DNA of 64,000 bases from Phycisphaerae bacterium. GTDB lineage: Bacteria > Planctomycetota > Phycisphaerae > SM23-33. The notes below the pieces were generated by a model. It was given only the letters and a program-made list of their open reading frames with translations, was not told the origin of the DNA and did no database searches. Positions 1-64,000 of the stretch are shown one piece after another. The stretch spans positions 1 through 64,000 of the forward strand of contig JASLNT010000014.1 in the NCBI GenBank assembly GCA_030745875.1, written 5' to 3'. Each line of letters begins with the position of its first letter. The first letter of the stretch is position 1. Made by a program: the position numbers and the translations under genes.

Positions 1-158
1 TGTACACTCCGGTTGCTCCTGTCAGATCGATGCAAAAGGGGGAAATTCTTCCCAAAATACGCGATCCAACAGGATAAGGTCCAAAGCGCTACACTTTTAC
101 GCCGCCCGCCACGCGCTACATTTTTCCTCCGCCGTTTACAAAAACGGGAAAAATGGTG

Positions 159-188
159 TTGACAGACCCCATGTTTTGTACATAATAT
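159..188 (+). promoter_or_regulatory. sigma70-like promoter for the candidate small RNA at 193-272
   Basis: TTGACA (159-164) followed by an AT-rich -10 (CATAAT 181-186 with 16-bp spacer, or TAATAT 183-188 with 18-bp spacer). Confidence 0.6.
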
Positions 189-192
189 ACCT

Positions 193-272
193 TACGTTGT
201 TCAGCTGGTCTCCCCCCGCCAGCTGAAACCCAAGCAGACTTGGCCTCCCCCTGCCAAGTCTGCTCTTTTTTT
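193..272 (+). ncRNA. candidate small RNA with two C-rich-loop hairpins (member 1)
   Basis: Hairpin TTCAGCTGG-[TCTCCCCCCG]-CCAGCTGAA (200-227) and hairpin AGCAGACTTGGC-[CTCCCCCT]-GCCAAGTCTGCT (233-264) followed by C and T7. Promoter lies directly upstream; no ORF. Confidence 0.7.
233..272 (+). terminator. intrinsic terminator (3' hairpin of candidate sRNA 1)
   Basis: Perfect 12-bp stem with 8-nt loop followed by TTTTTTT. Confidence 0.85.
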
Positions 273-328
273 ACCCCCTATGCACTTCAGTATCCTCGGT
301 GCAATTGCAGACTCCCCCCGGCGCCGAC

Positions 329-361
329 AATAAAACAGCCCCTCGCACAAGGCAAGGGGCT
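329..361 (-). terminator. intrinsic terminator for the sulfatase gene at 415-2070
   Basis: Minus-strand AGCCCCTTGC-CTTGT-GCGAGGGGCT then GTTTTATT. Confidence 0.65.
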
Positions 362-414
362 TGGGTGGTCTTTATGACACAGTGATTCCGAGGCTCGGCG
401 GAGGCTTCCGGACG

Positions 415-2070
415 CTATTTCTTCTTATTCCTCCGTCGGCGGACAGGAGCCTTCTTTTTCCGTTCGAGCATTTCGTGTGATATTTCAATAGCGCGTTTGC
501 GAGCGGCTGGGCCGTAGTCCCAGAATTCGTCGACGACCTTCTTCATCGCCGGAAATCTCTCGTCAGTGTCGCCGTATTTCTTGCGCAACGCGGCCAACTG
601 ACCCTTCAACTCGCTAACAATTTTGGCGTATTCGGGATTGTCGTACACATTGTTGACCTCTTTGGGATCCTTGCTCAGATCGTAAAGCTCCCATCCGGGC
701 GGTGTCTGGTTCCCGCCGTTCGACGAGCATCCGTAGTAGAAGATCAACTTGAACTTCTTGGTCCGAATACCGAAGTGAGACGGGTTGTCGTGGTGGGCCA
801 TGTGCATCCAATAGCGGTAGTACGCCGCCTGCTTCCAGCCGCCGGGCTCCTTACCGCTCTCGCAGATCGACTTGAAGCTCCCGCCCTGCATGCAATCGGG
901 CGTCTTGATTCCGGCGAAGTCAAGCATGGTCGGTCCGTAGTCCACATTCTCGACGATCGCATCTGACCGCGATCCGGCCTTGATTGTTTTGGGATATCGA
1001 ATCAGGAACGGCATGCGGTGCGACTCATCGTACATCCAGCGTTTGTCCATGTAGTCGTGCTCGCCGAGCATGAACCCCTGATCGCCGGTGTAGATAATCA
1101 CCGTGTTGTCCATCAGGCCTTCTTTCCTGAGGTATGCAAACAGGCGTTTGAGATTGTCGTCCACACCCTTTACGCATCGGAGATACTTCTTGAGGTACAC
1201 GTTGTACGCCAGGCGTTTGGCCTGTTCGTCGCTAAGGCTGGAATCCCTGGCCCACGACTTAGTGTAGTTGCGCCTCAGGTTCCGCCTGCCTATCGACGTA
1301 CCGATGTAGGGCAGGAGTTCATCGTTATGCCCGCGTGTGGCGATGGATCCGAATTTCGGTTGTTTCCAGAGGTTTTCCGGCTCGGGAATGTTCACATCCT
1401 CCAGATAGTTATCGTAGCGTTTGGCGTGGTCGAAGAAATCGTGCGGAGCCTTGTAGTGGTGCATCAGGAAGAACGGTTTGGACTTGTCGCGGATGTTCTT
1501 GAACCAGTTGAGCGTAATGTCGGTTATGCAGTCGGAGGAATGACCCTTCTTCTTGACTACGTTCTTGCCGAAGGCCTTGCCATCGGCTTTCTCCCGAAAG
1601 ATCGGGTCGTGGTATTTCCCCTGACCGGGAAGGACGCTGTAGTAATCAAAGTTCGGTTCTTTCTTGAGGTGCCATTTTCCCACCATGGCCGTGCAGTAAC
1701 CGGCCTTTCTCATTTCGATCGCCAGATACTGGTTCTCGGGAGCAATATTGCCCCCCAGATCGAGCACGCCGTTCTTGATCGAATACTGACCGGTGATGAT
1801 ACTCGCGCGGCTGGGCGTGCAAATCGAATTAGTACAGAAGGCGTTCTCAAACAGCATTCCCTCTTTCGCCAGCGTATCGATCACAGGCGTTGGATTCAGT
1901 TTCGCCAGTCGACTGCCGTAGGCTCCGATGGCCTGGTACGTGTGGTCGTCTGACATGATGAACAGTATGTTCGGTTTGTCGACCGCTTTGGCGGCGCGGG
2001 AGATGCGGGGCATTAATACTGCTGCGGCGCCGAGCCCGGCGGTTTTCAGGAAATCGCGGCGTGAATGCAT
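415..2070 (-). CDS. sulfatase (arylsulfatase family), Tat-exported
   Basis: Start chosen at MHSRRDFLKTAGLGAAAVLMPRISRA (Tat signal, upstream AGGAA). CTPSR active-site motif (CxPxR) and NILFIMSDDH metal-binding start. Confidence 0.9.
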   Translation of the reverse strand: MHSRRDFLKTAGLGAAAVLMPRISRAAKAVDKPNILFIMSDDHTYQAIGAYGSRLAKLNPTPVIDTLAKEGMLFENAFCTNSICTPSRASIITGQYSIKNGVLDLGGNIAPENQYLAIEMRKAGYCTAMVGKWHLKKEPNFDYYSVLPGQGKYHDPIFREKADGKAFGKNVVKKKGHSSDCITDITLNWFKNIRDKSKPFFLMHHYKAPHDFFDHAKRYDNYLEDVNIPEPENLWKQPKFGSIATRGHNDELLPYIGTSIGRRNLRRNYTKSWARDSSLSDEQAKRLAYNVYLKKYLRCVKGVDDNLKRLFAYLRKEGLMDNTVIIYTGDQGFMLGEHDYMDKRWMYDESHRMPFLIRYPKTIKAGSRSDAIVENVDYGPTMLDFAGIKTPDCMQGGSFKSICESGKEPGGWKQAAYYRYWMHMAHHDNPSHFGIRTKKFKLIFYYGCSSNGGNQTPPGWELYDLSKDPKEVNNVYDNPEYAKIVSELKGQLAALRKKYGDTDERFPAMKKVVDEFWDYGPAARKRAIEISHEMLERKKKAPVRRRRNKKK

Positions 2071-2158
2071 GTTTCTGGTTCCTGTGCGACGGTTATTGAT
2101 GTTGGCGGCGTTATGGTTAACGTTGCCCAAGGGCCCGCAATTGCAGCCCGACCAGAGT

Positions 2159-3838
2159 CTATCTTCCCGGCGCCATTGAGTCTTTAGTGATTCCGGGCCA
2201 GTCGTCAGTGCGGAATGGGGAGGCGGGTAAGTCTTCCTTATTGTAGAGGTTACACTCGGGATTCGTCCCCCATGCGTAACGTACGGCTACAGGTTTCGGT
2301 ACGGATTTGCTGGAGACGATCACGTCGTACCGGGTGTCGCCATTCGTACCGGCCACAGCGATCTTCGCCTGTGCCCAGACGAACTTCCTGTCGGCCCCGG
2401 CGATGGCGAAACCGACCAGCTTGCCTTCGGCGCCCTTGGCGATCAAACCGCCTCCGACGTGCTTGAACTTCAGGATGGCCTTACCATCCTTGATGTTCAT
2501 CGAGGCGAATCTCGGGCCGGAGTATACGATTTCCTGACCGTAGGCGATTTTCCGCCCCGCCAGCGCCAATCGCTTGCCGACATCCTGCTTGTTCTTGGGA
2601 TGAATGTTTCCTCCCTCGCCAATATCGATAATGACCGCCTCGCCGGTGTTCGGAAGCGACAGGGTCATCGATTGGGCCTCGCGCAGTTCGGCCCAGGCGT
2701 CCTCCTCCGGCTGGTTGGTCCGTTTTCGGAAGTTAGCCAACTGCACCCACAGGAACGTAAACTCGCCCTGCCCCCAGACCTTGCGCCAGTTGCTTATCAT
2801 CAGCGGGAAAAGAGTGCGATACTGGTAAGCTCGCGAGGCGTTCGATTCGCCCTGATACCAGATCGCGCCTCGAATTGCGTACGGAACCAAAGGCGCAATC
2901 ATCCCGTTGTAGAGATTGCCCGGTCGGTGCTGCGTGGTAAGCGGGTTCAGCGGTGAGCGAGGATGCCGTATGCGGCGGCGTTTGACGGTTTTGCCCGCCT
3001 TTTTGGCTGCGGCGATGCGCTTGTTCTCAGCAGCAATCGCCGCACGGTGGGCGTCCAACTGCTTTTTTCGTGCGGCGTCGTAATTGGCCTGGTTGAACGT
3101 TGATATCTTCTTGTCCCACCATGCGCTAAGTTCTTTCGCTTGAGGACAGGCTTTCACCACAGCCGGATCGGTCCACGCTTCAACCCGCGTACCGCCCCAG
3201 GAGGTATTGATCAACCCGACGGGGACCTTCAGATTCTGATGCAGCCCGCGTCCGAAGAAGTACCCCACCGCCGAGAAGTTCGGCACGGTCTCCGGGCTGC
3301 ATTCGACCCATTGGCCTTGACAGTCTGATTGCGCTTCAGGCGTAGCTTTGCGGGTAACGGTGAACAGGCGAATTCTCGGGAACTTGGCGGCCGCGATCTC
3401 TTCGTTCGGGTTCTTGGAACTCTTGACGTTCCATTGCATATTCGACTGCCCCGAGCAGACCCATACCTCGCCTACGAGGATGTTGCTGACTGTCTTGGTC
3501 TCCTCGTCGGCCTTGATAGTCATCTTGCAGCCGAGCCCCGACCGTTTGGTCTTGTCCAACTTCACAATCCACTTGCCGCTCTTGTCGGCCTTAACGGTCG
3601 CACTAACGCTGACGGCCGCGGCGTTAATCGACCCGGCTTCGTCCTTAACACCCATACCGGCGAGCGTAACCGAAACGCTCTGACCGGGTTTGGCCCAGCC
3701 CCAGATCGGAATGTCGCGGTCGACCTGGATCACCATGTTGTCAGAGATAATGGACGGTAGTTTCAACTCCCCCGCCGCCGGAGCAACAACCGCCATCACG
3801 CAAAGAACGGTAACAATAGTGCAGCGTCGCAGAGTCAT
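2159..3838 (-). CDS. sialate O-acetylesterase-like protein (SGNH/SASA family), secreted
   Basis: Signal peptide; VCSGQSNMQWN, INTSWGGTRVEAW and GAIWYQGESN motifs. Confidence 0.88.
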   Translation of the reverse strand: MTLRRCTIVTVLCVMAVVAPAAGELKLPSIISDNMVIQVDRDIPIWGWAKPGQSVSVTLAGMGVKDEAGSINAAAVSVSATVKADKSGKWIVKLDKTKRSGLGCKMTIKADEETKTVSNILVGEVWVCSGQSNMQWNVKSSKNPNEEIAAAKFPRIRLFTVTRKATPEAQSDCQGQWVECSPETVPNFSAVGYFFGRGLHQNLKVPVGLINTSWGGTRVEAWTDPAVVKACPQAKELSAWWDKKISTFNQANYDAARKKQLDAHRAAIAAENKRIAAAKKAGKTVKRRRIRHPRSPLNPLTTQHRPGNLYNGMIAPLVPYAIRGAIWYQGESNASRAYQYRTLFPLMISNWRKVWGQGEFTFLWVQLANFRKRTNQPEEDAWAELREAQSMTLSLPNTGEAVIIDIGEGGNIHPKNKQDVGKRLALAGRKIAYGQEIVYSGPRFASMNIKDGKAILKFKHVGGGLIAKGAEGKLVGFAIAGADRKFVWAQAKIAVAGTNGDTRYDVIVSSKSVPKPVAVRYAWGTNPECNLYNKEDLPASPFRTDDWPGITKDSMAPGR

Positions 3839-4305
3839 CGGAATCTCCTGTAATCAGAGTGGAATATCGAATGCGTCGGATCGCTTCCGAGGCGCCTGAA
3901 TGTACTCTGTCGCCAGGCCGGTCGCAATGGGAATCCGGGGCGATGTTCACAAATGGTTCACACATGTCACAGCCACCATCCCGCCAAGGTCCCTCCGACA
4001 GCACCGTTCATTTCGCAATTCATGCCGCTGTATCTCGTTGCCTGCGCAGCACTTACGAGGCCCTCTAATCGAATCATCCGCCGTGAACGCGTCGGGGCGC
4101 GGTTCGGAGGCGGTTGGGGCTGTGAACCTCCGAGTCGATGTGACAATCGCCTCCCGCCCACTCATCTAATCACCCTAACTACCTGCACCACAACTATTTA
4201 CGCCGATCCCAAACGACCGCTGACGCTCAGAGAATCCGCACCCGCAGCCGGGTGATGTTCACACCTCTCGCTCCGCCCACTGGCTCACCGTAACACTTTA
4301 CCCCA

Positions 4306-5718
4306 TCACGTCTTACGCCGATTAGCCTCCAGCACCGTCTTCCTCGGGCGCGGTCCCGACGCCGGATACGGTTTATTGAACAGCTTCTTCGTATCGCCCT
4401 GTTCCTTCATCCAGTTTTCCAACAGCGCCCTCAACTTCCGCCGCTCATCCCGCCAAGCCGCCTGGCCGGCGAGATTCTTCTGCTCCAGAGGGTCGTTCCG
4501 CAGATCGTACAACTCCTCCGCCGGGCGGACAAAATACCGATTCACAATCGCCGCAGCCTTGGGGTCCTTCTTCGCGGCGGCGTCCCACGAACTCCAGTAG
4601 GCCCCCGCCCCATCCTTCCGCAGAATGTCCGAGTGGTTCGAGTGCTGGCAATCCGGCCGCAGGTTGATGATGTACTTGTACTTCTCCGTCCTCACGCTGC
4701 GGATCGGATACACGTTCATCCGCCCGTCTCCGCTGTGTGTGGTGAATATCATCTCGCGATGCCTGGTTGTCTTGCCTGTCAGGACGTCGATAAACGATTT
4801 CCCGTCAATCCCCTCCGGCGCCTTGCCGCCGGCGGCTTCGATCAGTGTCGGCAGCAGGTCGATCCAGCTTACCATCGCTTTTGTCCGCACTCCCGCCTTG
4901 ACCTTTCCCGGCCAGACGATCAGCATCGGCACGCGCACGCCCGCGTCGTACAGGTTCCACTTCCCGAACGGCCACTGCCCGCCGTGGTCGCTGGTGAACA
5001 CGAATATGAAGTTCTCGCCGAACTGCCGGCGGGCGATCTTCAGGCAGCGGCCCATGTCGGCGTCCATGTTCGTGATGTCCGTGTAATATCGCGCCTGATG
5101 GCGGCGCGTCTCGGGCGTGTCCACAAAATACGGAGGCAGGCTCACCTTCTCCGGATCGTAACTGCTTTCCTTGATCCAGGGCACGTGAGGCCGTCGGTCG
5201 CCCATCAGCAACACACAAGGCTTGTCGGACTTGCGCTTCTCAAAGTAGCTCGCCACCTGCTCGGATATCCCCATCCGCTTGGGACTGTAGCTGTCGAAAC
5301 AGTAGACAGGTTTGTTCTTCCCGTGCGCCACCTTACCGAAAACCGCGATATCGTAGCCCAACGCCTTCAGCACGCTGGTGAGATACGTCGTGCCCGCTTT
5401 GGGATACGTATGATTGGCCTCGGCTCCGTTGCGTGCGGGCATCAGCCCGGTAAGAAGCGCCCCCCGACTGGGCGCACACGCCGGAGAGGCCACAAATGCA
5501 TTCTCGAACGTCATCCCCCGCGCCGCCAGCTTCTCCATCGTCGGCGTCTTGACATCCTTCGAACCGTAGACGGGCGTGTCCAGCCGCCCCATGTCGTCCG
5601 AAAAGAAGCAGACAATGTTCAGAGGTTTCGGTCTCTTCTCCGCCCCCGCCCCGCGGGCGCACGCAATCCCGCCCAGCACCGCACCAGCCGAACACCGCAA
5701 GAAGTCGCGTCGGTTCAT
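4306..5718 (-). CDS. sulfatase (iduronate-2-sulfatase-like), Tat-exported
   Basis: MNRRDFLRCSAGAVLGG Tat signal; CAPSR active-site motif; FTSDHGGQWPFGKWNLY. Confidence 0.9.
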   Translation of the reverse strand: MNRRDFLRCSAGAVLGGIACARGAGAEKRPKPLNIVCFFSDDMGRLDTPVYGSKDVKTPTMEKLAARGMTFENAFVASPACAPSRGALLTGLMPARNGAEANHTYPKAGTTYLTSVLKALGYDIAVFGKVAHGKNKPVYCFDSYSPKRMGISEQVASYFEKRKSDKPCVLLMGDRRPHVPWIKESSYDPEKVSLPPYFVDTPETRRHQARYYTDITNMDADMGRCLKIARRQFGENFIFVFTSDHGGQWPFGKWNLYDAGVRVPMLIVWPGKVKAGVRTKAMVSWIDLLPTLIEAAGGKAPEGIDGKSFIDVLTGKTTRHREMIFTTHSGDGRMNVYPIRSVRTEKYKYIINLRPDCQHSNHSDILRKDGAGAYWSSWDAAAKKDPKAAAIVNRYFVRPAEELYDLRNDPLEQKNLAGQAAWRDERRKLRALLENWMKEQGDTKKLFNKPYPASGPRPRKTVLEANRRKT

Positions 5719-6024
5719 ATTCCATCTCCTAAGCATCGCCCGGTTCAGACACCATTGTTGTACGCACGCGACGAGGCGCCGTCAAACGGCTTTTTTGCCA
5801 CGGACACCACGGATGATAAGGGCGTCGGCGCCTGCCCTGATCTCAGCTGCGGCGCATTTCCCCGTAATTGGAACTTCTCTATAACTTCCTTCGGGTAGTC
5901 CATGCCCTTAAACGCTATCTCGCAACATCTCGCATGTGCTCATCCCGTAGAGAAAACACTCTGAAAAACAACCTGCCGCCCTGCGTGAGAAGTGGAGAGG
6001 GAGTTTACTGTCTCGTTCATGTCG

Positions 6025-6987
6025 CTATCTGCGAATCTGCGGCCCACAAAACGGGTCAGAGCAGGTCAGAGCTGCTCTGTAGAAAAGCTCCGCAGGCATG
6101 ATGATCATTATATTGTGTGTGATCGCAAGAAGCATCAGTTCTCTGCACTGCGACCAGTAGCTTCGTCCATTCAGGGCGCTGCCCAGATTACGTTTGATCA
6201 TTGAGAACACCGTCTCGACTTGCCAACGCTGGCCGTAACGTTCGCTGTCGAATTCCTCACGCATCAATCTGCGATACTTGCCCGTCGGCGGGCGGATGCT
6301 GGGACGACCATGACGGGGAGGAATGATCGTTTCAATTCCAAGTTCCTCTCGTGTAAACGTGTGATTCGCTTCAGAGTCATATCCGGCGTCGGCCAGCAAT
6401 GTCTCGATCCTCGCTCGCCCAACAGCCGGCTGGAGTGTTTGGCGAAGCTGGTTAATGTCGGGTGTCGGCCCACGCTTGCGCAGCGTTGAGAGGATAATGT
6501 GGCTGCGGCAATCGCAGACGACTGCGAGCTTAGGATACTTTGTGTAATAAGTTGTTTGCCAAAGGTTTGCCAAGCGTGATCGGCGGCGGACAAAGTATCG
6601 ACTGATATGATGAGATTCCATTCCCGTCGAGTCGACGGCCGCTAGTTCGACCCGCGGCTTTTGGCCCAACGCCCGGCGAATCGTTCCTTCCAAAAGCTTC
6701 CTGGAGATGATCGAGGCCATCAGTCGCCGGGCCGCTTTTTGCAGCGTGGTGAAATGCGGGATTTTCATCAGCCCGATGGCCTGACAGAGTCCGGGCATGT
6801 CGGCCAGGATGGCCGTGACGCCCCGGTAATCGGTTCTGAAAAATGTCTTGAGCGTCAGGCAGGCGAATAGTTGCGGCTGGGTGAATGTCTTAGGGCTGAA
6901 CCGATGGCTGTAAGCCGGCAGCGATTGTTCGGCGACCGCCAATGCGACCAGCGCGACCTTCCGTGGCGACTTGCTGGTAGTGCTCAT
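6025..6987 (-). CDS. transposase, DDE family
   Basis: DSTGMESHH, ADAGYDSEANH and WQVETVFSMIKRNLGSAL DDE-type motifs. The ORF runs through the left inverted repeat. Confidence 0.88.
   Translation of the reverse strand: MSTTSKSPRKVALVALAVAEQSLPAYSHRFSPKTFTQPQLFACLTLKTFFRTDYRGVTAILADMPGLCQAIGLMKIPHFTTLQKAARRLMASIISRKLLEGTIRRALGQKPRVELAAVDSTGMESHHISRYFVRRRSRLANLWQTTYYTKYPKLAVVCDCRSHIILSTLRKRGPTPDINQLRQTLQPAVGRARIETLLADAGYDSEANHTFTREELGIETIIPPRHGRPSIRPPTGKYRRLMREEFDSERYGQRWQVETVFSMIKRNLGSALNGRSYWSQCRELMLLAITHNIMIIMPAELFYRAALTCSDPFCGPQIRR
6064..6090. repeat. IS left inverted repeat
   Basis: Near-perfect inverse of 7044-7070. Confidence 0.85.
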
Positions 6988-7043
6988 CGTTCATTGTCTA
7001 ACAGTTGAAACACAATCGCGCAAGTCTATATTGGAAAATCTGA

Positions 7044-7070
7044 GAGCTTTTCTACAGAGCAATCCTGACC
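7044..7070. repeat. IS right inverted repeat
   Basis: Near-perfect inverse of 6064-6090. Confidence 0.85.
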
Positions 7071-7123
7071 CCGTTTTTCCTCCCCCTGAAACATGCCGGC
7101 ACTTGGGTGCCGTTCTTGAAGGG

Positions 7124-7711
7124 ATGGTGAGTATGGCGAGGATACTTCTCGTGACAAGTCTGTTCTTATCGGTATTGCCCGGCTGCGGCGACAGAGATGA
7201 CGCTGAGCACACGGCGCCTGTGACACAACCTAAGCTTCCCGAGACATCAGCAGAAGACGATGGCAATGAAGGCCTTACCTATCTGGATGACCTGAAGCGC
7301 GCTTCTTCCGATGACGAGAAGTGGCGGATAGTTCTGCGTACCACTGGGTGGGATGAAACCATGGCCAAGAGGCAAATAGCCTTATTTGTCGAGACATGCT
7401 TTCCGACGCCGGCGTATGCAAAGTACTACCCGAACGTGACCAAGAAGATCCAGTTGGACACGTCCTGCTTCCAGGGCATACTTGGAGGCTTTGGATCGAA
7501 CGATAAAGATATCTACGACGGACCGCATTCCATCACGGTCGGAGAGGTCTCGGCCCTCTGGCTGAAGCACTTGACGGGCAGAGAGTTCAAGGATTTGGCG
7601 GTGTTCGACGCGTGGTTCACCGCCAATCGGGAGTACCTGAAGTGGAACCAGGAGGCGGGCAAATTTGAGATTCGCAGACCACAAACGTTCCCGGCAATTG
7701 GCGGCAATTAG
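7124..7711 (+). CDS. hypothetical lipoprotein
   Basis: ATG at 7124 gives MVSMARILLVTSLFLSVLPGCGDRDD (lipobox). The longer ORF start at 6971 lies inside the IS. Confidence 0.65.
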   Translation: MVSMARILLVTSLFLSVLPGCGDRDDAEHTAPVTQPKLPETSAEDDGNEGLTYLDDLKRASSDDEKWRIVLRTTGWDETMAKRQIALFVETCFPTPAYAKYYPNVTKKIQLDTSCFQGILGGFGSNDKDIYDGPHSITVGEVSALWLKHLTGREFKDLAVFDAWFTANREYLKWNQEAGKFEIRRPQTFPAIGGN

Positions 7712-7805
7712 AGTGTCGAGTCAAACCGTTGAGAGAATAGGGCGGCGCGGAACAACGCACGGGCAAACTCAGCCGTTCAGGAATAAAATAGATCATGAGT
7801 ATATC

Positions 7806-7889
7806 GGCTTCGCTGGGATCAGCCCTTAAGATACAAAATAGCGATACCCAGATGCCTTATTTACTGTTCTAACGGCTGACCCCAATTAC
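7806..7889 (+). repeat. 84-bp dispersed repeat, copy 1
   Basis: GGCTTCGCTGGGATCAGCCCTTAAGATACAAAATAGCGATACCCAGATGCCTTATTTACTGTTCTAACGGCTGACCCCAATTAC; same length and nearly the same sequence as 10046-10129 and 10699-10782. Confidence 0.93.
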
Positions 7890-7975
7890 CCATTCTCCCA
7901 ACCCGTTTTACGTTGTTTGACTTGTCGCGGCGAGACGCGGGATGCGGTATACTTTGGTCTGTCAGTTTGGGGAAT

Positions 7976-9640
7976 ATGTACATGAGAGAATATCGCACGC
8001 ATTGGATGCAGTTGATCGTCGCGGGGCTGGTTGTGGCGGCGGTGTGGATGTGTCTGCCGGGGTGCAGGAAACGCCCGAGCGAGGATGTCGCCGAGATTCC
8101 GGAAATGAAGGTCACCGTCTCGAAGGCCACTACGTACTTCACCGGACCGCTCAATAAAAACGGCACGGTCAACTACGTCGCTGCATATAACAACCTCAAC
8201 GGTAAAGGGGTGACGCGAGACAACAACGCGGCGGTGCTGCTGCTCCGGGCGATCGGACCGGAGGGCATGCGAAACGGAAAGAACTATCCGAAGGCCGATG
8301 CCATCGAGAAAAGAACCCTCGAACTGCTCGAGATGAACGAGTGGTCCGAGAAGGGGAATTACTTCGTCGATGTTAACGATTATGTCAGCAAAGTCTTTCC
8401 GGATGATCCCGACAGTGACGAAGCCGTCGCGTTCGAGGAGCGGTTCTTCAAGAGTTACGATAAACTCACCGGCAGTTTGGTTCCGGCCGGCAGCAGGGAT
8501 CATCCGGAATACGCGAAATGGCTCGAGATGAATCGCGGCCCGTTGGCGTTGGTTACCGCGGCGAGCAAACGGTCACGCTATTTTGTCCCGGCAGTGTCAA
8601 GGTCCGATCCTCCGCGTCTCTTCGATAGTGTGCTCGGGGAGCTGGATCCGACGATTCGATGCAGGAAACTGACCATGGCGCTGGTAAGCCGGGCAATGCT
8701 CAAGGCCGGCGATGGCGACATTGTCGGCGCCCTGGCGGATCTGCTGACTGTCCACCGGTTGGCGAGATTGTTGGGCGAGGATCTTGTGATGGTCCACCTC
8801 CTGAGCGCAATAGGGGTTGACAAGAGTGCGTATGACGGCGACTTGGCGCTGATCGCCGGCGGGAAGCTTTCGGGATCTCAGGCGAGAGAGTATTTGAAGC
8901 AACTTCGGCAGCTCAAAGCACTGCCGGAATTTGCTGACGTCATCAACGTTGATGAGCGTGTGCACAAGATCGAATGCTTGATAATGAGCGGCCGTATCGG
9001 GCTGCCCATATTCGAAGAAGACGGTAAAACGCAGATGCCGGTCAATGTAGACTGGGATCTGCTTCTGACGACGTACAACCAACTGCTGGACGAATGCGTC
9101 AAGGCGCTTCGGCAACCGACTCTCGTGGAGGCCAGGACCGGGCTGGAGAAGATCAGGAAGCAGATCACCGACGAGGGCCTGATCGACGTCGAGGCGGTGA
9201 AGCTCAACATGAATAACCCTGATGAGACCAAAGCCGCAGTCGAGCACAGTCTTCGGCATTTCCAGAAGACGGTGGACAGGTTCGGGGTCGAGAACGTCGG
9301 AAAACTCAGCCGGGCTTTTGCACAGGAGGAGGCATATCCGAAGCAACATATCGAGAGGGCCCTGGAACTGTGGTATCGCATTCGCGCCAGGGCGGACCTT
9401 ACGCGGATATCGCTTGCGATGATCGCATACAAAGCCGACAAAGCCCAATACCCCGAAACGCTGGCGGCGCTCCGGCCGAAGTATCTCAAAGCGGCGCCCA
9501 AAGACCGCTTCACGGGTAAACCTCTGAAATACACTCGCAAGGGTGACGGCTACGTGCTTTACAGCGTCGGCAAGAACCTCAAGGACGACAGCGGTGATGA
9601 CGAGGACCGCAACGACATCGTAATCCGCATCGACCGCTGA
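7976..9640 (+). CDS. hypothetical lipoprotein
   Basis: MYMREYRTHWMQLIVAGLVVAAVWMCLPGCRKRPS signal/lipobox; long helical protein; C-terminal KYLKAAPKDRFTGKPLKYTRKGDGYVLYSVGKNLKDD, a motif typical of planctomycetal exported proteins. Confidence 0.75.
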   Translation: MYMREYRTHWMQLIVAGLVVAAVWMCLPGCRKRPSEDVAEIPEMKVTVSKATTYFTGPLNKNGTVNYVAAYNNLNGKGVTRDNNAAVLLLRAIGPEGMRNGKNYPKADAIEKRTLELLEMNEWSEKGNYFVDVNDYVSKVFPDDPDSDEAVAFEERFFKSYDKLTGSLVPAGSRDHPEYAKWLEMNRGPLALVTAASKRSRYFVPAVSRSDPPRLFDSVLGELDPTIRCRKLTMALVSRAMLKAGDGDIVGALADLLTVHRLARLLGEDLVMVHLLSAIGVDKSAYDGDLALIAGGKLSGSQAREYLKQLRQLKALPEFADVINVDERVHKIECLIMSGRIGLPIFEEDGKTQMPVNVDWDLLLTTYNQLLDECVKALRQPTLVEARTGLEKIRKQITDEGLIDVEAVKLNMNNPDETKAAVEHSLRHFQKTVDRFGVENVGKLSRAFAQEEAYPKQHIERALELWYRIRARADLTRISLAMIAYKADKAQYPETLAALRPKYLKAAPKDRFTGKPLKYTRKGDGYVLYSVGKNLKDDSGDDEDRNDIVIRIDR

Positions 9641-9705
9641 AGCATGCCCGGGCCTTACCCCACCAGGCCCGATTCGAGAACCGCGTAGTTAGCTGGGACA
9701 GAGCA

Positions 9706-9999
9706 ATGGTTAACGATGATGAGTCGCCGAAATCGGAACCGAATACTGACTACCCTTGGGGCGCTTGTATCGGGGTAGGCCTTATTGTGTTTGGGGCCAA
9801 ATCCGGATGGCCGTTCGGAATTGTGGCGACTGGAATACTCTTGACAGGCACTGTACTGTTACAGACTTCTCTGATTAGGGCCGTACACAACAGTGTGGTT
9901 GAACCTTCGCTTAAGAGGTACTGCGGCGCGTTCCTCTTTGGGATGGCTCTTGCTGCAATCGCTGTGGCTGGAGGTGTGGCTTTGGATATCTACCTGTAG
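9706..9999 (+). CDS. small membrane protein, hypothetical
   Basis: 97 aa; hydrophobic segments (YPWGACIGVGLIVFGAKSGWPFGIVATGILLTGTVLLQ, LFGMALAAIAVAGGVALDIYL). Confidence 0.5.
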   Translation: MVNDDESPKSEPNTDYPWGACIGVGLIVFGAKSGWPFGIVATGILLTGTVLLQTSLIRAVHNSVVEPSLKRYCGAFLFGMALAAIAVAGGVALDIYL

Positions 10000-10045
10000 T
10001 TCTCGGCTTTCGTAAGGAATGCCCCCGTGCTAACCGACGTTGCCG

Positions 10046-10129
10046 GGCTTCGCCGGGGTCGGCCCTTAAAACACAAAATAGCGACACCCAGATGCCTTGT
10101 TTACTGTTCTAACGGCTGATCCCAATTAC
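10046..10129 (+). repeat. 84-bp dispersed repeat, copy 2
   Basis: GGCTTCGCCGGGGTCGGCCCTTAAAACACAAAATAGCGACACCCAGATGCCTTGTTTACTGTTCTAACGGCTGATCCCAATTAC. Confidence 0.93.
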
Positions 10130-10232
10130 CCCATGTTTTCAGGAGCGCACTTACCGGCCTGATTGCGTGATAACGGACGTGCAAAATCTGTCGAAAAGAC
10201 CGAGAATGTACCTTGTACAGGAGATTGATGAG

Positions 10233-10697
10233 ATGTTGGGAAGCAATGAAGCAGACATAGGGACTCCTTGGGGAGTTATTGTTTGGACTGTCCTTATAGC
10301 TTTGGCGGTCGGTGCGGTATCGTGCAGCAAGACGGGCAATGCCAAGGGGGTCTGTCCACTGCGACAGATCTCGGAAGGTCGTACTAGACGGTCTGTGACT
10401 GTGACCCTTGTTGGCAACGGCCACGACATGATTCTGAGTCGTTTACGGGTCGCTGATACGACGGCCAGAGACGGGAAAGGAAACTCATTGACACCGGAGT
10501 TCTGGACTAACCCAGACAGCAAGCTTGGGCCTATGGCGCATATATCCGTAAGCACGGAAGGGACGTCCGTGAAGGATGTTACTATTGAAGCTCGCCTGGA
10601 GTATTGGGGTCAGCCAATTGCTCTGCATGCAGTCTTTAAATGCCGCGGACGCTATTCATGGGAAGTTACTCACGTGGGTATGCGGAATATGAAGTAA
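10233..10697 (+). CDS. hypothetical membrane/lipoprotein
   Basis: ATG at 10233 preceded by AGGAG; MLGSNEADIGTPWGVIVWTVLIALAVGAVSCSKTG hydrophobic segment with possible lipobox. Confidence 0.5.
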   Translation: MLGSNEADIGTPWGVIVWTVLIALAVGAVSCSKTGNAKGVCPLRQISEGRTRRSVTVTLVGNGHDMILSRLRVADTTARDGKGNSLTPEFWTNPDSKLGPMAHISVSTEGTSVKDVTIEARLEYWGQPIALHAVFKCRGRYSWEVTHVGMRNMK

Positions 10698-10698
10698 G

Positions 10699-10782
10699 GG
10701 CTTCGCTGGGGTCGGAGCTTAAAATACAGAATAGCGATACCCAGATGCCTTGTTTACCGTTCTAACGGCTGACCCCAATTAC
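10699..10782 (+). repeat. 84-bp dispersed repeat, copy 3
   Basis: GGCTTCGCTGGGGTCGGAGCTTAAAATACAGAATAGCGATACCCAGATGCCTTGTTTACCGTTCTAACGGCTGACCCCAATTAC; begins one base after the preceding stop codon. Confidence 0.93.
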
Positions 10783-10911
10783 GTCCAATTACCTCACTCT
10801 TGCGGGCGATCCAGGCGGATCGTGAGGAAAACATTTGTCTGTGCGCCCGAGGTATGTTCTATTGCACGCCGAAACCAGACCAGTGGACCCGGGTTGAACG
10901 GAGAACTTAGA

Positions 10912-12228
10912 ATGATGAAAGCTCGCTTGATAGCTATCCTGTCTGTCGTTGCGCTGGGATGCCTCCTGACCCAGGCGGTCGAGCCGAAGACGCCCAACGC
11001 TCCGAAAGCGCCGAAGGCGCCGAAAGCCCCAAAAGGCGCCGATGTCTACATCTTCACCTCGTTCAGGGACAACGGCCAGGACGGTCTGCACTTGGCGTAC
11101 AGCCGCGACGGACTGAAATGGATCGCGCTGAACGGAGACAAGTCTTTTCTCAAGCCGAAAGTAGGCGGAAAGCTCATGCGGGACCCGTGCATAATCCAGG
11201 GGCCCGACGGTTTGTTCCACATGGTCTGGACCTCAAGTTGGCGCGACAAGGGGATCGGGGTGGCCCACTCGAAGGACCTGATCACCTGGACCGAGCAGAA
11301 ATTCGTTCCAGTCATGGGCGACCAGGCCACAGCCCAAAACTGCTGGGCCCCGGAGATCATCTGGGACCGGCGCGGAAAGCAGTATGTAATCTACTGGGCT
11401 ACAACAATTGGCAAACTGGCCGACGGGCCGGAGAAGATCACAGGGCACCGGATATACTTCACCGCCACGAAGGATTTCAAGCAGTACTCCAAGACGAAGA
11501 TCTTTCTCGAACCGGGCTTCAACGTGATCGACTCTACGATCGTAGCCCACGGCGGGAGGTACGTGATGATACTCAAGGACGAAAGGAAATCGGGCAAGAA
11601 TCTCCGCGTGTCGGCAAGCGACAAAGTAACCGGCCCGTGGAGGCAATCGTCCGAACCGTTCTCGCCGAAAGGCCTCTGGGTGGAGGGGCCCACGTGCCTG
11701 AAGATCGGGGAGTTCTGGTATGTCTATTACGACGCCTACAGGAAGCACCGCTACGGAGCCATGCGGACCAAAGACTTCAATACCTGGGAAAACGTCACCG
11801 ACAAGCTCGAAGTTCCCAAGGGAATGAGGCACGGGACGGTCCTGACTGTCTCGGCTGACATACTGGACAAACTGCTGAAGAGCGAGCCGAACCGGCCGAT
11901 CGCTTTCGTCGGCGTGTGGGATCCTTACGCCAGCTACGACACGAAAATAAAGGACCGCATCGTAATGAAGCCCAGGCCCGGTTGCGGATCATGCCACGCC
12001 AGGGCGTCGCTGTCGGGCAATAAGCTGCACCTGATCGTGAATCACGGAAAGAAAGACGACCAGTGGACCATAGAGGGCAAGCCCCGGGGCGATGGTATGG
12101 TGTTCGAGAAGGGCAAGATTCGCATAGTCCTGACAGACCGCAAGCTGTCGGGCAAGTTCACAGGAAAGATGCACGCCAACATCCAACTCTCGGCGAGGCG
12201 ATCGGGGAAGAACGAGGCGACTGAATAA
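10912..12228 (+). CDS. secreted glycoside hydrolase family 43-like beta-propeller protein
   Basis: MMKARLIAILSVVALGCLLTQAVEP signal; PKAPKAPKAPKG linker; YIFTSFRDNGQDGLHLAYSRDGLKW and RDPCIIQGPDGLFHMVWT repeats. Confidence 0.75.
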   Translation: MMKARLIAILSVVALGCLLTQAVEPKTPNAPKAPKAPKAPKGADVYIFTSFRDNGQDGLHLAYSRDGLKWIALNGDKSFLKPKVGGKLMRDPCIIQGPDGLFHMVWTSSWRDKGIGVAHSKDLITWTEQKFVPVMGDQATAQNCWAPEIIWDRRGKQYVIYWATTIGKLADGPEKITGHRIYFTATKDFKQYSKTKIFLEPGFNVIDSTIVAHGGRYVMILKDERKSGKNLRVSASDKVTGPWRQSSEPFSPKGLWVEGPTCLKIGEFWYVYYDAYRKHRYGAMRTKDFNTWENVTDKLEVPKGMRHGTVLTVSADILDKLLKSEPNRPIAFVGVWDPYASYDTKIKDRIVMKPRPGCGSCHARASLSGNKLHLIVNHGKKDDQWTIEGKPRGDGMVFEKGKIRIVLTDRKLSGKFTGKMHANIQLSARRSGKNEATE

Positions 12229-12394
12229 CGGCAGGGCCAAACAACCTCGACATACTTATCGAGACAAGGCGGCTGGCTCGTACGATTTGTCCGGTCGGTG
12301 AAATGGGGATTGCTATGCTGAATTCACATCGAGACGCCACCGCCCCCGTCGCGGAGCTCAGGAAGGCCCGGACAAAACACCGGATGCGATCGCC

Positions 12395-13000
12395 CTACGC
12401 AGCCGTCGCTTCGTATTGACGGATAACGTCGTACAGCGCGTCGGCCGACTGCGCCTCGAGCAATTGCCCGCGAACCGACGACAAACCCATCATCCCCGTA
12501 ACGCGCCTTAGCACGCGGATGTGTCGAAGCGTCATCTCCTCCGGACTTATCAACATAACTACAAGCCTTACGCCCAGACCGTCAATGCTGTGGAAGTCCA
12601 CCGGAGTGGCGCACATCCCAACAGCCATAATCAGATCGCTGACCTGCGACGTTTTAGCGTGAGGAATCGCAAGCCCCCCGCCGACGCCGGTGCTTCTGGT
12701 CTGTTCTCTGCTGACGATCGCAGCAAGCACTTCATCCCTGTCTCGCAAGTCGCCTGACTCAACGAGCAAATCAACCAACTCCCGGACAACATCCTGACTG
12801 GTTGCGCCAACCAGCGGAACTTTGATGCGATCTGACGTGAGAATGTCGCCAAGCGCAACCGGCAGACACCGCTGCGGGCTCGGGGCCCACAATTCTCCCA
12901 GTCCCATAGTGTCCCGTCCAGCTACGTATCGTCTTTCCGCCGGCCAGGAACCGTGCTCTGCAACACGTCCTGCAATTGACTTGTTCGACTCTGAATTCAT
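12395..13000 (-). CDS. PTS EIIA domain protein (fructose/nitrogen type)
   Basis: GVGGGLAIPHAKTSQV phospho-His motif; LVELL/DRDEVLAAIVSREQ pattern of EIIA-2. Confidence 0.85.
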   Translation of the reverse strand: MNSESNKSIAGRVAEHGSWPAERRYVAGRDTMGLGELWAPSPQRCLPVALGDILTSDRIKVPLVGATSQDVVRELVDLLVESGDLRDRDEVLAAIVSREQTRSTGVGGGLAIPHAKTSQVSDLIMAVGMCATPVDFHSIDGLGVRLVVMLISPEEMTLRHIRVLRRVTGMMGLSSVRGQLLEAQSADALYDVIRQYEATAA

Positions 13001-13250
13001 GGCTCACTCTGTGCTGTCTGGATCAGGCGGAGCGGCGCGAATACCGCTGCATTTATCCTATCGGCGTATTGGCGTTGTAACTCCTCCCCATCTGGGGACT
13101 TTTGCGATTTCAGAATTCGACGAAACGCATCAAGTGGCGGCATATTCATCCGAAAACACACGGAAAAAGCTTGTTAACCACAAGCAACCAACATATCATT
13201 CACAGCGCACACACAGGTGGCCTACAAGTTGTACACAACTATCAACAGGC

Positions 13251-13296
13251 ACCCTGTATATTGTGCCTTGACTTTTACAGAACAAGATGTTAGGAT
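13251..13296 (+). promoter_or_regulatory. putative nrdJ promoter with NrdR-box-like element
   Basis: ACCCTGTATATTGTGC (13251-13266) resembles an NrdR box. TTGACT (13268-13273), 17-bp spacer, TAGGAT (13291-13296). Confidence 0.45.
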
Positions 13297-13639
13297 TATG
13301 TGTGGGTGTTATAGCATGTTGGCAAAAAAAAAAGTGCCTCAGAACATCACCCTGAATAAAGAGTTACAGATAATCACAACATTTGGCCTGTTTTTAACTT
13401 GTCGCATACCAGATGTAGTACTAAGATCACTACTCGTTGGTCGCATCGGATCATCAGGACGTTTGGCGAAGCCTTGAAACGGATTGGCAAATCGCTGGTT
13501 TGATAGAACGGTTGATGTAGAAAGGGCGAACGTACCCTTTCGAGTCGGTGTTGGGACGATTGCGTAGGCGAGTTCATTTATTCGTAATAAGTATTCTCAA
13601 AATTTTAAACTGTTCAACTGTTTTGACGGGAGAGTGGCG

Positions 13640-16600
13640 ATGGCGCACCAGGACTCAACAAGCTCTTCGGACGGCTCAAAAAGCTCAGAAGCAACTACGC
13701 GAACCCAGGTCAGGGGCAAGGGGTTGAAGATTCCGCAAGTGTTCTCCACTCCCGGCGTAGATCCGTTTGACGATGTCAAATGGGAGAAGTCCTCGGCGCA
13801 CATTACTGACGATCAGGGCGCAACGATCTTCGAGCAGACGGATGTCGAAAAACCGGCCGACTGGAGCCAACTGGCGACCACCGTTGTCGTCAGCAAATAC
13901 TTCTATGGCGAGCACGGTTCACCCCAGCGTGAAAACTCGATTCGCAACATGGTCAATCGCGTCACGCGAACCATCACCGACCTCGGCCAGGCCGGAGGGA
14001 TCTTCGCTGATGATGAGGACGCCGAACGATTCTACAATGAACTGACGCACCTGTGTGTCAACCAGTACGGCGCGTTCAACTCGCCGGTATGGTTCAACGT
14101 CGGGCTGTTTCATCAATACGGCGTGGAAGGCTCCGAAGGCAACTGCCACTGGAACACGGAAACAGACCAGCCCGAGCGCACGATGAGGAGTTACGAATAC
14201 CCGCAGGCGTCCGCATGCTTTATCCAGTCCGTCGACGACACGATGGAGGATATCATGCGTCTGGCCCAGGACGAAGCGATGCTGTTCAAGTACGGTTCGG
14301 GCACGGGTACGGACCTTTCCACACTACGTTCAAGCCGCGAGAACCTTTCGGGCGGAGGCACGCCCTCCGGCCCGCTGAGCTTCATGCGAATATTCGATCA
14401 GATCGCCGCGGTCGTTCGATCCGGCGGCAAGACGCGCCGCGCCGCAAAGATGCAGTCGTTGCGATGCGACCATCCGGATATCATGGAGTTCATCTCGTGC
14501 AAAATGGTCGAGGAGCGAAAAGCCTGGGCTCTGATCGAACAGGGATACGACGGCTCGTTCACCGGTGAGGCGTACGCCTCGGTGATGTACCAGAACGCCA
14601 ACCTGTCGATCAGGGTCACAGACGAATTCATGGACGCCGCGTTGAACGGCGGGATGTGGTCGACACACGAGGTTACTACGGGCAAGAAGTCCGTCGAGTA
14701 TCCGGCGGCCGAACTGCTGGGCCTGATCGCAGAGGGCACGCACATCTGCGGAGATCCGGGCATCCAGTATCACACGACAATCAACAAGTGGCACACCTGC
14801 GCTGACGACGGAGAAATATGCGCCTCCAATCCGTGCAGCGAGTACATGTTCCTTAACGATTCGGCGTGCAACCTGGCCAGCCTGAACCTGATGAAATTCC
14901 GCCGCGAAGACGGAACGATGGACACCGACCGAATGGCCGCCGCGGCCAGGGTGTTCATCATAGCTCAGGAGATCCTCGTTGACAGCGCGAGTTATCCCGG
15001 CGATAGAATCTGCACCAACAGTCACAACTACCGCCCGCTGGGGCTGGGCTATGCGAATCTGGGCGCCCTGCTGATGTCGCTGGGGCTGCCCTACGACAGT
15101 GACGAGGGTCGCGCAACGGCTGGAGCCCTTACCGCAGTGTTAACCGGATCGGCCTACGCCGCAAGCGCCGAACTGGCCCAATGCCTCGGGCCATTCGCGA
15201 AGTTCGAGCATAACCGCAAATCGATGCTCAACGTCATAAAGATGCACCAGGCCGCCGTTGAGGACATCGATAGCAACTCCTGCCCGCCCGCTCTGCTGGA
15301 TGCGGCCAGGGCGTCGTGGACAAAGGCGATCGACGCTGGTGAGAAGTTCGGATACCGCAACGCACAGGTCTCCGTGCTGGCGCCCACAGGAACTATCGGT
15401 TTCATGATGGACTGCGACACCACCGGTATCGAACCGGATATCGCATTGGTCAAGTACAAGCAACTGGCCGGCGGCGGAATGTTCAAGATCATCAATCAGA
15501 CCGTATCACTGGCGTTGCAGCGGCTTGGATACAAAGACGAGATTATTGACGGGATACTGACGCATATTAACCAGCATGACACCATCGAAGGCGCGCCGGG
15601 TCTCAAGAATGAACATCTGCCCGTATTCGACTGCGCCTTTAAACCCGCAAACGGAAGTCGCTGCATCCACCACATGGGTCATATTCGGATGATGGGAGCG
15701 GCCCAGCCGTTCATCTCCGGAGCGATCTCCAAGACCGTGAACATACCCAACGAAGCGACCGTCGATGAAATCGAGGGCGTCTACGTCGACGCCTGGAAAC
15801 TGGGACTCAAGGCGGTGGCGATATACCGTGACGGATCGAAGCGAATCCAGCCGCTGAACGTTTCGAAAGATGTATCCAAGAGCAATTCCAAGGCCCTTCA
15901 CGCTGAAGTAACCGGCATCAGCCAGGAACAGCTCGAAGCCGCCACGCGTAAACCGCATCGTCGGCGTCTGCCCGCGACCCGCCCGTCGATCACGCACAAG
16001 TTCTCGGTCGCCAGGCATGAGGGCTATCTCAGTGTTGGGCTCTACGAAGACGGCACGCCTGGCGAGTTGTTCATCAGCATGTCAAAGGAAGGCTCCACCG
16101 TTGGCGGAATGATGGATACATTCGCAACGGCGTTGAGCCTGTGTCTGCAATACGGCGTACCGCTGGAAAGTCTCGTGAAGAAATTCTCCCATCAACGATT
16201 CGATCCCCACGGTATGACTGACAACCGCGATATTCCAATGGCCAAGAGCATCGTCGACTATATCTTCCGCTGGCTTGGCTTGCAGTTCCTCGGCGAGGAG
16301 TACCGCAGCAAACACCTGCCCAAACGCAACGCGCCGAAGAACGCCGGAACCGAAACAAACAACAAAGCGATAGCGCCCGAGGCTGTCAAGGATGACGCAC
16401 CCTCGGAACCTGGCCGCGTCGGCAAGGCCTTGGACAAGGAAGTCCCCAGGCCCGCCGACGCACTTATTGACGTAGACGGATTCACCCCAGTCGCAAGGTC
16501 TGATGGTGACGCGACCGACGGCGCCTCAACCAGCACGGTCGTCAAGAAATCACTCAGATTGTCGGTGGGTTCGTCGCCGCAACGCGCGGCGGCGGCCAGT

Positions 16601-16732
16601 GAGCGAATAGACCGACAGTTCGAGCACTTCCAGGAAGATGCTCCAGCATGTGATGTCTGCGGATCGCTCACGGTTCGAAACGGGAATTGTTATAAATGCT
16701 TCAACTGCGGATCATCGCTGGGCTGCAGTTGA
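13640..16732 (+). CDS. nrdJ: adenosylcobalamin-dependent (class II) ribonucleoside-diphosphate reductase
   Basis: Class II RNR signatures: NSPVWFNVGL, ASACFIQSVDDTM, PCSEYMFLNDSACNLASLNL, APTGTIGFMMDCDTTGIEPD; C-terminal Cys cluster CDVCGSLTVRNGNCYKCFNCGSSLGCS. GTG at 13634 is an alternative start. Confidence 0.95.
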   Translation: MAHQDSTSSSDGSKSSEATTRTQVRGKGLKIPQVFSTPGVDPFDDVKWEKSSAHITDDQGATIFEQTDVEKPADWSQLATTVVVSKYFYGEHGSPQRENSIRNMVNRVTRTITDLGQAGGIFADDEDAERFYNELTHLCVNQYGAFNSPVWFNVGLFHQYGVEGSEGNCHWNTETDQPERTMRSYEYPQASACFIQSVDDTMEDIMRLAQDEAMLFKYGSGTGTDLSTLRSSRENLSGGGTPSGPLSFMRIFDQIAAVVRSGGKTRRAAKMQSLRCDHPDIMEFISCKMVEERKAWALIEQGYDGSFTGEAYASVMYQNANLSIRVTDEFMDAALNGGMWSTHEVTTGKKSVEYPAAELLGLIAEGTHICGDPGIQYHTTINKWHTCADDGEICASNPCSEYMFLNDSACNLASLNLMKFRREDGTMDTDRMAAAARVFIIAQEILVDSASYPGDRICTNSHNYRPLGLGYANLGALLMSLGLPYDSDEGRATAGALTAVLTGSAYAASAELAQCLGPFAKFEHNRKSMLNVIKMHQAAVEDIDSNSCPPALLDAARASWTKAIDAGEKFGYRNAQVSVLAPTGTIGFMMDCDTTGIEPDIALVKYKQLAGGGMFKIINQTVSLALQRLGYKDEIIDGILTHINQHDTIEGAPGLKNEHLPVFDCAFKPANGSRCIHHMGHIRMMGAAQPFISGAISKTVNIPNEATVDEIEGVYVDAWKLGLKAVAIYRDGSKRIQPLNVSKDVSKSNSKALHAEVTGISQEQLEAATRKPHRRRLPATRPSITHKFSVARHEGYLSVGLYEDGTPGELFISMSKEGSTVGGMMDTFATALSLCLQYGVPLESLVKKFSHQRFDPHGMTDNRDIPMAKSIVDYIFRWLGLQFLGEEYRSKHLPKRNAPKNAGTETNNKAIAPEAVKDDAPSEPGRVGKALDKEVPRPADALIDVDGFTPVARSDGDATDGASTSTVVKKSLRLSVGSSPQRAAAASERIDRQFEHFQEDAPACDVCGSLTVRNGNCYKCFNCGSSLGCS

Positions 16733-16971
16733 ACATCCCGCGTGGAGACGGGCGTCTGGCCGTCTCCGAGGTAATGGTGCGGCGCCCACGGAAGGGCGCC
16801 GGCTGAATGGCACGGATTGAGGCGCTGGCCGGCAAACCCGGTCGGCGCCTCAAAGAGCCATCCGATGATGTTGACGCCGGATCGCCTGGCGACAGGCGGC
16901 GATAATGTTCGGTGTGTACGTTCGTCGCGAAAGAGAACAATCGAAAAAATATCAGAAAAATCGGTTAACGC

Positions 16972-16999
16972 TTGCAGGCTGCAACCGCCGATTTATAAT
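16972..16999 (+). promoter_or_regulatory. sigma70-like promoter for candidate small RNA 2
   Basis: TTGCAG (16972-16977), 16-bp spacer, TATAAT (16994-16999). Confidence 0.6.
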
Positions 17000-17005
17000 G
17001 ACGTT

Positions 17006-17181
17006 TGGGTTATTTCAGGTCATAGTCTGTCAGGGTTCAGGAAAAACAGCCCAAACAGATCGACATGATATTGGTTGTCCGCTGCACCCCATTACATGTA
17101 GGTCTCCCTCCACCTGCATATTAGGGATGCGGCTTTGGGCGACGTTTAGGTCTCCCTCCGCCTAGGCGTCGCCATTTTTTT
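17006..17181 (+). ncRNA. candidate small RNA with C-rich-loop hairpins (member 2)
   Basis: ATGTAGGT-[CTCCCTCC]-ACCTGCAT (17096-17119) and GGCGACGTTTAGG-[TCTCCCTCCG]-CCTAGGCGTCGCC (17138-17173) followed by A and T7. Consensus promoter upstream; no convincing ORF. Confidence 0.7.
17138..17181 (+). terminator. intrinsic terminator (3' hairpin of candidate sRNA 2)
   Basis: 13-bp stem with 10-nt loop followed by ATTTTTTT. Confidence 0.85.
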
Positions 17182-17224
17182 GCGCTCATTCGACAGCCGT
17201 TGAGTTAGCAACCGCCACCTGGCA

Positions 17225-18700
17225 TTAGTTGCTGTACGGAACCGTTCCACGCGAGTTGACCTTGTAGCCCCACTTGGCGATGTACTTCCTCCCGCCCAAA
17301 AACTCGTCACCGGTGCTCTTGAGCTTTTTCATAAGCAGCGCATCGAGCCGCTTCTGCAGATCGGCGGACTCAGCTTCGCCCGTGAGATTCTTCAATTGGT
17401 GCGGATCGGCTTGGTTGTCGTACAGCAGCCATGGACCGTTGAGGTCGCGAACGTACGTGTAGCGTCGCGTTCGAACGCCGCGGAATTCTCGTCCCTGACC
17501 CCTGTACCATTCCCCAAACGGCGAGGGACACGTAATCAACGCGGCATCATTTGCAGCCTCGGTCCGCCCGGCCAACACAGCGGAGAAATCAACGCCCTCG
17601 ACTGTCTTGGGGATCGCTATTCCGCTCAAGCCCAGCAATGTGGGCATGATGTCGGGGGTGTTGATCGGCATATCGATGGTTCTGGGCTTACGGCCCAGAC
17701 CGGCGGGATACCGAACCAGAAAAGGAACCATGATCGATTCGTCCCAGGGCTTCTGCTTTCTGCTCATGCCCTGAGAACCCAGCATGTCGCCATGATCCGA
17801 AGTGAAGACGAATATCGTGTTGTCGGCGATTCCCGCCTGGTCGATAGTCGCCAGCAGATCGCCCACGCAGGCGTCCAGCGCCGAAATGTGAGCGTAGTAG
17901 CCCGCCAAATCCCTGCGAGCCCCGCCCTGAGCCCTGGCGGGAACATTGTCGCGAAGCTTGATCTTCTTGCTGTCGTACAGCTTGCGATACTTGCTCGGAG
18001 CGGTCTGATACGGATTGTGCGGCGGGCCCAGAGACAGCACGATAATGAACGGTTTGGCGCCCGTGGCATGCTTGCGAATGTAGCCCCGTGCGTCGTCGGT
18101 CTGCGACCTGGCGTCGTATCCGGCCCAGGTTAGCTTGGTCTTGCTGTTTGCGGCGTAGTAGAAGGAACGGTTGTAGTTGTGCGTGCACTCCAGAACCTTC
18201 CAGTAGTCAAATCCGTGGCGACGCTCCGGGGGAATGTATGACGCCCGCCCGTGACCGTCGAGATGCCATTTCCCAATATAGGCGGTGTCGTAACCGGCCT
18301 GGGCGTAGGCCTGAGCAAGCGTGACGCCTTTGGGCGACAGGCACAGATCGTTAAGGAACACCCCGTGGGTAAGCGGATACTGCCCGGTGAGCAGGCTCGC
18401 CCGATACGGACAGCACACCGGACAACCGGAAACGGCGTTGCTTAGATTAACGCTCTGGGTCGCCAGTTTGTCCAGATTCGGCGTCAGAGCATTCGGATCG
18501 CCGCCGTACCCGGTGGCCTGACGACGCCACTGGTCAGTCAGGACGAACACGACATTGGGACCTTTCGCTTTCCTGACGCTGGTCTGCGCCGCATGGACCG
18601 ACCCCTGTATGAACGCAGCGCCGACGACAACGCCTGCGGCCCTTACGAACTCACGCCTGCTCAAGCTACTTGTATTTCTAGGCACGGTATATCTCTCCAA
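17225..18700 (-). CDS. sulfatase, Tat-exported
   Basis: SRREFVRAAGVVVGAAFIQG Tat-like signal; CCPYR (CxPxR) motif; NVVFVLTDQWRRQATGY; FTSDHGDMLGSQG. Confidence 0.9.
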   Translation of the reverse strand: MERYTVPRNTSSLSRREFVRAAGVVVGAAFIQGSVHAAQTSVRKAKGPNVVFVLTDQWRRQATGYGGDPNALTPNLDKLATQSVNLSNAVSGCPVCCPYRASLLTGQYPLTHGVFLNDLCLSPKGVTLAQAYAQAGYDTAYIGKWHLDGHGRASYIPPERRHGFDYWKVLECTHNYNRSFYYAANSKTKLTWAGYDARSQTDDARGYIRKHATGAKPFIIVLSLGPPHNPYQTAPSKYRKLYDSKKIKLRDNVPARAQGGARRDLAGYYAHISALDACVGDLLATIDQAGIADNTIFVFTSDHGDMLGSQGMSRKQKPWDESIMVPFLVRYPAGLGRKPRTIDMPINTPDIMPTLLGLSGIAIPKTVEGVDFSAVLAGRTEAANDAALITCPSPFGEWYRGQGREFRGVRTRRYTYVRDLNGPWLLYDNQADPHQLKNLTGEAESADLQKRLDALLMKKLKSTGDEFLGGRKYIAKWGYKVNSRGTVPYSN

Positions 18701-18715
18701 ATCGCCGGGGAGGCG

Positions 18716-19687
18716 TTAACTGATCAGCACCATGTTTCGTTCGCCGCATATCCCTGCCGCGTCAAGTTCGATAATCTGTTCGGAAGTAAGCCGGATATCC
18801 TCAACCGCCAGATTCTCGCGCAGGTGCTCGATATTTCCCGTTGCAATAAGCGGTATGATCGGCGGATCGCTCTGCATCATCCACGCAAGGACAACCTGGT
18901 TCGGCGTGGCGCCGATCTCGTTGGCGAGTTTTCGGAGGGCCTGGAGGCGATTGTTCGAATCGACGCCGAGATATTGCGCAGGCAGCTTCCGATCATCCCT
19001 CACGTAGCATCCGCCCAGAAGCGGCGTGTACGCCAGCATCGGGAAGTTCTCGGCTTTACTGTAGGCCTGAAGATTGTCGTCTATCGTCAGTTGCGGAGTG
19101 AAAGTCGTGCCGGCCTGAAGGCGCAGATACGAATGGCGTTGCTGGAGGCAGCAGTATTCAGCCCACCCGTTGGCACGTGACAGATTGCGCGCCTTCTCCA
19201 GGCGCCACGCCATGAAATTCGAGGCTCCCAGGAATCGGACCTTGCCCGCGACCACGAGTTCGTTAAACGCCTTGAGGGTTTCCTCCAGGGGCGTTTCCCG
19301 ATCGTCCCTGTGGGCGTAGTACAGATCGATAGTGTCGATCCCCATACGCTTGAGGCTCGATTCACATTCTGATTCTATCTCTTCAGCACGAAGCGTCCCT
19401 GTACGACCGGGCATATCAAAACCGAGTTTTGTAGCAATGAACATCTCGCTGCGATTACCGCGGTCGCGCATCCACTGGCCGATGAAGGTCTCGCTGTCTC
19501 CGCCCTTGCCGCCCTCGAGCCAGTGGGCGTAAATGTTGGCTGTATCGAGAAACCTGCCGCCATTCTCATAATACGCATCCAGCACTTCGTATGATCTATC
19601 CTTCGAAATAGCCGTACCGAATTCCATCGCGCCAAGACAAATCGCGCTGACTTCCACGCCGGTCTGACCAAAAGCAACTGTTTTCAT
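18716..19687 (-). CDS. aldo/keto reductase
   Basis: MKTVAFGQTGVEVSAICLGAMEFGT; DTIDLYYAHRDD; NQVVLAWMMQSDPPIIPLIATG. Confidence 0.9.
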   Translation of the reverse strand: MKTVAFGQTGVEVSAICLGAMEFGTAISKDRSYEVLDAYYENGGRFLDTANIYAHWLEGGKGGDSETFIGQWMRDRGNRSEMFIATKLGFDMPGRTGTLRAEEIESECESSLKRMGIDTIDLYYAHRDDRETPLEETLKAFNELVVAGKVRFLGASNFMAWRLEKARNLSRANGWAEYCCLQQRHSYLRLQAGTTFTPQLTIDDNLQAYSKAENFPMLAYTPLLGGCYVRDDRKLPAQYLGVDSNNRLQALRKLANEIGATPNQVVLAWMMQSDPPIIPLIATGNIEHLRENLAVEDIRLTSEQIIELDAAGICGERNMVLIS

Positions 19688-19827
19688 CGTTCCGTTCTCC
19701 TTTTGACGCAACTGTTCTACGGTGACCGTATCAGATTCCCGCCGCGACGACAAGTCCGCCCCATCGACCGGGGCAAGATCATTGTTCAGCAACACATAAG
19801 CTGGTATGATTCGCTCAGGAGTTATTC

Positions 19828-20968
19828 ATGACGGAACTTGACGGACTTAAAGAACGAATCGACGACCTCAGCGCCCGGATAATCGCAATCCGGGACTCTC
19901 TTTGACGTCCCCGGCCAGCAAAGCCGGATGACCGAACTCGAAAAGCAGATGGGCGCCCCGGGATTCTGGGACGATCAGGAAGCCGCCGCACCGATCATCG
20001 CCGAGCTCAAAGCCCTGAAAGCAGTAGTCGCCCCGGTCACCGAACTCCTGGCGGGAATTGAGGACCTCGAAGTTCTGTTCGAACTGGCTGACGAAGCAGA
20101 CAGCCCCGACGACCTCCAGGACGCAGCCATGCAAGAGCAAACGCTCTGCGGCGAACTCGACCGCCTGGAGTTGCGCACCCTCTTGTCAGGCCCGCACGAT
20201 AAGGGCAACTGCTACTTCTCCATACACGCCGGAGCCGGCGGCACGGAGAGCTGCGACTGGGCCGAAATGCTTATGAGAATGTACCTGCGCTATTTCGAAC
20301 GCAACGGGTGCAAATTCCACGAAATCGACCGCACCGATGGTGAAGAAGCCGGTATCCGATCGATCACATTGAAGGTTGACGGCGCATACGCCTACGGATA
20401 CTTGTCGTGTGAGCGAGGCGTCCATCGCCTGGTCAGGATCAGCCCGTTCGACTCCCAGAACCGCCGACACACAAGCTTCGCATCGATCAACGTGCTTCCG
20501 GAACTCGGCGATATCGACATCGACATTGACTACGAAAAGGATGTCCGAGAAGACACCTACCGGGCCAGCGGAGCCGGAGGGCAGCACGTCAACAAGACCG
20601 ACAGCGCCATTCGCCTGACCCACACGCCCACCGGTATAGTCGTGCAATGCCAAAACGAGCGGTCGCAGCACAAGAACCGCGCATCGGCCAAGAAGATGCT
20701 CGCCGCAAAACTCTACCAATACGAACAGTCGAAACGCGACGCCGAACTGGCCAAGCTATACGGCGACAAGGGCGAAATCGCCTTCGGAAACCAGATACGA
20801 TCCTACGTCCTGTATCCTTACCAACTGGTGCGCGACGAACGGTCCGAACTGAAATCGCCCCATACGGACAAAGTTCTTGACGGAGACATCCAGGATTTCA
20901 TCGACGCCTACCTCCGCCATCGGGCCGGCCGAAACGTCAAGACTCCGGCAGGCGATGCGAGCAAGTAA
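19828..20968 (+). CDS. prfB: peptide chain release factor 2 (programmed +1 frameshift)
   Basis: Frame 0: MTELDGLKERIDDLSARIIAIRDSL then CTT TGA C (19900-19906). The +1 frame continues DVPGQQSRMTELEKQMGAPGFWDDQ... with GAGGQHVNKTDSA. Confidence 0.96.
19900..19906 (+). other. programmed +1 ribosomal frameshift site CTTTGAC
   Basis: CTT codon at 19900 in frame with ATG 19828, followed by in-frame TGA 19903-19905 and C. The downstream RF2 frame resumes at GAC 19904. Confidence 0.95.
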
Positions 20969-22211
20969 CCGCATCAGAGGAAGATCCTTCGTCCGCGAAA
21001 CGCGGTGAAATCAGTCTCAACGTTATCGCTCCGATCGCCCCAGCCAACCACACACCCCCTCCGACCGCATGCCACAGCAATCTGACCTGGGACGAATCGG
21101 CCCAGGCGCTCGCGGCAAAAATGACTATCCCGACAGTTGAACTCCACGCCAATATCAGCGCCCCGGTCCTCCACCTTACGACAACCGCCCCGCAAGTCAT
21201 GGCGTATCTTGCAATTGCAACCATCATCACCAGGACAACGACCTGCAGCGGATAGCCCGCCAGGTAGTCGCTCCTGAGACTCAGCACTTCCTGGCGCCAT
21301 CCGGTAACCACCGCCAACGCCACCGGAAGCAAAACGCCCACAAGCAGCGTTCGACCGGGCCCGGCGAGGTACAGACCACCGGCAAGTAAGGCCGCGGCGG
21401 GAATCTCCAGATCACCCACAGGCCGCGCCAAAACAGGCGCCGCAGAGTGCTCAATCAACCACAACACCCCGCCGGAAGCCGAAAGGGCTCCCGCCGCCGT
21501 CAGCGACGCGAGAAGTCGCAAGCGTTCGGAGAAACCGCCCTTGCAGTGACGTTCGATCATCTCCCCATTGAGAATCACCAGCATTGTAACTGAATAGAGT
21601 ATGAACACCGACATTGCAGCGGCCGATTGAAGCGTAACTTCCGGAAGGCCCAGGTAGTCGGCGACCGACTGATAACCTCCAATCAACCCGTCCAGGGCTC
21701 CGTTGCCCAGCACTATCTCGCCAGGGGGAGCGAGCCACTTGAGCCCGAAGATCAATCCGACCACCATAAGGGCCGAAACTATCGGGCAGGGCAAGCGCAG
21801 CCCGGCCACGAGCACACCATTGATCAATCCGCAGAGGGCTCCGACCGCTATACCGGCGGAAATTGAAGCCGTCGCTCCACATCCCTCTCCGAGCAACATC
21901 GCGCTGACCACGCCTCCCAGGCCCGCGACCGCCCAGACACTCAGGTCCACCGCCCCGCAACGCAACGCCAGCATGAATCCCATCGCCGGAAGTAACCAGT
22001 ACGACAGCAGAAAACGAGAGAAACGTTCGATTACGTCACCGAAGTCGGACAGTTCCCCGCTACCGACGCTCGACGCCAGATGTCCGTCAATCCACCATAC
22101 CGGAAGCATCGCAATGAGCAGCCCCCCCAGCAGCATCCATACGAGCCAATCTCGCAGATGCGCCAAGGGCGTATCAGCGCGTGGGCGGAGTTTATCTTCC
22201 AGGGACATCAT
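20937..22211 (-). CDS. RbsC/BPD_transp_2-like ABC transporter permease
   Basis: About 8-10 hydrophobic segments; ALRCGAVDLSVWAVAGLGGVVSA and GALCGLINGVLVAGLRLPCPIVSALMVVGLIFGLKW resemble sugar permeases. Confidence 0.7.
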   Translation of the reverse strand: MMSLEDKLRPRADTPLAHLRDWLVWMLLGGLLIAMLPVWWIDGHLASSVGSGELSDFGDVIERFSRFLLSYWLLPAMGFMLALRCGAVDLSVWAVAGLGGVVSAMLLGEGCGATASISAGIAVGALCGLINGVLVAGLRLPCPIVSALMVVGLIFGLKWLAPPGEIVLGNGALDGLIGGYQSVADYLGLPEVTLQSAAAMSVFILYSVTMLVILNGEMIERHCKGGFSERLRLLASLTAAGALSASGGVLWLIEHSAAPVLARPVGDLEIPAAALLAGGLYLAGPGRTLLVGVLLPVALAVVTGWRQEVLSLRSDYLAGYPLQVVVLVMMVAIARYAMTCGAVVVRWRTGALILAWSSTVGIVIFAASAWADSSQVRLLWHAVGGGVWLAGAIGAITLRLISPRFADEGSSSDAVTCSHRLPES

Positions 22212-22286
22212 CTCACAATCTCACAATCACTTGCGATGAGTGTAAGACAATCCCGGACAAAATGAAAGTCGCCCCCACACCGGTCA

Positions 22287-24032
22287 TCACTCGACAACCG
22301 GAACGGGCCCGGCGAGGATCTCGAATTCCTCGACAATCTGCGTGTCGCCTGAACGAATCATCTCGGCGTCCATGCGGATTTCGGGCATGCGCCAAGCGAG
22401 CCATCGTCTGGCGACGGCGTGCTTGGTTTCGCTTGCCGAGGCCTGGTCGCAGAACAGTACGCCGACAATCAGGTACAGCGCCATATCCACCAGTTTTCGA
22501 GCGTACAGGTCGCGATGGGTGGCTCCGGGCTGGTCCTTGACGAACGTAACGCACTCGTCAAGCAGTTCGGCGCCCTGGCGGATCTGATCGATCAGCGGCT
22601 GGATTTCGCCAGACCACGTGCGATCGAGAAGGTCATCGATGATGGTCTTGGCCGTACCACTGGTCACACCGGCGACCGCAGCCAACACCTGCAACTGGCT
22701 CGTGCCTTCGTAGATCGTGGTGATGCGGCTGTCGCGGAGGTATCGCTCGCAGGCGTAGTCCTTCATGTATCCGCTTCCGCCCAGCACTGCAATCGAATCG
22801 TTCGAGACACGCATCGACATCTCCGAGGCGTAGTACTTGCTCATGGGAGTAAGCACTTTGTTGTAACGTCCGATCTTGCGGGCCTGCTGCTTGAAGTTCT
22901 TTCGCAGGTCCTTATCGGTCTGGGCGGCTTCGGATTCAAGACCTCTCAGGGCTCCGTTCTCGATATCAACGCAGAAACTGGCGTGGTAGGTAAGCGTTCT
23001 GGCGGCCTGGATGTCGAGCTGCATGTTCACCAGCAACTCCCTGACCGCGGGGAAGGTGTCGATGGGCGTACCGAACTGCTTGCGGGAGTGACCGTATTCG
23101 CGTGCGGCCCGGTAGGCGGCTTCTCCGATACCCAGAGACTGCGCAGCGATGCCGACGCGGGCTCCGTTCATCAGACTCATAACGTAGGTGATCAGGCCTC
23201 GCTGGCGGTCGCCAATAAGCTGTGCGGGCGAATTATCAAAGAATATCTCGCAGGTCGGGCTGCCGTTGATGCCCAGTTTGTGTTCCAGGCGCCGGATCTT
23301 CACGGTCGGTCCGCGGTCGACAACCAGCAGGCTCAGGCCGCGTCCGTCGGAGATATCCGGTTCGGTGCGAGCCAGCACCAGGAGCACCTCTCCACACCCG
23401 TTGGTGATGAATCTCTTGACGCCGTGGACAAACCAATTGCCTTCATCGTCCTGGTAAGCGCGGGTCTTGACCGCCTGCAGGTCGCTGCCGGCGTCGGGCT
23501 CGGTCAGCACCATCGCGCCGGTCCATCCGGCCGACATGCCATGCAGATACTGCTGCTTGATTTCCTCCGAGGCGAATGCATTTATCGTCTCGGCGATTCC
23601 CTGGAGCCCGTAGATGTTCATCAGCGCCGCATCGGCGCGGCTGATGATTTCGTTGCTCATCGTGTATACGAGATTGGGGCAGTTTATGCCTCCGAACCGA
23701 TACGGGAGCGTGAAGCCCATCATATCGGCCTGCGAGAGCCTCATCAGGGCGTTGGCGATGCCCGGCGCGTAAGTCACCGAACCGTCGTCATTGAGCACAT
23801 TCCCTACGATATCGGTGTCTTCGGCGGTCGGGGCGACCTCTTCAGCAGCGATTTGCCCGACTGTTTCGAGGATGCGATTGTAGTTATCGACGGCGTCTTC
23901 GGAGTTCTCCGGAGCGTAGTCGAATTCCGCGTGGAATCGGAAGTCCTCTTCCATGATTCCAGCGGTTCGGGCGATGTCCATGTGCCCAAAAAGGAACTTG
24001 ATGTCTTCGTTATCGCTATAGAAATTAGCCAT
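22287..24032 (-). CDS. acyl-CoA dehydrogenase
   Basis: GAMVLTEPDAGSDLQAVKTRA; YGHSRKQFGTPIDTFPAVRELL; DSRITTIYEGTSQLQ. Confidence 0.93.
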   Translation of the reverse strand: MANFYSDNEDIKFLFGHMDIARTAGIMEEDFRFHAEFDYAPENSEDAVDNYNRILETVGQIAAEEVAPTAEDTDIVGNVLNDDGSVTYAPGIANALMRLSQADMMGFTLPYRFGGINCPNLVYTMSNEIISRADAALMNIYGLQGIAETINAFASEEIKQQYLHGMSAGWTGAMVLTEPDAGSDLQAVKTRAYQDDEGNWFVHGVKRFITNGCGEVLLVLARTEPDISDGRGLSLLVVDRGPTVKIRRLEHKLGINGSPTCEIFFDNSPAQLIGDRQRGLITYVMSLMNGARVGIAAQSLGIGEAAYRAAREYGHSRKQFGTPIDTFPAVRELLVNMQLDIQAARTLTYHASFCVDIENGALRGLESEAAQTDKDLRKNFKQQARKIGRYNKVLTPMSKYYASEMSMRVSNDSIAVLGGSGYMKDYACERYLRDSRITTIYEGTSQLQVLAAVAGVTSGTAKTIIDDLLDRTWSGEIQPLIDQIRQGAELLDECVTFVKDQPGATHRDLYARKLVDMALYLIVGVLFCDQASASETKHAVARRWLAWRMPEIRMDAEMIRSGDTQIVEEFEILAGPVPVVE

Positions 24033-24063
24033 GGTTCAATCCTTGGTCCGATGCGATCGGGTG

Positions 24064-25098
24064 TTATTGGGCGCCGCTTCGGATGGCCTTTATGAGTTTG
24101 GGGATGACAATGTTCATGTCGCCTACTATGCCCATGTGGGCGACCTGGAAGATCGGTGCGTCAGGATCGTTATTGATCGCCAGTATCTTGCCCGCTTCCT
24201 GCATACCGGCGCAGTGCTGGACCGCCCCGGAGATTCCGCAGGCTATATAGAGCGCCGGGCGAACTGTAGTTCCGGTCTGCCCGACCTGGTGATCGTGTCC
24301 GACGTATCCCAGATCGACCGCAGCGCGGGACCCGCCGATTTCAGCTCCCAGGCAGCGGGCAAGTTCGTGGATCTGTTGGAAGTTATCCTTGCTTCCGACA
24401 CCCGCCCCGCCGGCGACGATAATGCGAGCGCCTTTCAGGTTGACCTTCTTCTCACGCCGCACTGACTCGATGATCTCCAGCGGAAGTTCGACGTCGTCCA
24501 GATTCGCCTGGCGGGAGATAACTTCTCCGCTGCGCGACTCGTCGGCCTCGGGCATAACCATCACGCCTTCGCGAACGGTCGCCATCTGAGGCCAGCGGTC
24601 ATAGTTGACGATCGTGGCGATGATGTTCCCGCCGAATGCCGGGCGGATCTGGAACAGCAGGTTTTCGTGAACCGTGTCGGATCCGGGCGGTTTGTGGTCG
24701 CCTATCTGAAGATCAGTACAGTCGGCGGTCAGTCCGCACTTGGCCGCGCTGGCGACCGTGGGAGCCAGGTCCCGTCCGATCGGCGTGGCGCCGTACATCA
24801 TGATCTGCGGTTTGTACTCTTCGATCAGGTCGCAGATCACCTTTGTGTAAGGCGTGGTCTGGTAGTGATCGAGCTTCGCATCGGAGACCACGTAGACCTT
24901 GTCGGCGCCGCGGGCGATCAGCCCGCCTGTCAGGTCTGCGATTTGGTCGCCTCCGAGCAGAACTGCTCCCAGCGGGACCGACAGTTCGTCGGCAAGCTGG
25001 CGTCCCTTGCTCAACAGTTCCAGCGGCACGTCCGACAGTTTGCCGGCTTCGGCCTCAGCGAACACCCATACTTCGCCTTGTCGATTTACTTCTATCAT
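24064..25098 (-). CDS. etfA: electron transfer flavoprotein alpha subunit
   Basis: C-terminal FAD-binding signature: RIIVAGGAGVGSKDNF, GSRAAVDLGYVGHDHQVGQTGTTVRPALYIACGISGAVQHCAGM, AINNDPDAPIFQVAHMGIVGD. Confidence 0.95.
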   Translation of the reverse strand: MIEVNRQGEVWVFAEAEAGKLSDVPLELLSKGRQLADELSVPLGAVLLGGDQIADLTGGLIARGADKVYVVSDAKLDHYQTTPYTKVICDLIEEYKPQIMMYGATPIGRDLAPTVASAAKCGLTADCTDLQIGDHKPPGSDTVHENLLFQIRPAFGGNIIATIVNYDRWPQMATVREGVMVMPEADESRSGEVISRQANLDDVELPLEIIESVRREKKVNLKGARIIVAGGAGVGSKDNFQQIHELARCLGAEIGGSRAAVDLGYVGHDHQVGQTGTTVRPALYIACGISGAVQHCAGMQEAGKILAINNDPDAPIFQVAHMGIVGDMNIVIPKLIKAIRSGAQ

Positions 25099-25132
25099 AT
25101 TTTCTTCGCCTGTTATTTAACCGGACAACGAA

Positions 25133-26056
25133 TCAACCGATCGTATGGTCCTTAATAAGTGAAGCAACCATCTCGTTAATGCTGCTGTCGTCAGGGGCGT
25201 ATTCTTTGTATTCGCCGCCCTTCAAAACGACTGATTGAATGCGATGCACCTTTGTCGGGCTTCCGTTTCTTCCGCACCATTGCAGGTCGGATTCAAGAAA
25301 ATCCAGGTCCCACTGCTCAATCAGCAAACCCTTTGCATCGAGCGCGGCGCAGTGCTTTTCGACCTCGCTGGCCTGAAGTTCTGCGGTGTAATCTTCGTAG
25401 TCGCCCATCAGGAGATGCTCGGCGACCTTCTCGATTTCAGCACGGCTTCGGGCCTTCTTGAATTTCATGACGCGCTTTGCGGCCTGGGGGCGCGGCGTGT
25501 TGGCTGTGTCCATCACGGTAACCAGCACGGGCAGTTTCGCCTTGACGATCTCGAAACCGTTTCCGACGTTGCGTTCCACGGTGATCGTATCGCCTTCGAG
25601 AGCGTCGAGCTTCTCAAGATATGTAATAACCGGCATCGAGAGCTTCTCAGCCAGTTGCGGACCGACCTGGGCGGTGTCGCCATCGATCGCCTGTCGTCCG
25701 CACAACACAATGTCAGGACTCAGCTTGTTAATCGCACACGACAAGATATAGGAGGTCGCCAGAGTATCCGAAGCCGCCGCGCGTCGGTCGGTTATGAGGA
25801 TCGCACGGTCCGCCCCACAGCACAAAGCCTCTCGCAGCACTTCGCACGCCGCAGGCAGCCCCATCGCAATCACAGTAACCGTCCCTCCGTGTTCGTCACG
25901 GATGGCCAGCGCCTGTTCCAGAGCGTTGAGGTCCTCCGGATTGAAAACCGCCGGAAGAGCGGCCCGATTGACCGTACCGTCTTCCTGCATCGCATCGCCG
26001 GTGATGCGCTTTGTGTCGGGCACCTGTTTTATGCACACTACGCAGTTATATCCCAC
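25133..26056 (-). CDS. etfB: electron transfer flavoprotein beta subunit
   Basis: GTG start (VGYNCVVCIKQVPDTKRI) with upstream AGGAG; FNPEDLNALEQALAIRDEHGGTVTVIAMG; GRQAIDGDTAQVGPQLAEKL. Confidence 0.93.
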   Translation of the reverse strand: MGYNCVVCIKQVPDTKRITGDAMQEDGTVNRAALPAVFNPEDLNALEQALAIRDEHGGTVTVIAMGLPAACEVLREALCCGADRAILITDRRAAASDTLATSYILSCAINKLSPDIVLCGRQAIDGDTAQVGPQLAEKLSMPVITYLEKLDALEGDTITVERNVGNGFEIVKAKLPVLVTVMDTANTPRPQAAKRVMKFKKARSRAEIEKVAEHLLMGDYEDYTAELQASEVEKHCAALDAKGLLIEQWDLDFLESDLQWCGRNGSPTKVHRIQSVVLKGGEYKEYAPDDSSINEMVASLIKDHTIG

Positions 26057-26227
26057 GTTCGTAGCTCCTGTTCTGTAGTCTCGATAAGCTGGATCGACCG
26101 AAACAACAACGGTCCGCACCGTGGCGGACCGTCAATCCATCGGCGGAATCATAGGCCCGCCGTCGCCCATAGTCAAGACGTTTTGTAGGATATCGAGACC
26201 CCGGACGATCCAAACGATCGCAACTGC

Positions 26228-28108
26228 TTATGGCGTAGTCTCTTTCTGTTGGGCCTCCAACCACGCCAATCGTTCCCGGGCCAGCGGTTTCCACGGGTTA
26301 TCCGGCGCCGCTATTACCAGTTTAAAGTATTCTTCCGGTTTGCGAAGATTCTCGACCAGGCCTAGGGCGGCGGCTCCTGCAGTCCCAGAAGCCAGGATGC
26401 CCAGTTCAAAACTCGCCTGAATTGCCGCATCAGTAGGCGGGCGAACCTCCGCCAGGGGGATCAGAGCGCGGGCTCGATCGTACGGAACGCGGGCCGGATC
26501 GTACTGAGCGTCATCCGGATCCGCCGGCGCACTGGCCCAGGCCAGCGTAAGATTGTCGCCAAGATTAGTCCCCTCGAACTTCTCAATCAGCGTCGCCAGA
26601 GATTTGCGATAATCCGCTGGAGGTAAACCGTTAGCATCGATCTGCAAGTAGTCCGATAACGCGGTCAAGAGCTTCTTCGCTTTCAGGCGGGCGTCGGCCT
26701 TGCCATCGGCCAGAGCCTTCTCCCACGTTTCAACCACGCTGTTGGCGACTATCAACCATCGCAGTCGCTGCACTTCAACCAGCGCCTGACGGTAGCATCC
26801 GCGAGTAGGAAGCAACGGAACGGGCAAGAAGACTCGGTCGATCGACCGGTCGTCAGCTTCATCGGACTCTGCGACTATCGTCGCCAACCGCTTCTCCGCC
26901 CAGGCAAGGTGCTTGTCGGCTTGAACCAGATGTTCTGAGATAACCTCGTCGCTCAAGACCTTGCGCCCCGCTTCCCGCAAGGCCAGTTGCCCCAGACGCC
27001 AGTGGGCAAGGGCCGCCTGCCTCGACTTGCGATATTCATTTACGAGTTTCTCCCATGTTCCCCGCGACGCGTTCGACAGGTGCGAAGCATAATACATGAC
27101 ACGACCGTCCCTGAGCGCAGGCCTGGAGATCCTGAGACTGTGACACTGCGCAGCGACCCACAACACCGCCGGGGCTCGCTGCGAATCAGGATAACGGGCG
27201 ACGAACTCCCGGCAGGCGCCTATGAGTTTCACCCGCCGTGTCTTGAGTGAACCGGTAACTGCATTGAACAGACCTTCGCCCGTAAGACCGCCCGAATCCT
27301 CATCTCTCCGCATATTCGCCAGGGATTGCGTCTTGTAGATCGAGTCGCCGGGAGCCAGGCGGCTGGTGATCAGCGAATACTCCAGTTCATCGGTTCCCAC
27401 GCCAAAGTAGAATACGGTCATCGGACCCGACATCAGGATCATGATAACCGGCCAGATCACCCACTGACGGTATCCGGACACGCGCGCCACAGACAAGGCG
27501 AACCCGCAGACTAACGATGCGCTCAGAAGCGCTATGAGAAATGGAGCGCCAGCCACTCCTCGCTGTAGAGGCAAGACGGCGGCTTCGGAGACCAGCGACA
27601 GTCCGAACAGATACAAGTACACCGCCACCGGAACCAGACCAAGCAACACCGCCAGAAACGGAGTATCCGACCGCAATGGAGTTCTGGACGTCAGCACGCA
27701 TCCAATAACCAGCGCACCTGCCAGAACCGGAGCATGCCCCAGCACAGCGACGATAACCACAAACACCATCGCCAACCACAGACGATGCAACACCGCCACA
27801 AGTATCGGGACAAATATCACCACCGCCAGAATGAACCCGGTAACCAGCGTCATCCACGGGTAGTTGAATATGCTCAAAGGAGAAAGAAGCATTTGCCCCA
27901 GAGGAACAGCCAAATCGCGACGAAACGCTTCGGGACTGTAGTTGATCCATTGCCCCGTCGACAGGAACTGCCAGAACGCATTGATCGACGCAAACACTGC
28001 AAGCGTCGCGGCCACCAGACCAAACGTGATCCATCGCCTTCCGCCCCGCAACAGGGAAACCGCCGGAACCCTCCACGACTGCGTTTCTGTTTGCTTGGGA
28101 CCAACCAT
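26228..28108 (-). CDS. membrane protein with N-terminal TM block and C-terminal helical (TPR-like) region
   Basis: Multiple N-terminal hydrophobic segments; FVARYPDSQRAPAVLWVAAQCHSL and similar TPR-like helices. Confidence 0.6.
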   Translation of the reverse strand: MVGPKQTETQSWRVPAVSLLRGGRRWITFGLVAATLAVFASINAFWQFLSTGQWINYSPEAFRRDLAVPLGQMLLSPLSIFNYPWMTLVTGFILAVVIFVPILVAVLHRLWLAMVFVVIVAVLGHAPVLAGALVIGCVLTSRTPLRSDTPFLAVLLGLVPVAVYLYLFGLSLVSEAAVLPLQRGVAGAPFLIALLSASLVCGFALSVARVSGYRQWVIWPVIMILMSGPMTVFYFGVGTDELEYSLITSRLAPGDSIYKTQSLANMRRDEDSGGLTGEGLFNAVTGSLKTRRVKLIGACREFVARYPDSQRAPAVLWVAAQCHSLRISRPALRDGRVMYYASHLSNASRGTWEKLVNEYRKSRQAALAHWRLGQLALREAGRKVLSDEVISEHLVQADKHLAWAEKRLATIVAESDEADDRSIDRVFLPVPLLPTRGCYRQALVEVQRLRWLIVANSVVETWEKALADGKADARLKAKKLLTALSDYLQIDANGLPPADYRKSLATLIEKFEGTNLGDNLTLAWASAPADPDDAQYDPARVPYDRARALIPLAEVRPPTDAAIQASFELGILASGTAGAAALGLVENLRKPEEYFKLVIAAPDNPWKPLARERLAWLEAQQKETTP

Positions 28109-28134
28109 CGACAGTTACCTCGGGACGGGATACG

Positions 28135-31100
28135 CTACTTGCCCTGTGTAGCCAGAAAAGCCCTGTAAAGTATGTTGTTCTTTACGAATATCACACCGAG
28201 CGACTCGTTCGGCCAGGGGTAGCTTACCTCAACATCGTGCATCTTACCGTCTTCTATGCGAGCTTTGAATTTCAGAATCGGCAGACGACCCTGACGCCAA
28301 ATGTGGTTCCATTCGGGCGTCTGAGGCGTGCCAAGGAGAATCAGACCAATCTCATACCGTCCGATCTTGTCGGCGCCGGTTGTGCCTTCGATATACATGT
28401 CATACGTCTTACCGCTGAATATCATGTCGCTGTAGGCTCCCCCATCGGCCTGCAACTCTGAAAACGCCGTCATCTTAAGATACCGATAACTGGTCATGTT
28501 CAGTCCGGGAAACAGCGCGGTGACAAACGTCGGAGCCGCCCGCCCCTGGGTCATCCCGTCGATTGTAACGGTCTTGGCGGTCCCAACCGGATAAACGGAC
28601 ATACTCGGATCGAGCGAACTGGCGACAAGATCCCTCAGCGACAGCTTGACATCCTGGCGACGGTTGAACTGACCGTAAACCGTGTTGCCCGGGAAGAACA
28701 ACGCCAGTTGCGGCTGGATATTCTCGCGGGCTGCAACATCGCGAACGTCCTGCCATATATCGGCCGTAACTTCCTCACCCTCGGGCGGATCGTTTTTGAG
28801 ATTGATTTTCACGCCACCGCGGACCGATCCGGCGTTCAGCCCGCAGGCGTAGGTCGATTCGATAAGCCCGTGATTGATCGACGCGTCAAGTTTCATATCG
28901 CGGAGATCGTAGTATTGCGAAATCTGCCCATCCCACAGGCGCAGGTGAGCTATCTTCACCGAACCTTTCACATCGCTGGCGCGGATCACCGGAAGCGCCG
29001 AAGCAATAAAGTTCTCGGCGCTCCGCCTGATCTTAGCGTGGGGGTCGGACTTCTTGGAAGCATCTCCAGTCGCCAGATCCGCCGGTCCGGTCGCCGGCTG
29101 CGCCGCAGGACGCGTGGTCGGACCCCGATCTGCGAACCATTGGCGGAGGTCGCGCGTGTCTATGTGTCGTCCAAGCACGGTGAAGGAGCCTGAAGGAGAA
29201 GTGTCCAGGCCTTTAAGATCCGCCAGCAACCACACATTATTCTTACCGGCCCGCATCTGGAGATTCCTGGTGCGAATTCCTTGAGCGATCCATCGACCGC
29301 GCGCATCGCGAGTGATGTTATTGACAAGCAGATCACCGTTAATGCTCACATTCTTGCCCCGCCAGACTCCGCCCAGCGATTCGCTATGGAAAGACACGTA
29401 CGGAGCGCGGCCATCCAGACCGCCGACCCACTCGGCCTCCACAATCGCATCCCCGGATATCTTATAGGGTTTCAGGCGGGGCGCGATTTGGGATAGTGTC
29501 TGGGCTCGACGCGTCCAGGCCGTAATGTGCAGTTTGTCAGGATTCAGACGCCACTGACCGCCCACGCGAACGGGCCTCGCCGAGCCCCCGGCTAGCATGT
29601 GCAGGTCGCCGACATGGGCCTGCAGATCACTGACCCGGAACTTCGACAGATCAGCAGGGATATCCACTCGAACAGTCGCTCCGGAGGACAAACCCGCAGA
29701 CTTGACAAACTCGCGCCCGAAGCCAAATGACGCATTGTCGGCGTCGATATGCAGCTTAAGCCCCACCCCGCTGTCCGTAGCGCCCAGAGACGCTGTGAAA
29801 TCGCCATATCCGCCCAGCCCCAACCGCTTGACCTCACTGCGAAGCTCCGGAACCAGGTCGGTCAGGGTCTCATCGACCGCCAGCCGCCCTTCAAGTATCA
29901 GCAGGCAACGGGGCATGACTTCAGGCCACGAACCAACAGATACGATCTTCGGTGTTTTGGCGACAAGATCGGCTTCGCCCACGAGCTTCACGCGACTATC
30001 GCCAAAGACAATCTTGATGTCTCTAAGGCTCGCCGACAGGCGAGTATCGTCGCTTGTCGACAACGCTCCAGCCAGGCGGATCTGAAGCGGTACGCCCGCC
30101 TGCTTCCTCCGACCAATACGACCCCCGGATTCATACCCCAGAGCGTCGGCGTCGAAGTTAACTTCGCCTTGCAGGCTCCCAGGGCTCCAATCGCAACTGG
30201 CTTCAAGACCCATCGCCCCTGTCAGCTTCCCGGGACCAAGGGCCTCTGCGACAGCCGGTAAGGATCGCGCTAACCAGCGTGCATCACGAATGTCAGCCCG
30301 GAAGGAACCGGCGGCCTCAGGGCCCGCATCGCCCGAAACAAAGCTCACCTGAGCACGAATATCGGCGTACTGCTCCCGCCACGAACACCTCACGGTATTC
30401 CGCAGCCCCTTGGGCATCTGATGGTCGGAAATGAAGTCCAGGCTCGCGGCGGCCTTCACGCCGGACGGTTTGGTGAAGATCTTACCGACCTGAAATTCAA
30501 GGGCGTCGGTGTCGCTGACCGCCAGATGCAGTCGATGCGCCTCGGGCGACAGGCGAATCACGTACTTGCCGTTCATTGAACCTCGAATCTTAACATCCGG
30601 AATTCCGCCCGGTTGCAGACCGGTCAGTATGTGCTCGACACGGGCAGTCTCAAAATCCCCGCTTATATCCACCTGCGCGCTGGTCCTGGTCTTGGGATCG
30701 GCTCCCAGGAACCGGACACGTCCGCGGTCAAGCACGATCCTCCCCTTGCCGACAGTCAGGCGGAGCTCCACGTCATCGAGACCGGCGGATTTGCGGTTCG
30801 CCGAAGCCCGACCGGCCAATCTCACCGCCTGGTCAGCATTCTTCAGAACACGACCGGCTCTGCTGAGGGCGGTCCCTTTGGGCAGATTCAGGTAGCCCTG
30901 GGCGATGAGACCTTCCCGGCTGTCCACCGAAATCTCCCCGACCGCCCGCCCTGAGAGTTCCACGCCGTCCAACGCCCTCTCGATTTGCGGAGCCAAACTG
31001 CGCAGAGAATCCAGATCCCGCAATTCGGCGTGCCCGTCCCATTGCCAATTAGCCAACACATCCCAAGCCGCCGGCGGACCGTCCGGCCCGGAGTCAAACA

Positions 31101-32475
31101 ACTTTCGCACGTCACGCACCGTCCCCTTACCGGTGAATGCGTTATCTCCCAACCACACCCGCCAGTTGCTTACGTTCAGCCCGAACGTTCGCTCATCCAG
31201 CGTTGTCTGCAACTCCGCTCGGAACTTTCGTTTAGGCGGTTTGATCGTCCTGTCACCGTGTTTGAACTCCGCCGACGTACCGTCCAGCGTACCGGAAAAC
31301 TCCAGGACGTTTTCCTTGTCTTTGTGGTCGAGCTTCATCTCGATACGAAGCGGCCCGGAGACACCGAGGTCTGCGGGCAACTTATTAGTGCCCGTCAGCA
31401 TAGCCGCCAACTGCGTCGGGTCAATCTCACCGTCCATCTCCAGGCGCCTTATGCCCTGCCACTTTCCCGCCAACGCTTCTGGAAACAGCGTCCCGGTCCC
31501 GGACATGTCCAACCCGGGCAGAAGTACGCTGAACGGCTGGAGTTTGACGCATCCGTCGACCAAGTCGTAACTGGCCGACACGCGAAAACCCGCCTTGGGG
31601 ATAACCGGCAGCTTGATCCTGGTGTCCAACGGCTGGAGGTCCAGTTTGCGCACCGTCAGATTGAAGCGAACATGATCAATCTCACCATCATCATTTGCCT
31701 GTAGATTCAGAGATCCGCTGCACCGCCCCGAGAGCTTCCTCAGCGGTAAGCCCAGTATTTCAACAAGGTTAAGCTGGGCCATATCAACGTGCGCAAAGTT
31801 AAAGAACGCCGTCGCCGACACCGGCGTGGCGTCCTGAACGGTGTCTATAGACAACGCCACCGGCGCCATTGACTCGTCTTGTCGCAGCTCGGCGGACATT
31901 GTGATCCGCCCGATGTGTTTGGTGCGCCCGGCGATAACCTGCATGTCCTGCACGCCCACAACCAGCCGCTGGCGATGCTTGGGCAGCAGGATATTGACCA
32001 CCGCCTCCTTTATCGAAGTACGATCTGTTTTGGCGTCGAACTTCAGGCGACTCAGCACGCTTGCGTTCACGTTGCCCTTGGCGTCGACCTCTACATTCAG
32101 GACCGGGCGATCGATTTCCATCCAGGTTATGCGTCTCCGCCAGAAGAAGTTGATCGGAGACAGTTCGGCGCGTATCACCGCGGCGCTAAGCATGGTGCTT
32201 CCGGCCCCGGACGAAAAACCCTTTGGAGATGCGATCCGGATGTCGCGCAATTCGATCCCCTCGTCCCAACTCATGGATATGTCGCCGATCTGAACGTCCA
32301 GACCCAACTGGCTCGACATCTGATTGATAAGATGTCGCCGAATGAGATCCGTCGGAGCCCACCACGGCAGGCTTACATACGCCACCGCCAGGATCATACC
32401 CAACACTGCAAATGCTCTGCAAAGCCTTTGCCACCAGCGGCGTCTGGGTTTTATGAGGTTAGGGGTCTGTGGCAT
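28135..32475 (-). CDS. large AsmA/TamB-like envelope protein
   Basis: 1446 aa; N-terminal TM, LDVQIGDISMSWDEGIELRDIRIASPKGF; beta-rich repeats; C-terminal GKTYDMYIEGTTGADKIGRYEIGLILLG. Confidence 0.7.
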   Translation of the reverse strand: MPQTPNLIKPRRRWWQRLCRAFAVLGMILAVAYVSLPWWAPTDLIRRHLINQMSSQLGLDVQIGDISMSWDEGIELRDIRIASPKGFSSGAGSTMLSAAVIRAELSPINFFWRRRITWMEIDRPVLNVEVDAKGNVNASVLSRLKFDAKTDRTSIKEAVVNILLPKHRQRLVVGVQDMQVIAGRTKHIGRITMSAELRQDESMAPVALSIDTVQDATPVSATAFFNFAHVDMAQLNLVEILGLPLRKLSGRCSGSLNLQANDDGEIDHVRFNLTVRKLDLQPLDTRIKLPVIPKAGFRVSASYDLVDGCVKLQPFSVLLPGLDMSGTGTLFPEALAGKWQGIRRLEMDGEIDPTQLAAMLTGTNKLPADLGVSGPLRIEMKLDHKDKENVLEFSGTLDGTSAEFKHGDRTIKPPKRKFRAELQTTLDERTFGLNVSNWRVWLGDNAFTGKGTVRDVRKLFDSGPDGPPAAWDVLANWQWDGHAELRDLDSLRSLAPQIERALDGVELSGRAVGEISVDSREGLIAQGYLNLPKGTALSRAGRVLKNADQAVRLAGRASANRKSAGLDDVELRLTVGKGRIVLDRGRVRFLGADPKTRTSAQVDISGDFETARVEHILTGLQPGGIPDVKIRGSMNGKYVIRLSPEAHRLHLAVSDTDALEFQVGKIFTKPSGVKAAASLDFISDHQMPKGLRNTVRCSWREQYADIRAQVSFVSGDAGPEAAGSFRADIRDARWLARSLPAVAEALGPGKLTGAMGLEASCDWSPGSLQGEVNFDADALGYESGGRIGRRKQAGVPLQIRLAGALSTSDDTRLSASLRDIKIVFGDSRVKLVGEADLVAKTPKIVSVGSWPEVMPRCLLILEGRLAVDETLTDLVPELRSEVKRLGLGGYGDFTASLGATDSGVGLKLHIDADNASFGFGREFVKSAGLSSGATVRVDIPADLSKFRVSDLQAHVGDLHMLAGGSARPVRVGGQWRLNPDKLHITAWTRRAQTLSQIAPRLKPYKISGDAIVEAEWVGGLDGRAPYVSFHSESLGGVWRGKNVSINGDLLVNNITRDARGRWIAQGIRTRNLQMRAGKNNVWLLADLKGLDTSPSGSFTVLGRHIDTRDLRQWFADRGPTTRPAAQPATGPADLATGDASKKSDPHAKIRRSAENFIASALPVIRASDVKGSVKIAHLRLWDGQISQYYDLRDMKLDASINHGLIESTYACGLNAGSVRGGVKINLKNDPPEGEEVTADIWQDVRDVAARENIQPQLALFFPGNTVYGQFNRRQDVKLSLRDLVASSLDPSMSVYPVGTAKTVTIDGMTQGRAAPTFVTALFPGLNMTSYRYLKMTAFSELQADGGAYSDMIFSGKTYDMYIEGTTGADKIGRYEIGLILLGTPQTPEWNHIWRQGRLPILKFKARIEDGKMHDVEVSYPWPNESLGVIFVKNNILYRAFLATQGK

Positions 32476-32477
32476 GC

Positions 32478-33548
32478 CTACACATTGAATCGATAGTTTA
32501 TGATGTCCCCGTCCTGGACGACATAGGCCTTACCCTCCAGGCGGACCTTCCCGGCCGCCTTGGCGCCCTTCATGTCTCCGGCGGTCTCGTAGTCATCAAA
32601 CGCCACCGTCTCAGCCCGGATGAATCCTCGGGCGATATCGCTGTGAATCTCTCCGGCCGCATCAACGGCCGTTGTGCCCGCCGGAATGGTCCAGGCGCGG
32701 CATTCGTCTTCGCCTGTTGTAAGGAAGCTGATCAGGTCCACGCCCTGATAGCAGGCGCTGATCAGCCGATCGCCCGCTGTCGAATCCAATCCGAGGTCCG
32801 CCAGGAACTCCCCGCGGTCTTCGGCGGGAAGTTCGGCGATTTCCTCTTCTATCTGCGCTGAGAGATAGAGGCACGGGCGACCGGCGAATTCCTCGGGATT
32901 GTCGCTCGCCAGCGCGTCCTCACTGCAGTTTACGACTATCAGTACGGGCTTCTGAGACAGAAATGCGAAGCTCGCGGTCATCTTGATCTCAGCCTCTGTT
33001 GCAATCGCATCGCTGATAGGCCTCTCGTCCTCCAGCGTTTCGACCAGTCTGGCCATCAACTCCATTTCACGCTTGATCTCGTCTTTGTTGCCAACCGGCT
33101 TCTTGAGCGAGGCTTCCAGTTTCGCGATCCGATTGGTCACCTGCTCGAGATCGGCGAATAGCATCTCCGTCAGCAGTTCCTCCACATCGGCCGCCGGGTC
33201 CACTCGATCTCGATAAGTCGCCACCGCATCGTTCTCGAACGCCCGGACCACGAAAACCAGCATTTCGCTCTGCCGCATCGCCGCCCAGTGAATCTTGGCG
33301 CGCTGGCGTCCGGCGTCTCCGGTGAGGTCGAACCCGGGCAAGTCCAGGAACGCCAATTCCGCCGGAGTAGTCTTCTTGGGATTAAACTGCTCGGCCAGCC
33401 AGTACAAGCGTTCATCAGGAACTTTAACCGTCGCAAGGTGAGGTTGGTCCGGACGAGACATGTCCATTCCGGACCCCGACCCGGCTGCGATGGCCTGGAA
33501 CAGTGTGCTCTTGCCCGACTGGGGCGGACCGATAAGTGCGACGCGCAT
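32478..33548 (-). CDS. YchF/Obg-like NTPase with C-terminal TGS-like domain
   Basis: P-loop GPPQSGKST; FLDLPGFDLTG; C-terminal GKVRLEGKAYVVQDGDIINYRFNV. Confidence 0.82.
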   Translation of the reverse strand: MRVALIGPPQSGKSTLFQAIAAGSGSGMDMSRPDQPHLATVKVPDERLYWLAEQFNPKKTTPAELAFLDLPGFDLTGDAGRQRAKIHWAAMRQSEMLVFVVRAFENDAVATYRDRVDPAADVEELLTEMLFADLEQVTNRIAKLEASLKKPVGNKDEIKREMELMARLVETLEDERPISDAIATEAEIKMTASFAFLSQKPVLIVVNCSEDALASDNPEEFAGRPCLYLSAQIEEEIAELPAEDRGEFLADLGLDSTAGDRLISACYQGVDLISFLTTGEDECRAWTIPAGTTAVDAAGEIHSDIARGFIRAETVAFDDYETAGDMKGAKAAGKVRLEGKAYVVQDGDIINYRFNV

Positions 33549-33875
33549 ATCATACCTCGTTCGATTGCCTGATTCTCAAACGCCTTGCTTACCGCGCAAG
33601 AGCCCAAAAAGCAACATTCCATTCGCTAAACACACAGCACGTTGGCGATATCGTCACGTTCTCCACCCCCGGGCAATCCGGCCGATGCGAATGTCACAAA
33701 TGGTTCACACTTTTGGCGGAGCCTGCGTTATTGCCTGCTGAAGAATCGCCCTGCATTCACCGCTCTCTTCATTACCATATCGTATTGACTGTGAATGGGT
33801 TCGCCTGGAAAGGCGTCTGCAAACTTCTGGTATGTCACAGGACGACGGATATGAGCCCGCAGCTGCAACATATCT

Positions 33876-35948
33876 CTATCGCCAGGCTTTCAAGTCTGCA
33901 AAAGCGTCGGTCTTGCCTTCACAGATCAGTCCGATCCGCCCTGTCGCTTCGCCCGGAAGACTGAAGCATTCGATCAGGATGTCGTTCAGGTAGAATTCCA
34001 GTAGAGAGCCCTTTAGAAGCAGGCGGAATCTCGCGGGGTTTGCGAACGTCATCTGCCTGTCGACTTTCTTCTCAGCTTTGAAACCCGATCCGTCAGCATT
34101 CATTGGTCCCAGTTCAGCCCGCCCCGCCGCATCCAACAGGATCGCCGAACCCTTGCCCTTTCCCCACTCGACATAAACGCCCCGCCGCGGCGAGGAGTCC
34201 TCGCCCGGCAGGCGAATCGCCCCTTCCAGGATCACCCCGACCTTCGAATCGAACACGTTATCGAGCATGACCGCAGCAGTCCCGCCGCCCTTGACAACCG
34301 CAGGCGGTTTAACGGTGATCCGCTTGTGCTTCATCTTCTCGTTGCCCTTCCACCAGCCCAATCGCATCACGCCTTCCTTGTCTACAACCGCTGTTTTCAG
34401 CGGTGCGAAAGACACCCGGCGGTTGCGGGCGATTGAGTGATGATTCCCCAGCACTCCGCTCGGCGTGCGGAAGAAACGCGAGAAGTACGTGTGCCCCGAC
34501 AGGAAGCTCATGTTCTTCTTGGCGGCGTGGAATGGTCCTTCGGGCTTGTCGGCGGTCAATGTAACCATCCGCCCGTGATTCCCGAACATCATGTAATACT
34601 TCGCGCCGATCTTCTCAACCGCGCCAACCTCTCCCCCGCCGACACCGTGTACTTTCGGCGGCTTGAGCGCTTTCCATCGGACACCGTCGAGCGTCTCGCC
34701 GAAACCAAACCGCCCGCCGGTTTCCTCCTTCGGCGTGGCGGTCCAGTAACCGTAGAGCCCCCCGCCCGGGCGGGCGATGGTCCATATGCAGTCCCATCGG
34801 CCTCTGGGCTTATACCATCGCTCATCCTGCTTGAACTCAAACTCATCGCCCAGCCGTTTCCAGTGCACCAGATCCGTCGACTCGGCGAAAAAAATCGTCT
34901 GGCGGGGACCTTTCCATTCCGAGAAGTTCATGAAGAACTTACCGTCGGTCTTGTAGTTTGGCGACTTCCAGGTCGAACCGGTGCCCATCCATTTAACGCC
35001 CGGTCCTTTCGACAGGATCCGTCCGATCTCCAACCAGTGAACACCGTCTTTGCTGGAGGCCATCGAAATATTGTTCCAGCCCCTGCCCTTGTTCGCTAGA
35101 TAGTAAAGGTGGTGCGTCCCGTCATGCAGGTACAACCACGTATCCCACATATTGCCCGTTTCGGGATGTTGGGCTTTGTAGAACATCGACTGGATCGCGG
35201 GCTTGAACGGAGGCGGTGGTTTGGAGGCAATCACATAGCTGTCCCTACCGTCCAGGATGAGCTTGCCGTCAGCGATTCGAGCGTTTCCGACCAGCCTGGC
35301 CGGTCCGAAGAGTTTGCCCGCGTAATCGGGCGAACCGTCTTCAAACGTCCACCAGGCGATCGGTTTTGCAATCGCTTTGTGCCCGTCGTCGCGATTGGGC
35401 TTGAGTGCGGCAAGTTGCTCGCCTGTCAATGGGCGATCGTAAATCCGAACATCGTCTATCTCCCCCGCCAGGAACCCGACCTCGCCCTGAGCTCCGATAT
35501 AGCGCAAGCCGATCAGAACTTTGCATCCGGGCTTAAAGGACTGCGGGGCGTTAATCTTGTATTGGGCGTATCGCTTTGCGTTGCGGCGGATGGTGACTTC
35601 ATTACCGCGATAAGTAATCGCCATCTGAACGAACGCCCCGCCGCCAACCGGTTCTGCGGGCCAGGTTTTCTGATCCCTCGATGTGCGTCGGAAGAAGTCG
35701 CTGCCGCCCATCCATTTACCCGGTGCGACCTCCCCAAACACGACACCATCGAACCGTTCAGCGTTGTCGATCATTGTAACGACGCTTCCGCCCCGCTGTT
35801 TGGTGTTCGCCAGACGCACCCACGCCACTAACGTCTTGTCGGTAACGATCGCAAAAGTCTTCTCCCGCGCATCGGCCGCATATAGTCGGTCGAACCCCAG
35901 GAACAAGCCCGCTGCACAGAGCAGCCCGATTAAGAATCTCTTGTCCAT
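33876..35948 (-). CDS. secreted LamG-domain protein with glycosidase-like beta-propeller
   Basis: Signal MDKRFLIGLLCAAGLFLGFDRLYA; GEIDDVRIYDRPLTGEQLAAL (LamG); beta-propeller segments such as WNNISMASSKDGVHWLEIGRILSKG. Confidence 0.72.
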   Translation of the reverse strand: MDKRFLIGLLCAAGLFLGFDRLYAADAREKTFAIVTDKTLVAWVRLANTKQRGGSVVTMIDNAERFDGVVFGEVAPGKWMGGSDFFRRTSRDQKTWPAEPVGGGAFVQMAITYRGNEVTIRRNAKRYAQYKINAPQSFKPGCKVLIGLRYIGAQGEVGFLAGEIDDVRIYDRPLTGEQLAALKPNRDDGHKAIAKPIAWWTFEDGSPDYAGKLFGPARLVGNARIADGKLILDGRDSYVIASKPPPPFKPAIQSMFYKAQHPETGNMWDTWLYLHDGTHHLYYLANKGRGWNNISMASSKDGVHWLEIGRILSKGPGVKWMGTGSTWKSPNYKTDGKFFMNFSEWKGPRQTIFFAESTDLVHWKRLGDEFEFKQDERWYKPRGRWDCIWTIARPGGGLYGYWTATPKEETGGRFGFGETLDGVRWKALKPPKVHGVGGGEVGAVEKIGAKYYMMFGNHGRMVTLTADKPEGPFHAAKKNMSFLSGHTYFSRFFRTPSGVLGNHHSIARNRRVSFAPLKTAVVDKEGVMRLGWWKGNEKMKHKRITVKPPAVVKGGGTAAVMLDNVFDSKVGVILEGAIRLPGEDSSPRRGVYVEWGKGKGSAILLDAAGRAELGPMNADGSGFKAEKKVDRQMTFANPARFRLLLKGSLLEFYLNDILIECFSLPGEATGRIGLICEGKTDAFADLKAWR

Positions 35949-36020
35949 GTCTCTTTTCCTATGAGGTCGCAGCGCCGTCAGGCACCGTGCAAATACGGAT
36001 ATCCGCATAACCGCAACATA

Positions 36021-37394
36021 TCAGCGATTCTTCCTTATCCACTGATTCAACAGTTCCTCGTGCGTTAGTTCGTAGACTTTTCCGAGCGCCGTTTCGCTGT
36101 CTGATCCGCCTTTGAGTTCGTACACAAGCTGGATGAACTTCTTCCTCCCCTTGAGCAGTAGAAATCGCGCCAAGCTCTGCGCCGCACCGTATGATTCCGA
36201 GCCCATAGGAATATTCCGCGCCGTGAACATGGGCAGAAACTCCGACCCTTTGCCCTGTTTGACAGCCGCATGGGCCTTTCGGAGCTTGCGCGACGCGCTG
36301 CCTTTGGGCACAAGCGCAGCCGAAATCATCTCGGCGATGCCCTCGTTCAACCAGTTAACCACGCGTCCGGGGTTGATATACCGCAACATGAAAGCGTGTG
36401 TGGATTCGTGAACCAGCAGTTCGTAGAACCATGTGCGAGCGTCGGCTTTGGTCATGCCTTTCATCAGGACCGGTCCGAGAATGACGTATTGAAGCCGCCC
36501 TCGATAACCCGCATATCCGCTGGACTCTCGAGCCATCCTGGGAGAGACCTCAACCACTTTCACGCCAAAGTCCGTAAAGTCCTTCTTCTTCCAGAAGGCG
36601 AACACGGGCAACTTGCCGATCCATATGTTATCCGTCGGGGGGATATCGAATTGCTTACACAGCGCGACGTACAATTTCTCGTAAATGCCTCTGAGTTTAG
36701 CGTCGTCGGACTTGCTCCATGCCGAGTAGATAATAAAGTGCTCGGTTTCGATCCGGTGGGTGTCGGGTGCGATCCGCTTCATGCCCTTGCCCCAGGCGTC
36801 AGCCCTGCTTAGAACATCGGCGACGGACTGGGGCGAAGGCAACCGATATCGACGCGGACTCCAGGTCTTCGTATCCGGACCGCCCAGACGAGGGGGGAGT
36901 TTGTAGCGAGAGTCGGCGTAGATCTTCTCGATAGCTCTCACCTGCCGACCGGTGACAAGTTTCTCAAACGGAGCACGCTCCATCGCCCACAACGCCAGAG
37001 TCAGCCCACCGGATTCGCCCCGCTCGGCGGTTCTGCCCAGCGAACAGAGGAACATCACTTCGGCCAGGAAACGATGCCCTTTCAGCAACAGGAACTTCGC
37101 CCTTCCGCTCAGAGGCAGCCCCTCGACATCGCGAGGAATCTTCGCGTCGGTCACTCGAACCGTACACTCGACAACATTGACGCCCATGAAGGTGAACGTT
37201 CGCTTCTTGCCCTTCACAATCAGACGCTGCCCATCATCTCTGAGCAACTTTCCATCAAATTTTTCACCGCTCGAGAGCATCCCCTCTAAGTGCACGTCGC
37301 CCGCAACCGACGAGGTCCACACGCCGATCACCAGGACCAACGAGATCGTCGCAAATCGATATCCGCATCGCATAATACTCATCACAAACACCAA
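36021..37394 (-). CDS. secreted gluzincin-like protein (HExxH)
   Basis: Signal peptide; ELLVHESTHAFMLRYINPGRVVNWLNEGIAEMI with HESTH motif followed by NEGIAE. Confidence 0.75.
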   Translation of the reverse strand: MVFVMSIMRCGYRFATISLVLVIGVWTSSVAGDVHLEGMLSSGEKFDGKLLRDDGQRLIVKGKKRTFTFMGVNVVECTVRVTDAKIPRDVEGLPLSGRAKFLLLKGHRFLAEVMFLCSLGRTAERGESGGLTLALWAMERAPFEKLVTGRQVRAIEKIYADSRYKLPPRLGGPDTKTWSPRRYRLPSPQSVADVLSRADAWGKGMKRIAPDTHRIETEHFIIYSAWSKSDDAKLRGIYEKLYVALCKQFDIPPTDNIWIGKLPVFAFWKKKDFTDFGVKVVEVSPRMARESSGYAGYRGRLQYVILGPVLMKGMTKADARTWFYELLVHESTHAFMLRYINPGRVVNWLNEGIAEMISAALVPKGSASRKLRKAHAAVKQGKGSEFLPMFTARNIPMGSESYGAAQSLARFLLLKGRKKFIQLVYELKGGSDSETALGKVYELTHEELLNQWIRKNR

Positions 37395-37610
37395 CCACTG
37401 GGCAATCCGAGTAAGAACCGTTCCATCGCCGCCTATGGCGTTATTATAGGCAATGTTCGCCCAATGAATAGCTTAACGACCGGTTTGGAGGCCAATAGCG
37501 CGTCAATCTCGATGCTGCCGGGCGGTTTCCGACCCGCCGACGACAGGCGATCTGATGAGCCTCCGGTTTTGTTTGGCGAAAACGGCGCCCACAGGCTAGC
37601 ATGAAGGGAT

Positions 37611-38261
37611 ATGTTCACAGGCATAATACAACACGTTGGCGTTGTCCGGGCCGTTCGCGACACATCCGACGGCGCTCGGTTGGCGATTGATCTGGGCCCG
37701 CTGGCTGACGGACTGGCTCGTGGAGACAGCGTAGCGGTCAACGGCGCGTGCCTTACGGCATCGGACTGCTCGGGGCAAACCGCTGAATTCGACGTGATCT
37801 CCGAGACGCTTAAGCGCACCACGCTGGGGGCGTTTCGCCCGGGGGCGAAAGTTAATCTCGAACGGGCAATGGCGCTGGGCGACCGGCTCGACGGGCATCT
37901 GGTGCAGGGACACATCGATGCGACGGCTTCAGTCCGCAGCATTGACCGAAGCCAGCCCTGCATACTGGAACTCCAGGCCGATGGAGACCTGACAGCATTG
38001 ATGGCTCCGAAGGGATCTGTGGCGATCGACGGAGTATCACTTACGCTTGTGAGCATCTCAGCCGACCGATTCAGCGTTGGTTTGATACCGACCACCCTTA
38101 CCGACACAACGCTCGGGGCGCTGTCGGCCGGCGAGACGGTGAACATTGAGGCCGACGTGATCGGCAAGTACGTTGTGACGTTTCTTCGGCGAATGCTCGA
38201 CCAGGGGCAAGACCAGGGAACGGTGACGCTGGACAAACTGCGGGAGGCGGGCTTTATCTAG
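37611..38261 (+). CDS. ribE: riboflavin synthase (alpha subunit)
   Basis: MFTGIIQHVGVVRAV; NGACLTA; GHLVQGHIDATA; duplicated lumazine-binding domains. Confidence 0.95.
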   Translation: MFTGIIQHVGVVRAVRDTSDGARLAIDLGPLADGLARGDSVAVNGACLTASDCSGQTAEFDVISETLKRTTLGAFRPGAKVNLERAMALGDRLDGHLVQGHIDATASVRSIDRSQPCILELQADGDLTALMAPKGSVAIDGVSLTLVSISADRFSVGLIPTTLTDTTLGALSAGETVNIEADVIGKYVVTFLRRMLDQGQDQGTVTLDKLREAGFI

Positions 38262-38272
38262 CCCGGATCGCC

Positions 38273-39295
38273 GTGGGAACCGACAGACCAGTAATCGGCG
38301 TAACGATGGGCGACCCCTGCGGCGTGGGGGCGGAGATCATAATCAAAGCGCTTGTCGATCCGGACCTTCGCAGGCAGGCGGACTATATCATTTTTGGATT
38401 CTCCGAACAGATGTCCTACACCGCCGACCGCCTGGATACGGACTTCGTGTTCTTTCGCGATCACCATGAGAATATCCGAGCGTACAACCGCCAAATCACC
38501 GTGCTGGACTACGATGAATTCTCGGTTCCGGCGACGATGCCTCGCGGGGCGAGCAAGCTGGGCGGTGCGGCGTCGATGGCGTTCTGCGAAGATGCGATAT
38601 CCGCCGCTCGACGCGGCCTGATCGACGCGCTCGTGACGGCGCCGATATCAAAAACGTCCTGGAAACTCGCCGGTCACCACAGATTTCCCGGACACACCGA
38701 ACTGCTGGCCAAACGGTGCGGAGCCAAAAACGTGGCGATGATGTTCGTCTCGCCAAAGCTGAAAGTGGTTCTGGCGACTATTCATCAGTCGCTGTTTGAC
38801 ATACGCAACTCCTTTACGATCGGATGCGTGTTCAACCCGATGGACCTGGCTGACCAGGCGCTGAGAGACTGGTTCGGAATCGAGAATCCCAGGCTTGGCA
38901 TCGCCGGACTCAACCCGCACGCCGGAGAAGACGGGCAGTTCGGCGACGAAGAGCAGCGGATTATATCCCCGGCGGTCCTGCTGGCCAACGAGGCGGGAAT
39001 CAACGCCACAGGTCCCCTTCCGGCCGATACCATATTCCTCAAAGCCCTCGACGGTGAATTCGACGCGGTGGTGGCGATGTATCACGATCAGGGCCTGATA
39101 CCGGTCAAGCTGCTGTCCTGGCGGGATGCGGTCAATTTGACACTGGGCCTTCCGATCATACGGACGAGCCCCGACCACGGAACCGCATTCGATATCGCCG
39201 CGAAAAACCAAGCCGATCCGTCATCGATGAAAGCGGCGATCCGGCTTGCGATAGAACTGGCCCGAACAAAGGCCCGCAAACAGACCTCAACGTAA
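38273..39295 (+). CDS. pdxA: 4-hydroxythreonine-4-phosphate dehydrogenase
   Basis: GTG start; IGVTMGDPCGVGAEIIIKAL; GLNPHAGEDGQFGDEE; MYHDQGLIPVKLLSW. Confidence 0.94.
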   Translation: MGTDRPVIGVTMGDPCGVGAEIIIKALVDPDLRRQADYIIFGFSEQMSYTADRLDTDFVFFRDHHENIRAYNRQITVLDYDEFSVPATMPRGASKLGGAASMAFCEDAISAARRGLIDALVTAPISKTSWKLAGHHRFPGHTELLAKRCGAKNVAMMFVSPKLKVVLATIHQSLFDIRNSFTIGCVFNPMDLADQALRDWFGIENPRLGIAGLNPHAGEDGQFGDEEQRIISPAVLLANEAGINATGPLPADTIFLKALDGEFDAVVAMYHDQGLIPVKLLSWRDAVNLTLGLPIIRTSPDHGTAFDIAAKNQADPSSMKAAIRLAIELARTKARKQTST

Positions 39296-39515
39296 AAATG
39301 CCCTCAACGGCAGTTTGGCTTTCGATTTCGCAGGAATAATGTTATTTTGTGCGAATTCGGGAGGCGGCGCGCGCCAGTCGCATCGAATCCCGATTCGACG
39401 CAGTATCGGAATTTGTCTGAGTATCGGCCTCTGGTATGCGTCCCCGACAATCGGATTGCGGCGGTTCTGTGAACTCATTTGACGGTCGAACAACACAAGC
39501 CAAGAAAGAAAACCC

Positions 39516-41147
39516 ATGCCAAATGCATTCTTCAAGATCGACAGGCCCTCTAACGAACCGATCAAGGCCTACGGCGCCGGAAGCATCGAAAAACAGAGCC
39601 TCAAGGCGAAGATCGCCGAACTGAAGTCCGGGCAAGTCGACATCCCCCTGATAATCGGCGGACAGGAAGTCCGCACCGGGCAAACCGCCCAGTGCGTATG
39701 CCCGCACGATCACCAGCACGTGCTGGGCGTATATCACAAGGCCGGGCAAGCCGAGGTCGAACAAGCCATAGAAGCTGCGATGGCGGCGCGCAAAGAATGG
39801 GCCGCAATGGACTGGCACGACAGATTGGCGATCTTTCTGAAAGCCGCCGATCTGCTGGCCGGACCGCACCGCGATCTTCTCAACGCCGCGACTATGCTCT
39901 CCCAGAGCAAGAACGCATTCCAGGCCGAGATCGATTCAGCGTGCGAGATGGTCGACTTCTTCCGCTTCAACTGCTACTTCGCGACACAGATATTCGCCAA
40001 TCAGCCTGAATCGGCGCCGGGCATGTGGAACCGCAGCGAGTACCGTCCGTTGGAGGGATTCGTGTTTGCGGTTACTCCGTTCAACTTCACGTCGATCGCG
40101 GGCAACCTTCCAACGGCGCCGGCGATGGTGGGCAACGCAGCGTTGTGGAAACCGGCTTCGTCGGCGGTCTATTCGGCGTATTTCCTGATGAAACTGCTCA
40201 TCGAAGCGGGCATTCCGCCCGGAGTGATAAACTTCGTTCCCGGTCCGGGCGCCGCGGTGGGCGATCCGGCGCTGGCGAGCGAACACCTGGCGGGCATACA
40301 CTTCACCGGTTCGACCGGCGTGTTCCAGTCGATGTGGAGAACCGTCGGTGAGAATATAGAGAAATACCGCTCGTATCCGAGAGTAGTCGGTGAGACCGGA
40401 GGAAAGGACTTCGTGTTCGCCCACAAGTCGGCCGATCCGCAGCAGGTCGCCACAGCGCTGGTTCGCGGCGCATTCGAGTATCAGGGACAGAAATGCTCCG
40501 CCGCCTCGCGAGCGTACATTCCCGATACGATCTGGGACGAGGTCCGCGAAACTGCGCTTCGCCAGATCGGCGAATTGAAGATGGGAACGCCCGAAGATTT
40601 CACGAACTTCGTTAACGCGGTGATAGACCGCCCGGCGTTCGAGAGCATTAAGGAATACATCGAATACGCCCGCCAAAGCACCGACGCCGAAATCCTTGTC
40701 GGCGGAACATGTGACGATTCTACGGGATACTTCATAGAGCCCACGGTGATCCTGGCTGGCAAGCCCGACTTCAAGACGATGGTCGAGGAGATATTCGGAC
40801 CGGTCCTTACGGTCTACGTGTATCCCGCCGACCAGTTCGCCGAAACGCTGGAACTGTGCGACAAGACCTCGCCATATGCGCTGACCGGAGCGATTCTCGC
40901 GCGCGATCGCACCGCGATTGTCCAGGCGACCGAGGCCCTTTCCAACGCGGCGGGCAACTTCTACATAAACGACAAGCCCACCGGGGCCGTCGTCGGTCAG
41001 CAACCGTTCGGAGGCGCGCGGGCCTCGGGCACAAACGACAAAGCCGGAAGCATGCTCAACATGCTGCGATGGCTCTGCCCGCGAACCATCAAAGAGACTT
41101 TCGCACCGCCGACAGATTACCGTTACACTTTCATGGAAGAAGCCTGA
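39516..41147 (+). CDS. pruA: L-glutamate gamma-semialdehyde (1-pyrroline-5-carboxylate) dehydrogenase
   Basis: VFAVTPFNFTSIAGNLPTAPAMVGNAALWKPA; ETGGKDFVFAH; YQGQKCSAASRAY. Confidence 0.93.
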   Translation: MPNAFFKIDRPSNEPIKAYGAGSIEKQSLKAKIAELKSGQVDIPLIIGGQEVRTGQTAQCVCPHDHQHVLGVYHKAGQAEVEQAIEAAMAARKEWAAMDWHDRLAIFLKAADLLAGPHRDLLNAATMLSQSKNAFQAEIDSACEMVDFFRFNCYFATQIFANQPESAPGMWNRSEYRPLEGFVFAVTPFNFTSIAGNLPTAPAMVGNAALWKPASSAVYSAYFLMKLLIEAGIPPGVINFVPGPGAAVGDPALASEHLAGIHFTGSTGVFQSMWRTVGENIEKYRSYPRVVGETGGKDFVFAHKSADPQQVATALVRGAFEYQGQKCSAASRAYIPDTIWDEVRETALRQIGELKMGTPEDFTNFVNAVIDRPAFESIKEYIEYARQSTDAEILVGGTCDDSTGYFIEPTVILAGKPDFKTMVEEIFGPVLTVYVYPADQFAETLELCDKTSPYALTGAILARDRTAIVQATEALSNAAGNFYINDKPTGAVVGQQPFGGARASGTNDKAGSMLNMLRWLCPRTIKETFAPPTDYRYTFMEEA

Positions 41148-41170
41148 AACGCTTTGAAAGCAGATAGATC

Positions 41171-41977
41171 ATGATTGAATATCAATTGGGTGTTATCGGG
41201 GCCGGAAATATGGCCGAAGCTATTCTGCGCGGTATTCTGCGCGAGGATTGTCTGCAGCATAATGAGATTGTCGCCTACGATCCGGTCGCCAAACGCCAGC
41301 AAATCCTCGCGATGGAATTCAGCATAATGTGCGCGCGGGACAACACCGTTCCAGGCGCGTGTCCACATGTGTTGCTGGCGGTCAAGCCCCAGGTCATGAA
41401 AGAGGCTCTGGAGCAAATCGCACCGGTCATCAGCGACGATACGACTGTAATCTCAATCGCCGCAGGCGTAACCACCGAATTCATGGACAAGATCCTCGGC
41501 GGCCGCGGGCGAATCGTTCGGGTAATGCCCAACACGCCGATGTTCGTCGGTTGGGGCGTCTCGGCCCTGGCGGCGGGACCGCGCTCGACCTCCGACGACA
41601 TACAGTGGACCCAGAAAATACTCGCCGCCAGCGGGCGAACCGTGGTCGTCGACGAACCCATGCTGGACGCGGTGACTGCGGTTTCGGGGTCCGGACCGGC
41701 GTATTTCTTCTATCTTATCGAAGCGATGACCGCCGCCGGAGTCGCCGAAGGGCTCGACGAGGAGGTCGCCGAACTGCTGGCGGTGGAGACCTGCATAGGC
41801 GCCGGACAGTTGCTGCACCACACCCAAAAACCCCCCGCAACGCTGCGCAGGCAGGTCACAACGCCCGGTGGAACGACCGAGGCGGCGTTGAACGTGATGC
41901 AGGCCTCGGGCGTGCAGGATGTCCTGACCAAAGCGGTATGCGCCGCGGCCGAGCGAAGCCGCGAGTTGGGGAAGTAG
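41171..41977 (+). CDS. proC: pyrroline-5-carboxylate reductase
   Basis: IGAGNMAEAILRGIL; VMPNTPMFVGWGVSALA; AVSGSGPAYFFYLIEAM; TPGGTTEAALNVM. Confidence 0.95.
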   Translation: MIEYQLGVIGAGNMAEAILRGILREDCLQHNEIVAYDPVAKRQQILAMEFSIMCARDNTVPGACPHVLLAVKPQVMKEALEQIAPVISDDTTVISIAAGVTTEFMDKILGGRGRIVRVMPNTPMFVGWGVSALAAGPRSTSDDIQWTQKILAASGRTVVVDEPMLDAVTAVSGSGPAYFFYLIEAMTAAGVAEGLDEEVAELLAVETCIGAGQLLHHTQKPPATLRRQVTTPGGTTEAALNVMQASGVQDVLTKAVCAAAERSRELGK

Positions 41978-42088
41978 TATGCACTCAACAATACCATTGC
42001 AAAAACCCCCGATGAGCCCTAGAGTAGTGGCCGTCAGGACCGGTGTGATCCGCCCGCGATCGGTTCGGACGGGGCTGAGGGTCCGAAC

Positions 42089-42364
42089 GTGACAAAGCCC
42101 TCCGACCAGAAGACGAGCATGGTTCGGGCGTTCGTGGACGCCATGCCCAGCGAAGAGCGGCTTCTGGTCGTACTAAAAAGAGAACTATACGAAGGCAGTT
42201 GGGATGAAATGCTTGCCGACCTGCAAGCCAGGCTTGATAACAAGCCTTACATCTTCAAACTGGCCAACCGAATTACCGACGACATTGACCGCATAGAACG
42301 GCTCGAGGAGTTCGAACGGAACCACAACGTGGACCTGGGCGACTATATCGAGCTGAAACCCTAG
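42089..42364 (+). CDS. small conserved-looking hypothetical protein
   Basis: 91-aa ORF in a co-directional gap; balanced charged/hydrophobic composition. Confidence 0.5.
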   Translation: MTKPSDQKTSMVRAFVDAMPSEERLLVVLKRELYEGSWDEMLADLQARLDNKPYIFKLANRITDDIDRIERLEEFERNHNVDLGDYIELKP

Positions 42365-42410
42365 CAACGTGCGGCGGCGAGGCCGCAACCATGATTTCGA
42401 GGAGCAGTTC

Positions 42411-43664
42411 ATGCGTGGTTTGACAAAACTACTAGTCGTTCTGATCGTTTCAGGCGCCCTGGTCGGATGCGCATCCCGATCGAGTACAGCCTTAACCGCA
42501 GCCCAACGGGCCGCCCTGCACATCAAGACGCTCCAGGACGCGGGACTGAGGTACTACTGGAGATGCGACGATCTGGCCAAATTCAGGCTGATGTCCGGCG
42601 GTGAGAGCATCGCCCGAACATACGTGATCGACGAGAACTTCTACTGCCTGACCAGCATGAATCGCCTGATCGCAATTGATGCGGCCAGAGGAACGCTGCA
42701 ATGGAGCAAGTGGGTTCACGTAGCCAAACCGGGCGCCGCAGTCTTCGACCCGGTGCACGTCAACGGCATCACTATCCCACGGACCACTCCGACCCGGAAA
42801 GAAGTTCTCCAACCCAGGAGCGACCCGACCCGCGGAGTAAAACCGTACGACATCGTCATAATCAGCACCAGGACCCACGCGCTGGTCATCGACCGGAAGA
42901 CGGGCGATGAAATCCGCAATATCAAATTCAATTTCGGCGCGTCGGCGACCGCGGGCGTATGCTCGGACGGAAGGCTTTTGTTCGTTCCGGATTCCAGAGG
43001 GTGGTATAACGCGATCCTCCTGCACGAAATGATCCATAGTTGGACGCTGTCGGTTGAAGGCGCAATCAAGGTCGCCCCCGTCTACATAGCCGACAAGGTT
43101 ATCGTCGCCTCCGAGGATGGACAGATCCAGGTCGCCAACACCTACGAAGCGCGCAAGAAAGTCTGGACCAGGCAAATCGACGCCGGAATAGAAGCCCCCA
43201 TCCTGGCTACGGAAAACCACCTGCTGGTCCCATGCGTGGACAGGCGCCTGCATGCATTTGACCCGAGCACCGGACAGCGATTGTGGGAGCCCTTCGACTG
43301 CAAGAAAGCCCTGACCAACGCACCGCAGATCAGCGACGTCAGCGTTTTCCAGTACGCACGAGGCGGAGACTTCCACGCACTGGGCCTGGTCTCGGGCAAG
43401 CTTCGCTGGACATCATCAGACGCTCGGAAGGTCTTGGCGGCGATGGATAACAACGTGTACCTGCAGGACAACAGGAACCGTATTCTCCTGGTCGACGAAA
43501 TCCTGGGAGACGTCAAAAACACAATCCAGATGCCGCGAGGCGATTTGCTGGCGGCCAATACGTCGGCGCCGGCGATTTACGGAGCCACACGCAACGGAAA
43601 ACTCTACTGCATACGACGCCTCGCCGCGGGGCACATCACCGCAGAAATGCTGCGAAAGAAATAG
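42411..43664 (+). CDS. PQQ-like beta-propeller lipoprotein (BamB-like)
   Basis: MRGLTKLLVVLIVSGALVGCASRSS lipobox; RLIAIDAARGTLQWSKW and RLHAFDPSTGQRLWEPFDC repeats. Confidence 0.78.
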   Translation: MRGLTKLLVVLIVSGALVGCASRSSTALTAAQRAALHIKTLQDAGLRYYWRCDDLAKFRLMSGGESIARTYVIDENFYCLTSMNRLIAIDAARGTLQWSKWVHVAKPGAAVFDPVHVNGITIPRTTPTRKEVLQPRSDPTRGVKPYDIVIISTRTHALVIDRKTGDEIRNIKFNFGASATAGVCSDGRLLFVPDSRGWYNAILLHEMIHSWTLSVEGAIKVAPVYIADKVIVASEDGQIQVANTYEARKKVWTRQIDAGIEAPILATENHLLVPCVDRRLHAFDPSTGQRLWEPFDCKKALTNAPQISDVSVFQYARGGDFHALGLVSGKLRWTSSDARKVLAAMDNNVYLQDNRNRILLVDEILGDVKNTIQMPRGDLLAANTSAPAIYGATRNGKLYCIRRLAAGHITAEMLRKK

Positions 43665-43725
43665 AAATAGGAAACCGAGCTTAGTTCCAACGAGAACAAA
43701 CATTCGATCCCGGGAAAGGGCCCAA

Positions 43726-45351
43726 ATGGACGAAATCGCAATTCGACGCGCACTTATCAGCGTATACGACAAGACCGGAATTCAGGAATTCGCCAAGGCC
43801 CTTGCCGATATGGGCGTGGAGATTATTTCTTCGGGAGGAACCGCAAAAGCGATAGAAGCGGCCGGAATCAAAGTGCGCTACGTGCAGGAATGGACGGATT
43901 TCCCCGAAATGCTGGGGCACCGCGTCGTAACGCTCCATCCCAAGGTGCATGGAGCGATCCTGGCGATTCGCGATGATCCGGACCACCAGGCCGACATCGA
44001 AAAGTACGGACTCGAGCCCGTCGACCTGGTCTGCGTAAGTCTTTATCCGTTCGAACAAGCCGTCGCCGCCGATGACTGCACGCTTGAATCCGCCATAGAA
44101 ATGATAGATATCGGCGGCCCGACGCTTATCCGCGCCGCAGCCAAGAACCATAAGTTCGTCTCGGTCGTAACCGACATCAGCCAATACAATCTGATTCTCG
44201 ACGAGATGCGGGCAAACGCAGGCAAGGTCAGTTCCGAACTCCGTGGGAAACTCGCCCGTCAGGCCTTCGGGCTCACCTGCCATTACGATACGGCTATCTC
44301 TTCGTACCTCGTCGGACAATCGCAGGATGAACTGCCCGAGCGAATCAGCTTCTCTTATCGCAAAACGTGCGAACTGCGATACGGTGAGAACCCCCACCAG
44401 AACGCCGCCTTCTACGTTGGCGACGACGCGACCGAGCCGTGCATCGGACGTGCGAAACTTCTGGGCGGTAAAGAGGTTTCGTACAACAACTACTTTGACG
44501 GAAACGGAGCCCTCGAACTGGTCAAAGAGTTCCAGGAGCCCGCGGTGGCGATCATCAAGCACGCCAACCCCGCCGGATGCGCCATCGACGAAGACCTGGT
44601 GGAAGCCTACCGCAAGGCCTATTTCGGCGATGTCAACGCATGCATGGGAGGAATCGTCGCGGTGAACCGCCCGATCACGATTGAGTTGGCGACCGCGGTA
44701 GTCGAAACCTACAAGCGATGGGGAAAACCCGCCGGAGCCGGAGGATTCTACGCCGAAATGATAATCGCCCCTGCATTCGACGATGAGGCAATAGAGATAA
44801 TACGCGCCCGCGAAGGCTGGGGAACAGAGGTCCGCCTGCTGGAGGTCGGGGAACTCGCCCAGACCAGAAATAACGAGAAGTTCCTGAAATACGTCGTTGG
44901 AGGCGTACTGGTCCAGGACCGCGACCTGCTGGGCCTGAACGACGAAGACTGGAAAGTCGTAACCAGACGCCAACCAACCGAACAGGAAATGACCGACATG
45001 AAGTTCGCCTGGTTGGTCTGCAAGCACGTGAAATCCAACGCAATCGTCCTTGCAAAGGATAAAGCACTGCTCGGCGCCGGAGCAGGACAAATGAGCCGCG
45101 TCAACTCAGCCAGACTCGCCGGTATGCTCGCAAAGAGCTACGGTGGAGGAGGCGTGGTCGATATGAAGGGTTGCGTACTGGCCTCAGACGCCTTCTTCCC
45201 GTTCCCCGACAGCCTCGACTGGGCGGTCGAAGCAGGAGCCTCCGCCGTCATAGAACCCGGCGGATCGAAGAAAGATCAGGATGTGATCGAACGAGCCGAT
45301 GAACTTGGGCTCGCAATGATCTTCACGGGCACGAGGCATTTCAACCACTGA
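43726..45351 (+). CDS. purH: bifunctional AICAR transformylase / IMP cyclohydrolase
   Basis: RRALISVYDKTGIQEFAKAL; RVVTLHPKVHGAIL; LRYGENPHQNAAFY; KHVKSNAIVLAKD; GAGAGQMSRVNSARLA. Confidence 0.96.
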   Translation: MDEIAIRRALISVYDKTGIQEFAKALADMGVEIISSGGTAKAIEAAGIKVRYVQEWTDFPEMLGHRVVTLHPKVHGAILAIRDDPDHQADIEKYGLEPVDLVCVSLYPFEQAVAADDCTLESAIEMIDIGGPTLIRAAAKNHKFVSVVTDISQYNLILDEMRANAGKVSSELRGKLARQAFGLTCHYDTAISSYLVGQSQDELPERISFSYRKTCELRYGENPHQNAAFYVGDDATEPCIGRAKLLGGKEVSYNNYFDGNGALELVKEFQEPAVAIIKHANPAGCAIDEDLVEAYRKAYFGDVNACMGGIVAVNRPITIELATAVVETYKRWGKPAGAGGFYAEMIIAPAFDDEAIEIIRAREGWGTEVRLLEVGELAQTRNNEKFLKYVVGGVLVQDRDLLGLNDEDWKVVTRRQPTEQEMTDMKFAWLVCKHVKSNAIVLAKDKALLGAGAGQMSRVNSARLAGMLAKSYGGGGVVDMKGCVLASDAFFPFPDSLDWAVEAGASAVIEPGGSKKDQDVIERADELGLAMIFTGTRHFNH

Positions 45352-45545
45352 CCAACCGACCCTGAACCTGCGCAAGTCGTTCCCAGAACCGTGGTAGTAT
45401 GGCTATACCCAATCACCGGAACGCAAGAACCGACCGCCCTACGAGACCCGAACACCACAGAAAAACACGGTTAAGGTCGAACTTTCGCTTGACCGATAAC
45501 ACTGACTCACAGACAATACGCGGTTCCAATCAGGAGAATCCGTGA

Positions 45546-48500
45546 ATGAACGCTAAGAACTTACCGCTTAAATTTGCTTTTCTGTCACTGCTGGTGGCCG
45601 TTTGCATATATTCCCTGTGCACCAAAGGACTCAAGCCGGGCATCGACCTGAGCGGCGGGCACAGCCTGACCTTCGAGATCCGCACCAATGCGGCGGAGGT
45701 TAATCGCCTTAAGATCAGACAGGCCGAACTGAACGCAAAGATCGCTCAGACCACCAACGAAGAAGAGAAGAAAGTTCTCGAGGAGACCGCCAAACGCCTT
45801 GAAGGCGATCTCGTGCAGGCTGTCAGAGACGCTAAGACCGATGCGTCGCTGGCGGAAGACATGATCAAGATCCTCAAGGATCGCGCAGATCCGCTGGGCC
45901 TGCTGACACTCGAATGGCGCCCCGTCGGGTCAAACCGTTTTGAAGTCCGCATGCCCGCGGGCGACCTGAAGACACAGAAGGCGAAAGACACCTACCGTCT
46001 CGCCATCCAGGCCCTCGATAGCAGCAATATCGAAAAAAGCCACATCCGCAATCTCGAAAAGCAAAGCACGACAGCCGAGGAACTCGCTAACAGCATCAAG
46101 AAACTCGCTCGCGGCGACGAGAAACTCGCCGAACTGCTCGATAAGTTGATGTCGACCTTCGAAAAGAAACAGAAAGCCGATGACACGAATCGGCAGCGGC
46201 TGATCAGCGACTGGGAAGACGCCGAAGCCAAAGTCCTTAGTTACAACGTCGAGACCCAAGTGCTCAGGAGCATCCTGTCGGGTTACGTCAGGAAAGCCGA
46301 TCTGGCGAAACTGAGGGGCAAACCCAAAGCCCTGGCGTCTCTGAAGGTCAGGAAGCAGGGATACGAAACCTCCATCGCATCATTCATCGAAAAGCACAAA
46401 GACAATTCCAAAAGAACCGCCGATATAAACAAGGTTGTCAAATCCTACACCAAGTGGGTCGACATGCGTCAGGAACTCGAAGACCCTTCCGACCTGAAAC
46501 GCCTGATCACCAAAGCCGGAGCCCTGGAGTTCCGCATAGCTCCGCTGTCCCCCGAGGCCCGACCCAAAGAAGGCCAGGAGCCCATGGCGGCCTCAGAACG
46601 GGACAAGTATGTCAAGATCCTTCGCAACACGCTCGACAAGGAAGGACCGCAGGGCTTGCCCAGGCGAACCGATCGCTACCTGTGGTTCCCAATACGCGGT
46701 GAGCGTAAGAGCGGATATGCTTCAATGGTTACATCCAAATACGGCGGGCAAACATACCTCCTGCTGTGCAACTTCAGAGGAAAGACCCTCCTGCAGCGCA
46801 GAGACGCCGACAGATGGGCTCTCACCAACGCCAGCAGATCGTACGACAATAAGGGCCTGCCCGCGGTCGATTTCAGCATGGACGAAGCCGGAGCCCAATT
46901 CCTCCACACCTTAACTCGCGACAACACCGGCGAGCACATGGCGATTCTTCTGGACAGCGAAGTCTGCTCGGCGCCTGTGATCCAGACTACGATCTCCTCA
47001 CGAGGGCAGATCACGATGGGCACGTACAACTCCGAGGAAGTTGACAGCCTGGTCAAAATCCTGCGGGCCGGATCGCTGCCGGCAAAGCTCATCGAAACAC
47101 CGGTAGCCGAAAGCTCCTTCGGACCCACCTTCGGAGAAGCCAATCGCGATATGGGCATCCGCGCGGGAATTATCGGCATGATCGCAGTGGCCGGTTTTAT
47201 GTGCGTATACTACATGAGCGCCGGCGTGGTGGCGATAATTGCACTGATGCTCAACATCGTGCTGGTCCTGGGGGCGATGAGCCTCCTCGGAGCGGTCTTC
47301 ACCATCCCCGGTATTGCAGGGATCATCCTGACCATCGGTATCGCTGTAGACTCCAACGTTCTCATATTCGAGCGCTTGCGAGAAGAGCAGCAACGCGGAA
47401 CAACCGTTCGAAGAGCTATGGCCAACGCCTATCAACGGGCCTTTAGCGCAATCTTTGACGCAAACATCACCACATTGATAACCTGTCTGATCCTGGGATG
47501 GGTCGGTACGGAAGAGGTGCGCGGTTTTGCGGTGACCCTGTCGTTCGGCGTGATGTTCTCGATGTTCACCGCACTGGTCGTCACACGCTGGATATTCCAA
47601 CTCCTGCTCGACAGAAACATAATCTCCAAACCGCTGAACATGCTGCACGTTATCGGCGTGCCCAAAATCAACTGGATGGCCAAGAGGCACTTCTTCTGGG
47701 TCTTGTCGTTGGCGATGGTTGTAATCGGCATTGCTTCGATGGTGGGGCAGGGCAAGGATCTGCTGGGCATCGAATTCTCCGCCGGTACGCAGGCGGTTAT
47801 CACGTTTAAGGATGACGCACTAATTGACGGAAAACTGCCCAATGCGGAACTAGTACGAACACGCCTCATGGAGAATGTCAGGAAACTTGCCGACGAGAAT
47901 TACGACGAGTATGGCAAGCTGGCTGAGACGGCTAGAATTGAAACAAGATACGACTACAAGAAGGTCGACAGGTTCATAAAGAGACGCGACAACGACAACG
48001 ACAGGAAGATAACCCTCGCGGAATTCAACGCCCTTCCCCAAGCCAATGAGGCTTTCTTCAAGCTGCTCGACACCGACGACAACAAGGACGTACTAACTGA
48101 GGACGAACTCCAGAATCTGCCCGAAACTTCGTATCAGATAACGACGACCGAACAGTCACTACCGAAGATCAGTGGGATTGCCACCGACGAATTCGGAACG
48201 TCTCTGAAACGGCGGATCAGTTACCTGCCGAAATCCGCCGCAAATGCAAACGGTTACACCGAAGTCGCCAACGCCATGATCCCGGAACTGGAACTGGAAG
48301 CCAATAGCGACGGATATGCGATTGTCCGCCCGCGGGGCACGACAGCCCACACCGGAACTCTTGAGGACTTCTCAGAGGGCGTGGTTATTGTGCTGCGAGG
48401 GCTGACTCCGAAAATGACGGTTCGCGAACTACAGGAGCGAATCGAAAACATGCAGATGCAGACCGGTTTTGCCGAGAAGACCCAGAACCGCGTCAAGGCT

Positions 48501-49268
48501 GTCGCACTGGGCGGAACTGGTGAAGGCCTCTTTGCAGACTTCGCGGTCTTCGCCCGCGCCTCCCAAGCCGCGGGCCAACCCGCCCAGGCGCCCGACGCGG
48601 TGCACGAGGACCTTTCGATCCTGCTGACCGACTCCCTCGAACGAGATGAGGCGGTTGTGGCGATTAACTTCGATCCGGCTATCGCGTCCGGAGCGGCGCA
48701 GTCGGCGGGGTTCGCGATTATCATGTCCTGGATAGCAATCATCCTGTACGTCTGGGTGCGATTCGGATCCATCCGTTGGGGTCTGGCGGCGGTGGTTTGC
48801 CTGATACACGACGTGGTGATTGTAGTCGGTCTCCTTGCCGCCTCGCTCTGGATAGCCGACACCACCCTGGGCGGAATACTGGGCGTCGGTTCGTTCAAGA
48901 TCGACCTGGCGATGGTGGCCGCTATCCTGACGGTCATCGGTTACTCGGTTAACGACACGATCGTCGTGTTCGACCGTATCCGCGAGAACCGCGGAAAACT
49001 GGCCAGCGTGTCGGTGATGGCGCTTAACTCGTCGATCAACCAGACTCTCGGGCGAACGTTGCTAACTTCGACCACCACGTTGATAGTGGTCGTGATAATG
49101 TACGTCGCCGGTGGAGACGCCATCCGACCGTTCAGCTTCGCGCTGCTTGCCGGCGTGCTGTTCGGAACCTACTCGTCCATCGCCATCGCCAGCCCGCTGC
49201 TTATGGGTCTGCGAAAGGCGCTGGTCGCCAGAACCGCAGGCGTAGCTCCGGCTGAAACGGAGTCCTGA
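45546..49268 (+). CDS. secDF: SecDF fusion protein translocase subunit (with extra coiled-coil and EF-hand insertions)
   Basis: LKPGIDLSGGHSLTFEI; GIAGIILTIGIAVDSNVLIFERLREE; second half VIGYSVNDTIVVFDRIRENRGK. 1240 aa. Confidence 0.94.
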   Translation: MNAKNLPLKFAFLSLLVAVCIYSLCTKGLKPGIDLSGGHSLTFEIRTNAAEVNRLKIRQAELNAKIAQTTNEEEKKVLEETAKRLEGDLVQAVRDAKTDASLAEDMIKILKDRADPLGLLTLEWRPVGSNRFEVRMPAGDLKTQKAKDTYRLAIQALDSSNIEKSHIRNLEKQSTTAEELANSIKKLARGDEKLAELLDKLMSTFEKKQKADDTNRQRLISDWEDAEAKVLSYNVETQVLRSILSGYVRKADLAKLRGKPKALASLKVRKQGYETSIASFIEKHKDNSKRTADINKVVKSYTKWVDMRQELEDPSDLKRLITKAGALEFRIAPLSPEARPKEGQEPMAASERDKYVKILRNTLDKEGPQGLPRRTDRYLWFPIRGERKSGYASMVTSKYGGQTYLLLCNFRGKTLLQRRDADRWALTNASRSYDNKGLPAVDFSMDEAGAQFLHTLTRDNTGEHMAILLDSEVCSAPVIQTTISSRGQITMGTYNSEEVDSLVKILRAGSLPAKLIETPVAESSFGPTFGEANRDMGIRAGIIGMIAVAGFMCVYYMSAGVVAIIALMLNIVLVLGAMSLLGAVFTIPGIAGIILTIGIAVDSNVLIFERLREEQQRGTTVRRAMANAYQRAFSAIFDANITTLITCLILGWVGTEEVRGFAVTLSFGVMFSMFTALVVTRWIFQLLLDRNIISKPLNMLHVIGVPKINWMAKRHFFWVLSLAMVVIGIASMVGQGKDLLGIEFSAGTQAVITFKDDALIDGKLPNAELVRTRLMENVRKLADENYDEYGKLAETARIETRYDYKKVDRFIKRRDNDNDRKITLAEFNALPQANEAFFKLLDTDDNKDVLTEDELQNLPETSYQITTTEQSLPKISGIATDEFGTSLKRRISYLPKSAANANGYTEVANAMIPELELEANSDGYAIVRPRGTTAHTGTLEDFSEGVVIVLRGLTPKMTVRELQERIENMQMQTGFAEKTQNRVKAVALGGTGEGLFADFAVFARASQAAGQPAQAPDAVHEDLSILLTDSLERDEAVVAINFDPAIASGAAQSAGFAIIMSWIAIILYVWVRFGSIRWGLAAVVCLIHDVVIVVGLLAASLWIADTTLGGILGVGSFKIDLAMVAAILTVIGYSVNDTIVVFDRIRENRGKLASVSVMALNSSINQTLGRTLLTSTTTLIVVVIMYVAGGDAIRPFSFALLAGVLFGTYSSIAIASPLLMGLRKALVARTAGVAPAETES

Positions 49269-49293
49269 CAGTCTCGCTGAAGTCGTATCCAAC

Positions 49294-49336
49294 ACCGGCC
49301 CGGGCAGGTTAAAACCTGAACCGGGCCGGTTTTTTT
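49294..49336 (+). terminator. intrinsic terminator downstream of secDF
   Basis: ACCGGCCCGG...CCGGGCCGGT followed by TTTTTT. Confidence 0.85.
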
Positions 49337-49384
49337 ACACTCAAACGCCAACCGGACGCGCCCAGAGGGTATAATCTCCCGACC

Positions 49385-50920
49385 ATGAGAGTAACGTCGC
49401 TCATCCCGGTAATCTGTATGCTCCTGGTTGGGTGCCCGGCGCCGAAACAAGCCCCTCCGCCCCAACCGCTTAACACGCCCGACCCCCTTCCCGTCCAGCA
49501 GGCTCGAGCATACGATGAGACCGTAACGGGGTTGTTCGTGTCGCTGGTGGATTTCGAAGACGCCCCGGATGGCCCTAAAGGCCACTCGCAGGTCGAGCAG
49601 TTCTCGATCGCACCGTCAGACAAACGAGGGAGTCGTAAATTCGTCGTGAATATCACCCGCACCGGAGCCGGAGCAATGGAAGCCACGCTCGGGCCCGGGG
49701 CGAAACTGAAGTTCGCCAGCCCGGACATACACGACTTCACGGGCTATACGCTGCTTACCATGGCGATATACAGCGAAGCGCTCCGCGACGATCTGCAGGT
49801 CACGCTGATGTCTGAGAGGGGAAGTTGGACCAGCGGCAGGACGCTGGTGACCCCGGGATGGAACAACGTTCTGATAGACATACAGCGCCTGGCGAACATC
49901 CCGAATTTCAGCACCGCCTCGGTTAGGGAAATCCATATCGCCTTCGCCGATGCGGTCGGAGACGTGGTGTTTAATCTTGACGACATAATGTTGATAGACA
50001 ATCGTCGAACGATCAAACCGACTCCCCCGGGGCTCATTCTTCGCAAAAGCGGGTTGGATTATGAGTTGACCGCTCCAGGCCGCAAGAAACCGATCGCCCT
50101 GTCCCAGAGTAGAGACGGACTGTGGCGATTGGGTTCGGATATGAGCGTCCTGCGCCTGAGTTCGAACGAAGAGAAACTAACCGGAGGCAAAGAAGACCTT
50201 GCGGTAATGGGCTCGCGCAAGATCGGACGCGTCGAGGTGCTGGAGCACAACAAGCTCCGGTTGCGACTAGCCAACACGTGGTACTTCCCCACCCGCGCCG
50301 GAGAGTGGGCGTCGCTGGCGATCAGACAGGTCAGATGGGAACACACTATCTACGCCGACGGGTCCTGGATAACGAATGTCGAACTCAATAACGCGGGCGG
50401 AAAGGAAATCCGTCAGGTCGGACTGTTTCTAAACGAACAGGCCGCCTGGGACGACGGAGACACCGACAAAGAAAGAATCGTATCGAATTTCATCGGACCG
50501 GTCGCCCGCTGGAACTACATGTTCGCCTCGCCCCAGGTCAACCGAAACAAGGCGTTGGCGCAATACATCCGGCCCGGACGAATTCGAATGCAGATGGGAC
50601 GCCGAGATTTCCTACCCCCGGGCGATGTCAATACAGACCGCTTCGACGAATCAAGAGGCTGCTACGGCCTCGGCGCCAACCAGGCCGGTCATTGCAGATT
50701 CACCTTCCTCCCGCCCCAAACCGGGATACGCAACGCCGTATTCCATATAACCGGACCCTGGGGAAAAACAGTATCGGTAAACGCCGCCGGAATGGCGTTG
50801 CGCGGGACAACCCGCCTGGATGACGGGTCTGTTCTGTTCGTTCTGCCCGGCGTGGTGAACACTCCAAAGCGCATAGAGGTCACCGGGAAGCCCAAACCTC
50901 GGCGGGTCGAGGAAGACTGA
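49385..50920 (+). CDS. lipoprotein with carbohydrate-binding-like beta-sandwich region, hypothetical
   Basis: MRVTSLIPVICMLLVGCPAPKQ lipobox; FVSLVDFEDAPDGPKG...GDVVFNLDDIMLIDN. Confidence 0.65.
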   Translation: MRVTSLIPVICMLLVGCPAPKQAPPPQPLNTPDPLPVQQARAYDETVTGLFVSLVDFEDAPDGPKGHSQVEQFSIAPSDKRGSRKFVVNITRTGAGAMEATLGPGAKLKFASPDIHDFTGYTLLTMAIYSEALRDDLQVTLMSERGSWTSGRTLVTPGWNNVLIDIQRLANIPNFSTASVREIHIAFADAVGDVVFNLDDIMLIDNRRTIKPTPPGLILRKSGLDYELTAPGRKKPIALSQSRDGLWRLGSDMSVLRLSSNEEKLTGGKEDLAVMGSRKIGRVEVLEHNKLRLRLANTWYFPTRAGEWASLAIRQVRWEHTIYADGSWITNVELNNAGGKEIRQVGLFLNEQAAWDDGDTDKERIVSNFIGPVARWNYMFASPQVNRNKALAQYIRPGRIRMQMGRRDFLPPGDVNTDRFDESRGCYGLGANQAGHCRFTFLPPQTGIRNAVFHITGPWGKTVSVNAAGMALRGTTRLDDGSVLFVLPGVVNTPKRIEVTGKPKPRRVEED

Positions 50921-51043
50921 TGGACCCGCCTGATCGCATCTGGAGGCAAGACATGCGATAAAGGGTTTTTCCGTTGCCGGGAGTCGAAAGAAACCGATAT
51001 AATATGATGTAGGCTGTTTACCCGATGAATAGGAGTGACTTCT

Positions 51044-52132
51044 ATGAGTAATATCATGAAATCACATGACGTAGGCGCAAATCCATACGAGCATCGCATT
51101 CCGCATTCGGATCGCAGACACAAAAGATCCGCCTTCACGCTGATTGAGTTGCTCGTTGTCATTGGCATTGTCGCACTTCTGGCGATGTTGACGTTCCCTA
51201 GTCTCAGGAGCGTATTCGGAGTGGCCAGATCCACACAATGCTCCAACCGCCTGAAGAAAATCGCCGAAGCGGTCGAACTTGCCCGGGCTCAGGAAGGTCG
51301 TGACGAAATACACGGGATGGTCTGGCAGTCCGTGCTGTCGAAGTATTTGGGCGGAGACAAGTCAGCCATGATCTGCCCGGAATACGCCTACCTCTTGTCC
51401 ATGCGTCTGGCCGAGGGCGAGGAAGAAGAAGAAAAGCGCATGCCGCTGGGTGATCTGGTCCAGTTCAAGGTCGACAACAATAGAGGAGGGGTATGGTACG
51501 AGGACCTGGAAAGGGGACCGATGGTCGCCAAGCTCTCGGACGAGAATTTCCACCTGGCCAGAGGCGCCGGGTGGCTCACCGAACGAGCCGACCATTTCCC
51601 TCGCCAGAAGTACGAGGACGGGTCTGAAGAACAATCCCGCGCATATTGGTTGTGCCTGGAGGACTATGGAAACGACTGGGACATGAAAGACGTCATGGTC
51701 AAAGTCACCCTCACTCCGAGCGGATATGTGCTCGAACCAGAGTCAGGATCCACCGGGCACAGAAACTCCATCATGGACAAACTCACCGGTGAACTGCTGA
51801 CTCACGTCAAGAGCAGGACCGCACGCGGAGCGTTGGACCCGATTCCAATCTCGACAGCCGGAGTTGTATCCAGCTACGGAATGAATTCCATGGCGCCCAA
51901 CATTCTGGACACACCGGGCGCAATCCTCGTGCTGGATTATCACTGGGTGATGGCCGCCCCGCAGGACATATGGTCCGACTACCCGAATGTGAATAACAGC
52001 AGCATACCGTCATTTGCACGCCACAGAGAAGGCATTAACGTTCTATTCGTGGGCGGATCGGTCAAAATGATGAACCCGTACCATATCGATCCGCAAAGAA
52101 GCGACGCCAGGCAGACTTTCTGGATGCCCTGA
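51044..52132 (+). CDS. type II secretion/type IV pilin-like pseudopilin (planctomycetal H-x9-DG family-like)
   Basis: AFTLIELLVVIGIVALLAMLTFPSL prepilin motif; C-terminal ARHREGINVLFVGGSVKMM; TAGGAGTGACTTCTATG RBS. Confidence 0.88.
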   Translation: MSNIMKSHDVGANPYEHRIPHSDRRHKRSAFTLIELLVVIGIVALLAMLTFPSLRSVFGVARSTQCSNRLKKIAEAVELARAQEGRDEIHGMVWQSVLSKYLGGDKSAMICPEYAYLLSMRLAEGEEEEEKRMPLGDLVQFKVDNNRGGVWYEDLERGPMVAKLSDENFHLARGAGWLTERADHFPRQKYEDGSEEQSRAYWLCLEDYGNDWDMKDVMVKVTLTPSGYVLEPESGSTGHRNSIMDKLTGELLTHVKSRTARGALDPIPISTAGVVSSYGMNSMAPNILDTPGAILVLDYHWVMAAPQDIWSDYPNVNNSSIPSFARHREGINVLFVGGSVKMMNPYHIDPQRSDARQTFWMP

Positions 52133-52182
52133 CCACCGAATCGTTCGAACATGACGACTTGAATCGCCGGGAGCAATAAGAA

Positions 52183-52869
52183 GTGAATTACATTCCTATG
52201 CGGCTTCGCATCCTTATTGGTATAGCCGTCGTCTTAACGCCCCTGGTCATATGGCGTATTCTTTCCTCTGGTGAGGCCGGACCGGCCTTGTCTTCCGGAG
52301 AGATCGCAATCCGGGAAGATCGCATCAACGGAAATGTCGAAGCGCTCGTGGAGAAAGTGAAGACCTCCCCATCGAAACTCGCCAGACGAGCGACGCACGC
52401 ACTGGGGTCCGTAGGAGCCAAATCCCTTCCGGCCCTTAAGATTATCCTCCTGGAGGACAAGCGACCGGAAATCAGAGAACAGGCCGCCCAGGCACTCGCC
52501 GAATCGGTCCATGCGGCCGTACCGAATGCAAAACCCATCACAAGGCAGATGACCGCGGCGCTGGTCAGCGCCATCGAAAACGATAAAACCCCTGAAGTGC
52601 GAGCCTCGGCGGTTTCGGCGTTGGGCAGGCTTTACGATTACAACAATATGGCGTCGCTGCTGAAAGCGATGGATGATGAAGACCGGCGAGTTCGCGTCAG
52701 AGCCCATCAAGCCGTTACGCGCATATTCGGACGAAGGTACGAATTCAACCCCGACGCCCCTACAGACAAGAGACAAGACGTTATCAAGATCATTGAACAA
52801 CACTGGCAGGGGATGAAAGACAGCGTCGGTGAGTATCACGACGCCAATCGCAAACCCGAGAAGCACTGA
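52183..52869 (+). CDS. membrane-anchored HEAT-repeat protein
   Basis: N-terminal TM; LARRATHALGSVGAKSLPALKIILLEDKRPEIREQAAQALAES and PEVRASAVSALGRL repeats. Confidence 0.75.
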   Translation: MNYIPMRLRILIGIAVVLTPLVIWRILSSGEAGPALSSGEIAIREDRINGNVEALVEKVKTSPSKLARRATHALGSVGAKSLPALKIILLEDKRPEIREQAAQALAESVHAAVPNAKPITRQMTAALVSAIENDKTPEVRASAVSALGRLYDYNNMASLLKAMDDEDRRVRVRAHQAVTRIFGRRYEFNPDAPTDKRQDVIKIIEQHWQGMKDSVGEYHDANRKPEKH

Positions 52870-52931
52870 ACCCCGGCCGGTAACCAACACGCCCGCAGCG
52901 CCCCCAGGCTTCGATTAGCTGGAATTTCCGC

Positions 52932-52960
52932 TTGATTCGCCCCGGTTTTGTCGGTATACT
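52932..52960 (+). promoter_or_regulatory. sigma70-like promoter of rpmE(-prfA)
   Basis: TTGATT (52932-52937), 17-bp spacer, TATACT (52955-52960). Confidence 0.6.
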
Positions 52961-53000
52961 GCTTCGTTCTCTACACTAGAAAATACTCAGAGGTAGCACG

Positions 53001-53216
53001 ATGAAGGCCGAAATACATCCGGAATACAAAGAAATAAACGTAAGATGCGCCTGCGGCGCTACTTTTACGACCTGGTCGGCCGGTGGTGACGTACAGGCCG
53101 ATATATGCTCAAACTGCCACCCGTTCTACACGGGCAAACAGAAGTTTGTGGACACCGCCGGACGCGTCGAAAAATTCCAGAAGAAGTTCGGAGGCGACTA
53201 CTTCAAGAAGAAGTAG
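53001..53216 (+). CDS. rpmE: 50S ribosomal protein L31
   Basis: [26 protein letters not shown]...[30 protein letters not shown]. Confidence 0.97.
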
Positions 53217-53233
53217 CTTCTCCAACCCCCTAT

Positions 53234-53273
53234 AACGCCGACGTTTAACCCATCAGGGCGCGTCGGCGTTTTT
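53234..53273 (+). terminator. intrinsic terminator/attenuator between rpmE and prfA
   Basis: AACGCCGACG...CGTCGGCGTT followed by TTT. Confidence 0.7.
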
Positions 53274-53336
53274 GCGCAATCAGCCGCCTGCACCACCGAC
53301 CAAACCTCACACATTACGCTGCTCCCGGGACCTGCA

Positions 53337-54440
53337 ATGGCCAATTCGGACACATTAGTCGACAAACTCGATGAACTGGACCGCCGCTTCACCGAACTGG
53401 TCGAACAGATGAACGATCCCGAAATAGCCACCAATCCCGCCAGGATCGTGGAAATCTCCAAGGAGCACGCGGGTCTGGCGAGAATCGTAACGCCCTACCG
53501 CCAGTACAAGAAGATCTGCGCAGATCGCGACGAAGCACAGGGAATTGTCGATGACCCCGACGCCGACAGCGACCTGAAGGAACTGGCCTCGGCGGAGCTC
53601 GACGGTCTGAAACACCAGGCAATCGACGCCATGGAGGACATCAAGGGCCTGCTCGTAATGAGCAAGGACAGTGCGATCGACTCGATCCTGATAGAAATCC
53701 GCGCCGGTACGGGCGGGGATGAAGCGGCGCTGTTCGCGGGCGATCTGCTGGGCATGTACCGACGATACGCCGAAAGCCGAAGGTGGAAGTTCGAACTGCT
53801 CACCGCAAGAGCGACCGAAATCGGCGGATTTCGCGAAGTGGTTGTGAATATCAAGGGACAAGGCGTCTGGAGCCGCCTCGGTTATGAAGGCGGAGGCCAC
53901 AGGGTTCAGAGAGTGCCCAAAACCGAATCGCAGGGACGAGTGCACACATCCGCAGCCACCGTCGCGGTCCTGGCTGAACCGAAGGAAATTGATGTCCAGA
54001 TCGACTGGGCCAACGATGTTAACGAATTCGTCAGCCGCGCCGGAGGACCCGGCGGACAGAGCGTTAACAAGATCGAATCGGCGATAAAACTCGAGCACAT
54101 CGAAACCGGAATAACCGTGTCGATGCGGGACGAAAAGAGCCAGCACAAAAACCGTGCAAAAGCCCGGAGAATACTGCTGACACGAGTCTACGAACACCAC
54201 CAGAAGAAGCAACTCGCCGACGAGGCGGCCGCCAGAAAGACGATGATCGGTTCGGGAGACCGCAGCCAACGCGTAAGAACATACAACTTCCCCCAGAATC
54301 GCTGCACCGATCATCGCCTCAAAGGCGAAGGCCAGGAAGGCGCCAACTTTAATCTGGATCGAATTATCACGGGCGATCTCGACACAATGATCGACGCCCT
54401 GGTCGCTCACGACAAGGCCCAGAGACTCGCCAACCTCTGA
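53337..54440 (+). CDS. prfA: peptide chain release factor 1
   Basis: EIRAGTGGDEAALFAGDLLGMYRRYAE; SRAGGPGGQSVNKIESA; TYNFPQNRCTDHRLKG. Confidence 0.96.
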   Translation: MANSDTLVDKLDELDRRFTELVEQMNDPEIATNPARIVEISKEHAGLARIVTPYRQYKKICADRDEAQGIVDDPDADSDLKELASAELDGLKHQAIDAMEDIKGLLVMSKDSAIDSILIEIRAGTGGDEAALFAGDLLGMYRRYAESRRWKFELLTARATEIGGFREVVVNIKGQGVWSRLGYEGGGHRVQRVPKTESQGRVHTSAATVAVLAEPKEIDVQIDWANDVNEFVSRAGGPGGQSVNKIESAIKLEHIETGITVSMRDEKSQHKNRAKARRILLTRVYEHHQKKQLADEAAARKTMIGSGDRSQRVRTYNFPQNRCTDHRLKGEGQEGANFNLDRIITGDLDTMIDALVAHDKAQRLANL

Positions 54441-54574
54441 GGTCGGAAATATTCAGAAAACAGCCGGAGGAAAAGAGACATCTTTTTTTCTTGACCCAAG
54501 ATGCAGGATATGCACTAATTGCAAAGCTGAATTTGTACGATTTGTTTCGTTGTTCTTGTGTAGGAGCGTGAAGT

Positions 54575-54697
54575 ATGGCCAATCTGAACATGTTGGGCGG
54601 TCTTGGCGATTATTTTTCTTTGTGGCAGATCATTCCGCTTATCGCCCTGATTGCCGTGCTCATTTTCTGGAAGAAATACCGCGACAGCCAAATGTAA
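54575..54697 (+). CDS. 40-aa single-pass membrane micro-protein
   Basis: MANLNMLGGLGDYFSLWQIIPLIALIAVLIFWKKYRDSQM*, preceded by TAGGAGCGTGAAGT (SD) and TTGACC (54491-54496) about 80 bp upstream. Too short for the supplied ORF track. Confidence 0.6.
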   Translation: MANLNMLGGLGDYFSLWQIIPLIALIAVLIFWKKYRDSQM

Positions 54698-55037
54698 GCC
54701 ATTTGTTCCTCCAGACGTGTAAGGCTGCCCAAATCTGCAGCTATTTCCCGATTCCATTGAACCGGGAAGTCACCGCAATGGGTAGCAGCGTTCGTGTGTG
54801 AATACAGGCGGTCGCCGTCAAGATGTTCGGTTTTTTTTTGCTTTCATCAAAGGTAAGATGACGACCTTACGCTGGACTGATCACGCTGGTGTGCACCGAA
54901 CGAAACACCTCCCAGGCTGATCCTCGGCAATTCCCGGCGAAAGCACTTTCGTTTTCGATGCAGTTGCCTTTTGCGCGGGTTGGGTCTGAGGCGGCTGCCT
55001 GTTGCCCACCGAGTAATTGTCCGGTATCCTAAAGCCT

Positions 55038-55985
55038 ATGGCCTCTGGCGGATTCAAACCAATCTACGTCCTGTCCGGTAGCGACGGATTCCTCCAGGAT
55101 CACTATCGCGCCGAGATAATCGCGAAAGTAGTCGGGCAGGCCGATCCGCAGACGTGCCTGGCGAGTTTCGATGGGACCAATGATCTTGACCTCGCGCCGG
55201 TCATGGATGAACTGCGAACACTTCCGTTTCTGGCTCCGGCGAGGGTTGTGCTCATCCGAAACGCCGACGCCTTCATAACGAAGCATCGCCAGAAACTTGA
55301 GGAATACGTCGATAATCCCTGCGAGACCTCCGCTCTGGTCCTGATGGTCGCGTCGTTCCCGGGCAATACGCGCCTAGCCAAGGCTGTCGCGAAAATCGGA
55401 GACATTCTCAGCTGCAAGTTGCCTGACGGCAGTTCTCTGCAACAGTGGTTGACGAAGGCCTCGGGCAAACGCGGTAAGAAGATTGATCCCCAGTCCGCGG
55501 CCCTCCTGGAGCAGTGGATCGGAAGAGACCTCGCCGCACAAAACGCTGAAATCGAAAAACTTTGCCTCTACATAGGCCAGCGGGAGACAATCACTCCGCA
55601 GGACGTAGCAGCCGTGGTCACCGCAACGGCTGGGCCTGCAGCGTTTGAACTAACCAACGCAATAACCGCCGGCGACGCTCCCGGAGCCCTGAGGGCGCTC
55701 GACGGCGCATTGCGAATACGCGGAGCCGAGTTCCAGGCGCTGGGATCCATCGCGTGGCACCTTCGTCGCGCTTTGCAGGCCCAACAGGAAATAGGCGCCG
55801 GGGGCAAGCCCAATCTGCGTATGCCTTACAGCCAAAGAAATGCGTTTCTGGCGATGCTGAAGCGTCGCGGACAAGTCAAACTCCAAGTCGATATGCGGTC
55901 GCTCATCTCCGCGGATCTCGGCATGAAATCCGGACAGAACCCCAAATCAACACTCCAGGAGCTGGTCATGTCGCTCTGTTCGTGA
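55038..55985 (+). CDS. holA: DNA polymerase III delta subunit
   Basis: KPIYVLSGSDGFLQDHYRAEII; LPFLAPARVVLIRNADAF; WHLRRALQAQQEIGAGG. Confidence 0.85.
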   Translation: MASGGFKPIYVLSGSDGFLQDHYRAEIIAKVVGQADPQTCLASFDGTNDLDLAPVMDELRTLPFLAPARVVLIRNADAFITKHRQKLEEYVDNPCETSALVLMVASFPGNTRLAKAVAKIGDILSCKLPDGSSLQQWLTKASGKRGKKIDPQSAALLEQWIGRDLAAQNAEIEKLCLYIGQRETITPQDVAAVVTATAGPAAFELTNAITAGDAPGALRALDGALRIRGAEFQALGSIAWHLRRALQAQQEIGAGGKPNLRMPYSQRNAFLAMLKRRGQVKLQVDMRSLISADLGMKSGQNPKSTLQELVMSLCS

Positions 55986-55995
55986 AACGCTCGGA

Positions 55996-57744
55996 TCAAC
56001 CGTACGAGTGCAGTCCGGAGAACAGGTAATTCACCACGAACCAGTTGAATAACATCGCAACACCTCCGAGTATGCAGAAGACTGCGGTCAGCAAACCGCG
56101 GTATCTCGACGGCAACACGAAGCGAACGTGGAGCACCACGACGAAGAGAAGACACGTTATCAACGCCCAGGTTTCCTTGGCGTCCCAGCCCCACCACCGC
56201 GACCAGGCGTAATCGGCCCACCACGCACCCAGCAAAGTTCCCACAATCAGCGTCCAGCATGCGATTTGGGCCAATATCAGATTGCATCGATCGACGACCG
56301 CCAGCGAGGAATTGCCGACTGGACCGAACAAACCCGGAGCCGAACTCGTCGACTTGCCCTCAAGACCCTTGAAAAACGCAATGCCCACATACGCCACGGA
56401 AGTAACCACCGTCATCCCCGCCAGTGCGTGCCCCACCACGATCACCGAGACGTGAATTATCATCAAAGGGTCCTTGAGGATCCCCTTGGCGGCGCTTATG
56501 GAGCTGTTCACCGAATCCGGGCCCATGATCATATTCCCAAAGTAGACCCACACGAGCACAACCGCACCGTAAAACGCCGCAGCCAGCGCAATGTAATTGT
56601 ACTTCCGGAACAACTCGAGAATAACCGCAAGAACGGCCGCCAGCACAGCCGATGACAACATCGCGCCGTACTGTTTCATCATCGGGGGCAAATACCACGC
56701 CTCGCCGCCGGCAATCCATCTCAATATCCACGCGGCGGTGATAACCAGCGTCGAAAGAATCATTATCGCCATCGCGCTGTTGCGGGCCCACCGCCGATTG
56801 GTGGCGATCGCAACGATGAACATAATGAACGCCGCAACAAATCCCACAAACGCCGGATGACCCTTGTGTATATCGTTGTAGAACAGCTCCCATTTCAATC
56901 GGGACGCGTCGGGATACCCCTTCCCGGCCGATCCAACGTCCTTTATCTTGGCGATAATCGCATTAACGCCCTCGGCGTCGTAATTCTTCCAGGCGTCGCG
57001 GAGATTGGCGATCAGTTCGCACCCGGCCGAATGGGTGTGCCCGCCGGACCCAACGAGCACCTCGGTAATACCAGGCCAATCCTGACCGGAGCCCGGAAGG
57101 AGGCACAGTTCTATATTGATGAAAGCAACGTACCGCCCGCCAAGCCGCGCCATAGGCACTCTGCGGGCCTCGTCGTCATACAACTCGTTCCAACGGTCGC
57201 CAAGCGCACCGGCGGACCTGGTCGCTTCGGCGTCTTCCATGGTTATCCGGCCGGCCGCAATCATATCGCGAACGTTGAGGTCCTTCGACGCACGCCTGGC
57301 CACAGTAAGGCCCGAACCGAGCATAATAGACGCCGGCGGTATGCGATTAGTCCGCCGGAATACCGCCAGGTCTGAGCCTTGCAGAGTGCGTGCGACGATC
57401 GGGCGAATCTTCTTCGATTTGACGAAGATGATGGGCTTGTTCAGGTACTTTCCCGCGTTGAAGTAGAATTCGCAATAAGCGGCCACCGCTGCAACACCCT
57501 CAGGCTTCTCAGTTCCGGTTATGCGGGACACCCCGTCAGTCGCCAGTGAGTCCAGGGCTCCGGCGGGTCTGCCTCCGTACTGAGCGGCGAGCATTCGCAG
57601 TGATGTGGTGTCCAACTCTTTGAAGAACTTCATCGCCTGGTCGTCGAATATGCGATCGGCCTGGTGCGATTTCTCGGCTCCGCATCCGCAAACGCCCGCA
57701 ACCAGCAGGCAGATCACCGCAGGAATCAACCTGGGACCATTCAT
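55996..57744 (-). CDS. ccsA: cytochrome c biogenesis protein CcsA (CcmF/CcmC superfamily) with N-terminal lipoprotein-like region
   Basis: WADYAWSRWWGWDAKETWALIT tryptophan-rich (WWD) motif; several TM segments; N-terminal lipobox. Confidence 0.88.
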   Translation of the reverse strand: MNGPRLIPAVICLLVAGVCGCGAEKSHQADRIFDDQAMKFFKELDTTSLRMLAAQYGGRPAGALDSLATDGVSRITGTEKPEGVAAVAAYCEFYFNAGKYLNKPIIFVKSKKIRPIVARTLQGSDLAVFRRTNRIPPASIMLGSGLTVARRASKDLNVRDMIAAGRITMEDAEATRSAGALGDRWNELYDDEARRVPMARLGGRYVAFINIELCLLPGSGQDWPGITEVLVGSGGHTHSAGCELIANLRDAWKNYDAEGVNAIIAKIKDVGSAGKGYPDASRLKWELFYNDIHKGHPAFVGFVAAFIMFIVAIATNRRWARNSAMAIMILSTLVITAAWILRWIAGGEAWYLPPMMKQYGAMLSSAVLAAVLAVILELFRKYNYIALAAAFYGAVVLVWVYFGNMIMGPDSVNSSISAAKGILKDPLMIIHVSVIVVGHALAGMTVVTSVAYVGIAFFKGLEGKSTSSAPGLFGPVGNSSLAVVDRCNLILAQIACWTLIVGTLLGAWWADYAWSRWWGWDAKETWALITCLLFVVVLHVRFVLPSRYRGLLTAVFCILGGVAMLFNWFVVNYLFSGLHSYG

Positions 57745-59327
57745 GAGACGGCCCTCCGGCTCTTGCGTTTGAGGATCAAGGGCTTGATGTAGAACGCATA
57801 GGGGAAGCCCAGGCATACTGCGATACCGCCTACGAAGATCAACAATATCCCCGGGCGATCGGCCACTCCCAGTATGATCGCCCCCGGATCGCTATAGTCA
57901 GGTCGATCCGGGTTCTTCGGTCGCCAGGTGGACTGGGTCAGACGATAACGCCCGAGACTAACCGGGGCGTTCAATTTGACCGTTTCCTTTCGGACGCGAA
58001 CACCGCTTCCGATTTCCAGATCGCATATGTAGTCTTCAACCATGCTGGATCCCGGTGCAGTTTTGAATTCGTGCCTGGTGATCGATATCGGCTCGGGCAG
58101 TTCCTCGTTGCTATTTGAGAACGCAACGTAGAACCTGCGCCCCGAAGGCAGGCGTATGGTCGTAGCGCCTCCGGCGAGATACGGGTAGTATGGAACTATG
58201 CGCTTAAGTTCCTGCGAACCTGACGTTATCGTAAGTTCTATGGCGCCCTGCTTCGGATCGCGCTGGGTCTCGGGAGGCACTTTCAGTTTAAAGCCCCTCC
58301 TTGCACGATTCATCGTACGAATCAGCCTGACACTGGAGGGATGCTCCCCGGAGGCGGTTGAAACGATCTGGCCTGGGGTAAAGGAGCGACGATGCAGTCT
58401 GCCCGAGGAATCGCGCACCACGAGCACCGGCTGCCCTCTTCCCCGGTAATGAATTGAGAATGACTCAAGCGATGGTTGGCTCCTGGGCGGAGTTCTTGCG
58501 TTGATCTCGTCGATTCTCTCTTGGCTCATCGCCTCTCGGGTCTCGAACGAAACGACGCACTCGGGCAGTCGAATTGCACAAGTTTCCGGGGAGGACTCGC
58601 ACATAGTGATCAGTGCGGTCTGCTCACCGTGAGAAATCTGCACCTCGACGGCGGGAACGAGCCCAACCTCGTCATCGTACCAGTGGTCTGTGAGTTCAGT
58701 CCTGGGATAGAGCCTGGAGGCCTTTATGGAAACGCCCGGCGGAGCCCCTTTGACAGGCACGTTGATGTCAACGGGATCCATACTGGCGGGCGAGGCGAAC
58801 TCTGTCTTGGCTGAAGAGTCCGGAAGAATCCTGGCCGACGCGGACACATAACAGGTCATTACGTCCTTCGAAAGGAAAAAACGATTGACCCTGGACCAAC
58901 CACCGTCGGTCGCTCGCAGAAAGAGGCATTGTCCCTCCGTACGCATCCGCCAGAAAGCAACTGATCCCACCACCAGGAACATCAAACCAAGATGGCTGCA
59001 CCAGGCTCCGGCGCGATCCCAGCTAATTGGTATTCGGACAGTCGCAAACAACAGATTCAGGCAGAAGGCAAAGGTCAGTACAACAACGCTCCAGTGCCCG
59101 TAAACACTGCCCACCGACGGAAGCGTGGACTTCGGACCAGAATAGAAATTGTCGATGATCGACAGGATACCATAGGCGATCGACAACGCAGTCAACAGAC
59201 CCACTCCCAACCAGGTGCTGGAGGCGATCCGCCAGATGCGCACGATGGCGGGTCGTTGGGGGAGTCCGGCCTCTTGAGGGTTCGACAGCGGCGGGGATTG
59301 GTCGCGGGGTGTTGTGCTCTGTGCCAT
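57741..59327 (-). CDS. cytochrome c biogenesis protein CcsB/ResB family
   Basis: Four-TM topology; SSTWLGVGLLTALSIAYGILSII...CSHLGLMFLVVGSVAFW; adjacent to ccsA. Confidence 0.8.
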   Translation of the reverse strand: MAQSTTPRDQSPPLSNPQEAGLPQRPAIVRIWRIASSTWLGVGLLTALSIAYGILSIIDNFYSGPKSTLPSVGSVYGHWSVVVLTFAFCLNLLFATVRIPISWDRAGAWCSHLGLMFLVVGSVAFWRMRTEGQCLFLRATDGGWSRVNRFFLSKDVMTCYVSASARILPDSSAKTEFASPASMDPVDINVPVKGAPPGVSIKASRLYPRTELTDHWYDDEVGLVPAVEVQISHGEQTALITMCESSPETCAIRLPECVVSFETREAMSQERIDEINARTPPRSQPSLESFSIHYRGRGQPVLVVRDSSGRLHRRSFTPGQIVSTASGEHPSSVRLIRTMNRARRGFKLKVPPETQRDPKQGAIELTITSGSQELKRIVPYYPYLAGGATTIRLPSGRRFYVAFSNSNEELPEPISITRHEFKTAPGSSMVEDYICDLEIGSGVRVRKETVKLNAPVSLGRYRLTQSTWRPKNPDRPDYSDPGAIILGVADRPGILLIFVGGIAVCLGFPYAFYIKPLILKRKSRRAVS

Positions 59328-59342
59328 GCTTATCAGGAAACA

Positions 59343-59374
59343 AGAGCCCCGCTGCATGGATGCAACGGGGCTCT
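59343..59374 (-). terminator. terminator-like hairpin after the OmpA-family gene
   Basis: Minus-strand AGAGCCCCGTTGCATCCATGCAGCGGGGCTCT followed by TGTTTCC. Confidence 0.55.
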
Positions 59375-59396
59375 GGATTCACTTTATCTCGATTGA

Positions 59397-60272
59397 CTAC
59401 TTCTCGTCTACGGGTTCTGCGCCTCCGCCGGACACGGAACTGGTCAGGAATCGGTCAGGTGGAACGATCCAGATTTCCACGCGTCTGTTAAGCTTGTTGC
59501 CGCGTTTCTTGCCTGTGGTCGTACTCACCGCATTGGCCGCCACCGGGTGGTACTCGCCGAATCCCATAACGCCAATTCTCACCGGAGCCAGACCCGCTTT
59601 CTGCATTACCTTCTTTATCGCCACCGCCCGGTGTACGGAGAGATACCAGTTGTCCGGGTGACGTTTCTTTGTGGTCGGGCGCGTGATTGGAACGTTGTCG
59701 GTGTGACCTGCGATATAGACGTGGTATTTTGCAATCGCCGGATCGTTGATGATCGTCACCAGCTTCGTGAGGGCTTCTACGGCGCTGGCTTTGGCGGTGG
59801 TCGAACCCAGTTCAAACGTCAGGTCCGACTTGATCTTCACCATTCCGTGCCGCGGATCGTACTCCACCAATCCGGGGTTCGCCCGGGCGAAAGCCTGCAA
59901 CGCCTTGTTGACCTGCACTGGAAGCAGGAAATCTCCTACCGGAGGAGGCGTGTCGTTTTTCTTGAGAAGATCCTCGAACTTACCGGAAAGTTCCGTGAAC
60001 CGGGTCTGCAGGTCGTCGCGTGCGGCCGTTATGGACGCCACGTCGCCCTCGGCTTTACGGGCCTGGGCTTGCGCGATCGCCAGTTGATCCTGCAACTGCT
60101 GTTCGGCCAGGGCGCGGCTTTGGTTTTTAGCCATCTCAGCCTGGAGTTGGGCGCGGCACTTTCGGTTCAGATCGAGCGCCTTGTCTAGATCGGCTTTCGG
60201 TACACAACCGCTGGCCGTTAGCATACCAATCATGAGCAGCATACACACGGGGATCACAAGGTTCTTCTTCAT
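59397..60272 (-). CDS. OmpA/MotB-family peptidoglycan-associated lipoprotein
   Basis: MKKNLVIPVCMLLMIGMLTASGC lipobox; coiled coil; AGHTDNVPITR...NWYLSVHRAVAIKKVM. Confidence 0.85.
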   Translation of the reverse strand: MKKNLVIPVCMLLMIGMLTASGCVPKADLDKALDLNRKCRAQLQAEMAKNQSRALAEQQLQDQLAIAQAQARKAEGDVASITAARDDLQTRFTELSGKFEDLLKKNDTPPPVGDFLLPVQVNKALQAFARANPGLVEYDPRHGMVKIKSDLTFELGSTTAKASAVEALTKLVTIINDPAIAKYHVYIAGHTDNVPITRPTTKKRHPDNWYLSVHRAVAIKKVMQKAGLAPVRIGVMGFGEYHPVAANAVSTTTGKKRGNKLNRRVEIWIVPPDRFLTSSVSGGGAEPVDEK

Positions 60273-60349
60273 CGCACTAGTCCTTTCCAATAAAACAGGG
60301 GTCTTGTCTCGTAGGAACCGGAAAAGCACCGGTCCTCGAGTTATTTCGG

Positions 60350-61249
60350 CTAGATGCGCCTTGACGCAGTAGCCTTTCCCAGCATCAGACCCAGGCCGCC
60401 GGCGAGCAGAGCAAAAGCAACGCCAACACCCATGACCATCGTGAGCTTGTTATCCAGCGTTTTGAGGTACTCCGGGAAGACGTTTGTTATCCCGGCAACA
60501 GCAATGGCGCCCAGGAGCAGCGCGATCACCGCACACCCGACCAGCACGCCTGTAAACAGCCCGGAAGTCGCATCCGGAACTTCCGAAACGTTAGACGCAT
60601 CAACAACATATTCGGTTGTCACAGGCTGCACAGCCACCGCCGGTTGATCGGAGGCGTCAAACGCGATAGGTTCGGAGGGTTCTTCAATATCAATGTGATC
60701 CAGGAGCTCGGCGCCTAGGGATGTGTCGTCGCTTTCCTGGGTAAGGTCCAGCAGACCCGAACCGCTTCCAACACCATCCAGGGCGATCTGGTCTTCGAGG
60801 CTGGGAGCGATCTGCGTTTTGGCCATTGGATCGGCCGTTTCAATCTCCAAGTCCTCTTCGTCGAATATGCTGATGCCTTCGGCGGTGATTACCGTGTCTT
60901 CCTTTCCGCCCGTCCCACCGACCTCGTCGGCGTCGGAGAGGGTGACAGCGTCCGGAGAGTCCATAACGGTTCTCGCCATTGGGTCGGCGTCGCCCAGCAG
61001 ATCTTCAGCGGGCGTCAACTCGATCTCTTCGGAACCGGGAGTGTCCATGGCGGTTCTGGCCATTGGGTCGGCGTCGCCCAACGAATCAGCATCAGCGAGA
61101 TTCTCGACCTCGTCGCCCTTGTACATATTCTTGTTGCCGTCCTTGAAAACCTGCAGGCGCTGGTCTCGGACATACTGGGCCAGTTCATCAAGGCTGATTC
61201 CCAGCAGATCGGCGGCTTCCTGTTCGGTGTAATACATCTTGCGGGCCAT
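60350..61249 (-). CDS. membrane protein with N-terminal excisionase/MerR-like HTH domain
   Basis: MYYTEQEAADLLGISLDELAQYVRDQRLQVFKDGNKNMYKGDEVENLA (HTH_17-like); acidic linker; two C-terminal TM segments. Confidence 0.75.
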   Translation of the reverse strand: MARKMYYTEQEAADLLGISLDELAQYVRDQRLQVFKDGNKNMYKGDEVENLADADSLGDADPMARTAMDTPGSEEIELTPAEDLLGDADPMARTVMDSPDAVTLSDADEVGGTGGKEDTVITAEGISIFDEEDLEIETADPMAKTQIAPSLEDQIALDGVGSGSGLLDLTQESDDTSLGAELLDHIDIEEPSEPIAFDASDQPAVAVQPVTTEYVVDASNVSEVPDATSGLFTGVLVGCAVIALLLGAIAVAGITNVFPEYLKTLDNKLTMVMGVGVAFALLAGGLGLMLGKATASRRI

Positions 61250-61324
61250 TGGATTTGGACTCCTATCGGCTTGGTCCTGATAGCTGGCGACCGGCTGTCC
61301 GGTATCGCCTGTCTTGGGTATATC

Positions 61325-61738
61325 TTATCCGCCCAGTCGCTTATTCTGCTCGACCAGGCTTTTTACTTCACTGGGGGTCGGCTTATCGGCGTTGTATTCG
61401 TCCAGTTGGACGTCAAATTTAAACGTGCGGGAGGCCATCAAACGCAGTTTCCTCGTACCGGGCAACCACTGGTAGACGCACAGCGCCTGCCTCTTGGTGT
61501 CCACCAGATACAAACCGTAGGAATCCTTGGTGATCTGCCCGCCCACAACCAGCGTGTCGCCTCCTCCAACGGAAGTAACCTGCGCAGTGGCCGACGAAGC
61601 TCCGACACCCACCTCTATCAGGAGGCAGGTTGCAATCACCGAAAGGAGCACCACAATCACCCATTGCACCATGGGTGTGTTTGATGCAACTCGCGTTTTG
61701 TAGCATAATTCAGACATACAAATCCCGCAACGGCTCAA
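61325..61738 (-). CDS. hypothetical single-pass membrane protein
   Basis: VQWVIVVLLSVIATCLLIEVGVG TM; GGDTLVVGGQITKDSYGLYLVDTKRQALCVYQW. Confidence 0.6.
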   Translation of the reverse strand: MSRCGICMSELCYKTRVASNTPMVQWVIVVLLSVIATCLLIEVGVGASSATAQVTSVGGGDTLVVGGQITKDSYGLYLVDTKRQALCVYQWLPGTRKLRLMASRTFKFDVQLDEYNADKPTPSEVKSLVEQNKRLGG

Positions 61739-61874
61739 AAATCCTTCCGCGTCTGCAATTATAGACCTGCGCCCTATCCATGCAAGGCAATTCTCGCAGG
61801 CGGAGGCGCACCGTAAACGCTTCCATATCTACTGTCCGCAACAGGCTTATGTTAAAGACGTTACGGCGGAGTCT

Positions 61875-62429
61875 CTATTCAAGATTCGCGTGCCGTTGCC
61901 TGAGCGAATCCGGATCGATTTTCAATCGGTCGACAAGTATATTAAAAACCGCGTCAAGACACAGACTCGCAGCATGCTCGAAGACCGCCGCCCGCACAAC
62001 AATATCGTCGCCTCTTGCCGGCACGAGAATAACCTTGTGGGCTCCCAACGCCATCGGCGACTGCACCTCAGCGGTAATTACAGTGACCTTTGCGCCCAGT
62101 TCTCGGGCGCGGCGTGCGAGGTACTCGGTGTATCCGGTGGTGCCCGTACAACTCACTCCGACCAGCAGGTCGCCTATGCCCGCGGCGGGTGTGGCGGTCT
62201 CTCCGGGAATGAAAGCGGGCAGGCCTGCGTGCATGAGTCGCATACCGAAGCTTCTGGCCACCAGTCCGCTCCTTCCGGCTCCGGCGACGAATGTCCTTCC
62301 GGCCTGGGGAAGCGTGTCGGCCAGTTCGACGAACCCGTCCCAATCAGCCTCAGCCATGACCGCGTCTATGTACTCCAGAAGCCCTTTTCCAGCAGCCTGG
62401 ACTGCGTCCTTATCCGGTAATTGCGCCAT
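61875..62429 (-). CDS. hxlB: 6-phospho-3-hexuloisomerase (SIS domain)
   Basis: TFVAGAGRSGLVARSFGMRLMHAG; GVSCTGTTGYT; strong AAGGAGG SD; adjacent to HPS. Confidence 0.9.
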   Translation of the reverse strand: MAQLPDKDAVQAAGKGLLEYIDAVMAEADWDGFVELADTLPQAGRTFVAGAGRSGLVARSFGMRLMHAGLPAFIPGETATPAAGIGDLLVGVSCTGTTGYTEYLARRARELGAKVTVITAEVQSPMALGAHKVILVPARGDDIVVRAAVFEHAASLCLDAVFNILVDRLKIDPDSLRQRHANLE

Positions 62430-63729
62430 GGCCGCCTCCTTGTTTTTCCCATCGCAACAGATTTATGACCTGCCCGAGCGTGCCTTTGCCATCTCTGATT
62501 TCCTGACGGATGCGGTTTTCCGCTTCGAGCACGTCGGCGGCGCGATTAGCCATTTCAACCGCTCGCGCCTTGGGCAGCACCATAACACCGTCGTCGTCGG
62601 CTACGATCCAGTCGCCCGGGGCGACTGTCTGTCCGCCTACTTGTATTGGTTGGTTGATTTCTCCGTGCCCGTGCGGGTCTCCGGCATGACTGGTCACGTG
62701 GCGCGTCCAGACGTTGAACTCCAGCTTTCGAATATCGCCAGTGTCCCGCACGGCGCCGTCTACGACCAGCCCGGATATTCCTTTCGCCTTTGCGCTCTCG
62801 GTCGCCAACTCGCCCCATATCGCCGGGGGCTTTCCGCACGAGTCGACCACTATCACGTCGCCGGTCTGTGCGATATCGATCGCCTCGACCGGTTTGGCCC
62901 AGTCGCCCGGAAGGGTACGCACAGTCACTGCTGGTCCGCAGGCAAACTGACCGGGAGCCAAAGGCCTGATCCCTTCGAGACATTCCAGGCGATGACTGCC
63001 GTCGGAAATATTTGAAGTGCGGACAGTCTGGAGCGCCTGGCGGATCGTGTCGACTGATACTCGCTTGAACAAATCGCTGGCGACAGACTTGCCCGATTCG
63101 ATGGCATTGCGGATGTCGATCGTCGCCTGTTTGGGGTCGACCGCTTTGGTGATCGCCCCGCCGACAATCACGACATCAGCTCCGGCCTCGACGGCCAACG
63201 GCGCGGTCTCGCTGTTTATTCCTCCGGCGACGGCGAGTATCAGATCGGTCGCGCCGCGGACCTGTTTAAGAACCGCCAGCGGGTCCTGTCCGGACATTTG
63301 CTGGTCGATCGGACAATGCACATCGAGCCACGCCACGCCCAACTCACCAGCCCGGGAGGCGAACTCAACCGGATCGGACACGCCGAGCAGGTCGACGGCT
63401 ACTTCTATACCGTAATGCGCCCCCACCTCAACACATTCTCGGATGGTCGGCAGTGAGGCGGTCCCGGAAACGGTCATGATATTGGCTCCGGCCTTTGCGG
63501 CGGCCTGGGCTTCTATCTTCCCGGCGTCCATAGTTTTCATGTCGGCTATGATCGTCTTGTCCGGGAACATCTCACGAAGGCGTCTGACCGCATCAAGCCC
63601 TTCGGACTTGATAAGCGGCGTACCGGCCTCGATGTAGTCCGCTCCGCCGTCCACCGCGGACCTCGCGACGTCCATCGCCCGCGGAAGTTCGAGAAAATCC
63701 AATGCTATTTGTAATCTGATATCGCTCAT
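62410..63729 (-). CDS. hxlA: 3-hexulose-6-phosphate synthase fused to RraA-like domain
   Basis: N-term LQIALDFLELPRAMDVA...IIADMKTMDAG (HPS/OMPDC family). C-term ISDGSHRLECLEGIRPLAPG...GLVVDGAVRDTGDIRK (RraA-like). Confidence 0.92.
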   Translation of the reverse strand: MSDIRLQIALDFLELPRAMDVARSAVDGGADYIEAGTPLIKSEGLDAVRRLREMFPDKTIIADMKTMDAGKIEAQAAAKAGANIMTVSGTASLPTIRECVEVGAHYGIEVAVDLLGVSDPVEFASRAGELGVAWLDVHCPIDQQMSGQDPLAVLKQVRGATDLILAVAGGINSETAPLAVEAGADVVIVGGAITKAVDPKQATIDIRNAIESGKSVASDLFKRVSVDTIRQALQTVRTSNISDGSHRLECLEGIRPLAPGQFACGPAVTVRTLPGDWAKPVEAIDIAQTGDVIVVDSCGKPPAIWGELATESAKAKGISGLVVDGAVRDTGDIRKLEFNVWTRHVTSHAGDPHGHGEINQPIQVGGQTVAPGDWIVADDDGVMVLPKARAVEMANRAADVLEAENRIRQEIRDGKGTLGQVINLLRWEKQGGGHGAITG

Positions 63730-63863
63730 CTCTATAAGATATTATGCTCCCGAATGCATCTTTCAAGCATATATCGGTACTTTGCCGAACCGCAGGTTAA
63801 AATTACCCCCTTGGACGGTATAATAAGAAGCATGTTATCGTCGGCGGCACGAGGACCAAGATC

Positions 63864-64000
63864 ATGTACAGAATGTCCGTGTTTCTTATTGTGATAATGG
63901 TGGTGTTCAGCAGTTGCAGCCGCCCGGCGGACAACGAAGGCGCCCAGGATGAACTGAACTCCGATCGCCAGTACAGCAAAGTTCGCGAGGCGGCGGTTGC
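63864..64000 (+). CDS. lipoprotein, partial (truncated by window end)
   Basis: MYRMSVFLIVIMVVFSSCSRPADNEGAQDELNSDRQYSKVREAAV; lipobox FSSC; ORF open to the end. Confidence 0.55.
   Translation, partial: MYRMSVFLIVIMVVFSSCSRPADNEGAQDELNSDRQYSKVREAAV

Follow-up and report, generated by a model that had tools for sequence, protein, structure and literature searches.

A conserved, nrdJ-linked RNA of one Phycisphaerae lineage with two identical C-rich loops, and its proposed role as an anti-Shine-Dalgarno sRNA

Downstream of nrdJ in the window analyzed here, a 64,000-nucleotide stretch of DNA from a Phycisphaerae bacterium, lie two hairpins that present the same C-rich loop, and the question they raise is whether they form an RNA gene of their own and, if so, what that RNA would act upon. 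A sequence-only reading of the window had proposed at this locus a promoter, two hairpins and a run of seven Ts, all of which we found in place, and had treated it as the second member of a multi-copy family of small RNAs (sRNAs) whose first member lies near the start of the window. Taken alone, the nonamer TCTCCCYCC that the two loci share is unremarkable in 64 kb, being seen three times against 1.3 expected (the third at 209–217, in member 1), so wider evidence was needed.

The plus-strand region 17081–17181 reads as a compact RNA in which an outer stem bears hairpin 1 and is followed by a terminator hairpin ending in U7. The outer stem (17081–17133, with 17081–17089 facing 17124–17133 in 8 pairs) encloses hairpin 1 (17096–17119), whose C-rich loop CTCCCTCC, or CUCCCUCC in RNA letters, occupies 17104–17111; the terminator hairpin (17138–17173) carries the identical loop at 17152–17159 and leads to the T7 tract at 17175–17181, an intrinsic terminator that a terminator scan also reports together with its hairpin. 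Both loops are framed as GG-U-CUCCCUCC-R-CC, the frame of the family being GG-UCUCCCUCC-R-CC. Our covariance model R1 matches 17073–17185 with 109 bits (E 2e-25 in the window's own genome), a score that is not independent, as the window sequence is one of the 36 in the model; the conserved core can also be delimited as 17073–17181. The promoter region (16951–16999, plus strand) consists of the block ATCAGAAAAATCGGTTAACGCTTGCAG at 16951–16977, which includes a −35-like TTGCAG (16972–16977), a 16-nt spacer and a −10 TATAAT (16994–16999), whose distance predicts a start at about 17006 and a full transcript, in the window's genus, of 17006–17181. Between promoter and core, 17018–17070 may tentatively be assigned to a genus-specific 5′ hairpin, suggested by the predicted fold and by one or more compensatory changes (in locus L135 of a sister species, GTCTGT/ACAGAT has become GTCTAT/ATAGAC). 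Compared with shuffled sequences, folding gives z-scores of −4.6 for 17004–17181, −4.5 for hairpin 1 and −6.1 for the terminator. The outer stem and the 5′ hairpin, like the strong orthology and synteny described below, go beyond the sequence-only reading. A small protein as the product was rejected, with overlapping ORFs of 83–86 amino acids having no Pfam match and ORFs across the RNA in other genomes forming no common cluster. Directly downstream, a sulfatase gene (17225–18700, minus strand) is convergent with the locus.

Evidence that these structures are maintained comes from an alignment of 36 homologues that spans the whole core, from the outer stem with hairpin 1 through the terminator hairpin. 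Standard pairs fill 96.4% of its cells (96.9% in the outer stem, 97.6% in hairpin 1), and 16 of the 29 base pairs show compensatory changes on both sides, including four in the outer stem, four in hairpin 1 and 8 of the 13 in the terminator; none of 500 shuffles reached the observed values, and pairing fell to 35–50% in a control with sliding partners. The loops are nearly invariant: a large majority of members keep UCUCCCUCC, including most of those found by the model and not by the exact pattern, although rare variants such as UCCCCCUCC occur; R1, having been trained on conserved loops, favors members that have them while leaving stems free to vary. The strand is set as plus by G-U pairs and the U-tract. 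Member 2 is a genuine, conserved RNA whose stems covary around fixed loops, and, read from the alignment and from the members recovered by the model, this pattern is the signature of loop selection with compensated stem drift, in agreement with the proposal that conserved loops on unrelated stems are selected.

R1 matched 33 of 35 genomes in the window's family and all three from a sister family belonging to that order, with one to five matches per genome in most; elsewhere in the class, 359 genomes gave no match, and in a draw of 392 genomes from the phylum the window's own genome was the sole match, these large searches using stricter filters that may miss weak members. The loop-plus-T-tract pattern was present in 13 of the 21 genomes searched, these 13 spanning the window's own genus, family and order, with no matches in the five other families of the class covered by the same search. 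An independent pattern scan of named genomes, requiring two loops at a distance of 18–48 nt, found 57 stretches. By record title the majority are Phycisphaerae, Phycisphaerales, Planctomycetales or Planctomycetota MAGs; on inspection the architecture was absent from the remaining matches (Streptomyces, Prevotella and others). Two matches in viral contigs look like repeats. No Rfam family matched the RNA at gathering or relaxed thresholds. The RNA is restricted to a single order-level lineage within the class Phycisphaerae (Planctomycetota); the named genomes encountered from this lineage are metagenome-assembled, the window's own being 89% complete with 6% contamination.

Several loci per genome were found, as the prediction of a multi-copy family had anticipated. 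In the window's own genome, the 14-mer frame GGNCTCCCNCNNCC gave 25 matches against 11 in the reversed control, among them a group of genuine hairpins, several of which lead into T-tracts. A search of the kind proposed, for the loop with a T-tract, gave 6 matches against 0 in the reversed control, a yield far above chance that shows further loci to exist. Besides member 2, this genome has a member on contig 10 (41539–41657, R1 93 bits), a two-hairpin copy on the minus strand of contig 109 (about 21300–21410, R1 39 bits, loops CUCCCCCC and UCUCCCCCC), a single-hairpin terminator member (contig 67) and copies that are degenerate (contigs 12, 70 and 90). The contig 109 copy also has a T6 tract and a promoter-like TTGACA...TATAT stretch; the contig 70 and 90 copies have near-identical hairpins with a C-rich loop and no T-tract, and an IS200-like transposase lies near the former. 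Member 1 (183–275, plus strand; R1 35.3 bits, E 6e-7) has two hairpins with loops UCUCCCCCC and CCUCCCCCU and is kept in two sister species (loci L075 and L116). The CCUCC that was said to lie in the loops is absent from the first of these. One and the same architecture had been ascribed to both loci, a view that needs refining, for they are different subtypes. From the sequences compared, the subtype of member 2, with its outer stem and its link to nrdJ, is widespread, whereas that of member 1 is minimal, consisting of two hairpins, and has so far been seen only in the window's genus. One genome of the lineage (G011) has a tandem array of approximately 195-bp units, in which loop hairpins lie at 5769, 6004, 6199 and 6394 of C140:5500–6700, the last three near-identical and 195 bp apart, each unit comprising a hairpin with a CCUCC loop and one with a UCUCCCUCC loop followed by a T-tract. 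No common function emerged among the paralogue neighbors compared; an ORF downstream of member 1 (about 415–2130, minus strand) falls in the same protein cluster as the sulfatase 3′ of member 2.

The conserved upstream neighbor of the RNA, and its proposed target, is nrdJ (13640–16732, plus strand), which encodes a class II (B12-dependent) ribonucleotide reductase (Pfam Ribonuc_red_lgC at 4.6e-132, Ribonuc_red_2_N, TSCPD). The RNA lies 3′ of nrdJ on the same strand and the same contig in 29 genomes, a count of pairs on one contig that omits a few further pairs split by contig ends, and the gap is approximately 110–500 bp in nearly all. A single genome (G008) is an exception to this linkage, and two genomes (G005, 95% complete, and G197, 75% complete) have neither nrdJ nor the RNA. 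The Shine-Dalgarno sequence of nrdJ, GGGAGA at 13628–13633, six bases before the ATG at 13640, is the complement of the loop bases UCUCCC and the proposed pairing site. Shine-Dalgarno sequences are in use in the window's own genome, where AGGAG is 12-fold and GGAGA 8-fold enriched, and GGGAG can itself serve as one through a G-U pair. Across the family, nrdJ has GGGAG(A) in 13 of 24 genera and AGGAG in 3 (by genome, 16 and 3 of 30 resolved starts), whereas recA in the same family has AGGAG in 16 of 20 genera and GGGAG in 3 (by genome, 24 of 28 and 2–3). The ratio of GGGAG to AGGAG thus differs between nrdJ (13:3) and recA (3:16 genera) with a Fisher p of 1.5e-4 per genus and 1.2e-6 over all genomes, and GGGAG against everything else with 0.011 per genus and 7e-4 over all genomes; phylogeny is handled in these statistics by taking one value per genus only, and a rule decided the choice of start codon. 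Within the same loci, GGGAG precedes 11 of 24 nrdJ genes vs 11 of 238 other genes (p 1.3e-7), and close nrdJ homologues in four outgroups of the class that lack the RNA have AAGGAG (two) or CGGAGG (two) and none GGGAG. The complementarity of the loop to the nrdJ Shine-Dalgarno sequence is conserved, with moderate strength, and this match across genera supports the anti-Shine-Dalgarno role that had been read into the loops.

We favor, at a probability of about 0.6, the reading that the locus encodes an independently transcribed, intrinsically terminated anti-Shine-Dalgarno sRNA presenting two identical UCUCCCUCC loops, with nrdJ as its most likely ancestral target. Repression of nrdJ translation is a probable function of the sRNA, alongside effects on other targets. 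Each loop would pair, loop to single strand, with a Shine-Dalgarno sequence of the GGGAGA type, sequestering the nrdJ ribosome-binding site and blocking 30S binding, so that ribonucleotide reductase synthesis would be held under negative feedback or capped. The circuit would reach further through the paralogous copies and through other mRNAs whose sites are GGGAG or GGAGA, and the RNA would act without Hfq.

The strongest competitor, which we consider unlikely though worth keeping in view, accepts an anti-Shine-Dalgarno sRNA and assigns it other mRNAs as its real targets, leaving nrdJ a mere neighbor whose GGGAG is coincidental or inherited. C-rich loops are able to pair with many Shine-Dalgarno sequences, and by duplex energy with the loop nrdJ ranks only 27th of 874 leaders in the window's own genome, several of which score better. 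The match of loop to nrdJ is also short (5–7 bp), and together with this rank it makes it very likely that the sRNA has other targets; two genera that keep the RNA but whose nrdJ lacks GGAG (g9 and g26) point the same way. Against nrdJ being incidental stands the recurrence of the GGGAG shift in 13 of 24 genera, which is seen neither in recA nor in the outgroups without the RNA. We looked for a broad excess of loop complementarity among own-genome leaders and discarded the idea, since the loop did no better than permuted CU-rich loops and hence gives no broad specificity signal. An individual candidate, a response-regulator-like gene (contig 31:91900–92731, minus strand) in which GGAGGGAGACC, located 1 nt from the ATG, is perfectly complementary to loop and stem over 11 nt, would fit the other-targets view; it was rejected as a target because a sister species does not conserve this site, which is altered in a paralogue as well.

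Protein-binding decoys, too, typically repeat one loop on stems that vary, and the C-rich loops might form a sponge in the manner of CsrB or RsmZ that captures a protein with affinity for C-rich RNA, an alternative we regard as improbable. The gene content of these bacteria lends it some weight: none of 31 genomes drawn from the lineage and class yielded Hfq, with five control genomes positive, and CsrA is present in 30 of the 31. This is an unusual background for a base-pairing sRNA, and a description as an Hfq-dependent sRNA, which presumes that Hfq is encoded, does not fit it. CsrA, however, binds GGA, and the loops of the transcribed strand (CUCCCUCC) contain none, so the RNA does not qualify as a CsrB-type sponge for CsrA. 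A sponge on the minus strand was rejected as well: only there do the loops have GGA, that strand lacks a terminator, and the G-U pairs and U-tract fix the plus strand. Protein binding would, in addition, leave the match to the nrdJ Shine-Dalgarno sequence unexplained.

Given its same-strand position shortly 3′ of nrdJ in nearly all genomes, the RNA could instead be the 3′ end of the nrdJ transcript, as a terminator structure or an sRNA processed from the 3′ UTR, and not a separate gene. We find this very unlikely in view of the promoter directly upstream. Compared across three congeneric species, the sequence separating nrdJ from the RNA has diverged, flanking spacer included, but ATCAGAAAAATCGGTTAACGCTTGCAG (16951–16977) and TATAAT are identical. 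The −35 TTGCAG agrees with the consensus at 3 of 6 positions and is rejected by a promoter scanner, though it lies inside this identical block, and in other genera an exact TATAAT stands 10–40 nt 5′ of the RNA in about one third of loci, often with a −35 of the TTGxxx type. Such conservation of a promoter of its own indicates that the locus is not only nrdJ read-through, although read-through followed by processing may still occur, and supports the predicted start near 17006; with the intrinsic terminator, it gives the intergenic region both signals expected of an sRNA gene. Paralogues of the same architecture exist away from nrdJ, and termination does not require two structured loops. The A-rich block ATCAGAAAAATCGGTTAAC (16951–16969) 5′ of the −35 is perfectly conserved, and related TCGGYTAAAG-like strings occur 5′ of the RNA in other genera; these may be an operator. 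Finally, the view that the hairpins arose by chance, or belong to an ordinary terminator whose loop happens to be C-rich, has next to no standing: the nonamer by itself is no rarity in the window, but covariation refutes the idea, and the phylogenetic restriction and the synteny speak against it.

Returning to the favored reading of an anti-Shine-Dalgarno sRNA, a bolder version of it, for which we would put the odds somewhat below even, holds that the sRNA gene and the Shine-Dalgarno sequence of its neighbor nrdJ co-evolved into a dedicated, Hfq-independent feedback loop specific to Planctomycetota, later duplicated into a small anti-Shine-Dalgarno family and, in one species, a tandem array. 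The literature and Rfam as searched contain no described base-pairing sRNA for Planctomycetota, and a search of papers open without subscription found none on sRNAs of this lineage; the RNA is previously undescribed. A compact conserved sRNA with a target as concrete as the nrdJ ribosome-binding site would open post-transcriptional control in Planctomycetota to study and add an RNA-level control point for DNA precursor synthesis.

Among known systems, the closest in design are the alpha-r14/cuckoo/CcsR RNAs of Alphaproteobacteria (NfeR1, CcsR1–4; RF02791). Alpha-r14 RNAs have three hairpins with identical ultraconserved anti-Shine-Dalgarno loops CCUCCUCCC on highly variable stems (PMC10746234), and the likeness to the RNA described here, multi-copy with identical anti-Shine-Dalgarno loops on unrelated stems, is one of mechanism only. 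In contrast, our RNA has UCUCCCUCC loops and not the CCUCCUCCC motif, two hairpins plus an outer stem, a different phylum, no Hfq found and a link to nrdJ; it scores 14.2 bits with the Rfam CcsR1 model against a threshold of 65.3, and no Rfam match to the alpha-r14 family appeared up to an E-value of 5. LhrC1–5 of Listeria monocytogenes are likewise multi-copy; they block a Shine-Dalgarno sequence by means of redundant CU-rich (UCCC) sites, located in a stem-loop and in the loop of the terminator, Hfq being dispensable (PMC4132741). The C-rich sites in hairpin and terminator loop are shared with our RNA, to which we found no sequence homology; LhrC copies, however, are near-identical and stress-induced, whereas here the stems diverge, a third single-stranded site is absent and nrdJ is adjacent. 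In RsaE, FsrA and other UCCC-motif sRNAs of Firmicutes, an accessible C-rich motif pairs with Shine-Dalgarno regions (work cited in PMC4132741), and these are unrelated to our RNA in sequence, structure and lineage. OppZ and CarZ of Vibrio cholerae are autoregulatory 3′-UTR sRNAs that repress their own upstream gene after RNase E cuts them from the mRNA, using Hfq (PMC7398697); our RNA is similarly encoded downstream of the gene whose translation it is proposed to repress, but has its own promoter in a lineage without detectable Hfq. By analogy, the best explanation is that the family would work like alpha-r14/CcsR and LhrC while being unrelated to them. It would then be an independent case of repeated anti-Shine-Dalgarno loops on free stems, beside the alphaproteobacterial and Listeria examples, and the appearance of such loops in independent lineages suggests a recurrent design.
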